From contig NZ_PKMZ01000014.1 of assembly GCF_002893625.1 (NCBI RefSeq), forward strand, positions 1 to 64,000: DNA of 64,000 nucleotides, written 5' to 3'. Source of the stretch: Mangrovicella endophytica. GTDB taxonomy: Bacteria > Pseudomonadota > Alphaproteobacteria > Rhizobiales > Rhizobiaceae. The translations under genes were made by a program, and so were the position numbers. How positions within the stretch are numbered: the first letter of the stretch is position 1; each line of letters begins with the position of its first letter. The notes under the pieces were generated by a model. That model saw nothing but the letters and a program-made list of their open reading frames with translations. It searched no databases and was not told the origin of the DNA. Positions 1 to 64,000 of this stretch are shown piece by piece.

Positions 1-578
1 AGGCGCTTCTCGGCGTCGATCGCCTGCGCCTCTACGACATCGATCCGGCGGCGAGCGAGAAGTGCCGCCGCAACCTTGCCGGTTTCGGCTTCGACATCGT
101 GATCGCCGGCAGCGTCGCGGAAGCCGTGGAAGGGGCTGAGATCGTCACCACGGTGACGGCCGACAAGCAGTATGCGACGATCCTGACCGACAACCTCGTC
201 GGCGCCGGCATCCACATCAATGCGGTGGGCGGCGACTGCCCGGGCAAGACCGAGCTTCACGCCGACATCCTCTACCGCTCAGACATCTTCGTGGAATATC
301 CGCCACAGACGCGCATCGAGGGCGAGATCCAGCAGCTGCCGGCGGACTACCCTGTGGGTGAGCTCTGGCAGGTGATCGCCGGCACCGCGCCCGGCCGCAG
401 GGATGCACGGGCGATCACGCTGTTCGACAGCGTCGGCTTCGCCACGGAGGACTTTTCGGCACTGCGTTATGTCCGCTCCAAGCTTGCCGGCACCAGCTTC
501 TACGAGGAGCTCGATCTTCTTGCCGATCCCGACGAGCCGCGCGACCTCTTCGGCATGCTGCTCCGCGCCGCTGCCTGA
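1..578 (+). CDS. Ornithine cyclodeaminase family protein, 3' part
   Basis: The reading frame is open from base 3 to the TGA at 576-578, so the gene starts before the window; a GTG at 99 is only an internal codon. The product matches the ornithine cyclodeaminase / mu-crystallin family: a Rossmann segment with YDIDP, then TVTADKQ, an INAVGGDCPGKTEL stretch and a C-terminal DSVGFATEDFSAL motif typical of the family. Members use NAD(H) to convert L-ornithine to L-proline and ammonia, or reduce cyclic imino acids. The adjacent polyamine-type transporter and ArgE-like deacylase fit an amino acid or amine catabolic region. The exact substrate cannot be told; alanine dehydrogenase-like members exist. 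Confidence 0.88.
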   Translation, partial: ALLGVDRLRLYDIDPAASEKCRRNLAGFGFDIVIAGSVAEAVEGAEIVTTVTADKQYATILTDNLVGAGIHINAVGGDCPGKTELHADILYRSDIFVEYPPQTRIEGEIQQLPADYPVGELWQVIAGTAPGRRDARAITLFDSVGFATEDFSALRYVRSKLAGTSFYEELDLLADPDEPRDLFGMLLRAAA

Positions 579-655
579 GGGCGCGTCGGTCGCGGCCACC
601 GGATTCCGGCACTGAAGGACGTCAAAGCAGGCGATCGCCAGTCACCGGGCGCTCT

Positions 656-1420
656 TCAGGCGGAGCGACCAGCCTCTTCGCGACCACTGGTCGCTTCGTC
701 GTGCAACAGATAGGCGGGAGCGAACTCGGCGGCCTCGGCGAGCCGATTCCAATCCGGTATGCTCATCATCTGTCTCTTGGTGACGATCAATCCGTCGGCC
801 CGGAGCGCCTGCATCGAGCGGTTCACATGGACCGAGGTCAGCCCGACCGCATCTCCGATCTGTTCCTGCGTAAGCTCCAGCTCAAAGCCCTGCCGCGATC
901 CAAGGCCCGCGCGCTCCAGTCGGATCCCGATCTCGCACAGGAGGTGCGCGATGCGCGGCGTTGCTTTCTTGCGGCCGATATTGCTGGCCCACTTTGCCAG
1001 GATCGAAGCATCGAGCGTGGTATCGCGCCAGAAGGCGAAGGCCAGATTGGGATACTCCGTCGCCACTGCCATCAGCGCCGCGTGCGGGACCTGAAGCACC
1101 GTAGCCGGCCCAAACGCGCTGATGCCCCATCCCACCGTCGGCGCCACAACGGAAAACAGGTCGCACATATCGCCGGGGATGTAGAAGGCGGTGATCTGCT
1201 TGGAGCCGTTCCGCATCAGGTCGAACCGTCCGAGATGACCGTGTGCCACCAAGGTGGAGTAGGTGACGGTCTCACCCGGCATGATCAGGTCGTCCTTCGT
1301 AGCGACCTGCACCTCGCGAAAGCTTAAGTTCAGGATCGCCGCCTGCTCGGCTTCGCTCAGGGTGGAATTGAGCTTCAGACGCCCAAGAAACAGCGTCAAT
1401 CCGATATGTGCGTCCTGCAT
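656..1420 (-). CDS. Crp/Fnr family transcriptional regulator
   Basis: The product has 254 residues if started at the ATG at 1420 (MQDAHIGLTLF). The same frame stays open to 2056, but the extension is arginine-rich and has no family resemblance. Residues about 30-150 form the cyclic-nucleotide-type sensor barrel (LMRNGSKQITAFYIPGDMCDLFS). Residues about 165-235 form the helix-turn-helix, with LTQEQIGDAVGLTSVHVNRSMQ as the recognition region. There is no N-terminal cysteine cluster, so it is not an oxygen-sensing Fnr. No convincing Shine-Dalgarno lies before 1420, so the start is uncertain. It converges on the cyclodeaminase gene and stands alone; the ligand and targets are unknown. Confidence 0.85.
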   Translation of the reverse strand: MQDAHIGLTLFLGRLKLNSTLSEAEQAAILNLSFREVQVATKDDLIMPGETVTYSTLVAHGHLGRFDLMRNGSKQITAFYIPGDMCDLFSVVAPTVGWGISAFGPATVLQVPHAALMAVATEYPNLAFAFWRDTTLDASILAKWASNIGRKKATPRIAHLLCEIGIRLERAGLGSRQGFELELTQEQIGDAVGLTSVHVNRSMQALRADGLIVTKRQMMSIPDWNRLAEAAEFAPAYLLHDEATSGREEAGRSA

Positions 1421-1739
1421 GCCTGTTGTCGTCCCAGACAAAGAGCGATTGCGGCAATGTCGCCAGCTTCCCACGCGGAGAAGGTTGGCAAACGCATACG
1501 GTGTCGGCACCGGAGAATCGAGAGGGTGGAAGCGGCTTACTGCCTCACCTCGACGCCCTTCACAGTCGACTGGACGCCCTGTCGGCAGGATCTTGAGTTC
1601 AAGGTGAAGGATCGGATGGACGGGTAGGCTCCTCGCGGAGCGACGGACAGGGCGAACCAGACCGATCGTTTCGGCAGGCGCCGCCCCCTGCCGAAGCTGC
1701 CACGCGTGGAGCGCCTCGCCGCGGCATCCCGCGTCCGGA
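1421..1739. other. Gene-poor stretch upstream of the Crp/Fnr gene
   Basis: About 320 bases between the Crp/Fnr-type gene and the exported-protein gene, both on the minus strand. Open frames cross it on both strands but all give arginine- and proline-rich products with no family features. It should hold the promoter of the regulator. I see no clear sigma-70 hexamers, palindrome or terminator. Confidence 0.4.
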
Positions 1740-2264
1740 TCAGCGGTTGGGCAGCCCGCGCGCCGCGCGCTCCTTCCGGATCGTCTCAGCCTCCGCAAGG
1801 ATCTGCTTGCGCAGCCCCTCCAGACCCTGCCGCACTGTCTCATGGGCGTTGCCGGCCAATGACGGATCGGGATGGCGCCTGTCCCATGCCAGAACCGCAT
1901 CGATCGTTCCGGCAAGCTTCGGGATGTCGCCGAAGGCGTAGGCGTTGATGTCCGGCCCGATCGTCTCGAACAGCGAGGAGAAGACCGCCGGCTCCCCGGT
2001 CGGATCGACGCCCGGATGCGTCGCGAGGTAGGAGCGGTAGCGCAGTTGCCCGGCATAGAACCAGAACGTCGCCTCCTCGCCCTTGCCGGCGGCGAGCAGC
2101 GCAGGCGCCTTCAGCATCAGCTGGCTCGGGTGACCGGACGACATGGCACCGGCATCGGCCGGCCAGGCGGCGTCCTGCGCCGCTGCTGGTCCAGGCGGCA
2201 AGAGGGTTCGTGCGGCCAATACCAGCACGGCGACGCCGAGGAACCAGTTACCTTTATCGGCCAT
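1740..2264 (-). CDS. Hypothetical exported protein
   Basis: The product has 174 residues from the ATG at 2264 (MADKGNWFLGVAV); GGAG lies about 12 bases upstream. An alternative ATG at 2309 would place 15 extra residues before the hydrophobic segment. Residues 6-27 are hydrophobic and end in a proline/alanine-rich stretch (PPGPAAAQDA), consistent with a cleavable signal peptide and a periplasmic location. The mature part has FWFYAGQLRYRSYLATHP and a C-terminal charged helix (LRKQILAEAETIRKERAARG). I recognise no characterised family. Nothing in the neighbourhood assigns a role. Confidence 0.65.
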   Translation of the reverse strand: MADKGNWFLGVAVLVLAARTLLPPGPAAAQDAAWPADAGAMSSGHPSQLMLKAPALLAAGKGEEATFWFYAGQLRYRSYLATHPGVDPTGEPAVFSSLFETIGPDINAYAFGDIPKLAGTIDAVLAWDRRHPDPSLAGNAHETVRQGLEGLRKQILAEAETIRKERAARGLPNR

Positions 2265-2721
2265 GCAGCTGAGATGCTCCGCAACAATCAAGCGAGGTCT
2301 GCGGCACATCTAGGTCTGCGGCTTTGCATGGCCACGGCGGCAGAGTGCGCGCACCTAAGTGGCTCTATCGCGAGTTGCGCGGGACCGAGCAAGGATGTGT
2401 CCCGCACCCTCGGGAAGAGCTATCTGCGCCGGTTGTATAAGGATCGTCTGGCATAGGCAGAGCCCGCCAGCGCCGGCCCGCCGGACGAACCACCCTCTGC
2501 AATGCTTCGGAAAATCCTATTCCGGCGAAGGCGCCGACGAGAGCCGATACCCTTGCGAGGAAAAAGGATGCATGTTCAGCTTCTGCCATCAAAGTGGTCA
2601 AAGAGGACATCATGCCGATCGGGCCATTGTCGCCAGCTCCCACCAGAGGCGAATGCGTCGCGCAGAAGAGGCTCGTCGATTCTGATCTGGCGGACCGGCA
2701 GGCCCGTCCGGAGGGCGGGTG
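2265..2721. other. Intergenic stretch upstream of the polyamine-type ABC operon
   Basis: About 450 bases between the divergent exported-protein gene and the ABC transporter ATPase gene. It must carry promoters in both directions. A minus-strand frame at 2365-2643 (92 codons) shows no family features and I do not call it. I see no palindrome or hairpin strong enough to list; a ribosome-binding GGAGG at 2710-2714 serves the next gene. Confidence 0.4.
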
Positions 2722-3822
2722 ATGCCGCTGTCATCATCGCCGCTCGTCACCTTTTCCCATGTCGCCAAGACCTATGACGGCGCGATCTACGTCATCAGGG
2801 ACCTGAATTTCGAGATTAGCGACGGCGAGTTCCTGTCGCTGCTCGGACCGTCGGGGTCCGGCAAGACGACCACGCTGATGATGCTCGCCGGCTTCGAGGC
2901 GCCGAGCGGCGGCACGATCCGCCTCGGCGACCGGACGCTGAACGAGCTGCCGCCGCACAAGCGCGACATCGGCATGGTGTTCCAGAACTATGCCCTCTTC
3001 CCGCATATGACGGTCGCGGAGAACATAGCCTTCCCGCTGTCCGTGCGGGGCCTCTCCAAGCCCGAGCAGCGGGAGCGCGTCTCCCGCGCCCTCGACATGA
3101 TCGAGCTCGGGCGGCTGGGCGATCGCAAGCCCGGGCAGCTCTCCGGTGGCCAGCAGCAGCGTGTGGCGCTGGCGCGGGCACTCGTCTTCGAGCCCCGCCT
3201 GGTGCTGATGGACGAGCCGCTCGGCGCGCTGGACAAGGCGCTGCGCGAGACGATGCAGTACGAGATCAAGCGGCTCCACCACCGGCTCGGCGTGACGGTC
3301 GTCTATGTCACGCACGACCAGGGCGAGGCGCTCACCATGTCGGACCGCGTCGCCGTCTTCCATGGCGGCGCCATCCAGCAGATCGCCCCGCCGAGCGAGC
3401 TCTACGAGGATCCCGCCAACGCGTTCGTTGCCGACTTCATCGGCGAGAACAACGGCATAGAGGGCGAGGTCGAACGGCTCGACACCGGCTATGCGACCTT
3501 GCGGATGCCAGGCGGCCGGACCTTCAGAGGCAAGGCGGGCGGCGATCTCAAGGCCGGCGAGACAGCGATGCTGGCGTTGCGGCCGGAGCGCGTCAGCGTC
3601 GACAACGGCAGCTCGGAGGCGCGCAACCAGCTTTCGGGCACGGTCGAGGAAATCATCTACTGCGGCGATCACCGGCGCATCTACATCGCGACCGAGAGCG
3701 CCCGGAACTTCATCATCAAGGTCCCGAACACCCAGCACACGGTCCTGCCGGCAAGCGGCGAGTCCGTCCGCGTCAACTGGCGTTATGACGACTGCAAGAT
3801 CGTCAGCGCGGCGCAGGCCTGA
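2722..3822 (+). CDS. Polyamine-type ABC transporter ATP-binding protein
   Basis: The product has 366 residues from ATG 2722; GGAGG at 2710-2714 is spaced 7 bases from it, which favours it over the GTG at 2719. Walker A is GPSGSGKT at about residues 42-49, the Q-loop is VFQNYALFPH, the ABC signature is [16 protein letters not shown], and Walker B with D-loop is LVLMDEPLGALD. The H-loop reads VTHDQGEALTMSD. A C-terminal TOBE-type regulatory domain follows residue 240. It energises uptake through the two permeases encoded downstream. The PotA/spermidine-putrescine family is the closest, but members also carry opines, betaines and other amines, so the substrate is not fixed. First gene of a four-gene operon (ATPase, binding protein, two permeases). 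Confidence 0.93.
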   Translation: MPLSSSPLVTFSHVAKTYDGAIYVIRDLNFEISDGEFLSLLGPSGSGKTTTLMMLAGFEAPSGGTIRLGDRTLNELPPHKRDIGMVFQNYALFPHMTVAENIAFPLSVRGLSKPEQRERVSRALDMIELGRLGDRKPGQLSGGQQQRVALARALVFEPRLVLMDEPLGALDKALRETMQYEIKRLHHRLGVTVVYVTHDQGEALTMSDRVAVFHGGAIQQIAPPSELYEDPANAFVADFIGENNGIEGEVERLDTGYATLRMPGGRTFRGKAGGDLKAGETAMLALRPERVSVDNGSSEARNQLSGTVEEIIYCGDHRRIYIATESARNFIIKVPNTQHTVLPASGESVRVNWRYDDCKIVSAAQA

Positions 3823-3855
3823 GAACTTCACCAGAGGCAGAGGCAGGAAAGCACG

Positions 3856-4914
3856 ATGAGATCAGCAAAGCCCGCACTTCGGACAGCAGCACTCACGCTC
3901 ATGGGATGCGCCCTCTTGACCGGGCAGGCATTTGCCCAGGACAAGACCCTCAACATCGTCGATTTCGGCGGGGCCTTCGAGGCGGCCGCGATCAGCGCAT
4001 GGCTCAAGCCGTTTGCCGAGGAGCAGGGCGTCAAATTCGCCAACGAGCAGTATGATGGCGGCGTCGCCAAGCTGCGCGCCATGGTCGAGGCTGGCAACAC
4101 GACCTGGGACCTGATCGACCTCGAGACCAACGACGCCATCACCGGCTGCGACGAAGGCCTGCTGCAGAAGTTGGATCCCAAGCTCCTCGGCGACACCAGC
4201 GACTTCATCGAAGGGGCTGTGCTGCCCTGCGCCGTCGCCTCGATGATCTGGTCGACGGTCTATGCCTATGACACGACCAAGCTGACGACGGCGCCGACCT
4301 CGATCAACGACTTCTTCGATACGGAGAAGTTCCCGGGCAAGCGCGGCATGCGCAAGACGCCGAAGGTGGCCCTGGAATGGGCACTGCTCGCCGATGGCGT
4401 CCCGGCCGCCGACGTCTACAAGCAGCTCGGCACCGACGAAGGCGTCGACAAGGCGCTGAAGAAGCTCTCTACGATCAAGGATTCCATCGTCTGGTGGGAA
4501 GCCGGATCGCAGCCGCCGCAGCTCCTCGCCGATGGCGCCGTCGCCATGACGATGGTCTATAACGGCCGCATCTACGACGCCCAGAAGAAGGAGAACAAAC
4601 CCTTCGCCATCGTCTGGGACGGTCAGGTCTACGACTACGAATGGTGGGGCATCCCGACCGGCGCCCCGGATACGGACCTGGCGCAGAAGTTCGTCGAATA
4701 CGCATCCAGCGCCGACAACATCTGGAAGCTGTCCAACCACATCGCCTATGCGCCGCCGCGCAAGTCCTCTGTCGAGAAGATCGACAAGGCCGTGCTCGGC
4801 GACATGCCGACGGCGCCGGACAACTTCAAGAACGCGCTGCAGATCGACGCCGAGTTCTGGGCCGACAATTACGACAGCATCAACAGCCGCTTCATGACCT
4901 GGCTCGGCCAATAA
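3856..4914 (+). CDS. Polyamine-type ABC transporter substrate-binding protein
   Basis: The product has 352 residues and starts 33 bases after the ATPase gene, with AGGAAAG before the ATG. Residues 1-28 are a Sec signal peptide ending QAFAQ, giving a periplasmic protein. The mature chain begins KTLNIVDFGGAFEAA and contains WDLIDLETND and the PotD/PotF-like IVWWEAGSQPPQLLADGAVAM region. It should capture the substrate and deliver it to the two downstream permeases. The family covers spermidine, putrescine and related amines; ligand residues cannot be assigned without structural alignment. A strong hairpin follows the stop codon and may raise its expression over the permeases. Confidence 0.92.
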   Translation: MRSAKPALRTAALTLMGCALLTGQAFAQDKTLNIVDFGGAFEAAAISAWLKPFAEEQGVKFANEQYDGGVAKLRAMVEAGNTTWDLIDLETNDAITGCDEGLLQKLDPKLLGDTSDFIEGAVLPCAVASMIWSTVYAYDTTKLTTAPTSINDFFDTEKFPGKRGMRKTPKVALEWALLADGVPAADVYKQLGTDEGVDKALKKLSTIKDSIVWWEAGSQPPQLLADGAVAMTMVYNGRIYDAQKKENKPFAIVWDGQVYDYEWWGIPTGAPDTDLAQKFVEYASSADNIWKLSNHIAYAPPRKSSVEKIDKAVLGDMPTAPDNFKNALQIDAEFWADNYDSINSRFMTWLGQ

Positions 4915-4922
4915 CACCGCAG

Positions 4923-4946
4923 AGGCGCCCCGCCCGCGGGGCGCCT
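4923..4946 (+). terminator. Intercistronic hairpin after the binding-protein gene
   Basis: A perfect 10-bp stem (AGGCGCCCCG / CGGGGCGCCT) with a 4-base loop begins 8 bases after the binding-protein stop and is followed by TTTC. It lies inside the operon, before the first permease gene. The short T tract suggests partial termination or a barrier to 3' decay, a known way to make more binding protein than permease. Confidence 0.7.
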
Positions 4947-4966
4947 TTCGCAGCAGGGATGCCGGA

Positions 4967-6226
4967 ATGAGCATGGGAACCGCGAACGGTATGGCGGCAG
5001 GCACGGTGGAGATCGCGCCGGCAGCAAACGTCAGCGCGTATCGCGCCAGCCGGCGCCGCGAATCCGTTCGCTCACTGGCGCTTGCGCTGCCGCTCCTCCT
5101 CTTCCTGCTGGCGACCTTCATCTATCCCATCGGGTCGCTGCTCCTGCGCAGCGTCCAGAGCGGCGAGGTGGCAGCGGCGCTGCCCCAGGTCGCGGCCGCT
5201 TTGCAGGACTGGCGCGGACCGGACCTCCCCGCCCCTGCAGCCTTCGAAGCGATGGCGCAGGATATCGCCAGCGCGCAAGCTGACGGCACGCTCGTCTCGG
5301 CGGCGCGGCGCTTGAACAATTACGAGCCGGGCTTCCGGAGCCTGATCCTGAAGACGGCACGCCGCCTTCAGGACCTGTCGGCCGGCTCAGCCGCGCAAGC
5401 CTTCGCTGACATCGACAAGCGATGGTCCGAGGTCGAGACCTGGCGGCTGATCCAGCGCGCGGCGGCTCCGCTGACGCCGGACTACCTCTTGTCTGCGGTG
5501 GACCTGACCGTCGGCCCGAACGGTTTCACCGCACTTCCCGCCGACCAGCAGATCTACCAGTCAGCCTTCGCGCGCACCTTCCTGATCAGCGGATCGGTGA
5601 CGCTGCTCTGCCTCGTGCTCGGCTATCCCGTCGCCTATCTCCTGGCGACGCTGCCGACCCGCCAGAGCAACCGGCTGATGATCTTCGTTATCGTGCCGTT
5701 CTGGACCTCACTGCTGGTCCGCACGACGGCGTGGTATGTGCTTCTGCAGCCCAACGGCGTCGTCAACTCGCTTCTGATGGCGAGCGGCCTGACGGATGCG
5801 CCGCTGTCGCTGATGTTCAACCGGATCGGCGTCCTCATCGGCATGACGCATGTGCTGCTGCCGTTCATGATCCTGGCCAACTACGCCGTCATGCGCGGCA
5901 TCTCGCCTTCCTATCAGCGCGCGGCCGTCTCGCTCGGAGCGCATCCGGCCGTGGCGTTCCTGCGGGTCTATGTGCCGCAGACGCTGCCGGGCATCGGCAC
6001 AGGTGCCTTCCTCGTCTTCGTCCTGGCGCTCGGCTACTACATCACGCCGGCACTGCTCGGCGGCGGCGGTGACGAGATGATCAGCCAGTTGATCGCCTTC
6101 CAGATGGAGCGCCAGCTGAACTGGGGCCTCGCCGGCGCGCTGTCGGTGTATCTCGTGCTTCTGACGCTGGCTGCCTACTTCGCCTTCAACCACTTCGTCG
6201 GCGTCGACAAGCTTCGGTTGGGCTAG
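4967..6226 (+). CDS. ABC transporter permease (PotB type)
   Basis: The product has 419 residues. A cytoplasmic N-terminus leads to one membrane segment at about residues 38-58 (LALALPLLLFLLATFIYPIG). A polar, mainly helical stretch of some 140 residues follows and is probably periplasmic. The usual five-helix binding-protein-dependent permease core then starts near FARTFLISGSVTLLCLVLG. The EAA-type coupling loop reads RAAVSLGAHPAVAFLRVYVPQTLPG. It pairs with the next gene to form the inner-membrane channel. The long insert makes it larger than the usual 280-300 residues of PotB; this is known in a subset of rhizobial amine transporters. Confidence 0.9.
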   Translation: MSMGTANGMAAGTVEIAPAANVSAYRASRRRESVRSLALALPLLLFLLATFIYPIGSLLLRSVQSGEVAAALPQVAAALQDWRGPDLPAPAAFEAMAQDIASAQADGTLVSAARRLNNYEPGFRSLILKTARRLQDLSAGSAAQAFADIDKRWSEVETWRLIQRAAAPLTPDYLLSAVDLTVGPNGFTALPADQQIYQSAFARTFLISGSVTLLCLVLGYPVAYLLATLPTRQSNRLMIFVIVPFWTSLLVRTTAWYVLLQPNGVVNSLLMASGLTDAPLSLMFNRIGVLIGMTHVLLPFMILANYAVMRGISPSYQRAAVSLGAHPAVAFLRVYVPQTLPGIGTGAFLVFVLALGYYITPALLGGGGDEMISQLIAFQMERQLNWGLAGALSVYLVLLTLAAYFAFNHFVGVDKLRLG

Positions 6227-6229
6227 GGC

Positions 6230-7060
6230 GTGACCCAGATGAGCAACGCACAATCCCTCACGCGGACGGAGCGCGTCGGCAGAATCGGCCTTCGCATCTT
6301 CGCGGCCGTGGTACTGACCTTCCTTGTCGCACCGGTTCTGATCGTCATCCCGCTGTCGTTCAACGGCAGCGCCTATTTCTCCTATCCGATGTCGGGCTTC
6401 AGCACGCAGTGGTACGCGATGCTGTTTTCCTCGGGCGAATGGCGGCTGGCGATCTTCAACAGCTTCCTGATCGGCCTCTGCAGCACCGTCATCGCGACCA
6501 CGCTCGGCACTGCGGCGGCTTTGGGGATCAGCCGCCCGTCCTTCCCCTTACGCGGCTTCATCATGCCGCTCTTGATCTCGCCGATGATCATCCCGATCGT
6601 CGTCGTGTCGGTCAGCCTCTATCTCGTCTTCTCGCCGCTCGGCCTGACCAGCACCTATACCGGGGTGATCCTGGCGCATGCGGCGCTGGGTACGCCCTTC
6701 GTCGTCATCACGGTCACGGCGACGCTATCGTCCTTCAACTGGAACCTGACGCGAGCCGCAGCCAGCCTCGGTGCTCCGCCGCTTCTGACCTTCAGGCGCG
6801 TGACGCTGCCGCTGATTGCGCCGGGCGTCGCGACCGGCTCGGTCTTCGCCTTCGCCACATCCTTCGACGAGGTGATCGTCATCCTGTTCCTGGGCGGTGC
6901 CGAGCAGAAGACGATCCCGCGGCAGATGTGGTCGGGCATCCGCGACCAGATCAACCCGTCGATCCTCGCCATGGCGACGCTGCTGACGATCTTCGCGATT
7001 CTCCTGTTCCTCACCATCGACTGGCTGCACGGCCGCAACGCCCCGGCGCCAGAGGCCTAA
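6230..7060 (+). CDS. ABC transporter permease (PotC type)
   Basis: The product has 276 residues from the GTG at 6230, three bases after the previous stop; ATG 6239 is an equally possible start and has AGGG 10 bases before it. Six hydrophobic segments are visible. The coupling loop is RAAASLGAPPLLTFRRVTLPLIAPG, followed by GSVFAFATSFDEVIVILFL, typical of the PotC/PotI family. It completes the transporter with the preceding permease, ATPase and binding protein. The last gene of the operon; it converges on the Rieske oxygenase gene across about 100 bases. Confidence 0.92.
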   Translation: MTQMSNAQSLTRTERVGRIGLRIFAAVVLTFLVAPVLIVIPLSFNGSAYFSYPMSGFSTQWYAMLFSSGEWRLAIFNSFLIGLCSTVIATTLGTAAALGISRPSFPLRGFIMPLLISPMIIPIVVVSVSLYLVFSPLGLTSTYTGVILAHAALGTPFVVITVTATLSSFNWNLTRAAASLGAPPLLTFRRVTLPLIAPGVATGSVFAFATSFDEVIVILFLGGAEQKTIPRQMWSGIRDQINPSILAMATLLTIFAILLFLTIDWLHGRNAPAPEA

Positions 7061-7159
7061 GCGCAGTATTCAGGCTGGCGGCAGGTTCCTTCGAGCCGCT
7101 CGCAGCGGCCTCATTGCGGCCGAGCCTTTCCCCGGCGGCACGCCTGATCCCCGCCCCGG

Positions 7160-8314
7160 CTACTCCGCCGCGACCTGGAACGCCCGCTCGAACCCGGCAG
7201 CGCGTTCGGCGATGTACTGCGTGAAGTCGTAGATCGGCCGCTCGAGATAGGAGAGATGGCCGGCCTTCGCAGCGTCCGCGTTCAATCCGCGGAAGACCTT
7301 CTCGGTGCATTCCCGATCCTCGACATTCACCTCGTCGAGCAGCACCTTCAGATCCCGGATGTACTCCTCCGCTTTCGGATCGGCCATGAATTCCGGCGAG
7401 AGACCGCCGCCATAGGTGATGTGGACCTGCCCGGTGCCCTTGGGGTGCAGCGACAGGTACCAGAAATAGCCCGGCGTCAGCGTGATCAGGTGGCTGGGAT
7501 ACAGCGCCAGCAGCGCCGTCGTCTTGCGCCAGTCGCCTTGGAGCCGGGTGTTGTCCGGATGCGCGTTACCGATGGCAAGCGAGGCCTCCTTGGTGATCCA
7601 GTGGTAGTTGAACACTGGCAGCCCCGGAGGACAGACCATCTCCTTGAGCTTGGAGTGCGGTCCGACGGTCGCGGCATGGCAGACCGGCAGGTGGTAGCTT
7701 TCCATGAAGTTCTCGGCGAGCACCTTCCAGTTGGTGTCCCAGACATGCGTCTCGCGGAAGCACTCGACATAGTTCTCCATGCCGTAATGCGACACCAGTT
7801 CCTCGACCGGACGGAACAGCTCGCGGACGCTGGCCGCATCCTTGTTGAGCGTCACGTAGATCCAGCCGAGCCACGCCTCGCAGCGGATCTGCGGAAGCCT
7901 GTAGTCCTCTTTGCAGAAGCCGGTGGTCTCCTTCATGAAGGGCGCACCGCGCAGCGTGCCGTCGAGATTGTAGGTCCAGGCGTGGTAGGAGCAGACGATG
8001 CTGCGCGTGTTGCCCGAGCCTTCGAGCAGCGTCGACATGCGATGGAGGCAGACATTGGAGAGGGCCCGCAGTTGCCCCTCCCTGTCGCGCAGCACGATGA
8101 TCGGCTGGCCTGCAAGATCATAGGTCAGGTAGTCGCCGGGGTTTGCGAGAGCGCTGGCGCGCCCGACGCAGATCCATTCCTGACCGAAGATCGTCTCCAG
8201 TTCCCGATCGAGAAAGGCGCTATCCTTGTAGACGCTGGGCGGCATCGCCACCGCGTCCTCGAACGGGCGGCTGGCGGCTGCAAGCAGTTCGTTGATGGTC
8301 GACTGCGACGACAT
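7160..8314 (-). CDS. Rieske 2Fe-2S aromatic-ring-hydroxylating-type oxygenase, alpha subunit
   Basis: The product has 384 residues from ATG 8314 (MSSQSTINELL), preceded by AAAGG at good spacing; the frame is open further upstream. The Rieske cluster is C89-x-H91 ... C108-x2-H111 (VCLHRM, VCSYHAWTY). The mononuclear iron site is in NWKVLAENFMESYHLPVCH, with H208 and H213 as ligands and a later acidic residue expected. Such enzymes use electrons from a separate reductase to hydroxylate or N-demethylate a substrate; no reductase gene is in the window. Closest by feel are oxygenases of quaternary-amine or aromatic acid breakdown, but I cannot tell which. Divergent from a LysR gene that probably controls it. 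Confidence 0.9.
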   Translation of the reverse strand: MSSQSTINELLAAASRPFEDAVAMPPSVYKDSAFLDRELETIFGQEWICVGRASALANPGDYLTYDLAGQPIIVLRDREGQLRALSNVCLHRMSTLLEGSGNTRSIVCSYHAWTYNLDGTLRGAPFMKETTGFCKEDYRLPQIRCEAWLGWIYVTLNKDAASVRELFRPVEELVSHYGMENYVECFRETHVWDTNWKVLAENFMESYHLPVCHAATVGPHSKLKEMVCPPGLPVFNYHWITKEASLAIGNAHPDNTRLQGDWRKTTALLALYPSHLITLTPGYFWYLSLHPKGTGQVHITYGGGLSPEFMADPKAEEYIRDLKVLLDEVNVEDRECTEKVFRGLNADAAKAGHLSYLERPIYDFTQYIAERAAGFERAFQVAAE

Positions 8315-8417
8315 GGAACGCCTTTCCATCTCCGCGGCCCCGGGAGCAGATGCTCGACCGATCCTGCCGGGTGCCTTCGACGCTAGCACTTGCCGCCACA
8401 GGCAAAAACTTCGAAGA

Positions 8418-8440
8418 TTATGCCTTCTGAGAAGGCATAA
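8418..8440. promoter_or_regulatory. LysR-type operator, 23-bp perfect palindrome
   Basis: Arms TTATGCCTTCT and AGAAGGCATAA are perfect complements around one central base. The site contains the T-N11-A layout of LysR boxes and ends one base before the ATG of the LysR gene, in the 127-bp gap between the divergent lysR and Rieske oxygenase genes. It is the obvious candidate for autoregulation and for activation of the oxygenase gene. Confidence 0.75.
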
Positions 8441-8441
8441 T

Positions 8442-9368
8442 ATGGTTCGCTACACCCTTCGCCAATGCACCTATTTTCGCGCCGTCGCCGAGCATGGCGG
8501 CATTGCCCAGGCAGCACGTGCGCTTGCCATCTCACAGCCATCTGTTGCGCAGGCCATCGAGAAGCTCGAGGCGCTGACGGGGCTCACTTTGTTCGAACGG
8601 CAGCATGCCCGCGGCACCACGCTGACGCAGCAGGGCCGCGCCTTCCTTCACCACGTGGTCGCACTGGAGCGGCAGGCCGAGCAGGTCGAGCGCGAGGCGG
8701 CGGCGCTCGCCTCGCAAGCTGCCGGCGAAATCCGCCTCGGCTGCTTCTTCACCCTAGCGCCCTTCTTCGCGGCAGGGCTGATCCGGAGCCACCTCGACCG
8801 CTTTCCCGGCGTGCGGATCGCATCGCGGGAGATGCATCTGACAGCTCTGGCCGAAGAGGTGCGGGACGGCAGCCTCGACATGGCGCTCACCTATGATCTC
8901 GGCGCCGACCTCAGCGATCTTTCGGTGCTGCCACTGGCCGAACTGCCGCCGACCGTCGTGATCGGCGCCGATCATCGGCTGGCCTCCAGGCGATCGGTTT
9001 CGCTGAGCGAGCTAGCGGAGGAGCCCTATGTGATGTTCGACGGGCCGGGCAGCCGCAGCTATTTCGAGGGTCTCCTGCGGCAGCACGGCGTCGCGCCGCC
9101 GATCGCCTATGTCTCGACCTCGCTGGAAGGGGTGCGGAGCGCTGTCGGCAACGGCTTCGGCTTCACGCTCCTGGTGATGCGGCCGCCCGAGGCGATGACC
9201 TATGATCGCAAGGCGCTGAAGGTGCTGCCGCTGCGCGACGATGTCCGGCCGTTGCGGATCGTGCTGGCCCGACGACAGCCTGGCCGCGAGGATCCGCTCA
9301 TCGACCGCTTCGCCGACCATTGCGCCGAGTTCTTCAGGAGCCGGCTCGACACTACCCTGACCGGCTGA
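8442..9368 (+). CDS. LysR family transcriptional regulator (Rieske-gene neighbour)
   Basis: The product has 308 residues from ATG 8442 (MVRYTLRQCTYFRAV). An upstream in-frame start at 8292 would run through the palindromic operator and into the divergent gene, so it is rejected. The winged helix-turn-helix covers residues 1-60 (GGIAQAARALAISQPSVAQAIEKLE). The effector domain begins near residue 90 (GEIRLGCFFTLAPFFAAGLI). It resembles the regulator encoded at 9401-10345, sharing the MxRYTLRQxxYF start, LGC-x-x-TLAP and DxALxYDL, so the two are paralogues or close relatives. Likely activator of the divergent oxygenase gene; the inducer is unknown. Confidence 0.92.
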   Translation: MVRYTLRQCTYFRAVAEHGGIAQAARALAISQPSVAQAIEKLEALTGLTLFERQHARGTTLTQQGRAFLHHVVALERQAEQVEREAAALASQAAGEIRLGCFFTLAPFFAAGLIRSHLDRFPGVRIASREMHLTALAEEVRDGSLDMALTYDLGADLSDLSVLPLAELPPTVVIGADHRLASRRSVSLSELAEEPYVMFDGPGSRSYFEGLLRQHGVAPPIAYVSTSLEGVRSAVGNGFGFTLLVMRPPEAMTYDRKALKVLPLRDDVRPLRIVLARRQPGREDPLIDRFADHCAEFFRSRLDTTLTG

Positions 9369-9400
9369 CACGGCGGGCGGTGGAGCACCTCCCGCTGGCG

Positions 9401-10345
9401 CTAGCGCTTGCGGGCCGAAAAGCTCGGCGCGACCATGCCCGGGATGTAGGAGTCGGAGATATGCGCCCGGCAATGGGCGCTGAAGGCGGCGACGAGCTTG
9501 GTGTTGCGGAGCGACTTCAAGGTCGCGATGCCGATCGTCATCGGCCTGTGCTCGCCCGCAAGCCGCACCCGTACCAGCCGGCGCCCGTCGAGGGCGAAGT
9601 CAGAGCGGGGCGTCACGTTCAGGATCGAGTAGCCGTAGCCGTTGGCGACCATGGTACGCACCACCTCGTGGTGGGCCGAGCGCGCCGCCACCATCGGCTC
9701 CAGCCCCTGCTTGAGAAACAGCGCCAGGAAGTATTCGCGGCTGATCGGCAGATCGAGGAGGATCATCGGCTTCTGCGCGATCTCCGGCAGCTCCACGGAG
9801 GATTGCCGCGCCAGCGGATCGGCCTCGCTCATGAGAACATGCGGCGGCAGTTCCACGAGTGGAACGAAGGCGATGTCGTCCGGTATGTGCAGGTCGTAGC
9901 AGAGGGCCAGATCGACCTCGGAATGCCGAAGTCCCTCGAACAGCTCCTCGTGATGGCCATCCATGTGCCGGATCGCCACGGCTGGAAAAGCCGCGGTGAA
10001 GGAGTGGGTCAGCTCCGGGACGAGCATTGGCGCCAGCGTCACCATGCAGCCGAGCGACAGCGAGCCTCGAACCTGGTCGGTTACCTCGGTCGCCAGGAGA
10101 TAAAGGTTCTCGGCCTGGGCAATGAGGTTCTTGGCCTCGCGCAGGAGGTCTCGGCCCGCCGGCGTCAGCGACAGGCCCTGCGCATGGTGCCGGATGAAGA
10201 GCTGGACGTTCAGCTCCTGCTCCAGATGCGAAATGGCGGTGGAGATCGAGGGCTGCGAGATGTGGATGCGCTCGGAAGCGAGCGTGATGCTGCCGGCTTC
10301 GCCGGCGGCAATGAAATATTCCAGCTGGCGCAGCGTATAGCGCAT
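9401..10345 (-). CDS. LysR family transcriptional regulator (DUF1028/RidA neighbour)
   Basis: The product has 314 residues (MRYTLRQLEYFIAAGEAGS). The DNA-binding helix-turn-helix is in residues 15-60 (ITLASERIHISQPSISTAISHLEQ), and the effector-binding domain starts near residue 90 (GSLSLGCMVTLAPMLVPELTHSF). It follows the DUF1028 gene by 63 bases on the same strand, at the end of the flavin monooxygenase / RidA / DUF1028 cluster, so it may be co-transcribed or have its own promoter at the inverted repeat just upstream. Convergent with the other LysR gene, which it resembles. Confidence 0.92.
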   Translation of the reverse strand: MRYTLRQLEYFIAAGEAGSITLASERIHISQPSISTAISHLEQELNVQLFIRHHAQGLSLTPAGRDLLREAKNLIAQAENLYLLATEVTDQVRGSLSLGCMVTLAPMLVPELTHSFTAAFPAVAIRHMDGHHEELFEGLRHSEVDLALCYDLHIPDDIAFVPLVELPPHVLMSEADPLARQSSVELPEIAQKPMILLDLPISREYFLALFLKQGLEPMVAARSAHHEVVRTMVANGYGYSILNVTPRSDFALDGRRLVRVRLAGEHRPMTIGIATLKSLRNTKLVAAFSAHCRAHISDSYIPGMVAPSFSARKR

Positions 10346-10354
10346 CAGGGCCTC

Positions 10355-10378
10355 GAGGCGGAGTTTCGCTTCCGCCTC
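10355..10378. promoter_or_regulatory. Inverted repeat just upstream of the second LysR gene
   Basis: GAGGCGGA and TCCGCCTC arms flank eight bases, ending nine bases before the ATG at 10345. The position matches that of the palindrome before the other LysR gene. It could be an autoregulatory operator; it could also form an RNA hairpin after the DUF1028 gene, but there is no T tract. Confidence 0.45.
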
Positions 10379-10408
10379 TATAGCACCGAGCCTCGTGCAG
10401 GCACGTCC

Positions 10409-11083
10409 CTACTCGTCGCCGGGAACGCCGTAGCTGGGCGCCGCCGTCGGGTTGAGCGCGCGCGTGACATAGTCGGCGAGCTGCGGCTTGTAGAGGTCCC
10501 ACAGCGCCGCCAGTCCCTCGATCGGGCAGTTCTCGGTCCAGTCGACACGAAGGTCGGCGACGGGCCAGGACACCTGGTCGACGAGCTTCATCCCGATCGA
10601 GCGGACCGGACCGGCCTCGCCACCGGCCGTCTTGGCCGCCTGCATGACGGCGACGAGGCGGTCGCCGAGGTGGCCGGAGGAGGCCTCGAAGGCCTCAACC
10701 ATGCGCCGAGGCACGTCGGGATTGGCGAGGAGATTGCCGCCGCAGGCGACATTTGCGGCCTTCGCTTCAGCCCAAATGCCGAGTGCCCGAGGTCCGGAAT
10801 GGATCGCCGCATTGCCGCGCCCATCCACCGCCAGGACCTGGCGGAACTCCATGTGCGGTGACGATCCACGCAGGACGTCGATCGCCTGGCCTGCGTCCGC
10901 GCCGAGGCCCATCAGGTCAAGGGCGCGGGGTCCGAGCGAGGGGTCCGTGACGTTCTGGCTCGCCACCGCGCCGACGCCGGCGCGTGCATGGGCGCAGCGG
11001 GCCGCGACGGCCGGCGAGGACGAGGAGACCGCCACGCCGAACATGCCCGTCTCAGTGCAGCGCGCGACGATCGAGAAGGTCAC
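10409..11083 (-). CDS. DUF1028 domain-containing protein
   Basis: The product has 224 residues from the GTG at 11083 (VTFSIVARCTETG). GGAGG lies 7 bases before this GTG, and the GTG overlaps the TGA of the RidA gene by four bases (GTGA), so the two are translationally coupled. DUF1028 features: FGVAVSSSSPAVAARC, GVGAVASQNVTDP, and ACGGNLLANPDV. The family is widespread next to RidA and peptidase or amidase genes; its biochemical role is not settled to my knowledge, though an amidohydrolase-type activity is often guessed. No signal peptide is seen, so the protein is probably cytoplasmic. Confidence 0.85.
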   Translation of the reverse strand: MTFSIVARCTETGMFGVAVSSSSPAVAARCAHARAGVGAVASQNVTDPSLGPRALDLMGLGADAGQAIDVLRGSSPHMEFRQVLAVDGRGNAAIHSGPRALGIWAEAKAANVACGGNLLANPDVPRRMVEAFEASSGHLGDRLVAVMQAAKTAGGEAGPVRSIGMKLVDQVSWPVADLRVDWTENCPIEGLAALWDLYKPQLADYVTRALNPTAAPSYGVPGDE

Positions 11084-11505
11084 TGCCCGTCCTCCGGGAT
11101 CACCGCGATGGCATCGACCTCGACCAGCCACTCCGGGCGCGCAAGGGCGGAGACGACGATGCCGGTGGAGACGGGATAGACGCCCTTCAGCCACTTGCCG
11201 ACGACCCGATAGACCGCCTCGCGATAGCGCGGATCGGTGATGTAGATCGTGATCTTGCAGATATGCTCGAGCTTGGCGCCGGCTTCATCCAGAAGCATCT
11301 TGATGTTGGCCATGGCCTTCTCGGTCTGGCCGGCCGCATCGCCGATGGCGACGCTTTCCGACGTGTCGAGATCCTGGCCGATCTGCCCGCGCACGAACAC
11401 CATGCTGCCCTTGGCGACCACCGTCTGGCAGAGGTCGTTGTCGAGCTTCTGCTCGGGATAGGTGTCCTTGGTGTTGAACTGGCGGATGCGTGTATGTGCC
11501 ACCAT
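11080..11505 (-). CDS. RidA family protein (enamine/imine deaminase type)
   Basis: The product has 141 residues from ATG 11505; a GGAGG five bases ahead favours this over the ATG at 11517, which has no such site. It has the YjgF/RidA fold pattern: FVRGQIGQDLDT, AAGQTEKAMANIKMLLDEAGAKLEHICKITIYITDPRYREAVYRV, and a C-terminal PEWLVEVDAIAVIPE. RidA proteins hydrolyse reactive enamine and imine intermediates made by PLP or flavin enzymes. Here it sits between a flavin monooxygenase and DUF1028, which suggests it clears an imine formed in the same pathway. Some RidA-like proteins are not deaminases: the usual catalytic arginine should be checked by alignment. Confidence 0.88.
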   Translation of the reverse strand: MVAHTRIRQFNTKDTYPEQKLDNDLCQTVVAKGSMVFVRGQIGQDLDTSESVAIGDAAGQTEKAMANIKMLLDEAGAKLEHICKITIYITDPRYREAVYRVVGKWLKGVYPVSTGIVVSALARPEWLVEVDAIAVIPEDGQ

Positions 11506-11546
11506 CGGGGCCTCCATTTTTCTGGGATCGCCTTACGGCGCTATGG

Positions 11547-12863
11547 TCAGACGGCTGCGGCTTCTGACGAAGCGGCGGATGGCTGCGGAGCCGCAAGGCC
11601 GTCCCGCGCCTGCCGCGCCTGGTGATAGTCGAGATAGCTGCGCCGCGTGAGGATGTGGTCGGCGATGTATTTGGCATCGTGCCAGACGCCCCAGATGAAG
11701 CTGGAGCCGCGCCCCGAAAGCCAGGGGAGCCCGAGGAAGTAGATGCCGGGCTCGGAAGACACGCCGCGCTGGTGGCGGGGCCGCCCGCTTTCGTCGAAAG
11801 CCGCAACGTCAAGCCAGCGGAAGTCGGAGGTGTATCCCGTCGCCCAGATCACCGTCGACACGCCCGCAGCTGCAAGGTCGAGCTCGGTCAGGGGATCGGT
11901 CACGCAGGCGGGATCCGGCAGGAAGCGGCGCGCCTCCGGCTCTTCCGGCAGGTCGAGACCGTTGCGCGCGACATAGGCGTCGGCTTCGTCGAGCAGCGAG
12001 AGGTAGTTGGCATCGCCCCGCGCGATCGTCTCGGCAAGGTCCGGCGCGAAGGTCAGGACGCCATCCTGCCAGCTCAGGGCTCGGCCCGTCAGCGTCATGC
12101 CGTGGCTCGCCAGACGGCGGAAGTCGATCGTCTCGCCGCCGCGTGCGCCGCTGACGGCGATGGTCACGTGCTCGGTACCCGGCGCCTGCGCCTGCATGTC
12201 CCATTTGCCGAGGACACCGAGCCACCAGACGAAGTCGCGGCCGCGATAGGAGCGCGGCGGCCGGTCGTGCGGCCCGACGGAGAGGAAAACGCGCCGGCCC
12301 GCGGCCAGCAGCTCCTCGGCGATCTGAACGCCCGAAGAGCCGGCACCGACCACGAGCACCCCGCCCGCCGGCAGTTCACCGGGATTGTGATAGGCGTTGG
12401 AGTGGATCTGCGTCACCCCGGCCTCCGCCGGAATGATCGCGGGGATGACCGGCGTCTGGAACGCTCCCGTTGCCGCTATGACGTTCCGCGCCTCCATCGG
12501 GCCCTGCGAGGTGTCGACGTGAAAGCCGGGTCGCCCGTCTAGAGGCCGCACGCCCGTCACCTCAACACCGCAGCGGATCGGAGCATCGAACTGCTCGGCA
12601 TAGGCGACGAAATAGTCGGCGACGGCCTCCTTCGGCACGAAGGCATCGCCGTCGAAGGCGTCGAACTCCAGACCCGGAAACCGGTCGTGCCAGGCGGGGC
12701 CGTTGGCCACCAGCGAGTCCCATCGCGCCGACCGCCAGCGTTCGGCAATCCGCGCCCGCTCGAGAACGAGATGGGGAATGCCGCACCGCGTGAGGTGCTC
12801 GCTCATCGCAACACCGGCCTGGCCGGCTCCGACGACGAGCGTGTCGACCGTCTCAACTGACAT
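11547..12863 (-). CDS. Flavin-containing monooxygenase-like NAD(P)/FAD-dependent oxidoreductase
   Basis: The product has 438 residues. The FAD-binding GxGxxG is GAGQAG at residues 12-17, and a second dinucleotide motif GAGSSG at 173-178 binds NADPH. Between them are PAWHDRFPGLEF and AATGAFQTPVIP, and the IHSNAYHNPGEL segment resembles the FMO identity motif region. A late ATGYTSDFRWL is typical of the group. Such enzymes oxygenate nitrogen or carbon atoms of small organic substrates. Its stop is 41 bases before the RidA start, so the three genes look like an operon reading FMO-RidA-DUF1028. The substrate is unknown. Confidence 0.88.
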   Translation of the reverse strand: MSVETVDTLVVGAGQAGVAMSEHLTRCGIPHLVLERARIAERWRSARWDSLVANGPAWHDRFPGLEFDAFDGDAFVPKEAVADYFVAYAEQFDAPIRCGVEVTGVRPLDGRPGFHVDTSQGPMEARNVIAATGAFQTPVIPAIIPAEAGVTQIHSNAYHNPGELPAGGVLVVGAGSSGVQIAEELLAAGRRVFLSVGPHDRPPRSYRGRDFVWWLGVLGKWDMQAQAPGTEHVTIAVSGARGGETIDFRRLASHGMTLTGRALSWQDGVLTFAPDLAETIARGDANYLSLLDEADAYVARNGLDLPEEPEARRFLPDPACVTDPLTELDLAAAGVSTVIWATGYTSDFRWLDVAAFDESGRPRHQRGVSSEPGIYFLGLPWLSGRGSSFIWGVWHDAKYIADHILTRRSYLDYHQARQARDGLAAPQPSAASSEAAAV

Positions 12864-12974
12864 CCCTGCACCCTCTTCTGCCCATTACTCCCGAATGGCT
12901 AAAGGAGCGCCCGGCTCGCCGACATTAGAGTTTGGTTCAGCAGTGGTTCGGCGTTTCGAAAACTCGCCTTCCGC

Positions 12975-14129
12975 TCAACACCGCAGCTGGTTCAGCAACC
13001 GGTCCATCATGCGGTCGGCCGCGGCGAGCTGATCGAGCGCAATGTATTCGTCGGGCTTATGGCCCTGATCCATCGAGCCTGGCCCGCAGATCACCGTAGG
13101 AATGCCGAGGCTGTCATGAAAGAGGCCGCCCTCCGTTCCGAATGCCACCTTGAAGGTGGTGTCGTCCTCGACCAGCATCCGGGCGAAATGGACGACCTCG
13201 GCGTCGGCAGGCGTGTCCAGCGCCGGATAGGCGTTGAACGTCTCGATCTCGATTGCGGCGCATTCGAAACGAGGGCGCTGCGCCAGCGCGATCGCCTCGG
13301 CGTCACGCCGCAATGTGTCCAGGATCGCCTCGGCGTCCTCACCGGCGAGGTTGCGGATTTCGAAGTCGAGCGTGCAGCGCTCCGGGACGATGTTCAGCGC
13401 GGTGCCGCCCGAGATCGTGCCGACATGGATCGTCGTATAGGGCACGTCGTAGTCCGGATCGTTTCGTCCGGACGTCGCCAGTTCAGCCTGACGGAAGCGC
13501 AGGCGCTCCAAAAAGTCGCAGGCGAGGTGAATCGCGTTCAGCGCCCTCGGCGCCAGTGCCGAATGCCCGGTGACGCCATGCGCGCAGGCGCGCGCCGCAA
13601 GCTTGCCCTTGTGGCCGAGCGCCACGCGCATGGATGTCGGCTCGCCGATGAGGCAGAAGCGCGGGCGCAGGGGCTGCGTCTGCAGCTGCTCGATCAACGA
13701 TCGCACGCCGACGCAGCCGATCTCCTCGTCATGGCTGAGCGCGAGGTGGAGCGGCATCGCGAGCGGAACGCTGGCGGCGCGATCCGCCAGCGCCAGCGCA
13801 GCCGCGACGAAACCCTTCATGTCGGCCGTCCCGCGGCCGTAGGCGCGCCCGTCACGAACGCTCATCCGGAAGGGATCGCCCGACCAGGCCTGCCCGTCGA
13901 CCGGAACGACATCAGTGTGCCCCGACAGCATGATCCCGGGCACATCCTTCGGCCCGATCGTGGCGAAGAGATTGGCCTTGCGCCCGTCGGGCGTTGCGAT
14001 CAGCTGGCTCTCGACGCCGCGTGCGGCCAGGAACGCCGCCACGAAGTCGATCAGCTCACGGTTTGGATCGCGGCTGACCGTCGGGAAGCCAATCAGTCGG
14101 TCGAGCAGTTCGAGGGTTGGGTTCGGCAT
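12975..14129 (-). CDS. argE: M20 family deacylase, acetylornithine deacetylase (ArgE) type
   Basis: The product has 384 residues. Metal and catalytic residues are visible: SGHTDVVP (H71, D73), GRGTADMKGF (D103), HDEEIGCVG (E135/E136), and a C-terminal ICGPGSMDQGHKPDEY with the last histidine ligand. A dimerisation domain occupies the middle. ArgE releases acetate from N2-acetylornithine; many Hyphomicrobiales use ArgJ for arginine synthesis, and ArgE paralogues in catabolic clusters cleave other N-acyl amino acids. The position beside DUF1028, RidA and a monooxygenase favours such a catabolic role. It is 111 bases upstream of the FMO gene on the same strand, so they may share a transcript. 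Confidence 0.88.
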   Translation of the reverse strand: MPNPTLELLDRLIGFPTVSRDPNRELIDFVAAFLAARGVESQLIATPDGRKANLFATIGPKDVPGIMLSGHTDVVPVDGQAWSGDPFRMSVRDGRAYGRGTADMKGFVAAALALADRAASVPLAMPLHLALSHDEEIGCVGVRSLIEQLQTQPLRPRFCLIGEPTSMRVALGHKGKLAARACAHGVTGHSALAPRALNAIHLACDFLERLRFRQAELATSGRNDPDYDVPYTTIHVGTISGGTALNIVPERCTLDFEIRNLAGEDAEAILDTLRRDAEAIALAQRPRFECAAIEIETFNAYPALDTPADAEVVHFARMLVEDDTTFKVAFGTEGGLFHDSLGIPTVICGPGSMDQGHKPDEYIALDQLAAADRMMDRLLNQLRC

Positions 14130-14237
14130 CAGCGAGGCTAAGCACGCCCTTTCCCGGCGGCCGAATTGTTTTTTCCGAACTGGCGCTTCAGCCGACCTCT
14201 TTCATAGGCAGACTGCCGGTGACAGGGCAGGCTTGCC

Positions 14238-14264
14238 GGTGGAGGCGGAGCACCCGCCTCAACC
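14238..14264 (-). terminator. Hairpin after the malic enzyme gene
   Basis: GAGGCGG and CCGCCTC form a perfect 7-bp stem around a 5-base loop, extended by GGT/ACC after one mismatch, 9 bases downstream of the malic enzyme stop on the minus strand. No T tract follows, so termination, if any, may need Rho. Confidence 0.35.
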
Positions 14265-14272
14265 GGACCGTC

Positions 14273-16552
14273 TCAGCCGTAGGACGACACGGGAGAGCCG
14301 GCGAGCGCCGCGATGTTCAGGAGACCGCGCACGGTGACGCCCGGCGTCACGATATGGGCGCGGTTGCCCATGCCCATCAGGATCGGCCCGACCTCCAGCC
14401 CGTCCGCGACGGAGCGCAGGATGTTGCGCGCCGCGCCCGCTGCATCGCCGTTGGTATAGACGAGGACGTTGGCAGGCCCTTCGAGGCGCCCCTCCGGGAA
14501 CAGCCGCTCGCGCAGCTCCGGGTCGAGCGCGGCATCGGTGTTCATCTCGCCCTCATAGACGAAGTCGACGCCTCGGCTGTCGAGGATCGCCAGCGCCTCG
14601 CGGGCCAGCTGGCCCGACCGGCAGTCGACATTGCCGAACTGCGAGGACGAGCACAGCGCCACCTTCGGGTCGATGCCGAAGCGGCGCACATGCCGGGCAG
14701 AGGCGATCATCGTCTCGGCGATCTGCGCGGCGTCCGGCTCCACATTGACATGCGTATCGCAGATAAAGAGCGGCCCGCGGTCGAGCAGGATCAGCGACAG
14801 CGCGCCGACCGGCCGCATATCCTTGTCCGAGAGGATCTGGCGGACATCCTTCAGATGCCTGACATATTCGCCGATCGTGCCGCAGATCATCGAATGCGCC
14901 TCGCCGCGATGCACCATCACCGCCGCGATGGCGGTGGTGTTGGTGCGCAGCACCGTCTTGGCGAGATCGGGTGTCACGCCGGCACGGCGCATCAGCTGGT
15001 GGTAGCTCGTCCAGTAGTCGCGGAAGCGGCTGTCGCTTTCCGGATTGACCAGCTCGACGGTCTCGCCCGGCTTCAGCGTCAGCCCGTCGCGCTCGATCCG
15101 CGCTTCCACGACGTCGGGGCGGCCGATCAGGATCGGCACGCCCATGCCCTCCTCCACCATCGCCTGCGCGGCGCGCAGCACGCGCGGCTCCTCGCCTTCC
15201 GCAAAGACGATGCGCCGGCCGGCCTGCCGCGCCGCCTCGAAGGCAGGACGCATCACCAGCGCGGAGCGATAGACCTGACCTTTGAGCGACTCCCGATAGG
15301 CATCGAGGTCGAGTGGCCGTGTGGCGACGCCGGTCTCCATCGCCGCCTGCGCCACCGCTGAGGCGATGGTCGGCATGAGGCGCGGATCGAAGGGCTTGGG
15401 GATCAGATAGTCCGGGCCGAAGGTCAGGCGCTCGCCCTGATAGGCAAGGCCGACCTCGGGCGAGGTCGTGGCTCTCGCCAGCGCCGCCAGCGCCTCGACG
15501 CAGGCGACCTTCATCGCCTCGTTGATCTGCGTCGCGCCGCAGTCGAGCGCGCCGCGGAAGATGAAGGGATAGCAGAGGACGTTGTTGACCTGGTTCGGAT
15601 AGTCCGAGCGGCCGGTTGCGATCAGGGCATCGGGGGAGACCTCTCGCACCAGTTCCGGCATGATCTCCGGGGTCGGATTGGCGAGCGCGAAGATGATCGG
15701 CGCCGGCGCCATGCGCGAGACCATCTCCTGCGTCAGGAGGCCCGGCCCCGAGACGCCGAGGAAGAGATCGGCGCCCTCCATCGCTTCCAGCGTCGTGCGC
15801 TTGTCGGTGTGGATGGCAAATTCCCGCTTTTCCGCCGTCAGGTCGTTGCGCCCGTCATGCACAACGCCCTTGGAATCGAGCATCGTGATGTGCTCGCGCT
15901 TGACGCCCATCGCGATCAGCATCTTCAGGCAGGCGATACCGGCAGCCCCGGCCCCGAGCGCCACCACGCGGATGTCCTCGAAACGCTTCTTCGCCACCCG
16001 CAGCGCGTTGGTCGCGGCGGCGGCGGCAACGATGGCGGTGCCGTGCTGGTCGTCGTGGAAGACCGGGATCTTCATGCGCTCCCGGCAGATCTGCTCCACG
16101 AGGAAACAGTCCGGCGCCTTGATGTCTTCCAGATTGACCGCGCCGAAGGTCGGCTCCAGCCGACAGACGAGATCGGCGAGCTTCTCCGGGTCCGGCTCGT
16201 TGACCTCGATATCAAAGCAGTCGATGCCGGCGAACTTCTTGAAGAGGACGGCCTTGCCCTCCATCACCGGCTTCGATGCCTGTGCGCCGATATTGCCAAG
16301 GCCGAGAACGGCGGTACCGTTTGAGATCACCGCAACGAGATTGCCCTTGGAGGTGTAGCGCCGCGCGTCGGCCGGGTTCTTCTCGATCTCGAGGCAGGCT
16401 TCCGCGACGCCGGGCGAATAGGCGCGCGACAGGTCGCGACCCGTGGCCATCGGCTTCGTCGCCCGGATCTCCAGCTTACCCGGCTTCGGGAACTCGTGGT
16501 AATCCAGTGCCGACTGCCGATCCGCAGCCCGTTTCGCCTCGTCGAACGCCAT
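14273..16552 (-). CDS. maeB: NADP-dependent malic enzyme with phosphotransacetylase-like domain
   Basis: The product has 759 residues from ATG 16552 (MAFDEAKRAADRQSALDYHE), with GGGAG six bases ahead; this matches the usual MaeB length. Residues about 20-420 are the malic enzyme: RAYSPGVAEACLEI, GLGNIGAQASKPVMEGKAVLFKKF (split here for length), the acidic metal site in FHDDQHGTA, and the VALGAGAAGIACLKML nucleotide site. From about residue 430 on is the phosphate acetyltransferase-like regulatory domain (FAEGEEPRVLRAAQ). It decarboxylates malate to pyruvate making NADPH, linking the TCA cycle to gluconeogenic and C4-acid metabolism. Monocistronic by layout. Confidence 0.95.
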   Translation of the reverse strand: MAFDEAKRAADRQSALDYHEFPKPGKLEIRATKPMATGRDLSRAYSPGVAEACLEIEKNPADARRYTSKGNLVAVISNGTAVLGLGNIGAQASKPVMEGKAVLFKKFAGIDCFDIEVNEPDPEKLADLVCRLEPTFGAVNLEDIKAPDCFLVEQICRERMKIPVFHDDQHGTAIVAAAAATNALRVAKKRFEDIRVVALGAGAAGIACLKMLIAMGVKREHITMLDSKGVVHDGRNDLTAEKREFAIHTDKRTTLEAMEGADLFLGVSGPGLLTQEMVSRMAPAPIIFALANPTPEIMPELVREVSPDALIATGRSDYPNQVNNVLCYPFIFRGALDCGATQINEAMKVACVEALAALARATTSPEVGLAYQGERLTFGPDYLIPKPFDPRLMPTIASAVAQAAMETGVATRPLDLDAYRESLKGQVYRSALVMRPAFEAARQAGRRIVFAEGEEPRVLRAAQAMVEEGMGVPILIGRPDVVEARIERDGLTLKPGETVELVNPESDSRFRDYWTSYHQLMRRAGVTPDLAKTVLRTNTTAIAAVMVHRGEAHSMICGTIGEYVRHLKDVRQILSDKDMRPVGALSLILLDRGPLFICDTHVNVEPDAAQIAETMIASARHVRRFGIDPKVALCSSSQFGNVDCRSGQLAREALAILDSRGVDFVYEGEMNTDAALDPELRERLFPEGRLEGPANVLVYTNGDAAGAARNILRSVADGLEVGPILMGMGNRAHIVTPGVTVRGLLNIAALAGSPVSSYG

Positions 16553-16742
16553 GTCACTCTCCCATTGCCAAGGTCGCTGACCCTTAAAGGCCGATCGGTC
16601 CCGGCAGCGCAAGCTGTTCGCGCATCGGTTTCAAAGGGTGGAACAGCATTCACCGCATCATCGAGGGCGAGGCCGATGCAGAAGGCCAACGGCGGACGCG
16701 CCCCTCGCCCGACGTGCCGGACGCGCCTGACGGATACCGCTC

Positions 16743-17513
16743 CTACAGGCTGACGGTGATGCCGCCGTCGACATGCAGCGTGTGACCGTTGACGAAGGAG
16801 GAGGCGGCGCTAGCGAGGAAGATCGCCGCGCCGACGAGTTCGTCGACCTCGCCCCAGCGGCCGGCCGGCGTGCGCTTCTCCAGCCAGCCCGTGAACTCGG
16901 CGCTGTCGATGAGCGTCTGGTTCAGCGGCGTCTTGAAGTAGCCGGGCGCGATCGCGTTGATCTGCAGCCCGTACTTCGCCCAGTCGGTGCACATGCCGCG
17001 CGTGAGGTTCTTCACCGCGCCTTTGGTCGCCGTGTAGGGTGCGATGTTGGTGCGCGCGAGCTCGCTCTGCACGGAGGCGATGTTGATGATCTTGCCGCGT
17101 CCGCGGCCGATCATCGCCCGCGCGACGGGCTGACTGACATAGAACATGCTGGCGATGTTGGTGCGCAGCAGCTCATCGAACCGATCTACCGGGAAATCCT
17201 CCAGCGGCGCGCGGAACTGCATGCCGGCATTGTTGACGAGGATGTCGATCGGACCGATCCCGTTCTCGATCCGCGCCACACCATCGACGGCCGCCGCCAC
17301 GTCGGTGACGTCGAAAACGGCGACGTCCACGTCGAAGCCTTCATCCCGCAGCGATGCGGCGACGTCATTCAGCTTGGCCGCGTTGCGCCCGTTCAGAACG
17401 ACCGCCGCGCCGGCGCTCGCCATGCCCCTGGCGATCGCAAGGCCGATCCCCTGGCTCGAACCTGTGACGAGCGCCCTCGATCCCGTGAGGTCGAAGAGTG
17501 AACGAGCATCCAT
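16743..17513 (-). CDS. SDR family oxidoreductase, gluconate 5-dehydrogenase-like
   Basis: The product has 256 residues from ATG 17513 (MDARSLFDLTG). AGGAG is spaced nine bases from this ATG but abuts the ATG at 17522, so the downstream start is chosen. The cofactor motif is TGSSQGIG at residues 17-24, NNAG follows near residue 92, and the catalytic serine and YTATK lie near residues 142 and 155. The end carries NGHTLHVDGGITVSL, typical of classical SDRs. The FDLTGSRALVTGSSQGIGLAIA start is like gluconate 5-dehydrogenases, which interconvert gluconate and 5-ketogluconate. The substrate is an inference; the gene stands alone. Confidence 0.85.
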   Translation of the reverse strand: MDARSLFDLTGSRALVTGSSQGIGLAIARGMASAGAAVVLNGRNAAKLNDVAASLRDEGFDVDVAVFDVTDVAAAVDGVARIENGIGPIDILVNNAGMQFRAPLEDFPVDRFDELLRTNIASMFYVSQPVARAMIGRGRGKIINIASVQSELARTNIAPYTATKGAVKNLTRGMCTDWAKYGLQINAIAPGYFKTPLNQTLIDSAEFTGWLEKRTPAGRWGEVDELVGAAIFLASAASSFVNGHTLHVDGGITVSL

Positions 17514-17685
17514 GCGGGGCATCTCCTGTCGCGGCGAACGGCGTCATGCTTCGCCGCTCGACGGCACCTCGGTCAATCGTCGGGAGTGACTGCGGCCATC
17601 CATCGCAGGCGCAAGCACTCCGGGCGATCGGCACGGGCGCTGCCGTGGCCCAAGCGTCACAAGGGCTGCCGCGCCCCGGAGTGGA

Positions 17686-18390
17686 TCAGGCGCGAGTGAG
17701 AAACGCGCCGATCACCTGACCGAGTTTGGCGCTATCGAGCTCGCCTGCGAGCGATGCCTTGCCCGTCGCCACCAGCTCGTCCGGCACGTGGCCGGTGCGT
17801 GCCTCGCAGCGGGTAAAGGCATAGGCGGTGGTGAATTCGGGATGCGGCTGGACGGTCAGCGTCGTTCCATTGGCATAGAGCAGTCCGGCATAGGGCGTGA
17901 ATGCGGAGGACAGGATTGTCTGCGCATCCGCCGGCGGCTCGATCACCTGGTCCTGATGCGAGCAGGCAATGGCGAGCTGCGCCCCCTCGATGAGGCCGTT
18001 GCCGGGCGCAACGTCATAGACGTGCCGACCGATGCCCCAGCCCCGCTCGGACTTGCGCACGACGCCGCCGAGCGCCTGCGCGATCAGCTGATGGCCGAAG
18101 CAGACGCCCACCATCGGCTTGCCGCGGGAATGCGCTGCGCGGATGAAATCCTCCAGCGGTGCGATCCAGTCGAGGCCGTCATAGACGCCGGCTGCCGATC
18201 CGGTGATCAGGATCGCCTCGATCTCGTCAAGCGAGGGCAGCGCCTCGCCCTTGCAGGGGCTGACCGTCTCGAAGCGGATCTGACCATCGGGCCGGCCGAG
18301 CAGCTGCTCGAACATCTGCGGGTAGGATCCGTATTCGGCCTGGAGGTCGCTCGGCACGAGGCCGGTTTCGATGATCGTGATCGTCGGCAT
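17686..18390 (-). CDS. Class I glutamine amidotransferase-like protein
   Basis: The product has 234 residues from ATG 18390 (MPTITIIETGLVPSDLQ); an in-frame ATG at 18411 is the alternative and neither has a clear ribosome site. The catalytic triad can be read: C97 in GVCFGHQLIAQALGG, and H183 and E185 in QPHPEF. The protein lacks any fused synthetase domain. Relatives are annotated GMP-synthase-like amidotransferases or gamma-glutamyl hydrolases (PuuD-like act differently), and commonly take part in amine or peptide metabolism. It could release ammonia from glutamine or cleave gamma-glutamyl compounds. No partner gene adjoins it. Confidence 0.85.
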   Translation of the reverse strand: MPTITIIETGLVPSDLQAEYGSYPQMFEQLLGRPDGQIRFETVSPCKGEALPSLDEIEAILITGSAAGVYDGLDWIAPLEDFIRAAHSRGKPMVGVCFGHQLIAQALGGVVRKSERGWGIGRHVYDVAPGNGLIEGAQLAIACSHQDQVIEPPADAQTILSSAFTPYAGLLYANGTTLTVQPHPEFTTAYAFTRCEARTGHVPDELVATGKASLAGELDSAKLGQVIGAFLTRA

Positions 18391-18643
18391 GTCGGCTCTG
18401 CTTGTCGGCACCGAAAGAGGCGGCTGATGGCCGGCAGAGTACGCAAGCCGGAGCGCGTCGTAAACGGACGCTGGGCGGGCCTTTCGTCGCTCGCGAGCGA
18501 CGCAGCGGCTTCTTGATCATGGTGCTTGAGCCAATGCAGGACGGAAACTCACCCGCAACACGAACGTCGGTGCCGCGGCCCCGATAAGGGCTGACGTGGT
18601 CAGCCACGGCGACCCATCGGACGGATCGCCGTGGCCGGTATCG

Positions 18644-20314
18644 TCAGGGATTGGCCGCCGGCGCCGGCTGCGCCTCGACGGCGGGCGCGATCTGCGTCTG
18701 CGCCGGCTGAGGCGCTGGCGCCGACGGCTGGGCATCCGCGACCGCCGGCGGCTGGCCGGTCACAGGCTCGTCGCTGGAAGGCGCCGGAGCGGCCGATCCG
18801 CCCGTTGCCGGCGCCGCGTTTGTCTGCGGTGCCGGGGCAGCCGGAGCTGGCGAAGCAGGCGGCTGTGCAGCCGCTGCACCGCCGGGTGCGGGCGCCGCAG
18901 CGGCAGGCGCCGGGGTTGTCGCGGCACCACCTTGCGGAATCTGGTCCGTCGCGATCGGCTGCGGCGAGATCGTGCCGTCGGCAGCCGCGACGCGCCAGAC
19001 CGTGTTGCCGGCATCATCGGCGACGAGCAGCGCGCCGGTGCCGTCGATGCCGACGCCGACCGGGCGGCCGCGCGCCTTGTCACCGTCGATGAAGCCGGTC
19101 ACGACGTCCTGTGCCTTGCCGTTCGGCTTGCCGTTCTCGAACGGCACGTAGGACACCCTGTAGCCGTTGAAGGCGGTGCGGTTCCAGCTGCCGTGCTCGC
19201 CGATGAAGGCCCCGTTGGCGAAAGGCTGCGGCAGGGCAGAGCCCTTCGAGAAGGTCAGCCCCAGCGCGGCGACGTGACTGGACAGCGCGTAGTCCGGCGG
19301 ACGCGCCGACTTCACCATGTCCGGTCGCGGCGGATGGACCCGCTCGTCCACATGCTGGCCGTAGTAGCTCCAGGGCCAGCCATAGAAGGCCCCCTCCTGC
19401 ACCGAGGTCATGTAGTCCGGCACGAGGTTGGGGCCGAGTTCGTCGCGCTCGTTGATCACCGCCCAGAGGGCGCCGCTCTCGGGATTGAACGTCAGCCCAT
19501 TCGGGTTTCTGAGACCTGAGGCGTAGACGCGTGCGGCACCCGTCTGGCGATCGACCTGCCAGATCGCCGCACGGCCCTTTTCCGCCTCCAGCCCGTTTTC
19601 GACGATGTTGGAGTTCGAGCCAACCGAGGCATACAGGAATCGCCCGTCCGGGCTGAGCGCCAGATCCTTCGTCCAGTGGTGGTTGATGGGCCCGCCCGGC
19701 AGCGGCGTCAGGACGCGCGGCGGGGCGGAGATGCTGGTCTGCCCCAACTCGTAGGGATAGGCGAGGATGGCGTCCGCCGCCGCGACATACAGCGTGTTGT
19801 CGGCGAAGGCGACGCCGAACGGCGAGTGGAGGCCGGTCAGGAGATCGTGCCGCTCGTCTACCGTGCCGTCGCGGTTCGTATCGCGCAGCAGCGTGATGAG
19901 ATTGCTTTCCTTCTTCGGCTTGCCGCCATCGCCATGGGCGATCGACATGATCCAGCCACGGATGAAGTCCTTGGGCCGCGAGACTGGCTCGCTGTTCGGC
20001 CCCTGCGACTGCACGACGAGGACATCGCCGTTCGGCAGCGTATGTACGGTGCGCGGATTGGCGAGATCCTTGGCGTAAGGCGTGATCGTCAACCCGTCCG
20101 GCACGGTCGGCGTCTCCCCGTCCTTCCAGCCGATGACTTCGGCGACCTTCAGGTCGGGAATGAGCAGGGGTGCGGGGTCAGGCAGGACGGGATCCGGCCC
20201 GATCTGGCTGGAAAGATCGAAATCGCCGCCACTATCGCTGCAGCCGGAGAAGGTCAGGAGGGCGGCAGTGCCGGCCAGCGCGAGGCCGATGGTGCGCAGG
20301 GACGTGTCAGCCAT
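18644..20314 (-). CDS. PQQ-type sugar (L-sorbosone/glucose) dehydrogenase-like lipoprotein with Ala/Pro-rich tail
   Basis: The product has 556 residues from ATG 20314, with AAGGAG nine bases ahead. Residues 1-25 look like a lipoprotein signal (LLTFSGC, C25). A six-bladed propeller follows, with NPRTVHTLPNGDVLVVQ, HSPFGVAFADNTLYVA, HHWTKDLALSPDGRFLYAS, ASGLRNPNGLTFNPESG and GEHGSWNRTAFNGY, typical of the soluble glucose/sorbosone dehydrogenase family. The protein would sit in the periplasm. From about residue 450 to the end is a tail of roughly 105 residues made almost only of alanine, proline, glutamine and glycine, which is not part of the fold. It overlaps the upstream DUF2231 gene by 8 bases. 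Confidence 0.88.
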   Translation of the reverse strand: MADTSLRTIGLALAGTAALLTFSGCSDSGGDFDLSSQIGPDPVLPDPAPLLIPDLKVAEVIGWKDGETPTVPDGLTITPYAKDLANPRTVHTLPNGDVLVVQSQGPNSEPVSRPKDFIRGWIMSIAHGDGGKPKKESNLITLLRDTNRDGTVDERHDLLTGLHSPFGVAFADNTLYVAAADAILAYPYELGQTSISAPPRVLTPLPGGPINHHWTKDLALSPDGRFLYASVGSNSNIVENGLEAEKGRAAIWQVDRQTGAARVYASGLRNPNGLTFNPESGALWAVINERDELGPNLVPDYMTSVQEGAFYGWPWSYYGQHVDERVHPPRPDMVKSARPPDYALSSHVAALGLTFSKGSALPQPFANGAFIGEHGSWNRTAFNGYRVSYVPFENGKPNGKAQDVVTGFIDGDKARGRPVGVGIDGTGALLVADDAGNTVWRVAAADGTISPQPIATDQIPQGGAATTPAPAAAAPAPGGAAAAQPPASPAPAAPAPQTNAAPATGGSAAPAPSSDEPVTGQPPAVADAQPSAPAPQPAQTQIAPAVEAQPAPAANP

Positions 20315-20795
20315 AGGTGCGCACTCCTTCGATATGGGCGGCATGCCGGTGCGCGACGACGCGTCCGATCCAGGCAGTGGCGAGCATCAGCACAACGGTG
20401 ATGGCAGACAGGATGAGCCCGTTCGGCACCACGGCCGTCCAGCCATCGCCGGCATGCACGAAGCTGTTGAAGAGGGCGAGGATGAGAACGATCAGGCCGC
20501 CGACTGCATAGGGCCAGACGGTGCTGCGGTCGCGATCGTGCGACAGGAAGAGCAGCCCGAGGATCCCGGTCACCACGGCAATCCCGCCGACGACAAGTCC
20601 AGCGAACAGCAGCCAGGCCGAGAAATTCTGCCACATGAGATTGGCGCTGCCCCAGAAGGCGAGGTCGGTCGCCAGCGTGAGCGTGAAGCAGACAAAGGGG
20701 AAGGCTACGAGCATCGTCTGCAGCGAATAGCCGGGCGAAGAATATCGGTGATGGGGTGGGCGCATCGAGAGGGTCTCGGCATCGGATGAGTGCAT
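20307..20795 (-). CDS. DUF2231 family membrane protein
   Basis: The product has 162 residues with four hydrophobic segments (near residues 28-45, 58-82, 96-113 and 124-146) and an N-terminal HHRYSSPGYSLQTMLVAFPFVCF that matches the DUF2231 pattern. An ATG at 20765 is a possible later start. It overlaps the downstream sorbosone-dehydrogenase-like gene by 8 bases (ATGGCTGA), so the two are translationally coupled. This pairing of a small membrane protein with a periplasmic quinoprotein-type dehydrogenase is common. It may anchor or pass electrons, but no cofactor site is visible. Confidence 0.85.
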   Translation of the reverse strand: MHSSDAETLSMRPPHHRYSSPGYSLQTMLVAFPFVCFTLTLATDLAFWGSANLMWQNFSAWLLFAGLVVGGIAVVTGILGLLFLSHDRDRSTVWPYAVGGLIVLILALFNSFVHAGDGWTAVVPNGLILSAITVVLMLATAWIGRVVAHRHAAHIEGVRTYG

Positions 20796-20940
20796 GGGGC
20801 CTATACGGCGTCGACCGTCGGCGGTTCCCGAGCAGTCGCATCTTTGTGCGGACTTTCATCCGCCGGCCACGGCCGAAACGCCGGGACGCGAGACCCTCAG
20901 CTCCGTTTGTTCAAGGTCAGCCTTGCATAAGGCCCCTATG

Positions 20941-21105
20941 CTACCCATCTAGGTGCGGTGCAGCGCGTCCCTCGTTGACGGTTGATGCGCCCCGGCCTGC
21001 TTCTCGTCCGACCACGGATGTACTGGCGAGAAGAGAAGTGTGGCCGCACATCTCTGATGAGACGCGGAGCCGTTGGGTGAGATCCCCAGCGGCTTTGTCG
21101 TTTTT
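20941..21105 (+). ncRNA. Candidate small RNA ending in an intrinsic terminator
   Basis: The 435-base gap between the DUF2231 gene (minus strand) and the glutaryl-CoA dehydrogenase gene holds no coding frame with family features. A terminator-like hairpin at 21069-21105 points along the plus strand, yet the nearest plus-strand gene upstream ends more than 11 kb away. A further stem (CTTCTCG 21000-21006 with CGAGAAG 21027-21033) lies in front of it. This is the usual picture of an intergenic small RNA. The 5' end is arbitrary; I see no convincing promoter, and a 5' leader of the downstream gene (attenuator) is the main alternative. Confidence 0.35.
21069..21105 (+). terminator. Intrinsic terminator with no upstream gene on its strand
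   Basis: GCCGTTGGG (21069-21077) pairs with CCCAGCGGC (21085-21093), nine pairs including one G-U, around a 7-base loop, and is followed by TTTGTCGTTTTT. This is one of the best Rho-independent terminators in the window. It precedes the glutaryl-CoA dehydrogenase start by about 125 bases. Confidence 0.6.
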
Positions 21106-21230
21106 GCTCCCCGGTTCCATGCCGCCTCATCCCCCGCTCGCCATGTGACCTCCGGGATGATTGAGCTCTGGCGGCGATCCCGCTAACTCCTCTTCGAAAG
21201 CCGCCATGCGGCCGCCAGGAGATGTGCGAA

Positions 21231-22418
21231 ATGTCGGCCTACGCTCTGTTCGTCTGGGACGATCCCTTCCGGCTCGATGACCAGCTCACCGAGGACGAGC
21301 GGATGATCCGCGACACGGCGAGCGCCTATGCCGAGGAGCGGCTGCGCCCGCGGATCGTCGACGCCTATGCCAACGAAACGACTGACCGCGCCATCTTCAA
21401 CGAGATGGGCGAACTCGGCCTCCTCGGCGTCACGCTGCCGGAAGACTATGGCTGCGCGGCCGCGTCCTACGTCTCCTACGGGCTCGTCGCCCGCGCCGTT
21501 GAGCGGGTGGATTCCGGCTACCGGTCGATGATGTCGGTGCAGTCGTCGCTGGTGATGTACCCGATCTATGCCTATGGCAGCGAGGATCAGCGGCGGAAGT
21601 ATCTGCCCAAGCTCGCCAGCGGCGAATGGGTCGGCTGCTTCGGCCTGACCGAGCCGGATGCCGGCTCCGATCCCGGCGGCATGACGACGAAGGCCGAGGT
21701 CGTCTCCGACGGCTACCGCCTGTCCGGCGCCAAGATGTGGATCTCCAATTCCCCGATCGCCGACGTCTTCGTGGTCTGGGCGAAGTCGGCGGCGCATGAC
21801 GGCGCCATTCGCGGTTTCATCCTTGAGAAGGGCATGGCGGGCCTGTCGGCGCCGAAGATCGAGGGCAAGCTGTCGCTGCGCGCCTCCGTCACCGGCGAGA
21901 TCGTCATGGACGGCGTCGTGGTGCCGGAGGAGAATCTGCTACCGAACGTCTCAGGCCTGAAGGGCCCGTTCGGCTGCCTCAACCGTGCCCGCTACGGCAT
22001 CTCCTGGGGCGCCATGGGCGCGGCGGAGGACTGCTGGCACCGCGCCCGATCCTACACGCTGGAGCGTACCCAGTTCGGCCGGCCGCTGGCGCAGACTCAG
22101 CTCGTCCAGAAGAAGCTCGCCGACATGCAGACGGAGATCGCGCTCGGCCTGCAGGCGTCGCTGCGCGTCGGTCGCCTCTTCGACGAGGGTCAGGTCGCGC
22201 CGGAGATGATCAGCCTCGTGAAGCGCAACAACTGCGGCAAGGCGCTCGCGATCGCCCGCGAGGCCCGCGACATGCATGGCGGCAACGGCATCATGGGCGA
22301 GTACCATGTCATGCGCCACGCGCAGAACCTGGAGACGGTGAACACCTATGAGGGCACGCACGACGTCCATGCGCTGATCCTCGGACGCGCGCAGACGGGT
22401 CTGCAGGCCTTCTTCTAG
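21231..22418 (+). CDS. gcdH: Glutaryl-CoA dehydrogenase
   Basis: The product has 395 residues from ATG 21231. AGGAG at 21217-21221 is nine bases from it and touches the ATG at 21222, so the later start is taken. Acyl-CoA dehydrogenase features are [33 protein letters not shown] and [15 protein letters not shown]. The C-terminal [16 protein letters not shown] carries the catalytic glutamate (E374) in the form specific to glutaryl-CoA dehydrogenases. It oxidises and decarboxylates glutaryl-CoA to crotonyl-CoA in lysine, tryptophan and pimelate breakdown, using FAD and electron transfer flavoprotein. Monocistronic by layout. Confidence 0.93.
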
Positions 22419-22480
22419 GATGAATGAATGCAGACCGTTCGGACGCCTGTCATCGCGCCCGGATCGTCAAGCCTCAGACG

Positions 22481-24439
22481 TCAGCCGGTCGCGGCCCTCT
22501 CGTCACGGGCCTCGATCCAGGAGGCGCATTGCCCCGCCGGCATCGGCTGCGAGAACAGATAACCCTGCGCCAGCCGACATCCGAGCGCCTTGACCTCAGC
22601 CAGTTGCTCGCCGCTCTCGACGCCCTCGACGATACAATCGAGCTTCAGGTCGCGGCAGAGCCCGACAATCGCCGTGACGATGTTGCGCCCGGACGGGCTG
22701 GTGAGATCCGCGATGAAGCTGCGGTCGATCTTCAGCCGGTCGATTGGCAGACGATGCAGGTAGCCGAGGCTCGAATAGCCGGTGCCGAAATCATCGAGAG
22801 CGACGCGCACGCCGAAGGACCGCAGGAGGCCGATCGCTCGTGCCGCGACCTCGAAGTTGCGCATCACTGCAGTCTCGGTCAGTTCGAAGGTGATCCGCCC
22901 CGGTTCGACGCCGGAGCTGCGGATCGCCGTGATCAGACCGAGCACAGTTTCCGAACTGGTGACGTCGTGTGCCGAAAGATTGAAGCAGAGCTTGATCTGG
23001 CCTGGCAGCTCGCTCCAGTCGGCCAGAGCCTTGCGGAACAGCATCAATGTCAGCCCGCTGATCAGGCCTGAGCGCTCGGCAACGGCGATGAAGACATCCG
23101 GGCTGATGCGGCCGAGGGTCGAACTGTTCCAGCGGGCCAGCGCCTCGACGGAGACCACATGGCCGCTGACGATGTCGACGATCGGCTGGAAGTGGACCTC
23201 CATCTCCTCGCTGATGGTTGCGGACTGCAGCGCCGTCTCGATTGCCCGATCAGCTCGAATGCGGATCTCGTGCTCGATCGAGAACACGGTCGCCTGCCCC
23301 CGTCGCTGCGACTTCGAATGGTACAGAGCATAGTCGCAGCGATCGAAGAGCGTCGGCGCGTCATCGCCGGCGTCGGGAAACACCGCCAGCCCGCATGAGC
23401 CGCCGAGCACGATCTGCACGTCGTCGATCTCGAACGGCTGCGCCAGCAGATCGCAGAAGTGCTGGCCGAGCGTCTCCGCCGCCGCCTCGTCGACGTCATC
23501 GGCGATCAGCAGGCCGAACTCGTCGCCGCCGAGGCGGCAGACCGTCACGCTGCCGCCGGCCCCATGCACCATGCGGACCGCAACGTCTGCGAGGAGTTCG
23601 TCGCCCAGGATGTGCCCGTAGGTGTCGTTCACCGGCTTGAAGCGGTCGAGGTCCACGAGGCCGACGGCGAAGCGGCGTCCGTCGGCACGCGAGCGCTCGA
23701 TCATCCGCTCCATCTGCGCGAAGAAGTAGCGCCGGTTCGGCAGCCCGGTGAGGCTGTCGGTCTGCGCCAGCCGCGCGTTCTCTTCGCTGAGCGCCTGCGT
23801 CTCGGCGCTCTTGGCGGCCACGTCGACCTGCGATTCCACCAGCTTGGCGAAGCTCTGGAAGCTGTACAGCACCACTTGGATCATGACGCAGGTGACGAGA
23901 AAGATGTTCAAGGCCATCGCGAAGAAGACGGGGTCGTCCAGCGTCAGGTAATGGACGAGATAGGGCACGGTCACGATGGCGGTGACGACGAGCGCGGCCT
24001 GCGGCAGATGCGTCAGGCAGAAGATGCAGCCGATCACGGTGATGGCGATGTAGAGCGCCACATGTCCGCGCTCATAGGGGCCGCCGTAGCGATCGAGCGC
24101 GAGAGACCAGGCGATGAACGCGATCGAGATGACGCCTGCCAGCACGACCGTGCGCCGGAGCTGACGTGCGATGAGGGCGGGATCGTCCGGGATCGACCGC
24201 TGCGAGAGCCACATGACGATACGGATGCCGCAGACCGAGAAGAGCACGCTGACGACGCCGACGCTGAGGTAAACCGGCGCGAACTCGTAATGCGTGAAGG
24301 CGACGGCGCAGGCGTTCACCATCAGCAGCGCATACATCAGCGGCACCTGCCGCTGCAGTTCGGCATACTGGGCGCGCAGCAGTTCAGGGCTTGCCTGTGA
24401 GAGGCTCAGCAACGCGAACAGTTTGGTCGGCTTCGGCAC
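22481..24439 (-). CDS. Membrane-bound GGDEF-EAL cyclic-di-GMP protein
   Basis: The product has 652 residues. The N-terminal 200 residues contain about six membrane segments, followed by a short coiled linker (AAKSAETQALSEENARLAQTD). The GGDEF domain spans about 225-385, with intact GGDEF at 304-308; the RxxD inhibitory site that should lie five residues before it is absent. The EAL domain spans about 395-640 with EAL at 432-434, NLSA, ELTETAVM, DDFGTGYSSL and EGVES, all expected of an active phosphodiesterase. It may therefore both make and break cyclic-di-GMP. The lack of the inhibitory site suggests no product feedback on synthesis. No sensor domain is recognisable apart from the membrane part. 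Confidence 0.93.
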   Translation of the reverse strand: MPKPTKLFALLSLSQASPELLRAQYAELQRQVPLMYALLMVNACAVAFTHYEFAPVYLSVGVVSVLFSVCGIRIVMWLSQRSIPDDPALIARQLRRTVVLAGVISIAFIAWSLALDRYGGPYERGHVALYIAITVIGCIFCLTHLPQAALVVTAIVTVPYLVHYLTLDDPVFFAMALNIFLVTCVMIQVVLYSFQSFAKLVESQVDVAAKSAETQALSEENARLAQTDSLTGLPNRRYFFAQMERMIERSRADGRRFAVGLVDLDRFKPVNDTYGHILGDELLADVAVRMVHGAGGSVTVCRLGGDEFGLLIADDVDEAAAETLGQHFCDLLAQPFEIDDVQIVLGGSCGLAVFPDAGDDAPTLFDRCDYALYHSKSQRRGQATVFSIEHEIRIRADRAIETALQSATISEEMEVHFQPIVDIVSGHVVSVEALARWNSSTLGRISPDVFIAVAERSGLISGLTLMLFRKALADWSELPGQIKLCFNLSAHDVTSSETVLGLITAIRSSGVEPGRITFELTETAVMRNFEVAARAIGLLRSFGVRVALDDFGTGYSSLGYLHRLPIDRLKIDRSFIADLTSPSGRNIVTAIVGLCRDLKLDCIVEGVESGEQLAEVKALGCRLAQGYLFSQPMPAGQCASWIEARDERAATG

Positions 24440-24606
24440 AGCGAACTCGTTGTTCGATATATCTCCTATCTTACACTAGAGATGCGAGCCTTAATCTAAC
24501 GTTGCGGCATCGATCACAGCTCGCGTGATCAGAGGCACCACACAAGGTGCCGAACGCCGGCCCTGCCCTTGCGGAGTGCTCGCCGGACGCAGCGGCGAGT
24601 GAGATA

Positions 24607-25506
24607 TCACTCCTTCACGGCACCCGTCATGGACGAGACGTAATAGTCGACGAAGAAGGAATAGAGGATCACCACCGGCAGCGATCCCAGCAGCGCGCCG
24701 GCCATCAGCGACCCCCATTCATAGACGTCGCCGCGCACGAGCTCGGTCAGCACGCCGACCGGTACGGTCTTGTTCTCCGACGACTGGATGAAGGTCAGCG
24801 CGTAGATGAACTCGTTCCAGGCGAGCGTGAAGGCGAAGATACCAGCCGAGATCAGGCCGGGCACCGCCAGCGGCAGCACGATCTTGGTCAGGATCTGCCA
24901 GCGCGTTGCCCCGTCCACCAGGGCGCTCTCCTCCAGCTCGAAGGGGATGGAGCGGAAGTAGCCCATCAGCAGCCAGGTGCAGAATGGGATGAGGAAGGTC
25001 GGATAGGTCAGGATCAGCGCGAGGCGCGAATCGAAGATGCCAACCTGGAAGACGATGAACGCGAGCGGGATGAAGAGGATCGACGGCGGGATCAGATAGG
25101 CGAGGAAGACGAGAAGCCCCGTCACCCGTGCGCCGGTAAAGCGCACCCGCTCGATCGCATAGGCCGCGAAGACCGACGCTGCGAGCGCAATCACGGTGGA
25201 GCACACCGCGACGATCACGGTGTTCCACAGCCAGCCGGGATAGGACGTCTCGAACAGGAGATACTTGATGTGGTCGAGCGTCGGCCGCACCACCCAGAAC
25301 GGGCTATAGGTCTCGTAGTTGGTCAGCTGGTCGTTCGGCTTCACCGCGGTGATCGCCATCCAGTAGAACGGAAACAGCAGCACGAACAGGAATGCGGCGA
25401 GCGGCAGGTAGATCACCAGGATCTTCCGGGCCAGCGTGTCGTGATGCGACATGCCGACGATGTCGTCACTCGGATGGGTGGCCTCGGTGGCGGTGCGAAC
25501 GGTCAT
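24607..25506 (-). CDS. Carbohydrate ABC transporter permease (MalG type)
   Basis: The product has 299 residues, six hydrophobic segments, and the coupling-loop sequence EESALVDGATRWQILTKIVLPLAVPG. FAFTLAWNEFIYAL and the C-terminal FVDYYVSSMTGAVKE are typical of MalG/UgpE-type permeases of the CUT1 class. It forms the membrane channel with the permease encoded 10 bases upstream. Last gene of the operon SDR - ATPase - binding protein - MalF - MalG, if one transcript covers all. The substrate cannot be read from the sequence. Confidence 0.92.
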   Translation of the reverse strand: MTVRTATEATHPSDDIVGMSHHDTLARKILVIYLPLAAFLFVLLFPFYWMAITAVKPNDQLTNYETYSPFWVVRPTLDHIKYLLFETSYPGWLWNTVIVAVCSTVIALAASVFAAYAIERVRFTGARVTGLLVFLAYLIPPSILFIPLAFIVFQVGIFDSRLALILTYPTFLIPFCTWLLMGYFRSIPFELEESALVDGATRWQILTKIVLPLAVPGLISAGIFAFTLAWNEFIYALTFIQSSENKTVPVGVLTELVRGDVYEWGSLMAGALLGSLPVVILYSFFVDYYVSSMTGAVKE

Positions 25507-25516
25507 GGGAGGGACC

Positions 25517-26461
25517 TCAATCCGATCCGCCCTGCTGCCAGCGACGCCGCTGCAGGCCGAAGAAGGAGAACAGGATGGCGGCGAGCAGGAACGGCACCAT
25601 GGCGACCGCGATCGCGGCGCCCTCGCCGAGTGCTCCGCCCGGTATGCCGCGCTGGAAGGAGAGCGTTGCCATCAGATGCGTCGCATTCACCGGCCCGCCC
25701 TTGGTGAGCACGTAGATCAGCTGGAAGTCGGTGAAGGTGAAGAGCACCGAGAAGGTCATTACGACGGCGATGATCGGCGTCAGCAACGGCAGGGTGATCG
25801 AGCGGAAGCGCTGCCAGGACGTCGCGCCGTCGAGCGCAGCCGCCTCGTGCAGCGAAGCAGGGATCGTCTGCAATCCCGCCAGCAGGGAAATCGCCACGAA
25901 GGGAATGCCGCGCCAGACATTGGCCGCGATCACCGACAGCCGCGCATTGGTGGGGTCGCCGAGGAAGTTGATCGGCGCGCTGATCAGGCCGGCCTTCATC
26001 AAGACGAAGGAGATGATCGAGAACTGGGAATCGTAGATCCACCAGAAGGCGAGCGCCGATAGGACGGTCGGCACCACCCAAGGCAGGAGGATGATCGCCC
26101 GGAAGAAGGTCTTGAACGGCAGATGCTCGTTCAGGATGATCGCCAGCCAGAGGCCGAGAACGAATTTCAGCACCGAGGCGACGGCCGTATAGACGACGGT
26201 GTTGAACACCGACATCCAGAACACCCGGTCGTGCCAGAGATATTCGTAGTTCTCCAACCCGATGAAGATGCCGGGCCGCCCGATCATCGTATCGGTGAAG
26301 CCGAGCCAGACGCCGAGCCCCAGCGGGTAGGTCAGGAAGCACAGGAGAAACAGCGCTGCCGGCAGCATGAAGAGCAAGCCGAGCCCGTTGCGGCTCTGCG
26401 ACAGGCGCTCGAAGAACGAGGCCTTGGTGCCGGCCGGCGGCGAAGCGGTGGAAACGGACAT
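25517..26461 (-). CDS. Carbohydrate ABC transporter permease (MalF type)
   Basis: The product has 314 residues with six membrane segments starting at about residue 27 (GLLFMLPAALFLLCFLTYPLG). The EAA loop is LHEAAALDGATSWQRFRSITLPLLTPI, and FTDFQLIYVLTKGGPVNAT is a classic MalF/UgpA landmark. It partners the MalG-type permease. A strong hairpin lies between the binding-protein stop and this start. Confidence 0.92.
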   Translation of the reverse strand: MSVSTASPPAGTKASFFERLSQSRNGLGLLFMLPAALFLLCFLTYPLGLGVWLGFTDTMIGRPGIFIGLENYEYLWHDRVFWMSVFNTVVYTAVASVLKFVLGLWLAIILNEHLPFKTFFRAIILLPWVVPTVLSALAFWWIYDSQFSIISFVLMKAGLISAPINFLGDPTNARLSVIAANVWRGIPFVAISLLAGLQTIPASLHEAAALDGATSWQRFRSITLPLLTPIIAVVMTFSVLFTFTDFQLIYVLTKGGPVNATHLMATLSFQRGIPGGALGEGAAIAVAMVPFLLAAILFSFFGLQRRRWQQGGSD

Positions 26462-26488
26462 GGCTGAACCCTTGGGCGCGGAAGCGGG

Positions 26489-26517
26489 GCGCGCCCGCCG
26501 TGAGCCGGCGGACGCGC
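26489..26517 (-). terminator. Intercistronic hairpin after the sugar-binding-protein gene
   Basis: On the minus strand GCGCGTCCGCCG and CGGCGGGCGCGC form a 12-bp stem (one G-U pair) around a 5-base loop, 16 bases after the binding-protein stop and before the MalF gene. There is no T tract, so protection of the upstream mRNA from decay is likelier than termination. It mirrors the hairpin at 4923-4946. Confidence 0.55.
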
Positions 26518-26533
26518 GAGGGTCATGGAGGCG

Positions 26534-27847
26534 TCAGACGCGGTAGTAGCGGTTGGCGCGGCGCTCGGCGTTGGCGATCGCATCCTCCGGCGAGGACTGG
26601 CCGGTCACCGCCTCGGCGAACATGTCGACGAGGACGTAGTCGGCCATGGTGCCGGCAGACGCCGCACCCAGCGGACCTGCATAGCCATTCGGCCGCAGCG
26701 TCTCCGACGCTCTCGCATAGGCGGCATGGATCGGGTTCGACGTCCACACCGGATTGTTGGCAAGCCCCTTCAGCGGCTGGCAGCAATAGGCGCTGGCGCC
26801 CTGGATCCAGGCATTCATGTTGTCCGGCTGGTACATGAACTGGAGATAGGCCTTCGCCGCCTCGGGATACTTGGTGTGCTTGAACACCGAGATCGTCGAG
26901 GTCTGGGCCAGCTCGACCGACTTGCCCACGGGCCCGATCGGGAAGTTGGTGGAGCGCATGTCCTTGGCCATTTCCTGCGTCGCAGGATCTTTCAGCGCGG
27001 CGTAGTAGACCGAGACGCCGTTGGCGATCAGCGACACCTGCCCAGCCAGGAAGGCGCGATTGTTGTTGACGTCCTGCCAGCTCTCCGTGCCCGGAATGAA
27101 GGTCTTGTAGAGCTCCATGGCGTATTTGACGGCCGCAAGCGTCTCCGGACTGTTGATGACGACCTTGCCGCTCTCGTCGACCATCTGGCCGCCATGGCTC
27201 CACAGCAGCCAGTGAGCATAGTTGTTGCCGTCGCCCACCGCCTTGCCGTGCGGAAAGCCCGCCGGTGTTCCCTTGGCCTGCATCGCCTTGCAGAGTTCCA
27301 GGAAGCCCGCCGTGTCTTTCGGGAATTCGCTGAAGCCCGCTGCCTTCACGTGGCTGTCGCGGTAGACGACCGCATTGCCGATGGCGCAGAGCGGCAGGGC
27401 GATGAACTGGTCGCCGCGCTTGGCATAGCCTTCCAGACCGGCATACCAGCCGCCATTCGCCTGGCCGATCGAGGTGCCGAGGTCGGTCAGGTCGACGAGC
27501 TTGTCGGGATATTGCTGCGGATCGTCGAACCAGCTCATCACCATATCCGGCCCGGAGCCGACATTGGCGGCAACAGCGGCCTTCGGGCGCACGTCCTCCC
27601 AGCTTTCCTTATCGATGCGCACTTCGACGCCCGTCGCATCGGTGAACTTCTTGGTATTGGCGAGCCAGGCCTCCTCCTCGGCCGGGACGAAGGGCACCCA
27701 GCGCAGGAGCCGGAGGCTGGAGCCCTCTTCCGGCTTGTAGGTGGGCGCGGCGGCCTGCGCGAAGGCATTGCCGCCGGCAAAGGGCCCGGCGAAGGCCGTG
27801 CCGGCAAGACCGGCCGTGCCGGCGAGGAATGTTCTGCGGTTGATCAT
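26534..27847 (-). CDS. Carbohydrate ABC transporter substrate-binding protein, Tat-type signal
   Basis: The product has 437 residues from ATG 27847 (MINRRTFLAGTAGLAG), with GGAGGAG six bases ahead; the frame continues upstream to 27910 but without a ribosome site. The start carries the twin-arginine motif (R4, R5, then TFLAG) and an alanine-rich hydrophobic stretch ending NAFAQ, so export folded through Tat is likely. The mature protein is a family 1 solute-binding protein: LLRWVPFVPAEEEAW, GSGPDMVMSWFDDP, and GPVGKSVELAQTSTISVFKHTKYPEAAKAYLQF. It delivers a sugar or polyol to the MalF/MalG-type permeases. The ligand is unknown; the neighbouring enzymes point to a short-chain sugar or sugar acid. 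Confidence 0.92.
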   Translation of the reverse strand: MINRRTFLAGTAGLAGTAFAGPFAGGNAFAQAAAPTYKPEEGSSLRLLRWVPFVPAEEEAWLANTKKFTDATGVEVRIDKESWEDVRPKAAVAANVGSGPDMVMSWFDDPQQYPDKLVDLTDLGTSIGQANGGWYAGLEGYAKRGDQFIALPLCAIGNAVVYRDSHVKAAGFSEFPKDTAGFLELCKAMQAKGTPAGFPHGKAVGDGNNYAHWLLWSHGGQMVDESGKVVINSPETLAAVKYAMELYKTFIPGTESWQDVNNNRAFLAGQVSLIANGVSVYYAALKDPATQEMAKDMRSTNFPIGPVGKSVELAQTSTISVFKHTKYPEAAKAYLQFMYQPDNMNAWIQGASAYCCQPLKGLANNPVWTSNPIHAAYARASETLRPNGYAGPLGAASAGTMADYVLVDMFAEAVTGQSSPEDAIANAERRANRYYRV

Positions 27848-27914
27848 TGCTGCTCCTCCCGGGGCTCGTTGGCGTGCAGCGTTCGGGGCCCCGATGCCCG
27901 TCGCCGTCATGTTG

Positions 27915-28982
<1,068 letters not shown>

Positions 28983-29131
28983 GCTGGACCTTCCTCCCTT
29001 GTGCAGCCGCCGGGCGTTTGCCTCGTGTCGGCCACGGCCGCACCGGAAGACCGGTGCAGCGTCATCGTCTCATCAGCTCGTTTCGCTCCAGCCCCGCCTC
29101 CTCCAAGGCCGGACCCGAGCGCTTGCCCTCC

Positions 29132-29899
29132 TCAGCCTCGACCGACGAAGGGCATCTTGGTGGCCATGATCGTCATCGACAGGACGTTGGCGTCGAGCGG
29201 CAGCGCCGCCATTGACACGACCGCCTGCCCGACATGGCTGGGATCCATCGTCGGCTCCGGCGCGACCCTCCCATCCGCCTGCAGCACGCCGGCCGACATG
29301 GCGGACGTCATCTCGCTGGCGGCATTGCCGATGTCGATCTGCCCGCAGGCGATGTCGAAGGCTCGTCCGTCGAGCGCCGTCGCCTTGGTCAGGCCCGTGA
29401 TCGCATGCTTGGTCGCGGCATAGGGCGCCTGATTGGGGCGCGGCGTCGTCGCCGAGATCGAACCGTTATTGATGATGCGCCCGCCGCGCGGCTCCTGTGC
29501 CTTCATCATCCGGAAGGCAGCCTGCGTGCACAGGAAGGCGCCGGTGAGATTGGCGCCGAGAATCGTATTCCACTGCTCGAAGCTGATCTCCTCGAGCGGG
29601 ATGGGCGGCGTGTTGACGCCGGCATTGTTGACAAGAAGGTCGAGGCGCCCGAAGCGCCGGCCGATCTCTTCGAACAGTGCGCCGACGGAATCCGGGTCGG
29701 TGATATCGCAGCAGAGGGCCACCACGCGCCCGTGGCCGGAGCGGATCGCAAGCGCCCGTGCCGCGCTCTCCAATACGTCGAGCCTGCGGCCGCAGATCAC
29801 CACCTGCCAACCAGCCTGCGCGAGTGCGCTGGCGATCGCCTTGCCGACGCCGGTGCCGCCTCCGGTGACGAGGGCAATGCGGGAACGCGCGTCACTCAT
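29132..29899 (-). CDS. SDR family oxidoreductase
   Basis: The product has 255 residues from ATG 29899 ([23 protein letters not shown]). An open frame continues upstream to 30139 but is low in similarity to any family. Cofactor motif TGGGTGVG at about residues 12-19, LLVNNAGVN near residue 87, INNGSISA with the catalytic serine, and PYAATKHA with the catalytic tyrosine and lysine. It lies 149 bases upstream of the sugar transporter ATPase gene on the same strand and is probably the first gene of that operon. It would oxidise or reduce the transported polyol, sugar or sugar acid; the substrate is unknown. Confidence 0.85.
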
Positions 29900-30252
29900 G
29901 CTGCACTCGGTACGGCGGCGGAACGACTCGCGCCGGACGCTGTCCCGAGCCCGACGGACCCGAGACCCGGAACCGCAATGCGGTCCGGCAATGACGCCCC
30001 TGCATTCTCCATCCATCCTCCCGAAGGCTTTCGCCGCCGACGGCGCACCATCCTCCTGGTGCATCGTCGCCCGTGTCGCGGTCAGCCTCTCCTCCTGGAA
30101 ATCAGCTTGCACGACATCAGCGAAGCCATGCAAGCACAAATAGTATGACTATACCAAAGTCTGATTGAAGTCAGAGACTTGCAATAGAAGACACCGTCCC
30201 GGCCGGTGACGGGGACCAAAACTCGACAACGCTGATGATAACGATGGCCGTC
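29900..30252. other. Intergenic stretch upstream of the SDR-ABC operon
   Basis: About 350 bases between the OtnI-like gene and the SDR gene, both on the minus strand. The part nearest the OtnI-like gene (about 30130-30190) is AT-rich compared with its surroundings and contains a small palindrome at 30140-30152. It most likely holds the promoter and operator of the SDR and transporter genes. No coding sequence is convincing. Confidence 0.45.
30140..30152. promoter_or_regulatory. Palindrome, possible operator of the SDR-ABC operon
   Basis: ATAGT and ACTAT arms around three bases form a perfect 13-bp palindrome in the AT-rich part of the gap. The size and TA-rich half-sites resemble GntR-family operators. 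It lies about 240 bases upstream of the SDR start. No GntR gene is in the window, so this is an inference from shape only. Confidence 0.4.
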
Positions 30253-31020
30253 CTACAAGGCGAAGTCCATCATCCAGCGCAGACCGTCCTCGGTGCGGCC
30301 GCGCGGCCTGTATTCGGCGCCAATGAAGCCATCGTAGCCGGCGGCATCGAAGGCGGCGAGCAGACGCGGATAAGCCACTTCCCCCTCGTCCGGCTCGGCA
30401 CGGGACGGGACCGCCGCGATCTGCACATGGCCAATGGCGGCTTGATGTCGCTCGAAGCGGGTCAGGAGATCACCCTCGGTGATCTGCGTATGGTAGCAAT
30501 CGAACATGATCTTCAGCTCGGGCCTCGCCAGCCGCGCGACGATCGCTGCCGCCTGTTCGACGCTGGACAGGAAATAGCCCGGCACGTCGCGTCCGTTGAT
30601 CGGCTCGATCAGGACGGTTCGGCCCGAGCCTGCGGCGAGATCGCAGGCAAAGCGGAGATTGGCCTCGAAAACGGCGCCGCCTCGTTGGTCGTCGCCGGCC
30701 CGGCCCGCCATGACATGCACGGCCTGTGCCCCGATCGCATCGGCATAGGCGAACGCCTCCTCGATCGCCGCGCGCGCTTCCGCTTCGCGCCCCGGTACCG
30801 CGGCGAGACCGAAGTCGCCCTCCTCCGCGCCTTTGCGGGTGTTGAGGCCCAGCATCGGCAGGCCTGTCTCGATGAGGGCCGCGCGCACGGCGCCGGCATC
30901 CTCGTCATAGGGCCAGTGGCATTCCACGGCAGCGAACCCGGCATCCTTGGCGCGCCGGATCGCGGCGGGCAGGTCGAGTTCGCGCCAGAGAAAGCCGAGA
31001 TTGGCCGAGTATCTGATCAT
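30253..31020 (-). CDS. Hydroxypyruvate isomerase family / 2-oxo-tetronate isomerase (OtnI)-like
   Basis: The product has 255 residues and a TIM-barrel xylose-isomerase-like fold: VECHWPYD, AVHVMAG, TVLIEPINGRDVPGYFLSS, KIMFDCYHTQITEGDLL, HVQIAAVPSRAEPDEGEV and IGAEYRPRG. The conserved glutamates, the FDCYH histidine and the final E-Y are the metal and catalytic residues. The family includes Hyi (hydroxypyruvate to tartronate semialdehyde) and OtnI (2-oxo- to 3-oxo-tetronate 4-carbon acids). Its start overlaps the DenD-like gene by four bases (ATGA), the DenD-OtnI pairing known from D-erythronate breakdown, which favours the OtnI role. The kinase OtnK and decarboxylase OtnC are not present here. 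Confidence 0.85.
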   Translation of the reverse strand: MIRYSANLGFLWRELDLPAAIRRAKDAGFAAVECHWPYDEDAGAVRAALIETGLPMLGLNTRKGAEEGDFGLAAVPGREAEARAAIEEAFAYADAIGAQAVHVMAGRAGDDQRGGAVFEANLRFACDLAAGSGRTVLIEPINGRDVPGYFLSSVEQAAAIVARLARPELKIMFDCYHTQITEGDLLTRFERHQAAIGHVQIAAVPSRAEPDEGEVAYPRLLAAFDAAGYDGFIGAEYRPRGRTEDGLRWMMDFAL

Positions 31021-32000
31021 GCAGTCCGTCCCATTTCGTCTTCCAGGTAGACACGGATGATCTCGTCGAACGAGGTTTCCGCGCGAAAGCCGAGCCCGGC
31101 GGCTCGGCTTGCGTCGAAGTCTGTAGCCCAGCCGGAGACGATGCGCGCGATCGTCGCGTCGGATTCGCGGCGGATCAGCCGCAACGCCTCCCGTCCGGCG
31201 ATGCGGCCGAGCGCCTCGATCTCCTCGCCGACGGTGGCGGAAAGGCCCGGCATGGAGAGATTGCGGCGCGGCCCGATCGCATCACCATCAAGCGTTGCGG
31301 CATGCAGGAAGAAGCCGACCGCCGCGCGTGGGCTGGCGAACCAGTGCCGCACGTCCTCCGACACCGGCAGCACCGCCTCCTGCCCGTTGATTGGCTCGCG
31401 CAGGATGTTGGAGAAGAAGCCCGATGCCGCCTTGTTCGGCCGGCCGGGCCGGATGCAGATCGTCGGCAGCCGGATGCCGATCCCGTCGAAGAAGCCGCGG
31501 CGCGTATAGTCCGCCAGGAGCAGCTCGGCGATCGCCTTCTGCGTGCCGTAGCTCGTCAGCGGCGTCAGATGAAATTCATCCGGAATCCTGGCCGGGAACG
31601 GCGCCCCGAAGACGGCGATGGAGGAGGCAAAGAGGACGCGCGGCCGGTAACCGTCCTGACCGTTGGCGATCCGGATCGCCTCGAAGAGATCGCGCGTACC
31701 GTCGAGATTGATGCGGTAGCCTTTCTCGAAATCGGCCTCGGCCTCGCCGGAAACGATGGCCGCGAGATGCACCACGAGATCCGGGCGCCCCTCGATCAAC
31801 CGCGCCGCCGTGCCCGAGACCGAGACATCGGCAGCCTCCGTCCTCACGGCAATACCGGCGCCAGCGGGCGCCTCCGGCTCGACCACGTCGACGAGATGCA
31901 GAGCCTCGACCGCCTCGTCGCCGATACGACCGTCGGCGGCCATTTGCGCCGCCAGCTTGCGGCCGATCATGCCGGCTGCACCAATGATGAGAACTTTCAT
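31017..32000 (-). CDS. denD: NAD-dependent epimerase/dehydratase family, D-erythronate dehydrogenase (DenD)-like
   Basis: The product has 327 residues. The extended-SDR cofactor motif is GAAGMIG near residues 7-13, HLAAIVSGEAE follows near residue 80, FASSIAVFG carries the catalytic serine, and SYGTQKAIAELLL carries the YxxxK pair. IRPGRPNKAASGFFSNILREP is a landmark of the DenD group. DenD oxidises D-erythronate at C2 to 2-oxo-tetronate, which OtnI then isomerises; the ATGA overlap with the OtnI-like gene supports that pairing. The symbol rests on family resemblance and context, not on a direct assay. Confidence 0.82.
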   Translation of the reverse strand: MKVLIIGAAGMIGRKLAAQMAADGRIGDEAVEALHLVDVVEPEAPAGAGIAVRTEAADVSVSGTAARLIEGRPDLVVHLAAIVSGEAEADFEKGYRINLDGTRDLFEAIRIANGQDGYRPRVLFASSIAVFGAPFPARIPDEFHLTPLTSYGTQKAIAELLLADYTRRGFFDGIGIRLPTICIRPGRPNKAASGFFSNILREPINGQEAVLPVSEDVRHWFASPRAAVGFFLHAATLDGDAIGPRRNLSMPGLSATVGEEIEALGRIAGREALRLIRRESDATIARIVSGWATDFDASRAAGLGFRAETSFDEIIRVYLEDEMGRTA

Positions 32001-32331
32001 GCCGGCTGCCGCCCTCCCAAGCGCCGGCCGGCAGCTCCGAACCAGCGCATGACGGTTCGGACCGTCGGCGCGGTCATATCAAGACGTGTCGTGGCCTCAT
32101 TCATCCTCCCGAGGCCGCGCCGTCGCGGCCGTGATGAAGGAGCACCGGACACGCTTTGGCAAGCCTCGAGGGAGACGCCGTCAACCGCCGCGCGAACACC
32201 GGACCTGTCGAAGCGGGAGGCGGAGCGCCCTCGCCTGGCTCGTGCGCCGAGCGTCAAAACGAAAAAGGCGCCCGACATCGGGCGCCCTGGTCGTCTTGGT
32301 GATCTGCGGCAGCAAGCACGCAAAGCACCAT
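32001..32331. other. Intergenic stretch between rpiB and the DenD-like gene
   Basis: About 330 bases. It contains the strong minus-strand terminator of the rpiB gene (32256-32286) and then some 255 bases with no coding frame of note, so the DenD-OtnI pair probably has its own promoter here. I do not see clear promoter hexamers. Confidence 0.5.
32256..32286 (-). terminator. Intrinsic terminator of the rpiB gene
   Basis: On the minus strand GGCGCCCGA pairs perfectly with TCGGGCGCC around a 2-base loop (or a 7-bp stem with a wider loop), followed by TTTTTCGTTTT. It begins 45 bases after the rpiB stop. A strong Rho-independent terminator, separating rpiB from the DenD-like gene. Confidence 0.85.
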
Positions 32332-32793
32332 TCAGCAGGCGTTGTACTTGCGGTCCAGCGCGTCGATCGCGTCGACATTCGGGCCTGACGAGCTCTTCGG
32401 ATCGAAGTCCGATTCCAGGAACTTGTCGACGATCGCCTTGGCGAGCTCGGGCCCGATCACCCGCGCGCCCATGGTGATGATCTGGGCGTTGTTGCTCTTG
32501 GCGGCGCGCTCGGCCGAATAGGTGTCGTGCGTCAGCGCGGCGCGGATGCCCGGCACCTTGTTGGCCGAGATGCAGACGCCGATGCCCGTGCCGCAGCACA
32601 GGATGCCGCGATCATATTCGCCGCTGATGATGGCGCTGGCGGCGCGCTCGGAGGTCGTCGCATAGCGCTCGTCCTTGGCGTCAGCGGACGGGCTGCCGCT
32701 TGCAACGGTGATATCCGTGCGCTTCTTCAGATGCTCGATGATGGCGGCGGCCAGCGGCTCGCCGGCACTGTCGCCGGCCACGATGATCTTCAT
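32332..32793 (-). CDS. rpiB: RpiB family isomerase (ribose-5-phosphate isomerase B / D-erythrulose-4-phosphate isomerase EryI type)
   Basis: The product has 153 residues; GAGGAG is seven bases before the ATG. The active-site cysteine is in [23 protein letters not shown] (split by function: catalytic CGTG loop and anion-binding NKVPGIRA), with [26 protein letters not shown] following. It interconverts phosphorylated aldose and ketose: ribose-5-P/ribulose-5-P in RpiB, or D-erythrose-4-P/D-erythrulose-4-P in EryI of Brucella and rhizobia. The divergent EryH-like isomerase and SorC regulator, both also found in erythritol loci, make the EryI role attractive. Transcribed from a promoter between it and the regulator gene; ends at a strong terminator. 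Confidence 0.9.
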
Positions 32794-32853
32794 GTCGCAT
32801 CTCCTCGGTTGGTGCGGAATTGCTGCTCATATGCACACGAGCATGTCAAAGGT

Positions 32854-33855
32854 TCAACCCTTGGGCACCTCCGTGGGTGCATCCATTGCATCCGCGGGGC
32901 CGGTGGCGGCATCCAGCGCCAGCAGCGCCTGCGCGCTCGCCAACGGCAGCGCCGCCACATCGACGACGCCGGTGCGCAGCGCGCCGAGCAGCGCCATGGT
33001 CTTGGAGGGCTCGGCCGCGATGGCGATGGCCGACGGAATGGCCCGGATGTCCTGGAGCCGCAGCCCGACCACGCGCCCGCCCAGGATCTCGTTGCGCTCG
33101 CGCCCGTCGATATCGAAAAAATCGTAGCCCATGAGGTCGCCGACGACGCCGGCGGCGCGCGCCTTCAGGATCTCCTCGCGCTTAAACCAGCCCATCCGCA
33201 CCATATGGCTGTCTTCGCCGAGGTCGCCGACGCCTATCAGCGCGAAGTCGGCATTCCGGGCGATGTCGAGTGTATGCTTGACGGTCTGATTGCGCATCAA
33301 CGCGTCGCGCAGCTCGCGATCGGGCACATATGCTGGCGCATAGAGCGTCTCGGCCACGCCGCCGAAGCGCGCGGCCAGCTTGCGGCAGATATGATCGGCG
33401 TTCCACGGTTCGCCGGCCCGCAGCGCGCCGCCGGTGGCGCAGACGAAGGTGCCGAGCCTCAGCGTCGGAGCACCCAGCGTGTCGGCGACCGCCGCGACGT
33501 TGCGGCCCATGCCCACCGCGACGCTGGCGCCATCGTTCAGGTGCCGCTCCAGATAGCTCGCGACAAGCCCGGCCACGGCCCGGCGCTGCTCCTCGGCATC
33601 GGCGTAGTCGGCGGCAATCAAGGCGGTCGTCAGGCCAAACCGCGCGCGCAGCCGCCGTTCCAGCTCTTCCGCTATGCCGGAAGGCACGTGGATGCGCACC
33701 TCGACGATACCGTCGTCCTTAGCCTGGCGCAGCAGCCGCCCGACCTTGACGCGCGACAGGCCGAACTCGGCGGCGATCTCGGCCTGGGTAGCGTCGCCCT
33801 CGTAATAACGGCGCGCAATGGCGGCGAGAAGATCGTGCCCGTTGCCTGCGTCCAC
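32854..33855 (-). CDS. SorC/DeoR-type sugar-binding transcriptional regulator (EryD-like)
   Basis: The product has 333 residues from a GTG at 33855, with AGGA eight bases ahead. The N-terminal helix-turn-helix is in residues 8-50 (ARRYYEGDATQAEIAAEFGLSRVKVGRLLRQA). The remainder is a SorC sugar-phosphate-binding domain with VGMGRNVAAVADTL, FVCATGGALR and ALIGVGDLGEDSHMVRMGWF. EryD, the erythritol regulator of Brucella, belongs to this family. It is 60 bases upstream of rpiB on the same strand and divergent from tkt, so it could control both sides. The ligand is probably a sugar phosphate. Confidence 0.88.
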   Translation of the reverse strand: MDAGNGHDLLAAIARRYYEGDATQAEIAAEFGLSRVKVGRLLRQAKDDGIVEVRIHVPSGIAEELERRLRARFGLTTALIAADYADAEEQRRAVAGLVASYLERHLNDGASVAVGMGRNVAAVADTLGAPTLRLGTFVCATGGALRAGEPWNADHICRKLAARFGGVAETLYAPAYVPDRELRDALMRNQTVKHTLDIARNADFALIGVGDLGEDSHMVRMGWFKREEILKARAAGVVGDLMGYDFFDIDGRERNEILGGRVVGLRLQDIRAIPSAIAIAAEPSKTMALLGALRTGVVDVAALPLASAQALLALDAATGPADAMDAPTEVPKG

Positions 33856-34184
33856 GTGGATCGTCCTGACAGCACGTCCGTGCCTGGCTGTCGCTCGGCT
33901 GCACGCCGGATCACACGATCACAGCTGCGACATCATCTGATCAGATGTTCTGGCGCCGATCAATTGCGCATTTTCGCCCGTCGGTCATTGATCCCCTCCG
34001 GCGGTCCGTGCTTTAGCTGTGGGGAATGTCATTGGCGCAAGGGTCGTGCGCGGCACGATCCGGCAAAGCGACTGCAAATCGGTGGGCACCGATCATCGGA
34101 ACGGATGGCAGGCGAAACGCCGCCGTCGCCCATCGTATCGCCCGCCTCTGGCGCGGCTGCAGTCACGAAGGAGGAGGAGACCCC
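33856..34184. promoter_or_regulatory. Divergent promoter region between the SorC regulator and tkt
   Basis: About 330 bases with no convincing gene. The part at 33900-33960 is relatively AT-rich and holds GATCAC repeated with a 2-base spacer (33909-33922) and the 14-bp palindrome listed separately. A GGAGGAGGAG tract at 34170-34179 is the tkt ribosome site. The region probably carries the operators for both directions. Confidence 0.5.
33934..33947. promoter_or_regulatory. Perfect 14-bp palindrome, possible SorC-type operator
   Basis: CATCTGATCAGATG is its own reverse complement and lies 79 bases upstream of the regulator GTG and 238 bases upstream of the tkt ATG. The most likely binder is the adjacent SorC-type regulator. 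Position and symmetry are the only evidence. Confidence 0.5.
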
Positions 34185-36185
34185 ATGCAGGATTCAGCCG
34201 AGATCACCGGTTCGACGGACGCCGCCACTGTGCGCAAGATGGCGAGCGGCATCCGCTTCCTGTCGATGGATGCCGTCGAGAAAGCCAAGTCCGGCCATCC
34301 CGGCATGCCGCTTGGTATGGCCGATGCGGCGACCGTCCTGTTCAGCCGCTTCATGAAGTTCGACGCCAGCCGTCCGCATTGGCCGGACCGCGACCGTTTC
34401 GTTCTCTCCGCCGGCCACGGCTCGATGCTGCTGTATTCGCTGCTGCACCTGACCGGCTACAAGGACTTCCCGATCGAGGAGCTGAAGCGCTTCCGCCAAC
34501 TCGGCGCCAAGACTGCCGGCCATCCCGAATACGGCCATGGCGAAGGCATCGAGACCACCACCGGTCCGCTCGGCCAGGGCATCGCGACCGCCGTCGGCAT
34601 GGCGCTCGCCGAGCGGATCCTGGAAAGCCGCTTCGGCTCGGAGCTCTGCTCGCACTACACCTATTCGATCGCCGGCGATGGCTGCTTCATGGAGGGCGTC
34701 AGCCAGGAGGCGATCTCGCTGGCCGGCCACCTGAAGCTCGGCAAGCTGATCGTCCTGTGGGACGACAACCGCATCACCATCGACGGCGCGACCGACCTTT
34801 CGACCTCGGAAGAGATGCGCCTGCGCATGGAAGGCGCCCAGTGGGACTATACTGCCGTCGACGGCCATGATCCGGACGCCGTCGCCGCCGCCATTGAGGC
34901 GGCGCGCAAGACCGACAAGCCGAGCCTGATCGCCTGCCGCACCACCATCGGCTTCGGCGTTGGCAAGAAGGCCGGCACCTCCGGCGTCCATGGATCGCCG
35001 GTTGGCGCGGAGGGCATTGCCTTCGCCCGCGAGTCGCTTGTCTGGGCGCATGAGCCTTTCGTGCTGCCGGACGATGTCACCGATTTCTGGAAGGCCGTCG
35101 GCAGCCGTGGTGCCGCCGAGGCGGAGGCTTGGGAGAAGCGGCTCGCCGCTTCCGACAAGGCCGCGGAGTGGAAGGCCATCATGGCCGAGGGCTTCGATGG
35201 CGACCTCACAGCTGTCATCGGCGAGGTGAAGCGCAAGCTGGCGACCGAGCCGAGCGTTGCCACGCGCAAGGCGAGCCAGAGCGTCATCGACGCCATCAGC
35301 GCCGCGTCCAAGAAGATCATCGGCGGCTCGGCAGATCTCTCCGGCTCCAACCTGACCAAGGCCGGGGGCGCCAAGCCGATCACGCCGAACGATCCGAACG
35401 GCAACTACATCTATTACGGCGTTCGCGAGCACGGCATGGCTGCCGTCATGAACGGGCTGTCGCTGCATGGCGGCTTCATCCCCTTCGGCGGCACCTTCCT
35501 CTGCTTCAGCGACTATGCGCGCCCTGCCATGCGACTGTCGGCGCTGATGAACCAGCCGGTCGTCTACGTCATGACGCATGATTCCATCGGCCAGGGCGAG
35601 GACGGCCCGACGCACCAGCCGATCGAGCATGTCGCCTCGCTGCGGGCGATGCCGAACATGAACGTCTTCCGCCCGGCCGACGGAGTGGAGACCGCCGAGT
35701 GCTGGGAGCTCGCCCTCCAGGAGACGCGCACGCCCTCGACCCTCGTTCTGACGCGCCAGAACGTGCGCACGCTGCGCACCGACGAAGGTGAGAACCGCTC
35801 CGCCAAGGGCGGCTACGTCCTGTCGGCCCCGCATGGTGAGCGCCAGGCGACGATCCTGGCCACCGGCTCGGAGGTCGAGATCGCCGTTGCCGCCAAGGAC
35901 AAGCTGGCCGAAGAAGGCATCGCAGTCGCGGTCGTCTCGCTTCCGTCCTTCGAGCTGTTCGCTCGTCAGTCGAAGAGCTATCGCGACGAAGTGCTCGGCA
36001 CCGCGCCGCGCATCGCCGTGGAGGCCGCCAGCCCCTTCGGCTGGACGCGCTACGTGGAGAGCGAGGACGATGTCATCGGCATGAACGGCTTCGGCGCCTC
36101 GGCGCCTGGCCCGGACCTCTACGAGCATTTCGGCATCACGCCGGACGCCGTCGCTGCCAAGGTCAAGGCCAAGCTCGCAAGCTGA
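34185..36185 (+). CDS. tkt: Transketolase
   Basis: The product has 666 residues from ATG 34185 ([14 protein letters not shown]), after a GGAGGAGGAG ribosome site; the frame stays open upstream to 34026 but only the later start fits the family. Features: [27 protein letters not shown], the thiamine-diphosphate/metal motif [13 protein letters not shown] ... WDDN, then [14 protein letters not shown] and [16 protein letters not shown] in the pyrimidine domain. It moves two-carbon units between sugar phosphates and consumes or makes erythrose-4-phosphate. Placed next to EryI- and EryH-like isomerases it would draw C4 sugar phosphates into the pentose-phosphate pathway. First gene of a tkt-tpi-fba cluster. 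Confidence 0.96.
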
Positions 36186-36193
36186 CGGGCCTA

Positions 36194-36218
36194 AGCGGCG
36201 GCGCTCGGTGCCGCCGCT
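36194..36218 (+). other. Intercistronic hairpin 1 between tkt and the isomerase gene
   Basis: AGCGGCGGC and GCCGCCGCT form a perfect 9-bp stem around 7 bases, starting 8 bases after the tkt stop. No T tract follows. Together with the next hairpin it may stabilise or separate the tkt message. Confidence 0.55.
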
Positions 36219-36221
36219 CCA

Positions 36222-36247
36222 CTCACGCTGCGCCGGCCCAGCGTGAG
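36222..36247 (+). other. Intercistronic hairpin 2 between tkt and the isomerase gene
   Basis: CTCACGCTG and CAGCGTGAG form a perfect 9-bp stem around 8 bases, only three bases after hairpin 1 and 54 bases before the isomerase start. No T tract follows. Two perfect stems in tandem are unlikely by chance. Confidence 0.55.
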
Positions 36248-36301
36248 CCCCCGCTCCTGCCGCAATCGATCGATGGCGGCCTTCATCCGGACGAGGCATT
36301 C

Positions 36302-37066
36302 ATGGGCAAGCGGCCCTTTATCGGCACCAGCTGGAAGATGAACAAGACGCGGGCCGAGGCTGACGCCTTTTGCACCACGCTCGCTGCCTCGCCTTGGGCC
36401 CAGTCCGATGCCGCGTCGCTCTTCGTCATCCCGCCTTTCACCGTCCTCTCCCGCGTCTCCGACGCGCTGGACGGCACGCGCGTCACCGTGGGCGCGCAGA
36501 ACGCCCACTGGCAGGACGCCGGCGCCTGGACCGGCGAGATTTCGCCGCTGCAGGTGAAGGACGCCGGCGGCCGGCTGGTCGAGATCGGCCACAGCGAGCG
36601 CCGCACCTTCTTCAACGAGACTGACGAGACGGTGTCGCTGAAGACCGCCGCCGCCGTCCGTCACGGCCTCATCGCGCTCGTCTGCATCGGCGACACGCGC
36701 GAGGAGTACGAGGCCGGCGAGACCGCTGCCGTGCTGAAGCGCCAGACCGAGGCCGCGCTCTCCAGGGTTCAGTGGCAGGACGGCGCCACGGTGATCCTCG
36801 CCTATGAGCCGGTCTGGTCGATCGGCGAAGGCGGCACGCCCGCCGACCCCGGCTTTGCCGACGAGCGTCAGGGCGAGGTGAAGGAGGTCGTCACCGGCCT
36901 TCTCGGCCGCCCGCTCCCGGTTCTCTACGGCGGCAGCGTCAACCCGACGAATTGCGTCGATCTGGCCTCCCGCCAAAACATCGATGGCCTCTTCATCGGC
37001 CGCTCCGCCTGGCAGGCGGAGGGTTATCTTGGCATCGTCGAATCCGTCACATCCGCCCTCGCCTGA
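36302..37066 (+). CDS. Triose-phosphate isomerase family, L-erythrulose-1-phosphate isomerase (EryH)-like
   Basis: The product has 254 residues; GAGG lies five bases before the ATG. TIM-barrel catalytic residues are present: KMN near residue 12-14, HSERR (His near 98), [11 protein letters not shown] (Glu near 168) and LYGGSVNP. The N-terminal [31 protein letters not shown] and [13 protein letters not shown] are those of the EryH/TpiB branch of Brucella and rhizobia rather than housekeeping TpiA. EryH interconverts L-erythrulose-1-P and D-erythrulose-4-P. It could also act as a second triose-phosphate isomerase, as TpiB does in rhizobia. The adjacent tkt, fba and RpiB/EryI fit either role. Confidence 0.88.
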
Positions 37067-37110
37067 GGCAGCACCGCCGCCCGCACCCCCACGTACAGGA
37101 CGACAGCTCC

Positions 37111-38175
37111 ATGGCCCTCATCACCCTCCGCCAGCTCCTCGACCACGCCGCCGAGTACGGCTACGGGGTGCCTGCCTTCAACATCAACAATATGGAGCAG
37201 GGTCTCGCCATCATGGAGGCGGCGAACCTCACCCACTCGCCTGTCATCCTGCAGGCGAGCCGCGGTGCCCGTGCCTATGCCAACGATCTCATCCTCGCCC
37301 GCCTGGTCGAGGGTCTCGCCGAGATGCACCCTGACATCCCGATCTGCATGCATCTCGACCACGGCAACAACGAAGCGACCTGCATCACCGCCATCCAGCA
37401 CGGCTTCACCTCGGTGATGATGGACGGCTCGCTGAAGGAAGACGGCAAGTCGCTCGCCGACTACGCCTACAATGCCTCGATCACGCGCAGGGTCGCCGAC
37501 ATGGCGCACTGGTGCGGCGCCTCGGTCGAGGGTGAAATCGGCGTTCTGGGTTCGCTGGAAACCGGTGCCGGCGAAGCAGAAGACGGCCACGGTTTCGAAG
37601 GCACGCTCGGCCACGACAAGCTCCTGACCGATCCGGACGAGGCGGCCCGCTTCGTCGAGGACACCCATGTCGATGCGCTCGCGGTAGCCATGGGCACCTC
37701 GCACGGTGCCTACAAGTTCTCGCGCAAGCCGGATGGCGAGGTCCTCGCGATGAACGTCATCGAGGCGATCCACCAGAAGCTGCCGAACACCCATCTTGTG
37801 ATGCACGGATCCTCCTCCGTTCCCGAGGAACTGCAGGAGGTGTTCAACCGCTATGGCGGCGAGATGCCCCAGACCTGGGGTGTTCCGGTGGAGGAGATCC
37901 AGCGCGGCATCCGCCACGGCGTGCGCAAGGTCAATATCGACACCGATTCCCGTCTGGCGATGACCGGGGCGATCCGCAAGGTGCTGACCGAGAACCGCGG
38001 CGAGTTCGATCCGCGCAAATATCTGCGCCCGGCGATGGACGCGCTGCGCAGCCTTGCGGCCGAACGCTTCGAGCAGTTCGGCACGGCCGGGCATGCCGGC
38101 TCGATCAAGCCGATCGCGCTGGCCGACATGGCCAAGCGCTACAAGAACGGCAGCCTGAAGGTCTCGGCCGCCTGA
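37111..38175 (+). CDS. fba: Class II fructose-bisphosphate aldolase, Calvin-cycle subtype
   Basis: The product has 354 residues from ATG 37111 ([24 protein letters not shown]). Zinc ligands and active-site motifs: [54 protein letters not shown] and [11 protein letters not shown]. The subtype resembles CbbA. It cleaves fructose-1,6-bisphosphate, and often sedoheptulose-1,7-bisphosphate, to triose phosphate plus glyceraldehyde-3-P or erythrose-4-P. It follows the isomerase gene by 44 bases and ends the tkt-tpi-fba cluster. No RuBisCO or phosphoribulokinase gene is in the window, so a Calvin cycle cannot be claimed. Confidence 0.95.
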
Positions 38176-38262
38176 GTGGGAGGGCGCCGTCCCCGGCTGC
38201 CGCGCCCGTCTATCGCCGGCGTCCGGGGTCGGCCGCTGCCGGCCTCTCGACAGCGGCGCGGG

Positions 38263-38667
38263 TCAGCGCCGCTGATGTGCCGCCAGGATCGAGACGACGA
38301 TCAGGGCGCCGATCATGCCGACATGCTCCGTCGCCGTGTGAAAGGCGATGGTGCGAAACGGCTCCTCCGGGATGCTCCAGAAATGGTGGACGACCGGGAT
38401 CGTCAGCGCGGTAAACACACCGAGCGCGCCGGCGCCGAGCCAGGTCAGGCGGTTGAGGATCACCAGAATCGACCCGCCGATCTGCACGATGATGACCGCG
38501 ATGTTGAAGGCGGCCGCCGGTTGCAGACCGAACTGCGCCATCTCGGCGACACCGCCATTGAAATCGATCAGCTTGGCAAGCCCACTGCCCCAGAACGGGA
38601 AGGTCAGGAGGATGCGAGCGGCGGCGGCGACAACCGGCGCACGCAGGAGCGTGTTGATCGCAGACAC
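38263..38667 (-). CDS. DoxX family membrane protein
   Basis: The product has 134 residues from a GTG at 38667, with GGGGA nine bases ahead. Four hydrophobic segments and the LTFPFWGSGLAKLIDFNGGVAEMAQFGL start match the DoxX family. DoxX proteins are small inner-membrane proteins linked to thiosulfate:quinone oxidoreduction or oxidative stress, but most members have no known function. It converges on fba and has no operon partner. Confidence 0.85.
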   Translation of the reverse strand: MSAINTLLRAPVVAAAARILLTFPFWGSGLAKLIDFNGGVAEMAQFGLQPAAAFNIAVIIVQIGGSILVILNRLTWLGAGALGVFTALTIPVVHHFWSIPEEPFRTIAFHTATEHVGMIGALIVVSILAAHQRR

Positions 38668-38956
38668 AGGAGATATTCCCCAACGGAAGAAAGGCGGCGC
38701 GAGCCATAGCGAGCAGCCGCATCACTTGCAAGCGAGCGGACACGCCCTTCCTTCAGCAGCTGAACAAGCTCTGCGCCGGTGCCGCTCATCTGCCCTCGCC
38801 CCGAGGCGCGTCGGCAAGACGGCCCCTGAAAATCCTCGCGAAGTTGTGAGTCCGGCATTAGCTGCCTCAGCATTGACATGCTCGCCACGCACGCCACGGC
38901 TTTGTATGACGGTCCCGGCGTAGCGGTTGCGATCGCCTTTGTCCCGTTAGATCGCG

Positions 38957-40345
38957 ATGCCGCAGTCCCGAATTTTCGATCGCATCCTCCTCAAGGCGCT
39001 GCATCTTCCTCTCAAGGGGCTGTACGGGCTTGCCTTGGTGATCGCTGCCGTGGTGGCAACTGCAGCCTTTCGCGCCGCCTTCGTCACCGATCTTCTTCCT
39101 TATCTCTTCTTCATGCCCGTCATCCTGATCGGCACCTTTCTCGTCGGCCCGGCGGCTGGGGTGACGGCGATCCTGCTGTCGGCGCTTCTCGCGGGTCAGT
39201 CGCTCTCGGCGACCAACGATCCGTTTTCTCTCACCGGCAAGCAGTGGGCGGCGCAGACGCTCTTTAGCCTGGTCAATCTCGGCATCGTCTTCCTGGCCGT
39301 ACAGCTGCGCCGCACCATGCTGGTGCTGGAGCGGGTTGCCGAGGAACGCCGCTGCGCTCTTGAGAATCTCGGGCGACAGACGGGCGAGCGCAGCCGGCTG
39401 GCAACGATCGTTGAGCAGAGCCGGGAGTTCATCGGCTATGCCGACCTCGGTGGCCGTGTGCAGTTCGTCAACGAGGCGGGACGTCAGCTGGTCGGCCGCG
39501 CCAACGCTGACGGTCAGGCCGAGATCGCCGACTACTTCAAGGAGCCGGACCGCTCCCGCTTCCGATCGGAGATCCTCCCCGAAGTCGCAAGGTCGGGGCT
39601 TTGGTCGGGTGAGGTGACGCTGCGCCATTTCGGCACGGGCGAGGCGCTGCCGGTGCGCTTCACCATCTTCCCGCTCGTTGACGACGCCGATGCCCGGATC
39701 GGCTACGGCACGATCATAACCGATCTGCGAGCGCAGAAGGCCGCGGATGCCCAGCGCGAGATGCTGACGCGCGAGTTGGCCCATCGGATGAAGAACACGC
39801 TGGCGATGGTTCAGGCCATCTCCGCCCAGACCTTGCGGTCGGCGCGGACGATGGAGGAAGGCCGCGACGCCATTGCCAGTCGTCTGACGGCCCTGGCACG
39901 GGCTCAGGATATCCTCACCCATACGAGTTGGGAAAAGGCCGATATCGTCGAGGTCGTGAATGCCGCCATCGAGCCGCACCGCGGCGATGCCGGCCACGTC
40001 ACGATCAGCGGACCGCATCTCGATCTCCAGACGCAGCGGGCGCTCGGCCTGTCGCTGGCGATCCACGAACTGGCCACCAATGCCGCAAAATACGGCGCGC
40101 TGTCGGTGGAAGGCGGCCGCGTCGACATGTGTTGGTCTGCGGACGGTAACTTTTTTCGATTTGAATGGATCGAAACCGGCGGTCCCACCGTTGAGATGCC
40201 TAGTGCCCGGGGTTTCGGCTCGAAGCTCATCGAGCGAATCGTGGCGGCGTATTTCGACGGGACCGGGCGGCTCGAGTTCGATCCCTCTGGCGTCCGGTTC
40301 ATACTCGAAGGCGCGCTGGGTCCCGGTAGTGAACAGAAGGCATAG
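38957..40345 (+). CDS. HWE-family sensor histidine kinase with PAS domain
   Basis: The product has 462 residues. About three membrane segments occupy residues 20-118 (a MASE/DUF4118-like N-terminus), followed by a short coiled linker and a PAS domain at about 145-260. The dimerisation helix carries the phosphorylated histidine (H276) in RELAHRMKNTLAMVQAISAQT. The ATP domain has HELATNAAKYGALS and the defining FEWIETGGP and RGFGSKLIERIV of the HWE family. It is followed eight bases later by a receiver-only protein that is the probable partner. The signal is not identifiable; HWE kinases in these bacteria serve light, stress and general stress response functions. Confidence 0.92.
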   Translation: MPQSRIFDRILLKALHLPLKGLYGLALVIAAVVATAAFRAAFVTDLLPYLFFMPVILIGTFLVGPAAGVTAILLSALLAGQSLSATNDPFSLTGKQWAAQTLFSLVNLGIVFLAVQLRRTMLVLERVAEERRCALENLGRQTGERSRLATIVEQSREFIGYADLGGRVQFVNEAGRQLVGRANADGQAEIADYFKEPDRSRFRSEILPEVARSGLWSGEVTLRHFGTGEALPVRFTIFPLVDDADARIGYGTIITDLRAQKAADAQREMLTRELAHRMKNTLAMVQAISAQTLRSARTMEEGRDAIASRLTALARAQDILTHTSWEKADIVEVVNAAIEPHRGDAGHVTISGPHLDLQTQRALGLSLAIHELATNAAKYGALSVEGGRVDMCWSADGNFFRFEWIETGGPTVEMPSARGFGSKLIERIVAAYFDGTGRLEFDPSGVRFILEGALGPGSEQKA

Positions 40346-40353
40346 CGTAGAGT

Positions 40354-40743
40354 ATGGGTCAGTCGTTCGCTCACGCGAGCTATGCCGTGCTTGTCGTCGA
40401 AGATGACGCGCTTCTCCTGGCAGAAGCGGTGGACATGATCGAGGACGCCGGCTTCATCGCCTATGAGGCGCGCAATGCCGACGAGGCGATCCGAAAGCTG
40501 GAACGCCATTCCGAGATCCGCGTGCTCTTCACCGATGTGGACATGCCGGGATCGATGGACGGACTGAAGCTTGCCCGCGCCGTGCGCGATCGCTGGCCGC
40601 CGGTGACGATCATGGTGACGTCTGGACATGTGGACGTGGGGGAGAACGATATGCCCGAGAACGGGCTGTTCTTCGCCAAGCCGTACCCTCCGGCATCGGT
40701 GATGAAGGCGCTGAACGGCATCGCGGCTGAAATCGGCAACTGA
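40354..40743 (+). CDS. Single-domain response regulator
   Basis: The product has 129 residues, just a receiver domain. Acidic pocket E16-D17-D18 in LVVEDDAL, phosphorylation site D61 in LFTDVDMPG, T/S switch near S90 and K109 in FFAKPY. It has no output domain, so it acts as a phosphate sink, a relay or a protein-binding switch. It starts eight bases after the HWE kinase stop and is surely co-transcribed. Confidence 0.92.
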   Translation: MGQSFAHASYAVLVVEDDALLLAEAVDMIEDAGFIAYEARNADEAIRKLERHSEIRVLFTDVDMPGSMDGLKLARAVRDRWPPVTIMVTSGHVDVGENDMPENGLFFAKPYPPASVMKALNGIAAEIGN

Positions 40744-41144
40744 TCGGGCCAGGGCCTGCAGCATCGATGGGCCTGCCGTGGAGTTCCGCTGGTAGGTCCA
40801 CGCCGGAATTATTTGACGCCCGTGCCGTCCCGATCGTCGCGTGTGGACGGCACCCTCTCCCCTCACTTGATGGCCTCGTAGAGGCATGTAGCGAGCGCGT
40901 CAGCGTCGCCCTCGTCAGCGACCGGCACGATCGGGCGCCTGTGTCCGACACGCCGAAGCGCGGCTCGCCATCATCCATCGGTCCGCGCCTCGCCCTCGTC
41001 GCCCTGCTCTTCCCGTGAGACGCGAAACCGCCCGATGTCGGCTCTGCACCGCATCCATCAACGGTACTGGCCCTTCGAGGCATGAACCTCTATATCATAC
41101 CTACTGAGTAGGAGTTATTTGCGTTCAGATCGGCGTGCTCTGGA
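40744..41144. promoter_or_regulatory. Gene-poor stretch upstream of the Rrf2 gene
   Basis: About 400 bases. A frame of 83 codons at 40767-41018 shows no family features and is not called. The right end holds a CTATAT -10-like hexamer at 41090-41095 and a palindrome at 41100-41112 that probably form the rrf2 promoter and operator. The rest shows nothing I can support. Confidence 0.5.
41100..41112. promoter_or_regulatory. Rrf2 operator on its own promoter
   Basis: CCTACTGAGTAGG is a perfect palindrome (arms CCTAC and GTAGG) 32 bases before the Rrf2 start, directly after a CTATAT -10-like hexamer. The GTAGGA half-site recurs in the sulfate operon promoter, so autoregulation by the Rrf2 protein is likely. 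Confidence 0.6.
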
Positions 41145-41597
41145 ATGATTTCGCAAAAAGCCAAATACGCCCTCCGCGCCTTGATCGCCTTGGCCGAGAT
41201 GAAGACGGCGTCGGTCTCGGCGGCCGAACTGGCACAGTCGGAACGCATCCCGCGCAAGTTCCTCGAACAGATCCTCACCGAACTGAAGCGCGAAGGCATC
41301 GTCCAAAGCCGCCGCGGCGCCACCGGCGGCTACAGTCTGCTGATGCCGGCCGACACCATCACCTTCGGGCGGATTCTGCGTCTGATCGACGGCCCTATCG
41401 CACCTTTGCCCTGCCTCAGCCGCACGGCCTACCGGCGCTGCGAGGACTGTCGCAGCGAATCCGCCTGCGGGGTGCGCCGCGTTTTTGCCGACGTTGCCAT
41501 TTCGGCGCGGGCTGTCCTGGACGGCGCCACGATCGCGGATGCCCTGACGGACCCGAGCTTTCTCGTGCAAAACCGCCTCATTCCGGAACGGGCTTGA
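41145..41597 (+). CDS. Rrf2 family transcriptional regulator (sulfur/cysteine type)
   Basis: The product has 150 residues. The winged helix-turn-helix is at the start ([20 protein letters not shown] ... [30 protein letters not shown]). The middle contains four cysteines in [23 protein letters not shown], a cluster found in the rhizobial Rrf2 group and possibly binding an Fe-S cluster or metal. The downstream sulfate transporter and shared promoter boxes suggest it controls sulfur assimilation, comparable to CymR of Gram-positives. The signal molecule is not known. Confidence 0.88.
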
Positions 41598-41650
41598 GCT
41601 TTGTCGCAGCCCATCGGATGCTGCCGTTTCGATGGTGAAAAGATGGCGGA

Positions 41651-41678
41651 TTGACAAAGTCCATCGGATCGATAGGTT
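41651..41678 (+). promoter_or_regulatory. Promoter of the sulfate transporter operon
   Basis: TTGACA at 41651-41656 and TAGGTT at 41673-41678, 16 bases apart, give a sigma-70-like promoter about 35 bases before the ATG of sbp. The first Rrf2-type repeat lies between and over the -10 hexamer, where a bound repressor would block transcription. Confidence 0.6.
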
Positions 41679-41706
41679 TTCAATTCCCATCAGCTCGGTA
41701 GGATTA
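41661..41706. repeat. Tandem Rrf2-type boxes in the sulfate operon promoter
   Basis: CCATCGGATCGATAGGTTTT (41661-41680) and CCATCAGCTCGGTAGGATTA (41687-41706) are direct repeats with 15 of 20 positions identical, starts 26 bases apart. The second copy includes the AGGA that serves as ribosome site of sbp, so binding could block both promoter and message start. Both share the TAGG half-site of the rrf2 operator. Confidence 0.6.
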
Positions 41707-41712
41707 AAGATC

Positions 41713-42723
41713 ATGATCCGGCTTGTTCGCCTCGCGGCGCTAGGTGCCTCGCTCCTCCTGGCCGGACCGGCCATGGCACAGACGACGCTCCTCAACGTCT
41801 CCTATGATCCGACGCGTGAACTCTACAAGGCCTATAACACGGCCTTCGCAGCGCACTGGAAGGCCGAGACCGGCGAGGACATCGTCCTGCGCCAGTCGCA
41901 TGGCGGCTCCGGCGCGCAGGCGAGAGCGGTGATCGACGGGCTCGATGCGGACGTCGTGACGCTGGCACTCGAGGCCGACATCGATGCCATCGCGAGCAAG
42001 ACCGGCAAGATCCCTGCCGACTGGCGCAAGCGCCTTCCCAATCTCAGCGCACCCTATACCTCGACCATCGTTTTCCTGGTGCGCAAGGGCAACCCGAAGG
42101 GCATCAAGGACTGGGGCGACCTCATCAAGGACGGCGTCGAGGTGATCACGCCGAACCCGAAGACCTCCGGCGGTGCACGCTGGAACTATCTCGCAGCCTG
42201 GGCCTATGCCGAGCAGCAGTCGGGCGGCGACGAGGCCAAGACCAAGGAATTCGTCGGCACGCTCTTCAAGCACGTCCCGGTGCTGGACACCGGCGCGCGT
42301 GGTTCCACCACCACCTTCGTCCAGCGCGGCATCGGCGACGTCCTGCTCGCCTGGGAGAACGAGGCCTTCCTTGCCCTCGAGGAACTCGGCCCGGACCAGT
42401 TCGAGATCGTCGTGCCCTCGCTTTCCATCAAGGCCGAGCCGCCGGTCGCGCTCGTCGATGGTAATGTCGACCAGAAGGGCACCCGCAAGGTCGCTGAGGC
42501 GTATCTCGAATATCTCTATTCGAAGGACGGCCAGACCATCGCGGCCAAGAACTTCTACCGGCCATCCAAGCCTGAGCTGGCCGACCCGGAAGATCTGAAG
42601 CGCTTTCCCGACGTAAAGCTCGTCACCATCGACGATCCGCTCTTCGGCGGCTGGGCAAAGACGCAGCCTGCTCACTTTGGGGATGGCGGCATCTTCGACC
42701 AGATCTATAAGCCTGCGAACTAG
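41713..42723 (+). CDS. sbp: Sulfate ABC transporter substrate-binding protein
   Basis: The product has 336 residues from ATG 41713 ([11 protein letters not shown]), with AGGA ahead; the open frame reaches back to 41632 but across the promoter. Residues 1-22 are a signal peptide ending AMAQ. The mature protein has [65 protein letters not shown] and [11 protein letters not shown], all standard for Sbp/CysP. It binds sulfate (or thiosulfate) in the periplasm for the CysTWA transporter encoded downstream. Confidence 0.95.
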
Positions 42724-42758
42724 ACCGCTTTCGCAAGCTGCCAGACCTTAGGAGTTTC

Positions 42759-43610
42759 ATGGCCACAGCCGCCCTGTCGCGGTTCAGGCAGCCGAGCGTC
42801 ATCCCGGGCTTCGGGTTGGCGCTCGGCTTTACCCTGGCCTATCTCAGCCTCATCGTTCTGATCCCGCTGGCTGCGCTGATCGTGCGCAGCGCCGGGCTCG
42901 GCTGGACCGAATTCTGGCGCCTCGCCACCGACCAGCGCACCCTCTCCGCCCTGAAACTCAGCTTCGGGGCGTCGGTCATTGCGGCAGCGATCAACACCGT
43001 CTTCGGCATGATCCTCGCATGGATCCTGGTGCGCTATCGCTTCCCCGGACGGCGAATCGTCGATGCGATCATCGATCTTCCCTTTGCGCTGCCGACGGCT
43101 GTCGCCGGCATTGCCTTGACCGCTCTCTACGCGCCGAATGGCTGGATCGGCCAATGGGCGACGCCGCTTGGCCTGAAAATCGCCTATACGCCGATCGGCG
43201 TCGTGATCGCCCTGACCTTCGTCAGCCTGCCCTTCGTGGTGCGGACCGTGCAGCCCGTTCTGGAAGAGATCGACACGCAATATGAGGAGGCTGCCGCAAC
43301 GCTCGGCGCCGGCCGTCTGCAGGCGGTGATCTCCACCGTCCTACCCTCGCTGCTGCCGGCGCTGATGACCGGCTTTGCCCTGGCGCTTGCCCGCTCCGTC
43401 GGCGAATATGGCTCGGTGATCTTCATCGCCGGCAACATCCCCGGCGTATCGGAGATCGCCCCGCTCCTCATCGTCATCCGGCTGGAGGAGTTCAACTATG
43501 CCGGGGCGACGGCGGTGGCGGCACTGATGCTCGCGATCTCCTTCGCCATGCTGCTGGTCATCAACCTCATCCAGGCCTGGAGCCGCCGGAGGTTTGGTCA
43601 TGGTGCTTGA
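42759..43610 (+). CDS. cysT: Sulfate ABC transporter permease CysT
   Basis: The product has 283 residues; AGGAG is five bases before the ATG. Six hydrophobic segments, with [25 protein letters not shown] and the coupling loop [30 protein letters not shown], identify CysT (CysU). It forms the membrane channel with CysW, whose start lies 11 bases inside this gene. Confidence 0.95.
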
Positions 43611-44490
43611 TCCATCGCTCCAGGCCGGCCGCGACAGGCCGCGCAAGCATCTGCGCGCGGCGACCACCGAAGCGCCCGCGGTCCGCTGGACGCTGATCGC
43701 GATCGGCCTCCTATTCCTGGCGGTGTTTCTCCTGCTGCCACTCGCCGCGGTGTTCTACGAGGCGCTGCGCGGCGGCGTTGCCGCCTATGCCGAGGCGATC
43801 ACCGACCCGGACGCCATGGCCGCTATCCGGCTGACGCTGCTGATCGCGGCGATCTCCGTGCCCTGCAACCTCGTCTTCGGCCTTGCCGCGGCCTGGGCAG
43901 TCGCCAAGTTCGAGTTCAAGGGCAAGAGCCTGCTCGTTACGCTGATCGACCTGCCCTTCTCGGTCTCACCGGTGATCTCGGGCCTCGTCTACATCCTCCT
44001 CTTCGGCAGCCAGAGCCTGCTCGGGCCGTGGCTGGCGCGGCATGGCATCGGCATCGTCTTCGCCGTTCCCGGCATCGTACTGGCAACGATCTTCGTCACC
44101 TTCCCCTTCATCGCGCGCGAGCTGATTCCGCTGATGCAGGAGCAGGGCACCGGTGAGGAGGAGGCGGCGATCTCGCTCGGTGCCAGCGGCTGGAAGACCT
44201 TCCTTCTGGTGACGCTGCCGAACGTGAAATGGGGGCTGCTCTATGGCGTTCTGCTTTGCAATGCCCGCGCCATGGGCGAGTTCGGCGCCGTGTCGGTGAT
44301 CTCCGGCCATATCCGCGGCGTCACCAACACGATGCCGCTGCATGTCGAGATCCTCTACAACGAATATGCCTTCTCGGCCGCTTTCGCCGTCGCCTCGCTG
44401 CTGGCGCTGCTGGCCTTGCTGACGCTGGTCCTCAAGACTGCGCTGGAATGGCGCTTCGCCGACAACATCGTCGCCGCGCGCGGCCACTGA
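43600..44490 (+). CDS. cysW: Sulfate ABC transporter permease CysW
   Basis: The product has 296 residues from ATG 43600; GGAGG is seven bases ahead, which rules out the TTG at 43594. Six membrane segments, the [20 protein letters not shown] pattern, coupling loop [27 protein letters not shown], and [20 protein letters not shown] are diagnostic of CysW. It overlaps cysT by 11 bases, indicating translational coupling. Confidence 0.95.
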
Positions 44491-44499
44491 GGTTTCCTG

Positions 44500-45561
44500 A
44501 TGGACATCCGCATCCAGAACATCCGCAAGGAGTTCGATCGCTTTCCCGCGCTGCACGACGTCTCGCTCGATATCCGCTCGGGCGAACTGATCGCGCTCCT
44601 TGGCCCCTCGGGCTCGGGCAAGACGACGCTGCTGCGCCTGATCGCCGGGCTCGAGTTCCCCTCCGCCGGCCGTATCCACTTCGGCGACGAGGACGCGTCC
44701 GAGAAGTCGGTGCAGGAGCGCAATGTCGGCTTCGTGTTCCAGCACTATGCGCTGTTCAAGCATATGACGGTTGCCGACAATATCGGTTTCGGCCTGCGCA
44801 TCCGGCCGCGCGGCAGCCGGCCGAGCCGTCGCGACATCCGCCGCAGAGCCTCCGAGTTGCTCGATCTGGTGCAGCTGTCCGGACTGGAGAAGCGCTTTCC
44901 GGCTCAGCTCTCCGGCGGTCAGCGCCAGCGTGTGGCGCTCGCCCGCGCGCTGGCCATCGAGCCGAAGGTGCTGCTCCTCGACGAACCCTTCGGCGCGCTC
45001 GACGCCAAGGTGCGCAAGGAGCTTCGCCGCTGGCTGCGGGAGCTTCACGACCGCACCGGCCACACCACCGTCTTCGTCACTCACGACCAGGAGGAGGCAA
45101 TGGAGCTGGCCGATCGCGTGGTCGTAATGAGCCAGGGCCGCATCGAGCAGATCGGCACCGCCGACGAGATCTACGACGATCCGGCAACGCCCTTTGTCTT
45201 CTCCTTCATCGGCGCATCCAGCACGCTGCCGGTCGTCGTGACGAAGGGCACCGTCACGCTGGACGGCCAGCCGCTGTCGATCGCTGCCGCCGATCTGCCG
45301 GATGGTCCTGCGACACTGTATCTGCGCCCGCATGAACTGGAGGTCGTGGCGGGCGGCGATGGCGCCATCACCGGCACCGTGACGGCGGCGCGGCGAAGCG
45401 CGGGATCGCGCCTCGTCGAGATCGCAGTCGGCACGGCCCGCCATCATCTGGAGCTGCAGCTTCCGGCCGAGACTTCCGTCGTTATCGGCCAGACGATTGC
45501 CGTCAGTCCGCGCCGGTGGCAGATCTATGGGACCGGCGTGGGACCCGGCCGCTCTGCCTGA
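44500..45561 (+). CDS. cysA: Sulfate ABC transporter ATP-binding protein CysA
   Basis: The product has 353 residues. Walker A is GPSGSGKT at 35-42, Q-loop [16 protein letters not shown], signature [16 protein letters not shown], Walker [14 protein letters not shown]-loop [14 protein letters not shown]. The [12 protein letters not shown] stretch and the C-terminal domain are typical of CysA. It hydrolyses ATP to drive sulfate or thiosulfate uptake. It ends the sbp-cysT-cysW-cysA operon; GAGG overlapping the cysW stop is its ribosome site. Confidence 0.95.
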
Positions 45562-45626
45562 GACGACGAGAAGCGGCCGCATCTGACGGGGCGCGGCAAA
45601 GCGCTCGCATTAGCGCGAGCCCGCCG

Positions 45627-45659
45627 CGGTGCCGGAGAAGGGTGACCTCCCCGGCACCG
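45627..45659. terminator. Hairpin between convergent cysA and DUF892 genes
   Basis: CGGTGCCGG and CCGGCACCG form a perfect 9-bp stem around a 15-base loop in the 109-base gap between converging genes. It could end transcripts from both sides. No clear T tract is present on either strand. Confidence 0.4.
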
Positions 45660-45670
45660 AAGACGGCGAT

Positions 45671-46177
45671 TTATTCGTCGTCGCTATCCTCGTCGGCATC
45701 GGGGTTCACCATGTCCTCGGCGAGTTCCGACAGGATGTCGTCGGTGTTCTCTTCCTCGACCAGCGTCTCCCGCAGCAGGTCGGCCGCATCTTCGAGGCCG
45801 AGTTCCTCGGCCCAGGCGAGCAGCGTGCCGTAGCGGGCGATCTCATAGTGCTCCACCGCCTGCGCGGCCGCGATGATGCCGGCGTCGAGCGCCGCGGCTC
45901 CGGAGAACTCCTCGATGACCTCGTCGCCTTCCGCGATGATGCCGTTGATCGCCTTGCACTCGATCGCCTCGGCCTTCTGGCCGATCAGCTTGAACACCTG
46001 GTCGAGGCGCTTCACCTGGTTGCGCGTCTCCTCGAGGTGGACGCCGAGCGCGCCGCGCAGCTCGTCGGACTGGGCCGCTTCCATCATCTTCGGCAGGGCC
46101 TTGATGATGGCGTTCTCGGCGAAGTAGGTGTCCTTCAGCTGGTGCGCGAACAGTGCCTTCAGATCCTTGTCGGCCAT
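45671..46177 (-). CDS. DUF892 (YciF-type) ferritin-like protein
   Basis: The product has 168 residues from ATG 46177 (MADKDLKALFAHQLKDTYFAEN), with GGAAGGA ahead; the upstream open frame to 46336 is proline-rich and dismissed. It shows the helical DUF892 pattern: QLKDTYFAENAIIKALPKMMEAA, HLEETRNQVKRLDQVFKLIG, AAQAVEHYEIARYGTLLAWAEELG, with glutamates and histidines in ferritin-like positions. The C-terminus is very acidic (NPDADEDSDDE). YciF-like proteins respond to osmotic and oxidative stress; metal binding is inferred. Confidence 0.9.
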   Translation of the reverse strand: MADKDLKALFAHQLKDTYFAENAIIKALPKMMEAAQSDELRGALGVHLEETRNQVKRLDQVFKLIGQKAEAIECKAINGIIAEGDEVIEEFSGAAALDAGIIAAAQAVEHYEIARYGTLLAWAEELGLEDAADLLRETLVEEENTDDILSELAEDMVNPDADEDSDDE

Positions 46178-46289
46178 AGGGTCGTTCCTTCCAGGTTGCG
46201 GCAGCGCAGCGCCGGATGGCGGCGGCGGACTGCACGAGGTCACCGGCAACCGCTGGCCCGGCGGATCGTTCCCGACGCCGGTCAGCTTG

Positions 46290-47037
46290 ATGGATACCGA
46301 CGCCGAAGAGATCGAGGCCGCCTCTGGAAACCGCATTATACCGGCCGGTAAAGGCCTTCCTGCAATCGCTCGGCTATGCCGTGAAAGGCGAGATCGGCGG
46401 CTGCGACCTCCTCGGCATCAAGGAGGGCGAGCCGCAGCTCGTGGTGATCGGCGAGCTGAAGCAGAGCTTCAACCTGGAGCTCGTCCTGCAGGCGGTCGAC
46501 CGGGCGAGCGCCTGCGACGAGGTCTGGCTGGCCGCCAGCCTGTCCCGCCGCGGCAAGGGACGTGAGAGCGACGCACGCTTCCGCAATCTCTGCCGGCGGC
46601 TCGGCTTCGGCATGCTGGGCGTTGCCAGCGATGGCAGCGTCGAGATCATCGTCAGCCCGGCCGCGCCGATGCCGCGACGCGATCCGAAGCGACGTTCTCG
46701 CCTCGTCGAGGAGCATCGGCGCCGGCGGGGCGATCCGGTGGAAGGCGGCGGCAACCGCCAGCCCGTGATGACGGCCTATCGCCAGCGCGCGCTGATCTGC
46801 GCGGCCGCCATGGCAGCCGGACCCGTACGGCCGCGCGACCTGAAGCCGACCGTGCCGGATGCACCGGGAATTCTCCTGCGCAACGTCTATGGCTGGTTCG
46901 ACCGGCTGGACCGCGGCTCCTACGGCCTCTCGGAGGCCGGCCGGCAGGCGCTGCTGCGCTGGCCGCAAACGCCTCCCGACCGGACGCCGGGCGGCCCGGA
47001 CGACAGGGCGGCACCGGGTGCCGAAGCGTCCAGGTGA
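46290..47037 (+). pseudogene. DUF2161 family PD-(D/E)XK nuclease-like protein, start or frame disrupted
   Basis: From GTG 46381 the frame runs 218 codons to 47037 and has the DUF2161 features GEIGGCDLLGI, VVIGELKQSFNLELVLQAVDR, EVWLAAS and CRRLGFGMLGV. The family's usual N-terminus, ETALYRPVKAFLQSLGY, is encoded in the same frame at 46327-46377, upstream of that GTG, but no ATG, GTG or TTG precedes it before the TGA at 46288. An ATG at 46290 lies in the next frame and would give MDTDAEEIEAAS, joining ETALYRP if one G near 46326 were removed. The choices are a one-base frameshift (true or sequencing), a CTG start at 46324 (GAGG lies before it), or a truncated protein from 46381. Confidence 0.65.
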
Positions 47038-47083
47038 GACGGCTGCGTCGAAGCGACCTTTCGGGCGGCGGCAGCGCGGCAGC

Positions 47084-49480
47084 TCAGCCCGCCGCGACCT
47101 CCGCCGCCACCTTCGCCTGTGTCGAGCCACCATCCGTGTGCTCGCTCGCCGCCTGCCAGTCGCGGGCAAACGCACCCGCGTCGTCGTCGCTCGCTTTGCG
47201 GATGGTCACCGCCACGCCCTTGTAGGCCGGCGTGCCGCTGCGGATATCGTGATGGCCGAGCGCCACCAGCCCGTTCGCCTCCGGATAGTAGGCGGCCGCC
47301 GAGCCTGCCGCGATGTCGAAGGCCACCGCGGTGAGGCCACGCAGGATGCGGCCGCCATCGGGCTCGCCCGGTATCGGCACGGCGACGAGGTCCACGCGAT
47401 CGCCATGTTCGAGGCCGCGATCCGCCAGATCCTTCTCGTTGAGGAAGACGACGTCGCGGCGCCCTTTCACGCCACGATAGCGGTCGTTGAAGCCGTAGAT
47501 CGTCGTATTGTACTGGTCATGGCTGCGGATCGTCGCCAGCATCAGCGCGCCAGCCTCGGTCAGCCGCGCATCCTCGTCGACGCCGCGGAAGGTGACGAAA
47601 TTCGCCTTGCCGGTCTGGGTCAGCCATTCACGCTCGGAGGCCGCAATGTGGAGGCGGAAGCCGCCGGGATCGCGCACCCGTTTGTTGTAGTCCGCAAAGG
47701 CCGGGAAGACCGCCTCGATCTTGTCGCGGATGCGGTCGTAATCCTCGATGAGCCCGCGCCAGTCCGTCCGGCTGCGTGCCAGTGTCGCCATGGCAAGGCC
47801 CGCGACGATCGCCGGCTCCGAGCGCAGATCCGGCGAGGCCGGCTTCAGCGTGCCGCGCGAGGCGTGCACGACCGACATCGAGTCCTCCACCGTGATCGAC
47901 TGCGGCTTGCCCGCCTGGAGATCGGTCTCGGTGCGGCCGAGGCAGGGCAGGATGTAGCTCTTTTCCGCAAGCAGCAGATGCGAGCGGTTGAGCTTGGTCG
48001 CGATATGCACGGCAAGCCGCAGCTTGCGCATGGCCGCGAAGGTCGCCTCCGGGTCCGGCATGGCGACGGCGAGGTTGCCGCCGAGGCAGATCAGCGCCTT
48101 CGCCTCGCCCCTGCCGATGGCCTCCACCGCCTCGATGGCGCCGTGGCCCTTCTCCCGCGGCGGCTCGAAGCCAAAGACTTGGCCGAGCTGGTCGAGAAAG
48201 GCCGCGCTCGGGATCTCGGTGATCCCGACGGTCCGGTCGCCCTGCACGTTGGAATGGCCGCGCAAGGGGCAGATGCCGGCACCCTCGCGGCCGATATTGC
48301 CGCGCAGAAGCAGGAGATTGGCGATCGCCTGGACGTTCGCCGTGCCCTGGCGGTGCTGCGTGACGCCCATGCCGTAGCAGATGATGACGCGTTTGGCGGC
48401 CGCATAGATGGATGCCGCCGCCTCGATCTCGCTGCGAGGCAAGCCGCTCTTCTGTTCGATGGCGTCCCAGGACGTCTCGTGGAGGTCGGCAAGGAGGTCC
48501 TCGATCCCGGCCGTATGCGCGGCGATGAAGTCGCGATCGAGCAGCCCGGTCTCACCGCGTGCAACACGCTCGGCATCCGCCTCGACCAGCGCCTTCATCA
48601 GGCCCTTCAACAACGCCAGGTCGCCGCCGATCTTCACCTGGTAATAGGAGCTTGCGATCGGCGTCGAGCCGCGCGTCGCCATCTCGATCGGGTTCTGCGG
48701 ATTGGCGAAGCGTTCGAGGCCGCGCTCGCGCAAGGGGTTGAAGACGACGATCGGCGCGCCGCGCTTGGAGACCTCGCGCAGTGTTCCCAGCATCCGCGGA
48801 TGGTTGGTCCCGGGATTGTGGCCGATGCAGAAGACCGCATCGGCATGATCGAAGTCCTCGATCGTCACCGTGCCCTTGCCGACGCCGATCGACTCCGGCA
48901 GGCCGACGCTCGTCGCCTCGTGACACATGTTCGAGCAGTCGGGGAAGTTGTTGGTACCGTATTCGCGCGCAAACAGCTGGTAGAGGAACGCCGCCTCGTT
49001 GGAGGCCCGCCCCGAAGCGTAGAACTCCGCCATGTTCGGGTCGGGCAGTGCCTTCAGCTCGGCGCCGATCGCTGCGAAAGCCTCGTCCCATCCGACCGCC
49101 ACGAAGCGGTCGCTGGCCCGGTCATAGGCGACCGGATGCGTCAACCGGCCCGCGGCTTCAAGCGCGTGGTCCGACCAATCCCAGAGCTCGCTGACGCTGT
49201 GCTCGGCAAAGAACTGCGGCGTCACGCGCTTGGCGGTCGCCTCCCAGGCGACAGCCTTGGCGCCATTCTCGCAGAACTCGAAGGACGAGGTGTGCTTGGG
49301 GTCGGGCCAGGCGCAGCCGGGACAGTCGAAGCCGTCCGGCTGGTTCATCCGCCGCAGCGCCGTTGCTTCGCGCGAGATTGCCATCTCGGCTTTCAGAGCC
49401 GAGGCGACCGCCTGCAGTGCGCCCCAGCCGCCCGCCGGTCCGCCGTAGCGTCCGATCCCCGGCACGTCCCGTTTGCTCAT
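47084..49480 (-). CDS. FdhF/YdeP family molybdopterin oxidoreductase
   Basis: The product has 798 residues from ATG 49480 (MSKRDVPGIGRYGGPAGGWG), with AGGAG seven bases ahead. Near the start, DCPGCAWPDP (C53, C56) replaces the four-cysteine cluster of formate dehydrogenases and is typical of YdeP. Molybdopterin motifs include GRASNEAAFLYQLFAREYGTNN, HNPGTNHPRMLGTL, FNPLRERGLERF, GMGVTQHRQGTANVQAIANLL and the C-terminal MLATIRSHDQYNTTIYGFNDRYRG. E. coli YdeP is linked to acid resistance, and other members are of unknown substrate. A formate dehydrogenase accessory FdhD gene is often a neighbour but is not in the window. Confidence 0.9.
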   Translation of the reverse strand: MSKRDVPGIGRYGGPAGGWGALQAVASALKAEMAISREATALRRMNQPDGFDCPGCAWPDPKHTSSFEFCENGAKAVAWEATAKRVTPQFFAEHSVSELWDWSDHALEAAGRLTHPVAYDRASDRFVAVGWDEAFAAIGAELKALPDPNMAEFYASGRASNEAAFLYQLFAREYGTNNFPDCSNMCHEATSVGLPESIGVGKGTVTIEDFDHADAVFCIGHNPGTNHPRMLGTLREVSKRGAPIVVFNPLRERGLERFANPQNPIEMATRGSTPIASSYYQVKIGGDLALLKGLMKALVEADAERVARGETGLLDRDFIAAHTAGIEDLLADLHETSWDAIEQKSGLPRSEIEAAASIYAAAKRVIICYGMGVTQHRQGTANVQAIANLLLLRGNIGREGAGICPLRGHSNVQGDRTVGITEIPSAAFLDQLGQVFGFEPPREKGHGAIEAVEAIGRGEAKALICLGGNLAVAMPDPEATFAAMRKLRLAVHIATKLNRSHLLLAEKSYILPCLGRTETDLQAGKPQSITVEDSMSVVHASRGTLKPASPDLRSEPAIVAGLAMATLARSRTDWRGLIEDYDRIRDKIEAVFPAFADYNKRVRDPGGFRLHIAASEREWLTQTGKANFVTFRGVDEDARLTEAGALMLATIRSHDQYNTTIYGFNDRYRGVKGRRDVVFLNEKDLADRGLEHGDRVDLVAVPIPGEPDGGRILRGLTAVAFDIAAGSAAAYYPEANGLVALGHHDIRSGTPAYKGVAVTIRKASDDDAGAFARDWQAASEHTDGGSTQAKVAAEVAAG

Positions 49481-49553
49481 CGCCGGCTCCTGTCCTGCCT
49501 TGCATGCCGTCGGGAGCGGAGACCAAACCTCCGCCCCTACTCCGCCGGAACCG

Positions 49554-50432
49554 TCAGCTCGCCGCCTGGAACGCCTTGCGGCCTTCCGCGTCGAGCGCGG
49601 CGAAATCCTCATCGGACAGCTGGATACCGGCCGCCGCGACGTTCTCCTCCAGATGCTCGACGCTGGAGGTGCCGGGGATCGGCAGCATCACCGGGCTGCG
49701 CTTCAGCACAAAGGCGAGTGCGATCTGGCTCGGCGCCGCGCCGTGCTTCTGCGCGATGCGGTCGAGGATCGAGCCCGGCTTGGCGAGATCGCCCGCCGCG
49801 AGCGGGAACCAGGGGATGAAGCCGATGCCCTTCTCGGTGCAGTAGTCGAGGACCTCCTCGCTGGTGCGGTCGACGAGGTTGTAGCGGTTCTGCACGGTTG
49901 CGACGGTGAAGACCTTGGAAGCCGCCTCGATCTCCTCCACCGAGACCTCGCTGAGGCCGAGATGGCGGACGATTCCCTCATCCTGCAGCTGCTTCATCGC
50001 AGCGAACTGCTCCTCGCGCGGCACCCGCGCATCGATGCGGTGAAGCTGCCAGAGGTCGATCGTCTCGACGCCGAGCTGGCGCTGGCTCTTGATCGCCTGC
50101 TGGCGCAGATATTCCGGGCGGCCGAGCGGATGCCACTCATTCGGGCCGGTGCGCACCAGCCCGCCCTTGGTCGCGACGACGATGCCCTCATAGGGCTTCA
50201 GCGCCTCGGCGATCAGCCGCTCCGATACGTCAGGGCCATAGGAATCGGCGGTGTCGATGAAATTGACGCCAAGCTCCGGCAGTCGCTTCAGCGTGGCGAT
50301 CGCCCCATCATGGTCGGCAGGCTCACCCCAGATGCCCTTGCCGGTGATGCGCATGGCGCCGTAGCCGAGGCGGTTGACCTCGATGTCGCCGATCTTGAAG
50401 GTGCCGGACTGGCCCGCATTCACTGTCGCCAT
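49554..50432 (-). CDS. Aldo/keto reductase
   Basis: The product has 292 residues. The catalytic tetrad is visible: D and Y in [11 protein letters not shown] in VVATKGGLV and H in LWQLHRID. The NADPH-binding end is [19 protein letters not shown]. The [26 protein letters not shown] start is that of the YajO/oxidoreductase group of rhizobia. It reduces aldehydes or ketones; the natural substrate is not deducible. Separate promoter region of about 220 bases upstream, no operon partner. Confidence 0.92.
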
Positions 50433-50654
50433 TGTCAGTCTCCAAATTTCCAGCGTGTCGCAGATCCCGAGGCAAGGTCCGATGGCCGATCAGGCCTTGG
50501 CGCTTCCGAGCTGCGAGGTCCGGCATATAGGGAGACCCAGCAGCCACACGAGGGGACGATCCCGAGACGGCCTGTTCTCAATGCGTCGCCATGACCGGAT
50601 CAGGCGACAAGGAGGCGGACTGGAGAGACCGCCGACGTGCGCGCCGCCTCTCCG

Positions 50655-51647
50655 TCAGCGGCTGACGTCGACGACGACGCGTCCCCGCACCGTGCCGCCG
50701 AGGATTTCGTCCGCGACACCGATCGCATCGCTCAGCCCGATCATGCGGGTGATCGTCTGCAGCTTGCGGTGATCGAGCGTGTCCGCCAGCCGCTCCCACG
50801 CGGTGCGGCGCAGGTCCAGCGGGGCCATCACGCTGTCGATGCCGGCAAGGGTCACGCCACGCAGGATGAAGGGCGCGACCGTCGCGGGAAAGTCCATGCC
50901 GCCGGCAAGGCCGCAGGCCGCGACCGTACCGCCATATCGGATCGAGGCGCAGACATTGGCAAGTGTATGGCTGCCGACCGTATCGACGGCCCCCGCCCAC
51001 CGCTCGGCCTGCAGCGGCTTGCCGGGACCTGAAAGCTCGGCCCGTTCGACGATCGTGCTCGCGCCGAGATCGCGCAGATAGGCCTCTTCCTCCGGACGAC
51101 CGGTCGCCGCGGCGACGCTGTAGCCGAGACGGGCAAGCAGCGCGATCGCCACCGAACCGACGCCGCCGCAGGCGCCTGTCACCAGGATCTCGCCCACCGA
51201 CGGGGTCACGCCATGCCGCTCCAGCGCCATCACGCACAGCATCGCCGTATAGCCGGCGGTCCCGATCGCCATCGCCTGGTCGGGCGCCAGGCTGGCCGGC
51301 AGTGCCACCAGCCAGTCGCCGGAGACCCGCGCCCGTTCAGCCAATCCGCCCCAGTGCTTCTCGCCGCAGCCCCAACCGTTGAGGATCACCCGGTCGCCGG
51401 CGGTCCAGGCAGCATGGCCGCTTTCCTCGACGACGCCGGCGAAGTCGATGCCTGCTATTATCGGGAAGCGCCGCACCACCGGCGAGCGGCCGGTGATGGC
51501 CAGCGCGTCCTTGTAGTTCAGCGTCGATCGCTCGATGCGGACGGTGACATCGCCCTCCGGCAGCAAGCCGGAATCGACATCGGCGATACGCGCCGAGGAC
51601 CCGGCGTCGGTCTTCTCGATCAGGAGGGCGCGAAAGGATGGCGTCAT
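50655..51647 (-). CDS. acuI: MDR family NADPH-dependent reductase, acrylyl-CoA reductase (AcuI/YhdH) type
   Basis: The product has 330 residues, a zinc-independent medium-chain reductase. [65 protein letters not shown] and [21 protein letters not shown] are characteristic of AcuI/YhdH. AcuI reduces acrylyl-CoA to propionyl-CoA with NADPH, protecting the cell from a reactive intermediate of dimethylsulfoniopropionate and 3-hydroxypropionate metabolism. The symbol rests on family likeness. Monocistronic by layout. Confidence 0.88.
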
Positions 51648-51911
51648 CGGGATGCTCGTGTCTGCGGCACCCGGCGGATGTCGCCGGCGCCTCGGAATTC
51701 GGAACCATACGCGACCCGCGGCACAAAGCTTCGACGCGACGAGAGTGGCACGCGGCAGGATCGGTCATCCGGACGCGGCTGTCACCCTTAGCTCACCGAG
51801 ATGACACGACATGCATTCCACCGCGATGCGGCGGCTGAGACTCTGGGCAGACCAGCGCGGCAAAGCCCGCTCGCGCCGAGGGAGGCTCTCTCCGCCGGTC
51901 GCCCCCTCGCC

Positions 51912-52916
51912 TCACCGCATGTTGGTTTGCGAATGCCAGTTCCAGGCGGTGTCGACGATCGATTGGAGATCATGACGCGGCGACCAGCCGAGCACGGTCC
52001 TGGCCAGTCGATTGTCGGCCACCAGCGCCGGCGCATCGCCGGCGCGGCGGCCCTCATACCGGACGGGCAGCGGCCGGCCGCTCTTGGCCTCGATGGCGCT
52101 GAGGATCTCCTTCACCGTCGTACCGACGCCGGTGCCGAGGTTCAGCGCCGTGCTGGTGCCGCCGTCGAGCAGGTAGCGCACCGCACGCGTATGCGCATCG
52201 GCAAGATCCATGACATGCACGAAGTCGCGCACGCATGTTCCGTCGCGCGTCGGGTAGTCGCTGCCAAAGACCTTGAAGCTGGCGCGCCGTCCGAGAGCCG
52301 CCTCGATGGCGAGCGGGATGGCATGCGTCTCGGGATCATGGCGCTCGCCGATGCGCCCCTGCGGATCCGCCCCGGCGGCGTTGAAATAGCGCAGGATCAC
52401 CGAGCGGAAGCCGGCGCTGGCATCCAGATCCGTCAGCACCTGCTCGACCATGTGCTTGCTGCGGCCATAGGGGTTGATCGGCGCCTGGCGATGGGTTTCC
52501 ACCATGGGCACCGCATCCGGCTCGCCATAGGTTGCGCAGGTCGAGGAGAAGACGAGCTTGTCGACGCCGGCCTCGGCGGCGGCAGCCAGCAGGGACAGCG
52601 TTCCCGCGACATTGTTGCGGTAGAAGGCAAACGGTTCGCGCACCGACTCGCCGACCTCGATGAGAGCGGCGAAGTGCACGATGGCGACAGGCTCGTGCCG
52701 GCGCAGAACGGCCGTCAGGCGATCCGTGTCATGAATGTCACCGACTTCGAGCGGCCCCCAACGCACGAAGCCCTCATGGCCGTGCTCGAGATTGTCGTAG
52801 ACGACGGGAACGAAGCCGTTGTCGGCAAGATCGAGACAGGTATGCGATCCGATATAGCCGGCGCCGCCGACGACGAGAACATTGGCCAAGGGCACCCCGT
52901 TAGACGCTGCAGCCAT
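51912..52916 (-). CDS. galE: UDP-glucose 4-epimerase
   Basis: The product has 334 residues. NAD site GGAGYIGSH near residues 17-25, VHFAALIEVGESV, SSTCATYGEP with the catalytic threonine/serine region, YGRSK with the catalytic tyrosine and lysine, and RYFNAAGADPQGRIGE and RDFVHVMDLADAH. It interconverts UDP-glucose and UDP-galactose for surface polysaccharide synthesis or galactose use. No Shine-Dalgarno is clear before the ATG. No exopolysaccharide genes adjoin. Confidence 0.94.
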   Translation of the reverse strand: MAAASNGVPLANVLVVGGAGYIGSHTCLDLADNGFVPVVYDNLEHGHEGFVRWGPLEVGDIHDTDRLTAVLRRHEPVAIVHFAALIEVGESVREPFAFYRNNVAGTLSLLAAAAEAGVDKLVFSSTCATYGEPDAVPMVETHRQAPINPYGRSKHMVEQVLTDLDASAGFRSVILRYFNAAGADPQGRIGERHDPETHAIPLAIEAALGRRASFKVFGSDYPTRDGTCVRDFVHVMDLADAHTRAVRYLLDGGTSTALNLGTGVGTTVKEILSAIEAKSGRPLPVRYEGRRAGDAPALVADNRLARTVLGWSPRHDLQSIVDTAWNWHSQTNMR

Positions 52917-53044
52917 GGATATCGAGGCACGAACTGTGCCGCCGGCAGGGCATGATCAAGCGCATCGCTGCAGCGGCAGCGGCGGTTGATCCTTCCGTCC
53001 TGAGTTGGAGGGCGTCGAAGATCCGCAGCACAATCGGGACCGCG

Positions 53045-53302
53045 TCAGAACAGCGAGATGACGTGGCCGCCCTCGCCGTCGGTGATCGCCTGCAGTGCGT
53101 CCTCGGCATCGAAGGCCATGGCAACGCCGCTATGGCCGCATTCGCGGATGATCGCTCGCGACACGGTGTCGACGAGATCGTCGTCGTCCAGCCCGTGGGC
53201 GGCGGCAATACGGCTTGCAGTGAGGTTGACGATCAGGGTCGATCCATTGGCACGAGCCCGGCCCACGGCCTCGCGCACCATAGCATGTGTCATATCAAGC
53301 AT
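53045..53302 (-). CDS. Small protein of unknown function
   Basis: The product has 85 residues from ATG 53302 (MLDMTHAMVREAVGRARANG). GGAGG lies five bases ahead and overlaps the alternative GTG at 53308, so the ATG is chosen. It has a helical start, then LIVNLTASRIAAAHGLDDDDLVDTVSRAIIRECGHSGVAMAFD. Good ribosome site and regular codon use argue that it is real. I do not recognise the family. It lies between galE and the cco cluster on the same strand, 121 bases downstream of ccoS. Confidence 0.7.
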   Translation of the reverse strand: MLDMTHAMVREAVGRARANGSTLIVNLTASRIAAAHGLDDDDLVDTVSRAIIRECGHSGVAMAFDAEDALQAITDGEGGHVISLF

Positions 53303-53422
53303 GGCCACCTCCGTTTCCCAGGTGAGATGACCTGACGCCGCGAAGCCTGTCTCTCACTTAGGTGAAGGAGCGGCCTGCAGGCAGAGAAAATCGGCGTCGG
53401 CATGGCTCGAACGGCAGGCGCC

Positions 53423-53559
53423 TTATTCGTCGTCCTGCAGGATCCGGATGGCGTCGCCGTCGAGATCCTCGAACTGCCCGCTGCGATAGGCCCAGAGGAA
53501 GGCGCAAAGGCCGAGCGCGCCCAGCCCGAGCGCGATCGGGATCAGGATCAGGAGATTGG

Positions 53560-53563
<4 letters not shown>
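53423..53563 (-). CDS. ccoS: cbb3-type cytochrome oxidase assembly protein CcoS
   Basis: The product has 46 residues: one membrane helix (LLILIPIALGLGALGLCAFLW) followed by YRSGQFEDLDGDAIRILQDDE, the standard CcoS pattern. Its ATG overlaps the ccoI stop by four bases (ATGA). CcoS (FixS) is needed to insert copper and haem into the cbb3 oxidase. Too short for many gene finders but convincing by sequence and by place. Confidence 0.95.
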
Positions 53564-55886
<2,323 letters not shown>

Positions 55887-55890
<4 letters not shown>

Positions 55891-56393
55891 CGTCCCGCTT
55901 CCCCGCCGGCAATGCGCGCCGGCTCGATATAAAGGCGCTTCGTGGTCACGAAGCTCTCCGTCTTGCCGTCGACCGCGGTGACGGTGGCGTCCCAGGCGCC
56001 GGCGCCGAGCTTCGTCTCTGCCTCATAGCGGCCGGACGGCGCCAGAGCGAGGGTCAGCACGTGGTCGTCATGGTCGGTGTTCGGCCGTGTCATCGCGACG
56101 CTGAGCTTGGCCGCGACCGGCTTGCCGCCGGCATCATTCAACGCCACCGCCACCTTGGTCTCGCTCGCCGTGACCGCGACGGTCCAGCCGAGCTTCTGCT
56201 GGCGCTTCATGTCCTCCAGCTTCGCGTTGAACTGCTGGCTGGCGACATAGGAGTTCTTCACCACGAGACCGGACCAGCTGCCCGTCGCCGCCACGGCCAT
56301 GATGACGTTGACGGAGATGATCGTGCCGAAGAAGAGCAGCATGACCAGGAACATGTGCGTCCCGGTGAAGCGCCAGGTCTCTTTCGTGGTCAT
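55887..56393 (-). CDS. ccoH: FixH family protein (CcoH)
   Basis: The product has 168 residues from ATG 56393 (MTTKETWRFTGTHMFLVMLLFFGTI split after the first residues); GAGG is seven bases ahead, and ATG 56396 is the alternative. One N-terminal membrane helix, then a periplasmic beta-sandwich with SYVASQQFNAKLEDMKRQQKLGW, the FixH signature region. It stabilises and helps mature the cbb3 oxidase together with CcoI. Coupled by overlap to ccoI and almost touching ccoG. Confidence 0.92.
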
Positions 56394-56397
56394 CATG

Positions 56398-57957
56398 TCA
56401 CCTCGTCTTCGCGGGGGCGTCGAAGGCTGCACCGACGGACGTGGCATCCGAGCCGGCCGTGTCCGCAACGTCGATGCGGAAGTCTTGCCGTTCGCCCGCA
56501 ATCGCAGCCATCGGCTGTGAAACGAGGACGCGCAGCGTCTGCACGCGATCGGCCGGAACCTCGATGAGGGCAGCGCCATCCGCCTCGATCCGGCGGTTGG
56601 GGATGGTCATCTCCGCCTGCGGCAAACCCTGGACCGAGACGCGGAACACCCGCGGCTCGGTCAGCATGTTGGAGATGCGGACCGTATAACCATTGCGGAT
56701 GCTGCCGTCGGACAGGCGCACATAGACCGGGTTGCGATCATGCTGAACGCTGGCCTCCAGCCGCTCGCGCGTCGCCAGCGAGATCAGCATGGCGATGCCG
56801 ACGAGCGCCCAAAGGCCGAAATAGATCAGCGTGCGCGGCCGCACCATCTCGCGCCAGCGAAAGGCGACGAAGTTCGGCTTCAGCCGGCCCGTCTGCGCGT
56901 CGCGCACCTGCGACGGCCGGATCGTGCCGGTCTCGTCGCTGGCGAGCGCCATATTGGCATTGTAGTCGGACAGGGTGGCGTAGGAGATCAGCCCGCGTTC
57001 GCGCCCCGTCTTGTCCATGACGCTGTCGCAGGCGTCGATGCAGAGGGCGCAGGTGATGCACTCCATCTGCTGGCCCTCGCGGATGTCGATGCCCATCGGG
57101 CAGACCACGACGCAGGCATTGCAGTCGACGCAGTCGCCGACCGGCAGGCCCGCCGCGGTCGCCTTCTTCTGGTGGCGCGAGCGCGGCTCGCCGCGCCAGT
57201 CATTGTAGGTGACGGTCAGCGAGTTCTCGTCGAGCATCGCGGCCTGGATGCGCGGCCAGGGGCACATATAGGTGCAGACCTGCTCGCGCATGAAGCCGCC
57301 GAAGACGTAGGTGGTCGCGGTCAGGATGCCGACGGTCATATAGGCGACCGGGGCCGCCTGCAGCGTGACCACATCGACCAGAAGCGTCGGCGCATCGGCA
57401 AAATAGAAGATCCAGGCGCCGCCGGTGAGAACGGCGATCACCAGCCAGATGGCGTGCTTGGCAAGGCGCTTGCCGGCCTTGTCGAGGCTCATCGGGGCCT
57501 TGTCGAGGGCAATCCGCTTGTTGCGGTCGCCTTCGATGAAGCGTTCCACCACCAGAAAGAGATCGACCCACACCGTCTGCGGGCAGGTGTAGCCGCACCA
57601 TGCGCGGCCGACCACCGAGGTGATCAGGAACAGGCCGAGGCCGGCCATGATCAAGAGGCCGGCAACGTAGTAGAATTCCTTCGGCCAGATCTCGATGAAG
57701 AAGAAATAGAAGCGCCGGTTGGCGAGATCGACGAGGATCGCCTGGTCGGGCGCGTAAGGTCCGCGGTCCCAGCGGATCCAGGGCGCGAAATAGTAGATCG
57801 ACAGCGTCACCGCCATGATGATCCACTTCAGGCGACGGAACTGCCCCTCGGCGCGCTTGGGATGGATCTTCTTGCGGGCGGCATAGAGCGGCCCGCGCTG
57901 CCTGGCACTGTTGACCGGTTCCGCGTCGACACGATCGACGCTGTCGTAAACGAGCAT
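56398..57957 (-). CDS. ccoG: Cytochrome c oxidase accessory protein CcoG (FixG)
   Basis: The product has 519 residues. Membrane helices in the first half, with WCGYTCPQTVWVDLF and CTYMCPWPRIQ, then two 4Fe-4S ferredoxin-type clusters: GDCVDCNACVVVCPMGIDI and ECITCALCIDACDSVM. The C-terminal part is an Ig-like FixG domain. It reduces copper for delivery to the oxidase. First gene of ccoGHIS, with an FNR box 95 bases upstream of its start. Confidence 0.96.
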   Translation of the reverse strand: MLVYDSVDRVDAEPVNSARQRGPLYAARKKIHPKRAEGQFRRLKWIIMAVTLSIYYFAPWIRWDRGPYAPDQAILVDLANRRFYFFFIEIWPKEFYYVAGLLIMAGLGLFLITSVVGRAWCGYTCPQTVWVDLFLVVERFIEGDRNKRIALDKAPMSLDKAGKRLAKHAIWLVIAVLTGGAWIFYFADAPTLLVDVVTLQAAPVAYMTVGILTATTYVFGGFMREQVCTYMCPWPRIQAAMLDENSLTVTYNDWRGEPRSRHQKKATAAGLPVGDCVDCNACVVVCPMGIDIREGQQMECITCALCIDACDSVMDKTGRERGLISYATLSDYNANMALASDETGTIRPSQVRDAQTGRLKPNFVAFRWREMVRPRTLIYFGLWALVGIAMLISLATRERLEASVQHDRNPVYVRLSDGSIRNGYTVRISNMLTEPRVFRVSVQGLPQAEMTIPNRRIEADGAALIEVPADRVQTLRVLVSQPMAAIAGERQDFRIDVADTAGSDATSVGAAFDAPAKTR

Positions 57958-58051
57958 GTCTGTCTCCGGATGGGCGCCGCGGGACCCCGACCCGCATCAC
58001 CCGGGAAAAGTCTCTCCGGAGGTTGTTTAGGCTCTCAGGCGAAGCCCAACC

Positions 58052-58065
58052 TTGATCTGAGTCAA
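58052..58065. promoter_or_regulatory. FNR box upstream of ccoG
   Basis: TTGATCTGAGTCAA matches the TTGAT-N4-ATCAA consensus at 9 of 10 positions. Its centre lies about 101 bases before the ccoG ATG; placing it at -41.5 gives a predicted start near 58017. It should let the Fnr/FixK regulator switch on ccoGHIS when oxygen is low. Confidence 0.85.
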
Positions 58066-58138
58066 CGTGCAAAAGGCTGGTGCCCGGTCCCCCAACCAGG
58101 CACCAGCCCAGGCGCAGCAGCCCGAAGGCCGTGGCCTA

Positions 58139-59023
58139 TCAGCGGATCGTTGCGGATGGCCCGCCGCTCAGCGAGTAGACATAGGTCGCAAGCTCCTTGA
58201 CCGTCGTGTCGCCGAGGCGCCCTTCCCAGGCCGGCATGACGCCGTGCTTCGGGCTGGTGACCTGCGCGACGACCTGGTCCTGGTCGGTGACCCGCAGCCA
58301 GATAGGGTCGTTCAGCGCCGGCGCGCCCATCTCGGGCATGCCTTGGCCGGTGTCGCCATGGCAGGCGGCGCAGTTCTCGGTAAAGACCTGCTCGCCCGCC
58401 GCCACGTCGCCGTACTTCGGCGGCACCTTGGCGATGTTCATGACATAGGCAGACACGTTGCGGATCTGGTCGCGGTCGAGGATTCCGTCACGCCCGAAGG
58501 CCGGCATCTCCGAGACGCGCGTCTCGGGATCGTCGCTGCGGATGCCATGCGCGATGGTCTGGCGAATGTCGTCGATCGAGCCGCCCCAGAGCCAGTCGTC
58601 GTCCTGCAGGTTCGGGTAGCCGGGACCGCCGGCCGCCCCCATGCCGTGGCACTGGACGCAGTTGACGGAGAAGGCCGACTTGCCGGCCGAGACCGCGAAC
58701 TGGAACAGCTCCTGGTCGTTGATGATGTCCTGCATCGTGGCGGCATTGGCGACGCGCTGGCGATAGTCGGCCTGATTGGCGATGGCGCCCTCGATCTCCG
58801 ACTGCACCGCGCCTCGGCTGCTCCAGCCGAGCAGGCCCTGCGTGGCCCGGTCGATCATCGGAATGGCCGGGTAGAGGATCATGTACACCACGGCGAAGAC
58901 GATCGTGGCATAGAAGGTCCAGAGCCACCACCGCGGCATCGGCGTGTCGAGCTCGCGGATACCGTCCCAGGAATGGCCCGTCGTGGCCGTGCCGGTCGGT
59001 TCGTCGATTTCTCTATCGGCCAT
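58139..59023 (-). CDS. ccoP: cbb3-type cytochrome c oxidase subunit III (CcoP)
   Basis: The product has 294 residues from ATG 59023 (MADREIDEPTGTATTGHSWDG), with GGAGG ahead. One membrane helix (LWTFYATIVFAVVYMILYPAIP) and two c-type haem sites, CVQCH and CAACH, each in a cytochrome c fold. It is the di-haem subunit passing electrons from the bc1 complex into the oxidase. Its start overlaps ccoQ by 11 bases. Confidence 0.96.
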   Translation of the reverse strand: MADREIDEPTGTATTGHSWDGIRELDTPMPRWWLWTFYATIVFAVVYMILYPAIPMIDRATQGLLGWSSRGAVQSEIEGAIANQADYRQRVANAATMQDIINDQELFQFAVSAGKSAFSVNCVQCHGMGAAGGPGYPNLQDDDWLWGGSIDDIRQTIAHGIRSDDPETRVSEMPAFGRDGILDRDQIRNVSAYVMNIAKVPPKYGDVAAGEQVFTENCAACHGDTGQGMPEMGAPALNDPIWLRVTDQDQVVAQVTSPKHGVMPAWEGRLGDTTVKELATYVYSLSGGPSATIR

Positions 59024-59183
59024 GGACGTTATCCTCCCTGAAGGGAATGGCGGCCGCGTCCTGTGCAATCTGGCGGGCGCGTGGACGGAAGAGGGCGTAG
59101 CCGACGACGAGCAGGAAGAAGCACGTCATGGCGAGGAGGCCCCAGGAGTCGGCGAAGTGCCGCATCGCGGTGTAGGTTTCCAT
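59013..59183 (-). CDS. ccoQ: cbb3-type cytochrome c oxidase subunit CcoQ
   Basis: The product has 56 residues (METYTAMRHFADSWGLLAMTCF), one membrane helix followed by FRPRARQIAQDAAAIPF, the usual CcoQ pattern. It stabilises the oxidase complex. It lies between ccoO and ccoP, overlapping ccoP by 11 bases and four bases after ccoO. Confidence 0.95.
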   Translation of the reverse strand: METYTAMRHFADSWGLLAMTCFFLLVVGYALFRPRARQIAQDAAAIPFREDNVHGR

Positions 59184-59187
59184 GGCG

Positions 59188-59943
59188 TCAGCGTCCTTCC
59201 TCGGGGGCCGGCTTGTAGGCGCCGACATCGACCAGCGTTCCCAGCATCTGCAGATAGGCGACAAGCGCGTCCATCTCGGTGATGCGGCTCGGATCGCCGT
59301 CGAAGTCGCGGATCTGCGCCTTCGGGTAGCGGGCTTCGACACCGGCCGTGTCGCCCTCGCCGGTCGCCTGGGCCTTCACGTCGGCGACGGCGTTCTGGAT
59401 CATCTCCTGGCTGTAGGGGACGCCGACATCGGTGTTGGCGACGAGGTCGGCGCCGATGGTCGCGAAGTCGAGGTCGGTCTTTGCCAGGAAGCCGTAGGTC
59501 GGCATGATCGACTCCGGCACCACCGCCCGCGGATCCTTCAGGTGGGCGACATGCCATTCGTCCGAATAGCGGCCGCCGACGCGGGCAAGATCAGGTCCGG
59601 TTCGCTTGGAGCCCCACTGGAAGGGGTGGTCGTACATGGACTCGGCCGCCAGGCTGTAGTGGCCGTAGCGCTCCACCTCGTCGCGGAAGGGCCGGATCAT
59701 CTGGCTGTGGCAGACGTAGCAGCCCTCACGGATGTAGACGTTGCGCCCCGCCAGCTCCAGCGGCGTGTAGGGCCGCATCCCTTCCACCTTCTCGATCGTG
59801 TTCTCGAGATAGAAGAGCGGTGCGATCTCCACGATGCCGCCGATGGTGACGACGATGAAGGAGAGGATCAGGAGGAGCGTGGCGCTCCTCTCGATCTTGG
59901 CGTGATGCGCGAAAGGCGACTTCTTGTCAGTTGTGCTGGACAT
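59188..59943 (-). CDS. ccoO: cbb3-type cytochrome c oxidase subunit II (CcoO)
   Basis: The product has 251 residues with one N-terminal membrane helix and the c-type haem site CYVCH in [39 protein letters not shown] and [10 protein letters not shown] are standard. It is the mono-haem subunit of the oxidase. It follows ccoN after 17 bases. Confidence 0.96.
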
Positions 59944-59960
59944 GGTCCTTGCTCCCAGGC

Positions 59961-61589
59961 TCAGGCCGCCGGCGCCAGGCGCGCCTGGCCCATCGGCGTT
60001 TCGGCTCGCACCGCGCCCCGGATGGTTTTCAGGAGGTTGTAGTTCATCACCAGCGCGCCGGAGAGGTAGAGGAGACCACCGAGCACACGCATGATGTAGT
60101 AGGGGCGGAGGGCCGCGACCGTTTCGACGAAGGAGTAGACCAGGAAGCCCTGCTCATCGTACTCGCGCCACATCAGGCCCTGCATGATGCCCGACACCCA
60201 CATGGAGGCGGCGTAGAGAACGATACCGATCGTCGCCAGCCAGAAGTGCCAGTTGACGAGGCGCAGGCTGTAGAGCTGCTCACGCTTCCAGAGCCGCGGG
60301 ACCATGTAATAGAGCGCGCCGAAGGTGATCATGCCGTTCCATCCGAGCGCGCCGGAATGGACGTGGCCGATGGTCCAGTCGGTGTAGTGGCTGAGCGAGT
60401 TCACAGCCTTCACCGACATCATCGGACCCTCGAAGGTGGCCATGCCGTAGAAGGCGACGGCGATCACCATCATGCGCAGCACAGGGTCGGTCCGCAGCTT
60501 GTCCCAGGCGCCCGACAGCGTCATCAGGCCGTTGATCATGCCACCCCAGGACGGCATCCAGAGCATCACCGAGAACACCATGCCGAGCGTCTGGGCCCAG
60601 TCGGGCAAGGCCGTGTAGTGCAGGTGATGCGGACCTGCCCAGATATACATGAAGATCAGCGACCAGAAGTGGATGATCGACAGGCGATAGGAGTAGACCG
60701 GACGGTTCGCCTGCTTCGGGATGAAGTAATACATCATGCCGAGGAAGCCGGCGGTCAGGAAGAAGCCGACCGCATTGTGGCCGTACCACCACTGCGTCAG
60801 CGCGTCCTGCACGCCCGAGAAGGCCGAATAGCTCTTCGCGCCGAGGAAGCTGACCGGCATCGCCAGGTTGTTGACGATGTGCAGCATCGCGATCGTCACG
60901 ATGAAGGACAGGTAGAACCAGTTGGCGACGTAGATGTGCGGCTCTTCGCGCTTCACGACGGTGCCGAGGAAGACCACGAGGTAGCCGACCCAGACGACCG
61001 TCAGCCAGAGGTCCACATACCACTCGGGCTCGGCATATTCCTTGCTCTGGCTGATGCCGAGCAGATAGCCGCTCGCGGCGAGCACGATGAAGAGCTGGTA
61101 TCCCCAGAACACCCACCAGGCGAGATCGCCGCCGAAGAGGCGCGCGCGGCAGGTGCGCTGCACGATGTAGAAGGACGTTGCCAGGAGGGCATTGCCGCCG
61201 AAGGCGAAGATCACCGCCGAGGTGTGCAGCGGCCGCAAGCGCCCGAAGTTGAACCAGGGCTCGAAGTTCACCAGCGGATAGGCCAGCTGCAGCGCGATGA
61301 TCACGCCGACGAGAAGGCCGATCGCGCCCCAGAACATCGTCGCCAGGGCGCCGGCGCGCACGACGCCGTCCATATAGGGGCCGTCGTCGTCACGCACGCC
61401 GAAGATCGCGACCTTGGCGCCGCGCGGCGTCGTCTGGATCTGGCGCAGCAGCACCATGGTAGCCGCCGCAAGGACGATTGTCAGGACATAGGCATGGATT
61501 CGGAACGCGGCGTCCGCTGCGAACGCCGCCCCCATCAGCGCCGCGAAGGCCGCTAGGCCGACGACGATCGTCTCCGTCGTGAATTTCAT
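59961..61589 (-). CDS. ccoN: cbb3-type cytochrome c oxidase subunit I (CcoN)
   Basis: The product has 542 residues and 12 or more membrane helices. Haem b and CuB ligands are visible in [48 protein letters not shown], and [25 protein letters not shown]. It is the catalytic, proton-pumping subunit with high oxygen affinity. First gene of ccoNOQP; an FNR box lies 83 bases before its start and is shared with the divergent hemerythrin gene. Confidence 0.97.
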
Positions 61590-61671
61590 GGAAGTTCCCC
61601 TTGAGGCAGCTCGGGCGTGACGCGAAGGCCGGCGCCGAGTGGAGCGTTAGGAGAGTGCGGGGCGAGGTGCT

Positions 61672-61685
61672 TTGATCTGCGTCAA
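61672..61685. promoter_or_regulatory. FNR box shared by ccoN and the hemerythrin gene
   Basis: TTGATCTGCGTCAA, 9 of 10 consensus positions. It lies between two divergent starts: 83 bases before ccoN and 57 bases before the hemerythrin gene. A -41.5 spacing would put starts near 61637 (ccoN) and 61720 (hemerythrin), leaving leaders of about 47 and 23 bases, both reasonable. Confidence 0.88.
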
Positions 61686-61742
61686 GGAAGACGCGGAGCA
61701 TCCGGGCGATTGGAATCAACACGATCCACGAAGGGAGCGTCG

Positions 61743-62414
61743 ATGGATAGCCCGCTCGCGGCCCGGGAAGAGGGCTTGCCCACGGTGATCGATGGCGAAA
61801 CTCCGGATGCCGGCGTCATCGAAGCGGCCCTGCGTCCTGCCGGGGCGGAACGCGACTGCTGCGGCGGATGCCGCGCAGCCTCGATCATCGATCCGCTGCT
61901 GCATCTGCGCCATGCTCATCGCGAGCAACGCGACCTCTGTGAACGGCTGGAGGCCATAGCCGACAGCCTGCCCTATCCGGACGCGGCGGAGTGCCGGCAG
62001 CTCGCCCATGACGTGGAGGAGGCGCTCGACCGTCATCACCGGCTCGAGGATGAGATCCTGTTTCCGCTGCTGCGCCGCCGGCTCGGCGCGCAGTCACCGC
62101 TTCAGGGCAGCATCGACCGCCTGATGGTGGAGCATATCGAGGATCGCGACCATGCTGCCGAGGCGGCCGAGAACCTCATGCGCCTCGCGGACGGTTGCAA
62201 ACGGTGCGAAGTCGACGCGATCGCCTTCCAGCTGCGCGGCTTCTTCGAGGCGATGCAGCGTCATCTTGCCTTCGAGGACGAGGTGATCTTGCCGAAGGCG
62301 GAGGCGTTGCTGACCAACGAGGAGATGGCGCAGCTCCTCGCCGATTTCCGCCAGGCGTCGAAGCGCTGTGCCGATGCGGACATGCCGGCGCGCACGCTGC
62401 GTCCGGTCGGCTAG
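61743..62414 (+). CDS. Hemerythrin domain-containing protein
   Basis: The product has 223 residues from ATG 61743 (MDSPLAAREEGLPTVIDG), with GGGAG six bases ahead. The C-terminal 170 residues form a four-helix hemerythrin-like domain with histidine/glutamate iron ligands in HRLEDEILFPLLRRRLG, MVEHIEDRDHAAEAAENLM and RHLAFEDEVILPKAE. The N-terminus contains ERDCCGGCRAAS, unlike simple hemerythrins. It shares an FNR box with ccoN, so it is probably made under low oxygen; oxygen, nitric oxide sensing or repair of iron-sulfur centres are possible roles. Confidence 0.9.
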   Translation: MDSPLAAREEGLPTVIDGETPDAGVIEAALRPAGAERDCCGGCRAASIIDPLLHLRHAHREQRDLCERLEAIADSLPYPDAAECRQLAHDVEEALDRHHRLEDEILFPLLRRRLGAQSPLQGSIDRLMVEHIEDRDHAAEAAENLMRLADGCKRCEVDAIAFQLRGFFEAMQRHLAFEDEVILPKAEALLTNEEMAQLLADFRQASKRCADADMPARTLRPVG

Positions 62415-62472
62415 CTGATCGCCATCAGGAGAAGCGGCATGGTCCCGGCAGCGGTCGGGCATCCGGCCCCGG

Positions 62473-63225
62473 CTATTCGCCGGCGGCCCGTTCCAGGGCA
62501 CGCAGCGACGGGATCCTCACCGCGCGCGCGCTGTCGAACTCGATCACCTTCGCCTTGCGCAGAGCGGTCATCTGCCGCGATACCGTCTCGATGGTGAGGC
62601 CGAGGAAATCGGCCATGTCGCCCCGGCTGAGCGGCAGGTCGATGGCCACCCCCTGCCCGCTTGGCGGCTGCGGCGCGGAGTGCCGGGCGATCATCAGGAG
62701 ATAGCTGGCGATCTTCTCGCGCGCGGTCTTGCGCCCAAGCGTCATCATCCAGTCGCGCGCCTCGTCGAGCTGCTCCAGCGTCTGCGCCAGAATGCGATGC
62801 TCGAGCTCGGGATTGTCCCGCATCATCGATTCGAATTCGGCCCGCGGGAAGCTGCAGAGATGCACGTCGCCCGACGCCTCGGCCGTCAGGTGGCTTTCCG
62901 CGCGGAACGGGCGGCCCAGGAAGTCCGGCGCAAACTGCAGCCCGACGATCTGCTGGCGTCCATCCGGCAGGAGCTTGGACAGCTTCACGACGCCGTTGAG
63001 GACGTTGGAGAAGGAGATGACATCATCCTCGTCGCAGACGACGCTCTCTCCGGACTTCAACGTCTTGCGGACCGAGATCTTGGACAGGCGCAGGAGATCG
63101 TCGCCCGGCAAGGCTCCGCAGACGCCGCGGTGCCGCGCCTCGCATGACTCGCACAGCTTCGGCACCACCTGCCCGTCGGGCTCGGGATGATGCACGTCGC
63201 TTCTCTTGGGCCGTACAGAAGACAC
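62473..63225 (-). CDS. fnrN: Fnr/FixK-type oxygen-responsive transcriptional regulator
   Basis: The product has 250 residues from the GTG at 63225, with GAGG five bases ahead; the GTG at 63261 is an alternative. Cysteines near the start, C25-x2-C28-x7-C36 (LCESCEARHRGVC), with C124 in DVHLCSFPRAEF, can hold an oxygen-labile 4Fe-4S cluster as in FnrN/FnrL. The sensor barrel follows, then a dimer helix and the helix-turn-helix LSRGDMADFLGLTIETVSRQMTALRKAKVI, which carries the E-xx-SR residues that read TTGAT. It should activate the three FNR boxes in the window. An FNR box just upstream suggests autoregulation and control of hemN. Confidence 0.92.
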   Translation of the reverse strand: MSSVRPKRSDVHHPEPDGQVVPKLCESCEARHRGVCGALPGDDLLRLSKISVRKTLKSGESVVCDEDDVISFSNVLNGVVKLSKLLPDGRQQIVGLQFAPDFLGRPFRAESHLTAEASGDVHLCSFPRAEFESMMRDNPELEHRILAQTLEQLDEARDWMMTLGRKTAREKIASYLLMIARHSAPQPPSGQGVAIDLPLSRGDMADFLGLTIETVSRQMTALRKAKVIEFDSARAVRIPSLRALERAAGE

Positions 63226-63287
63226 GTCCGCCTCGCCTCTCCTTTCAAGCGCCTCGACCACCGCCGCGGCTACAACAATCCGGATCG

Positions 63288-63301
63288 TTGACGCAGATCA
63301 A
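63288..63301. promoter_or_regulatory. FNR box between fnrN and hemN
   Basis: TTGACGCAGATCAA is the reverse complement of the ccoN box, identical in all 14 positions. Centred at 63294.5 it is 41.5 bases before the hemN ATG and about 70 bases before the chosen fnrN start. It likely controls one or both genes. Confidence 0.88.
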
Positions 63302-63335
63302 CGTCGCTGCGTGCATAGCTGCTAGCAGTTGCAGC

Positions 63336-64000
63336 ATGCAGAACGATCTCGTCCTCCGTCACGCCGCACCGGTCCCTCGCTACACGAGCTACCCGACCGC
63401 GCCGCATTTTCATACCGGTATCGACAATGCGGCGTACCGGCTCTGGTTGCAGCAACTGCCCCCACGCAGCCGGCTGTCGCTCTATCTCCACATTCCCTTC
63501 TGCGACCAGCTCTGCTGGTTCTGCGGCTGCCATACCAAGCACACGCGCCGCTATGATCCGGTAGCCAACTACCTCGTCCGGCTGAAGGCCGAAGCCGCTC
63601 TTCTTGCGCAAGCGTTGCCCAATGGCATCACCATCGGGTCGATGCACTGGGGCGGCGGCTCGCCGACTATCCTGACGCCCGATGACACCGTGGGCTTGGC
63701 CGAGCACCTGAAGTCCATTTTGCCGTTCGCGGATGACGCAGGCTTCTCCGTCGAGCTCGATCCACGCGACCTCGACGAAGCCAAGCTCGACGCCTTCGCC
63801 GCAGCCGGCATGACCCGCGCCTCCATCGGCGTGCAGGATTTCAGCCCCGAGGTTCAGCAGGCGATCAACCGGCTGCAGAGCCTCGAAGTCACCCGCTGGA
63901 CGGTGGAAGGATTGCGCCGCCGTGGCGTCGCGTCCATCAATCTCGATCTCGTCTACGGCCTGCCGCACCAGACGCAGGAGCGCCTGCTGGCGACCGTCGC
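63336..64000 (+). CDS. hemN: Oxygen-independent coproporphyrinogen III oxidase, 5' part
   Basis: The frame is open from ATG 63336 to the end of the window, 221 codons, so the gene is cut at its 3' end. The start MQNDLVLRHAAPVPRYTSYP is the HemN pattern. The radical-SAM cluster is C56-x3-C60-x2-C63 (HIPFCDQLCWFCGCH), followed by WGGGSPTILTP, SVELDPRDL, ASIGVQDFSPEVQQAINRLQ and LDLVYGLPHQT. It converts coproporphyrinogen III to protoporphyrinogen IX without oxygen, supplying haem for the cbb3 oxidase under low oxygen. Divergent from fnrN with an FNR box between them. Confidence 0.96.
   Translation, partial: MQNDLVLRHAAPVPRYTSYPTAPHFHTGIDNAAYRLWLQQLPPRSRLSLYLHIPFCDQLCWFCGCHTKHTRRYDPVANYLVRLKAEAALLAQALPNGITIGSMHWGGGSPTILTPDDTVGLAEHLKSILPFADDAGFSVELDPRDLDEAKLDAFAAAGMTRASIGVQDFSPEVQQAINRLQSLEVTRWTVEGLRRRGVASINLDLVYGLPHQTQERLLATV

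Follow-up and report, generated by a model that had tools for sequence, protein, structure and literature searches.

The trans-acting small RNA SmelB053 and its relatives carry the loop sequence GGAUGUA, and 29 of 33 similar 3'-UTRs were found attached to cold-shock genes (Reinkensmeier et al. 2011; PMC3927594). SmelB053 has been tabulated with RpoD and RpoH1/2 promoters, and the rhizobial RpoH consensus has been given as CTTGAA-N16-CCTATAT (PMC8844928) or cTTGaa-N16-CgATaT (PMC4167512). The RNAs recovered with Hfq did not include the S. meliloti relative SmrB35 (PMC2848018), an about fourfold rise of the S. meliloti relative has been described for luteolin, and multiple copies have also been reported for other rhizobial sRNAs. 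In the literature on the function of GGAUGUA or csp tail RNAs, only PMC3927594 was relevant, and a function of the ar35/SmelB053 group was not given; PMC5928217 (GspR/cspA5) and PMC6337395 had no bearing on the function of the module.

The DNA analysed here (the window) is a 64,000-nt stretch of Mangrovicella endophytica. Comparison with homologues gives good support to the reading of one of its elements as a small-RNA gene, the expression of which is predicted, and by its sequence the RNA belongs to a divergent part of the known family that goes undetected by Rfam. With all steps of the account taken jointly, we consider it probable that the element is a stand-alone gene for a trans-acting sRNA of about 147 nt, from a lineage that has diverged within the rhizobial ar35/SmelB053 group.

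The predicted RNA extends from 20957 to 21105 on the plus strand, both ends being estimates. Covariance model R1, for which the window served as a training sequence, matched 20952–21103 with 145 bits, and the folding stability of the element exceeded that of 200/200 shuffles (z about -3.5; -3.57). Stem-loop 1 (20964–20991; GCGCGUC...GAUGCGC) is formed by helix 1, with 88% of cells paired and a sequence strongly conserved within the branch. Stem-loop 2 (20994–21045) consists of covarying outer arms that enclose the invariant module GACCACGGATGTACTGGC (21010–21027), which comprises the loop and the inner stem. Its core is a perfect 7-bp stem, in which CTTCTCG (21000–21006) is the exact reverse complement of CGAGAAG (21027–21033). 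It is followed in the consensus fold by the small stem-loop 3 (approximately 21050–21061; UCUC-UGAU-GAGA), which reads UCUC-GAAA-GAGA in several relatives and showed double changes at 4/4 pairs, with 94.5% of cells paired, in the model-fitted alignment. The unit ends with an intrinsic terminator (21064–21105), also kept in relatives, in which GCCGTTGGG (21069–21077) pairs with CCCAGCGGC (21085–21093) ahead of the T-rich tail TTTGTCGTTTTT (21094–21105). With 14 pairs, it scored highest among five terminator-like sites reported by a scanner over 6 kb. Under a strict rule (at least nine pairs plus a T-rich tail), it was one of three sites listed across the 64 kb, and five simulated windows yielded 0, 0, 0, 2 and 0 sites. 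The T-rich tail is interrupted, which counts against the favoured explanation. The 9-bp terminator stem with its plus-strand tail and the second stem ahead of it, both described in the earlier note, lie exactly where that note had placed them.

The search of Rfam proposed at that stage bore fruit in part: at the gathering threshold no match was obtained in the element, and a permissive scan provided the lead to ar35 (RF02346), to which 20951–21074 was aligned with 22.4 of the 45 bits required (E 0.037), perfectly so across GACCACGGAUGUACUGGC. An H19_2 match in the permissive scan was rejected as chance (E 1.1). The 45-bit threshold was reached neither by the window nor by any of 13 branch loci tested; it was passed by the ar35-type loci L040, L089, L099, L111 and L007 (55.9–139.2 bits).

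A covariance model was needed because BLASTN among 60 relatives gave only three matches. A plasmid search added one match in Aureimonas. Model R1 was built from five stand-alone homologues, namely the window, L002, L003, L004 and L156 (plasmid pAU20b of Aureimonas sp. AU20), which share a longer plan of stem-loop 1, the signature stem-loop 2, the small stem-loop 3 and the terminator. It retrieved 29 full-length loci with at least 76 bits (four of them training sequences) in 23 of 395 genomes of the family, distributed over 12 genera, and a 397-genome sample of the order yielded no further family at E <= 1e-10. Among the named stand-alone loci, L081 (Aureimonas sp. AU12; 107 bits) was the only one to join the branch. 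Matches below about 56 bits were csp tails and other ar35-like elements; two intermediate loci (L180 and L181, 52–56 bits) were kept out of the 29-locus count and alignment A4 and did enter the sets used for the analysis of promoters, covariation and arm swapping. Two or three full-length stand-alone copies per genome were seen in G197, G375, G106, G345 and G182 (L158, L166, L162, L194–L199). At L164, a stretch resembling a tRNA 3' half (CATAACTCGGAGAGTGTCGGTTCAAGTCCGGCC) lies directly ahead of the sRNA, just upstream of the promoter, and a full tRNA directly behind it; tRNAs are also found near L158 and L163. Such proximity may point to spread along with elements that use tRNA genes as insertion sites.

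In the model-fitted alignment, which leans towards its own structure (the structure-blind and alignment-free checks do not), 90.8% of cells were paired, and 172 double-change cells were counted, compared with 57 after shuffling and 22–55 in slid controls. RNAalifold, applied to a structure-blind alignment, recovered stem-loop 1, the terminator and, from stem-loop 2, the core without the outer arms; stem-loop 3 was absent from its fold. In this alignment, one terminator pair switches between C-G and U-A in 13 of 30 sequences. When the outer arms of stem-loop 2 were swapped between species, the mean pairing energy changed from -20.4 to -13.9 kcal/mol, and none of 20,000 permutations equalled the true pairing in this alignment-free check, a result that is not an exact probability because the sequences are related. 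The inner stem of stem-loop 2 contains six pairs without any variation, and its loop is equally invariant in the branch. The check for covariation in relatives, which the earlier note had recommended, hence turned out in its favour, with both stems conserved, the arms of stem-loop 2 covarying and a terminator pair switching.

Upstream of the RNA, a promoter-like element of the RpoH (sigma-32) type is located at 20922–20951 on the plus strand, consisting of CTTGCA (20922–20927), a 16-nt spacer and CCCATCTA (20944–20951), with transcription predicted to start near 20957. It agrees with 12 of 13 consensus positions, and its arrangement, CTTGCA-N16-CCCATCTA, conforms to the CTTGAA-N16-CC[TC]AT type of RpoH-regulon promoters. 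Of 32 loci, 28 have a CTTGNN-N16-CCCATNTA-like element scoring at least 10/13 in the corresponding position ahead of the RNA, a score that 2% of shuffled sequences reached anywhere in the upstream region. The spacer length equals that of the published rhizobial RpoH consensus sequences, and the boxes resemble theirs. The genome encodes two RpoH-like sigma factors, one of them above the family cut-off, and the one heat-shock promoter inspected, upstream of groES, reads CTTGAC-N17-CCTATCT. From the match to the consensus, we infer that an RpoH factor recognises this promoter. Sigma-70 was rejected as the main promoter type because the fit (7.6 of 12) was barely above that of shuffles (7.0 of 12).

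At least 119 genome-contig stretches, by their titles nearly all from Hyphomicrobiales, contain the 18-mer GACCACGGATGTACTGGC, a signature common to the S. meliloti SmelB053/SmrB35 (ar35) group and the 3' ends of csp mRNAs; among 61 relatives it was found in 25, against 0 for the reversed control pattern. Of 153 distinct instances, 90 are preceded by a csp gene in the same orientation, mostly at a distance of 15–120 nt from the motif. Six cold-shock-domain matches, spread over five genes, are present in the window genome; the hairpin follows two of these genes, and the 18-mer occurs in three exact copies. Two of these are placed in csp 3'-UTRs (L124, L126); the window copy stands alone, no csp gene being found upstream of it. 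In five genomes (G018, G023, G160, G280, G325), no copy of the motif within two mismatches exists besides the stand-alone locus, so that its role must go further than the copying of csp tails, a point against the decoy step proposed below. A third csp gene of the genome (L203, G000:C2, near 285319–285513) is followed, after the stop codon, by only a partial match, CTGACCACACCGG, which may be what is left of a degraded hairpin. Variants of the module with one or two changes (GGATGAAC, GGATGGAC, GGATGCAC and TACCGGC) occur in G102, G106, G125, G156, G197, G298, G304 and G406, and the T of GATGTAC seems to be its least constrained letter. Tandem pairs of the hairpin behind a single csp gene were observed at L067 (Martelella radicis) and L121.

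In the explanation that we consider probable, an RpoH factor would read the promoter, and the RNA would therefore rise under stress. It would fold into four stem-loops, the second of which would display the invariant 18-nt module and recruit an RNA-binding partner, with a turnover factor, a chaperone or a cold-shock protein as candidates; the RNA may then act as a decoy for this protein or be stabilised by it. A protein partner appears more likely than plain antisense pairing because the inner stem and the loop are both invariant and the same module ends many csp mRNAs. The identity of the module in mRNA tails and free sRNAs also suggests a dedicated binding partner in Hyphomicrobiales. A less likely but serious rival, and the strongest of the competing readings, is that the same sRNA gene works by classical antisense pairing, in which target mRNAs would be bound by the loop (CGGAUGUAC) or by other conserved single-stranded parts. 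Trans-acting sRNAs usually act in this way, and an invariant loop would suit it, but the unvarying inner stem and the occurrence of the module within csp 3'-UTRs are a better fit to a protein site, and the lack of SmrB35 among RNAs recovered with Hfq also speaks against it, as it does against the favoured explanation. We advance as an unlikely proposal, extending the interceptor idea of PMC3927594, that an RpoH-controlled, stress-induced decoy shows the hairpin found at the ends of csp mRNAs and titrates the factor handling those ends. If true, this would link heat-shock transcription to the expression of cold-shock proteins; where a genome lacks a csp copy, this factor would need other RNAs to act on.

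The position of the element allowed for a different role, raised as an option in the earlier note, in which it forms an attenuator or regulated leader of gcdH, with the terminator halting transcription unless a signal permits read-through. The gcdH gene (acyl-CoA dehydrogenase domains) starts at 21222 on the same strand, 116 bases past the T-tail, and read-through is possible. The element is conserved, yet its neighbours vary: gcdH adjoins it in none of the 31 other loci, gcdH and DUF2231 are found beside it in the window genome only, and no neighbour is conserved across loci, so that a role in gcdH attenuation is very unlikely. On the other side, the DUF2231 gene (20307–20795) and a GSDH-type gene (18644–20344) are on the minus strand, as had been claimed for the upstream genes in general; this holds for all credible genes back to about 9.4 kb, and the long plus-strand ORFs overlying them look like shadow frames. 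That the element is a functionless relic, a csp 3'-UTR hairpin copied elsewhere, would agree with the several module copies per genome and the variable neighbours, but is hardly credible given that structure, promoter-like element and terminator have been retained together over 12 genera. Least of all do we expect the unit to encode a small protein or a dual-function RNA: short frames of up to 130 aa cover the region on both strands, but no closed ORF is common to the 32 homologues, whose reading frames are interrupted by stop codons and by frame-shifting indels, and no Pfam match was obtained.

Given its covarying stems and the lack of a conserved ORF, which bears out the earlier view that no coding frame is convincing, comparison shows the predicted unit to be a conserved, structured, non-coding element at the RNA level. 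Likewise, the original suggestion of an intergenic small RNA holds because the locus is conserved and independent, its stems covary, a promoter-like element and a terminator flank a single unit, and no ORF is conserved. The ar35/SmelB053 group thereby gains a branch that escapes Rfam and occurs in a dozen genera, along with two new clues: the RpoH-type promoter is conserved, and the locus persists in genomes lacking any csp hairpin copy.

Among described systems, SmelB053/SmrB35 (PMC3927594) share with the window RNA a 5' stem-loop (variable in that family), a second stem-loop with the loop GGAUGUA (exact in the window, 21010–21027) and a rho-independent terminator as the last stem-loop. They are likewise stand-alone, multi-copy and devoid of stable neighbours, similar in size (139–144 nt in the S. 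meliloti family, about 147 nt predicted here) and, in the case of SmelB053, tabulated with an RpoH1/2-type promoter. The window RNA differs from them in the sequences of stem-loop 1 and the terminator, in its sub-threshold ar35 score and in stem-loop 3, which is added to the triple stem-loop plan of SmelB053. AbcR2 of S. meliloti, a stress-induced sRNA with a CTTGAA-N16-CCTATAT promoter, provides a precedent for an RpoH1-controlled rhizobial sRNA, but acts via anti-Shine-Dalgarno motifs and lies outside the ar35 family (PMC8844928). The hairpins in Rhizobiales cold-shock 3'-UTRs have the same 18-nt module followed by a terminator; in contrast to these mRNA tails, the window copy is preceded by no gene in its own orientation, comes with stem-loops 1 and 3, and possesses its own promoter-like element.
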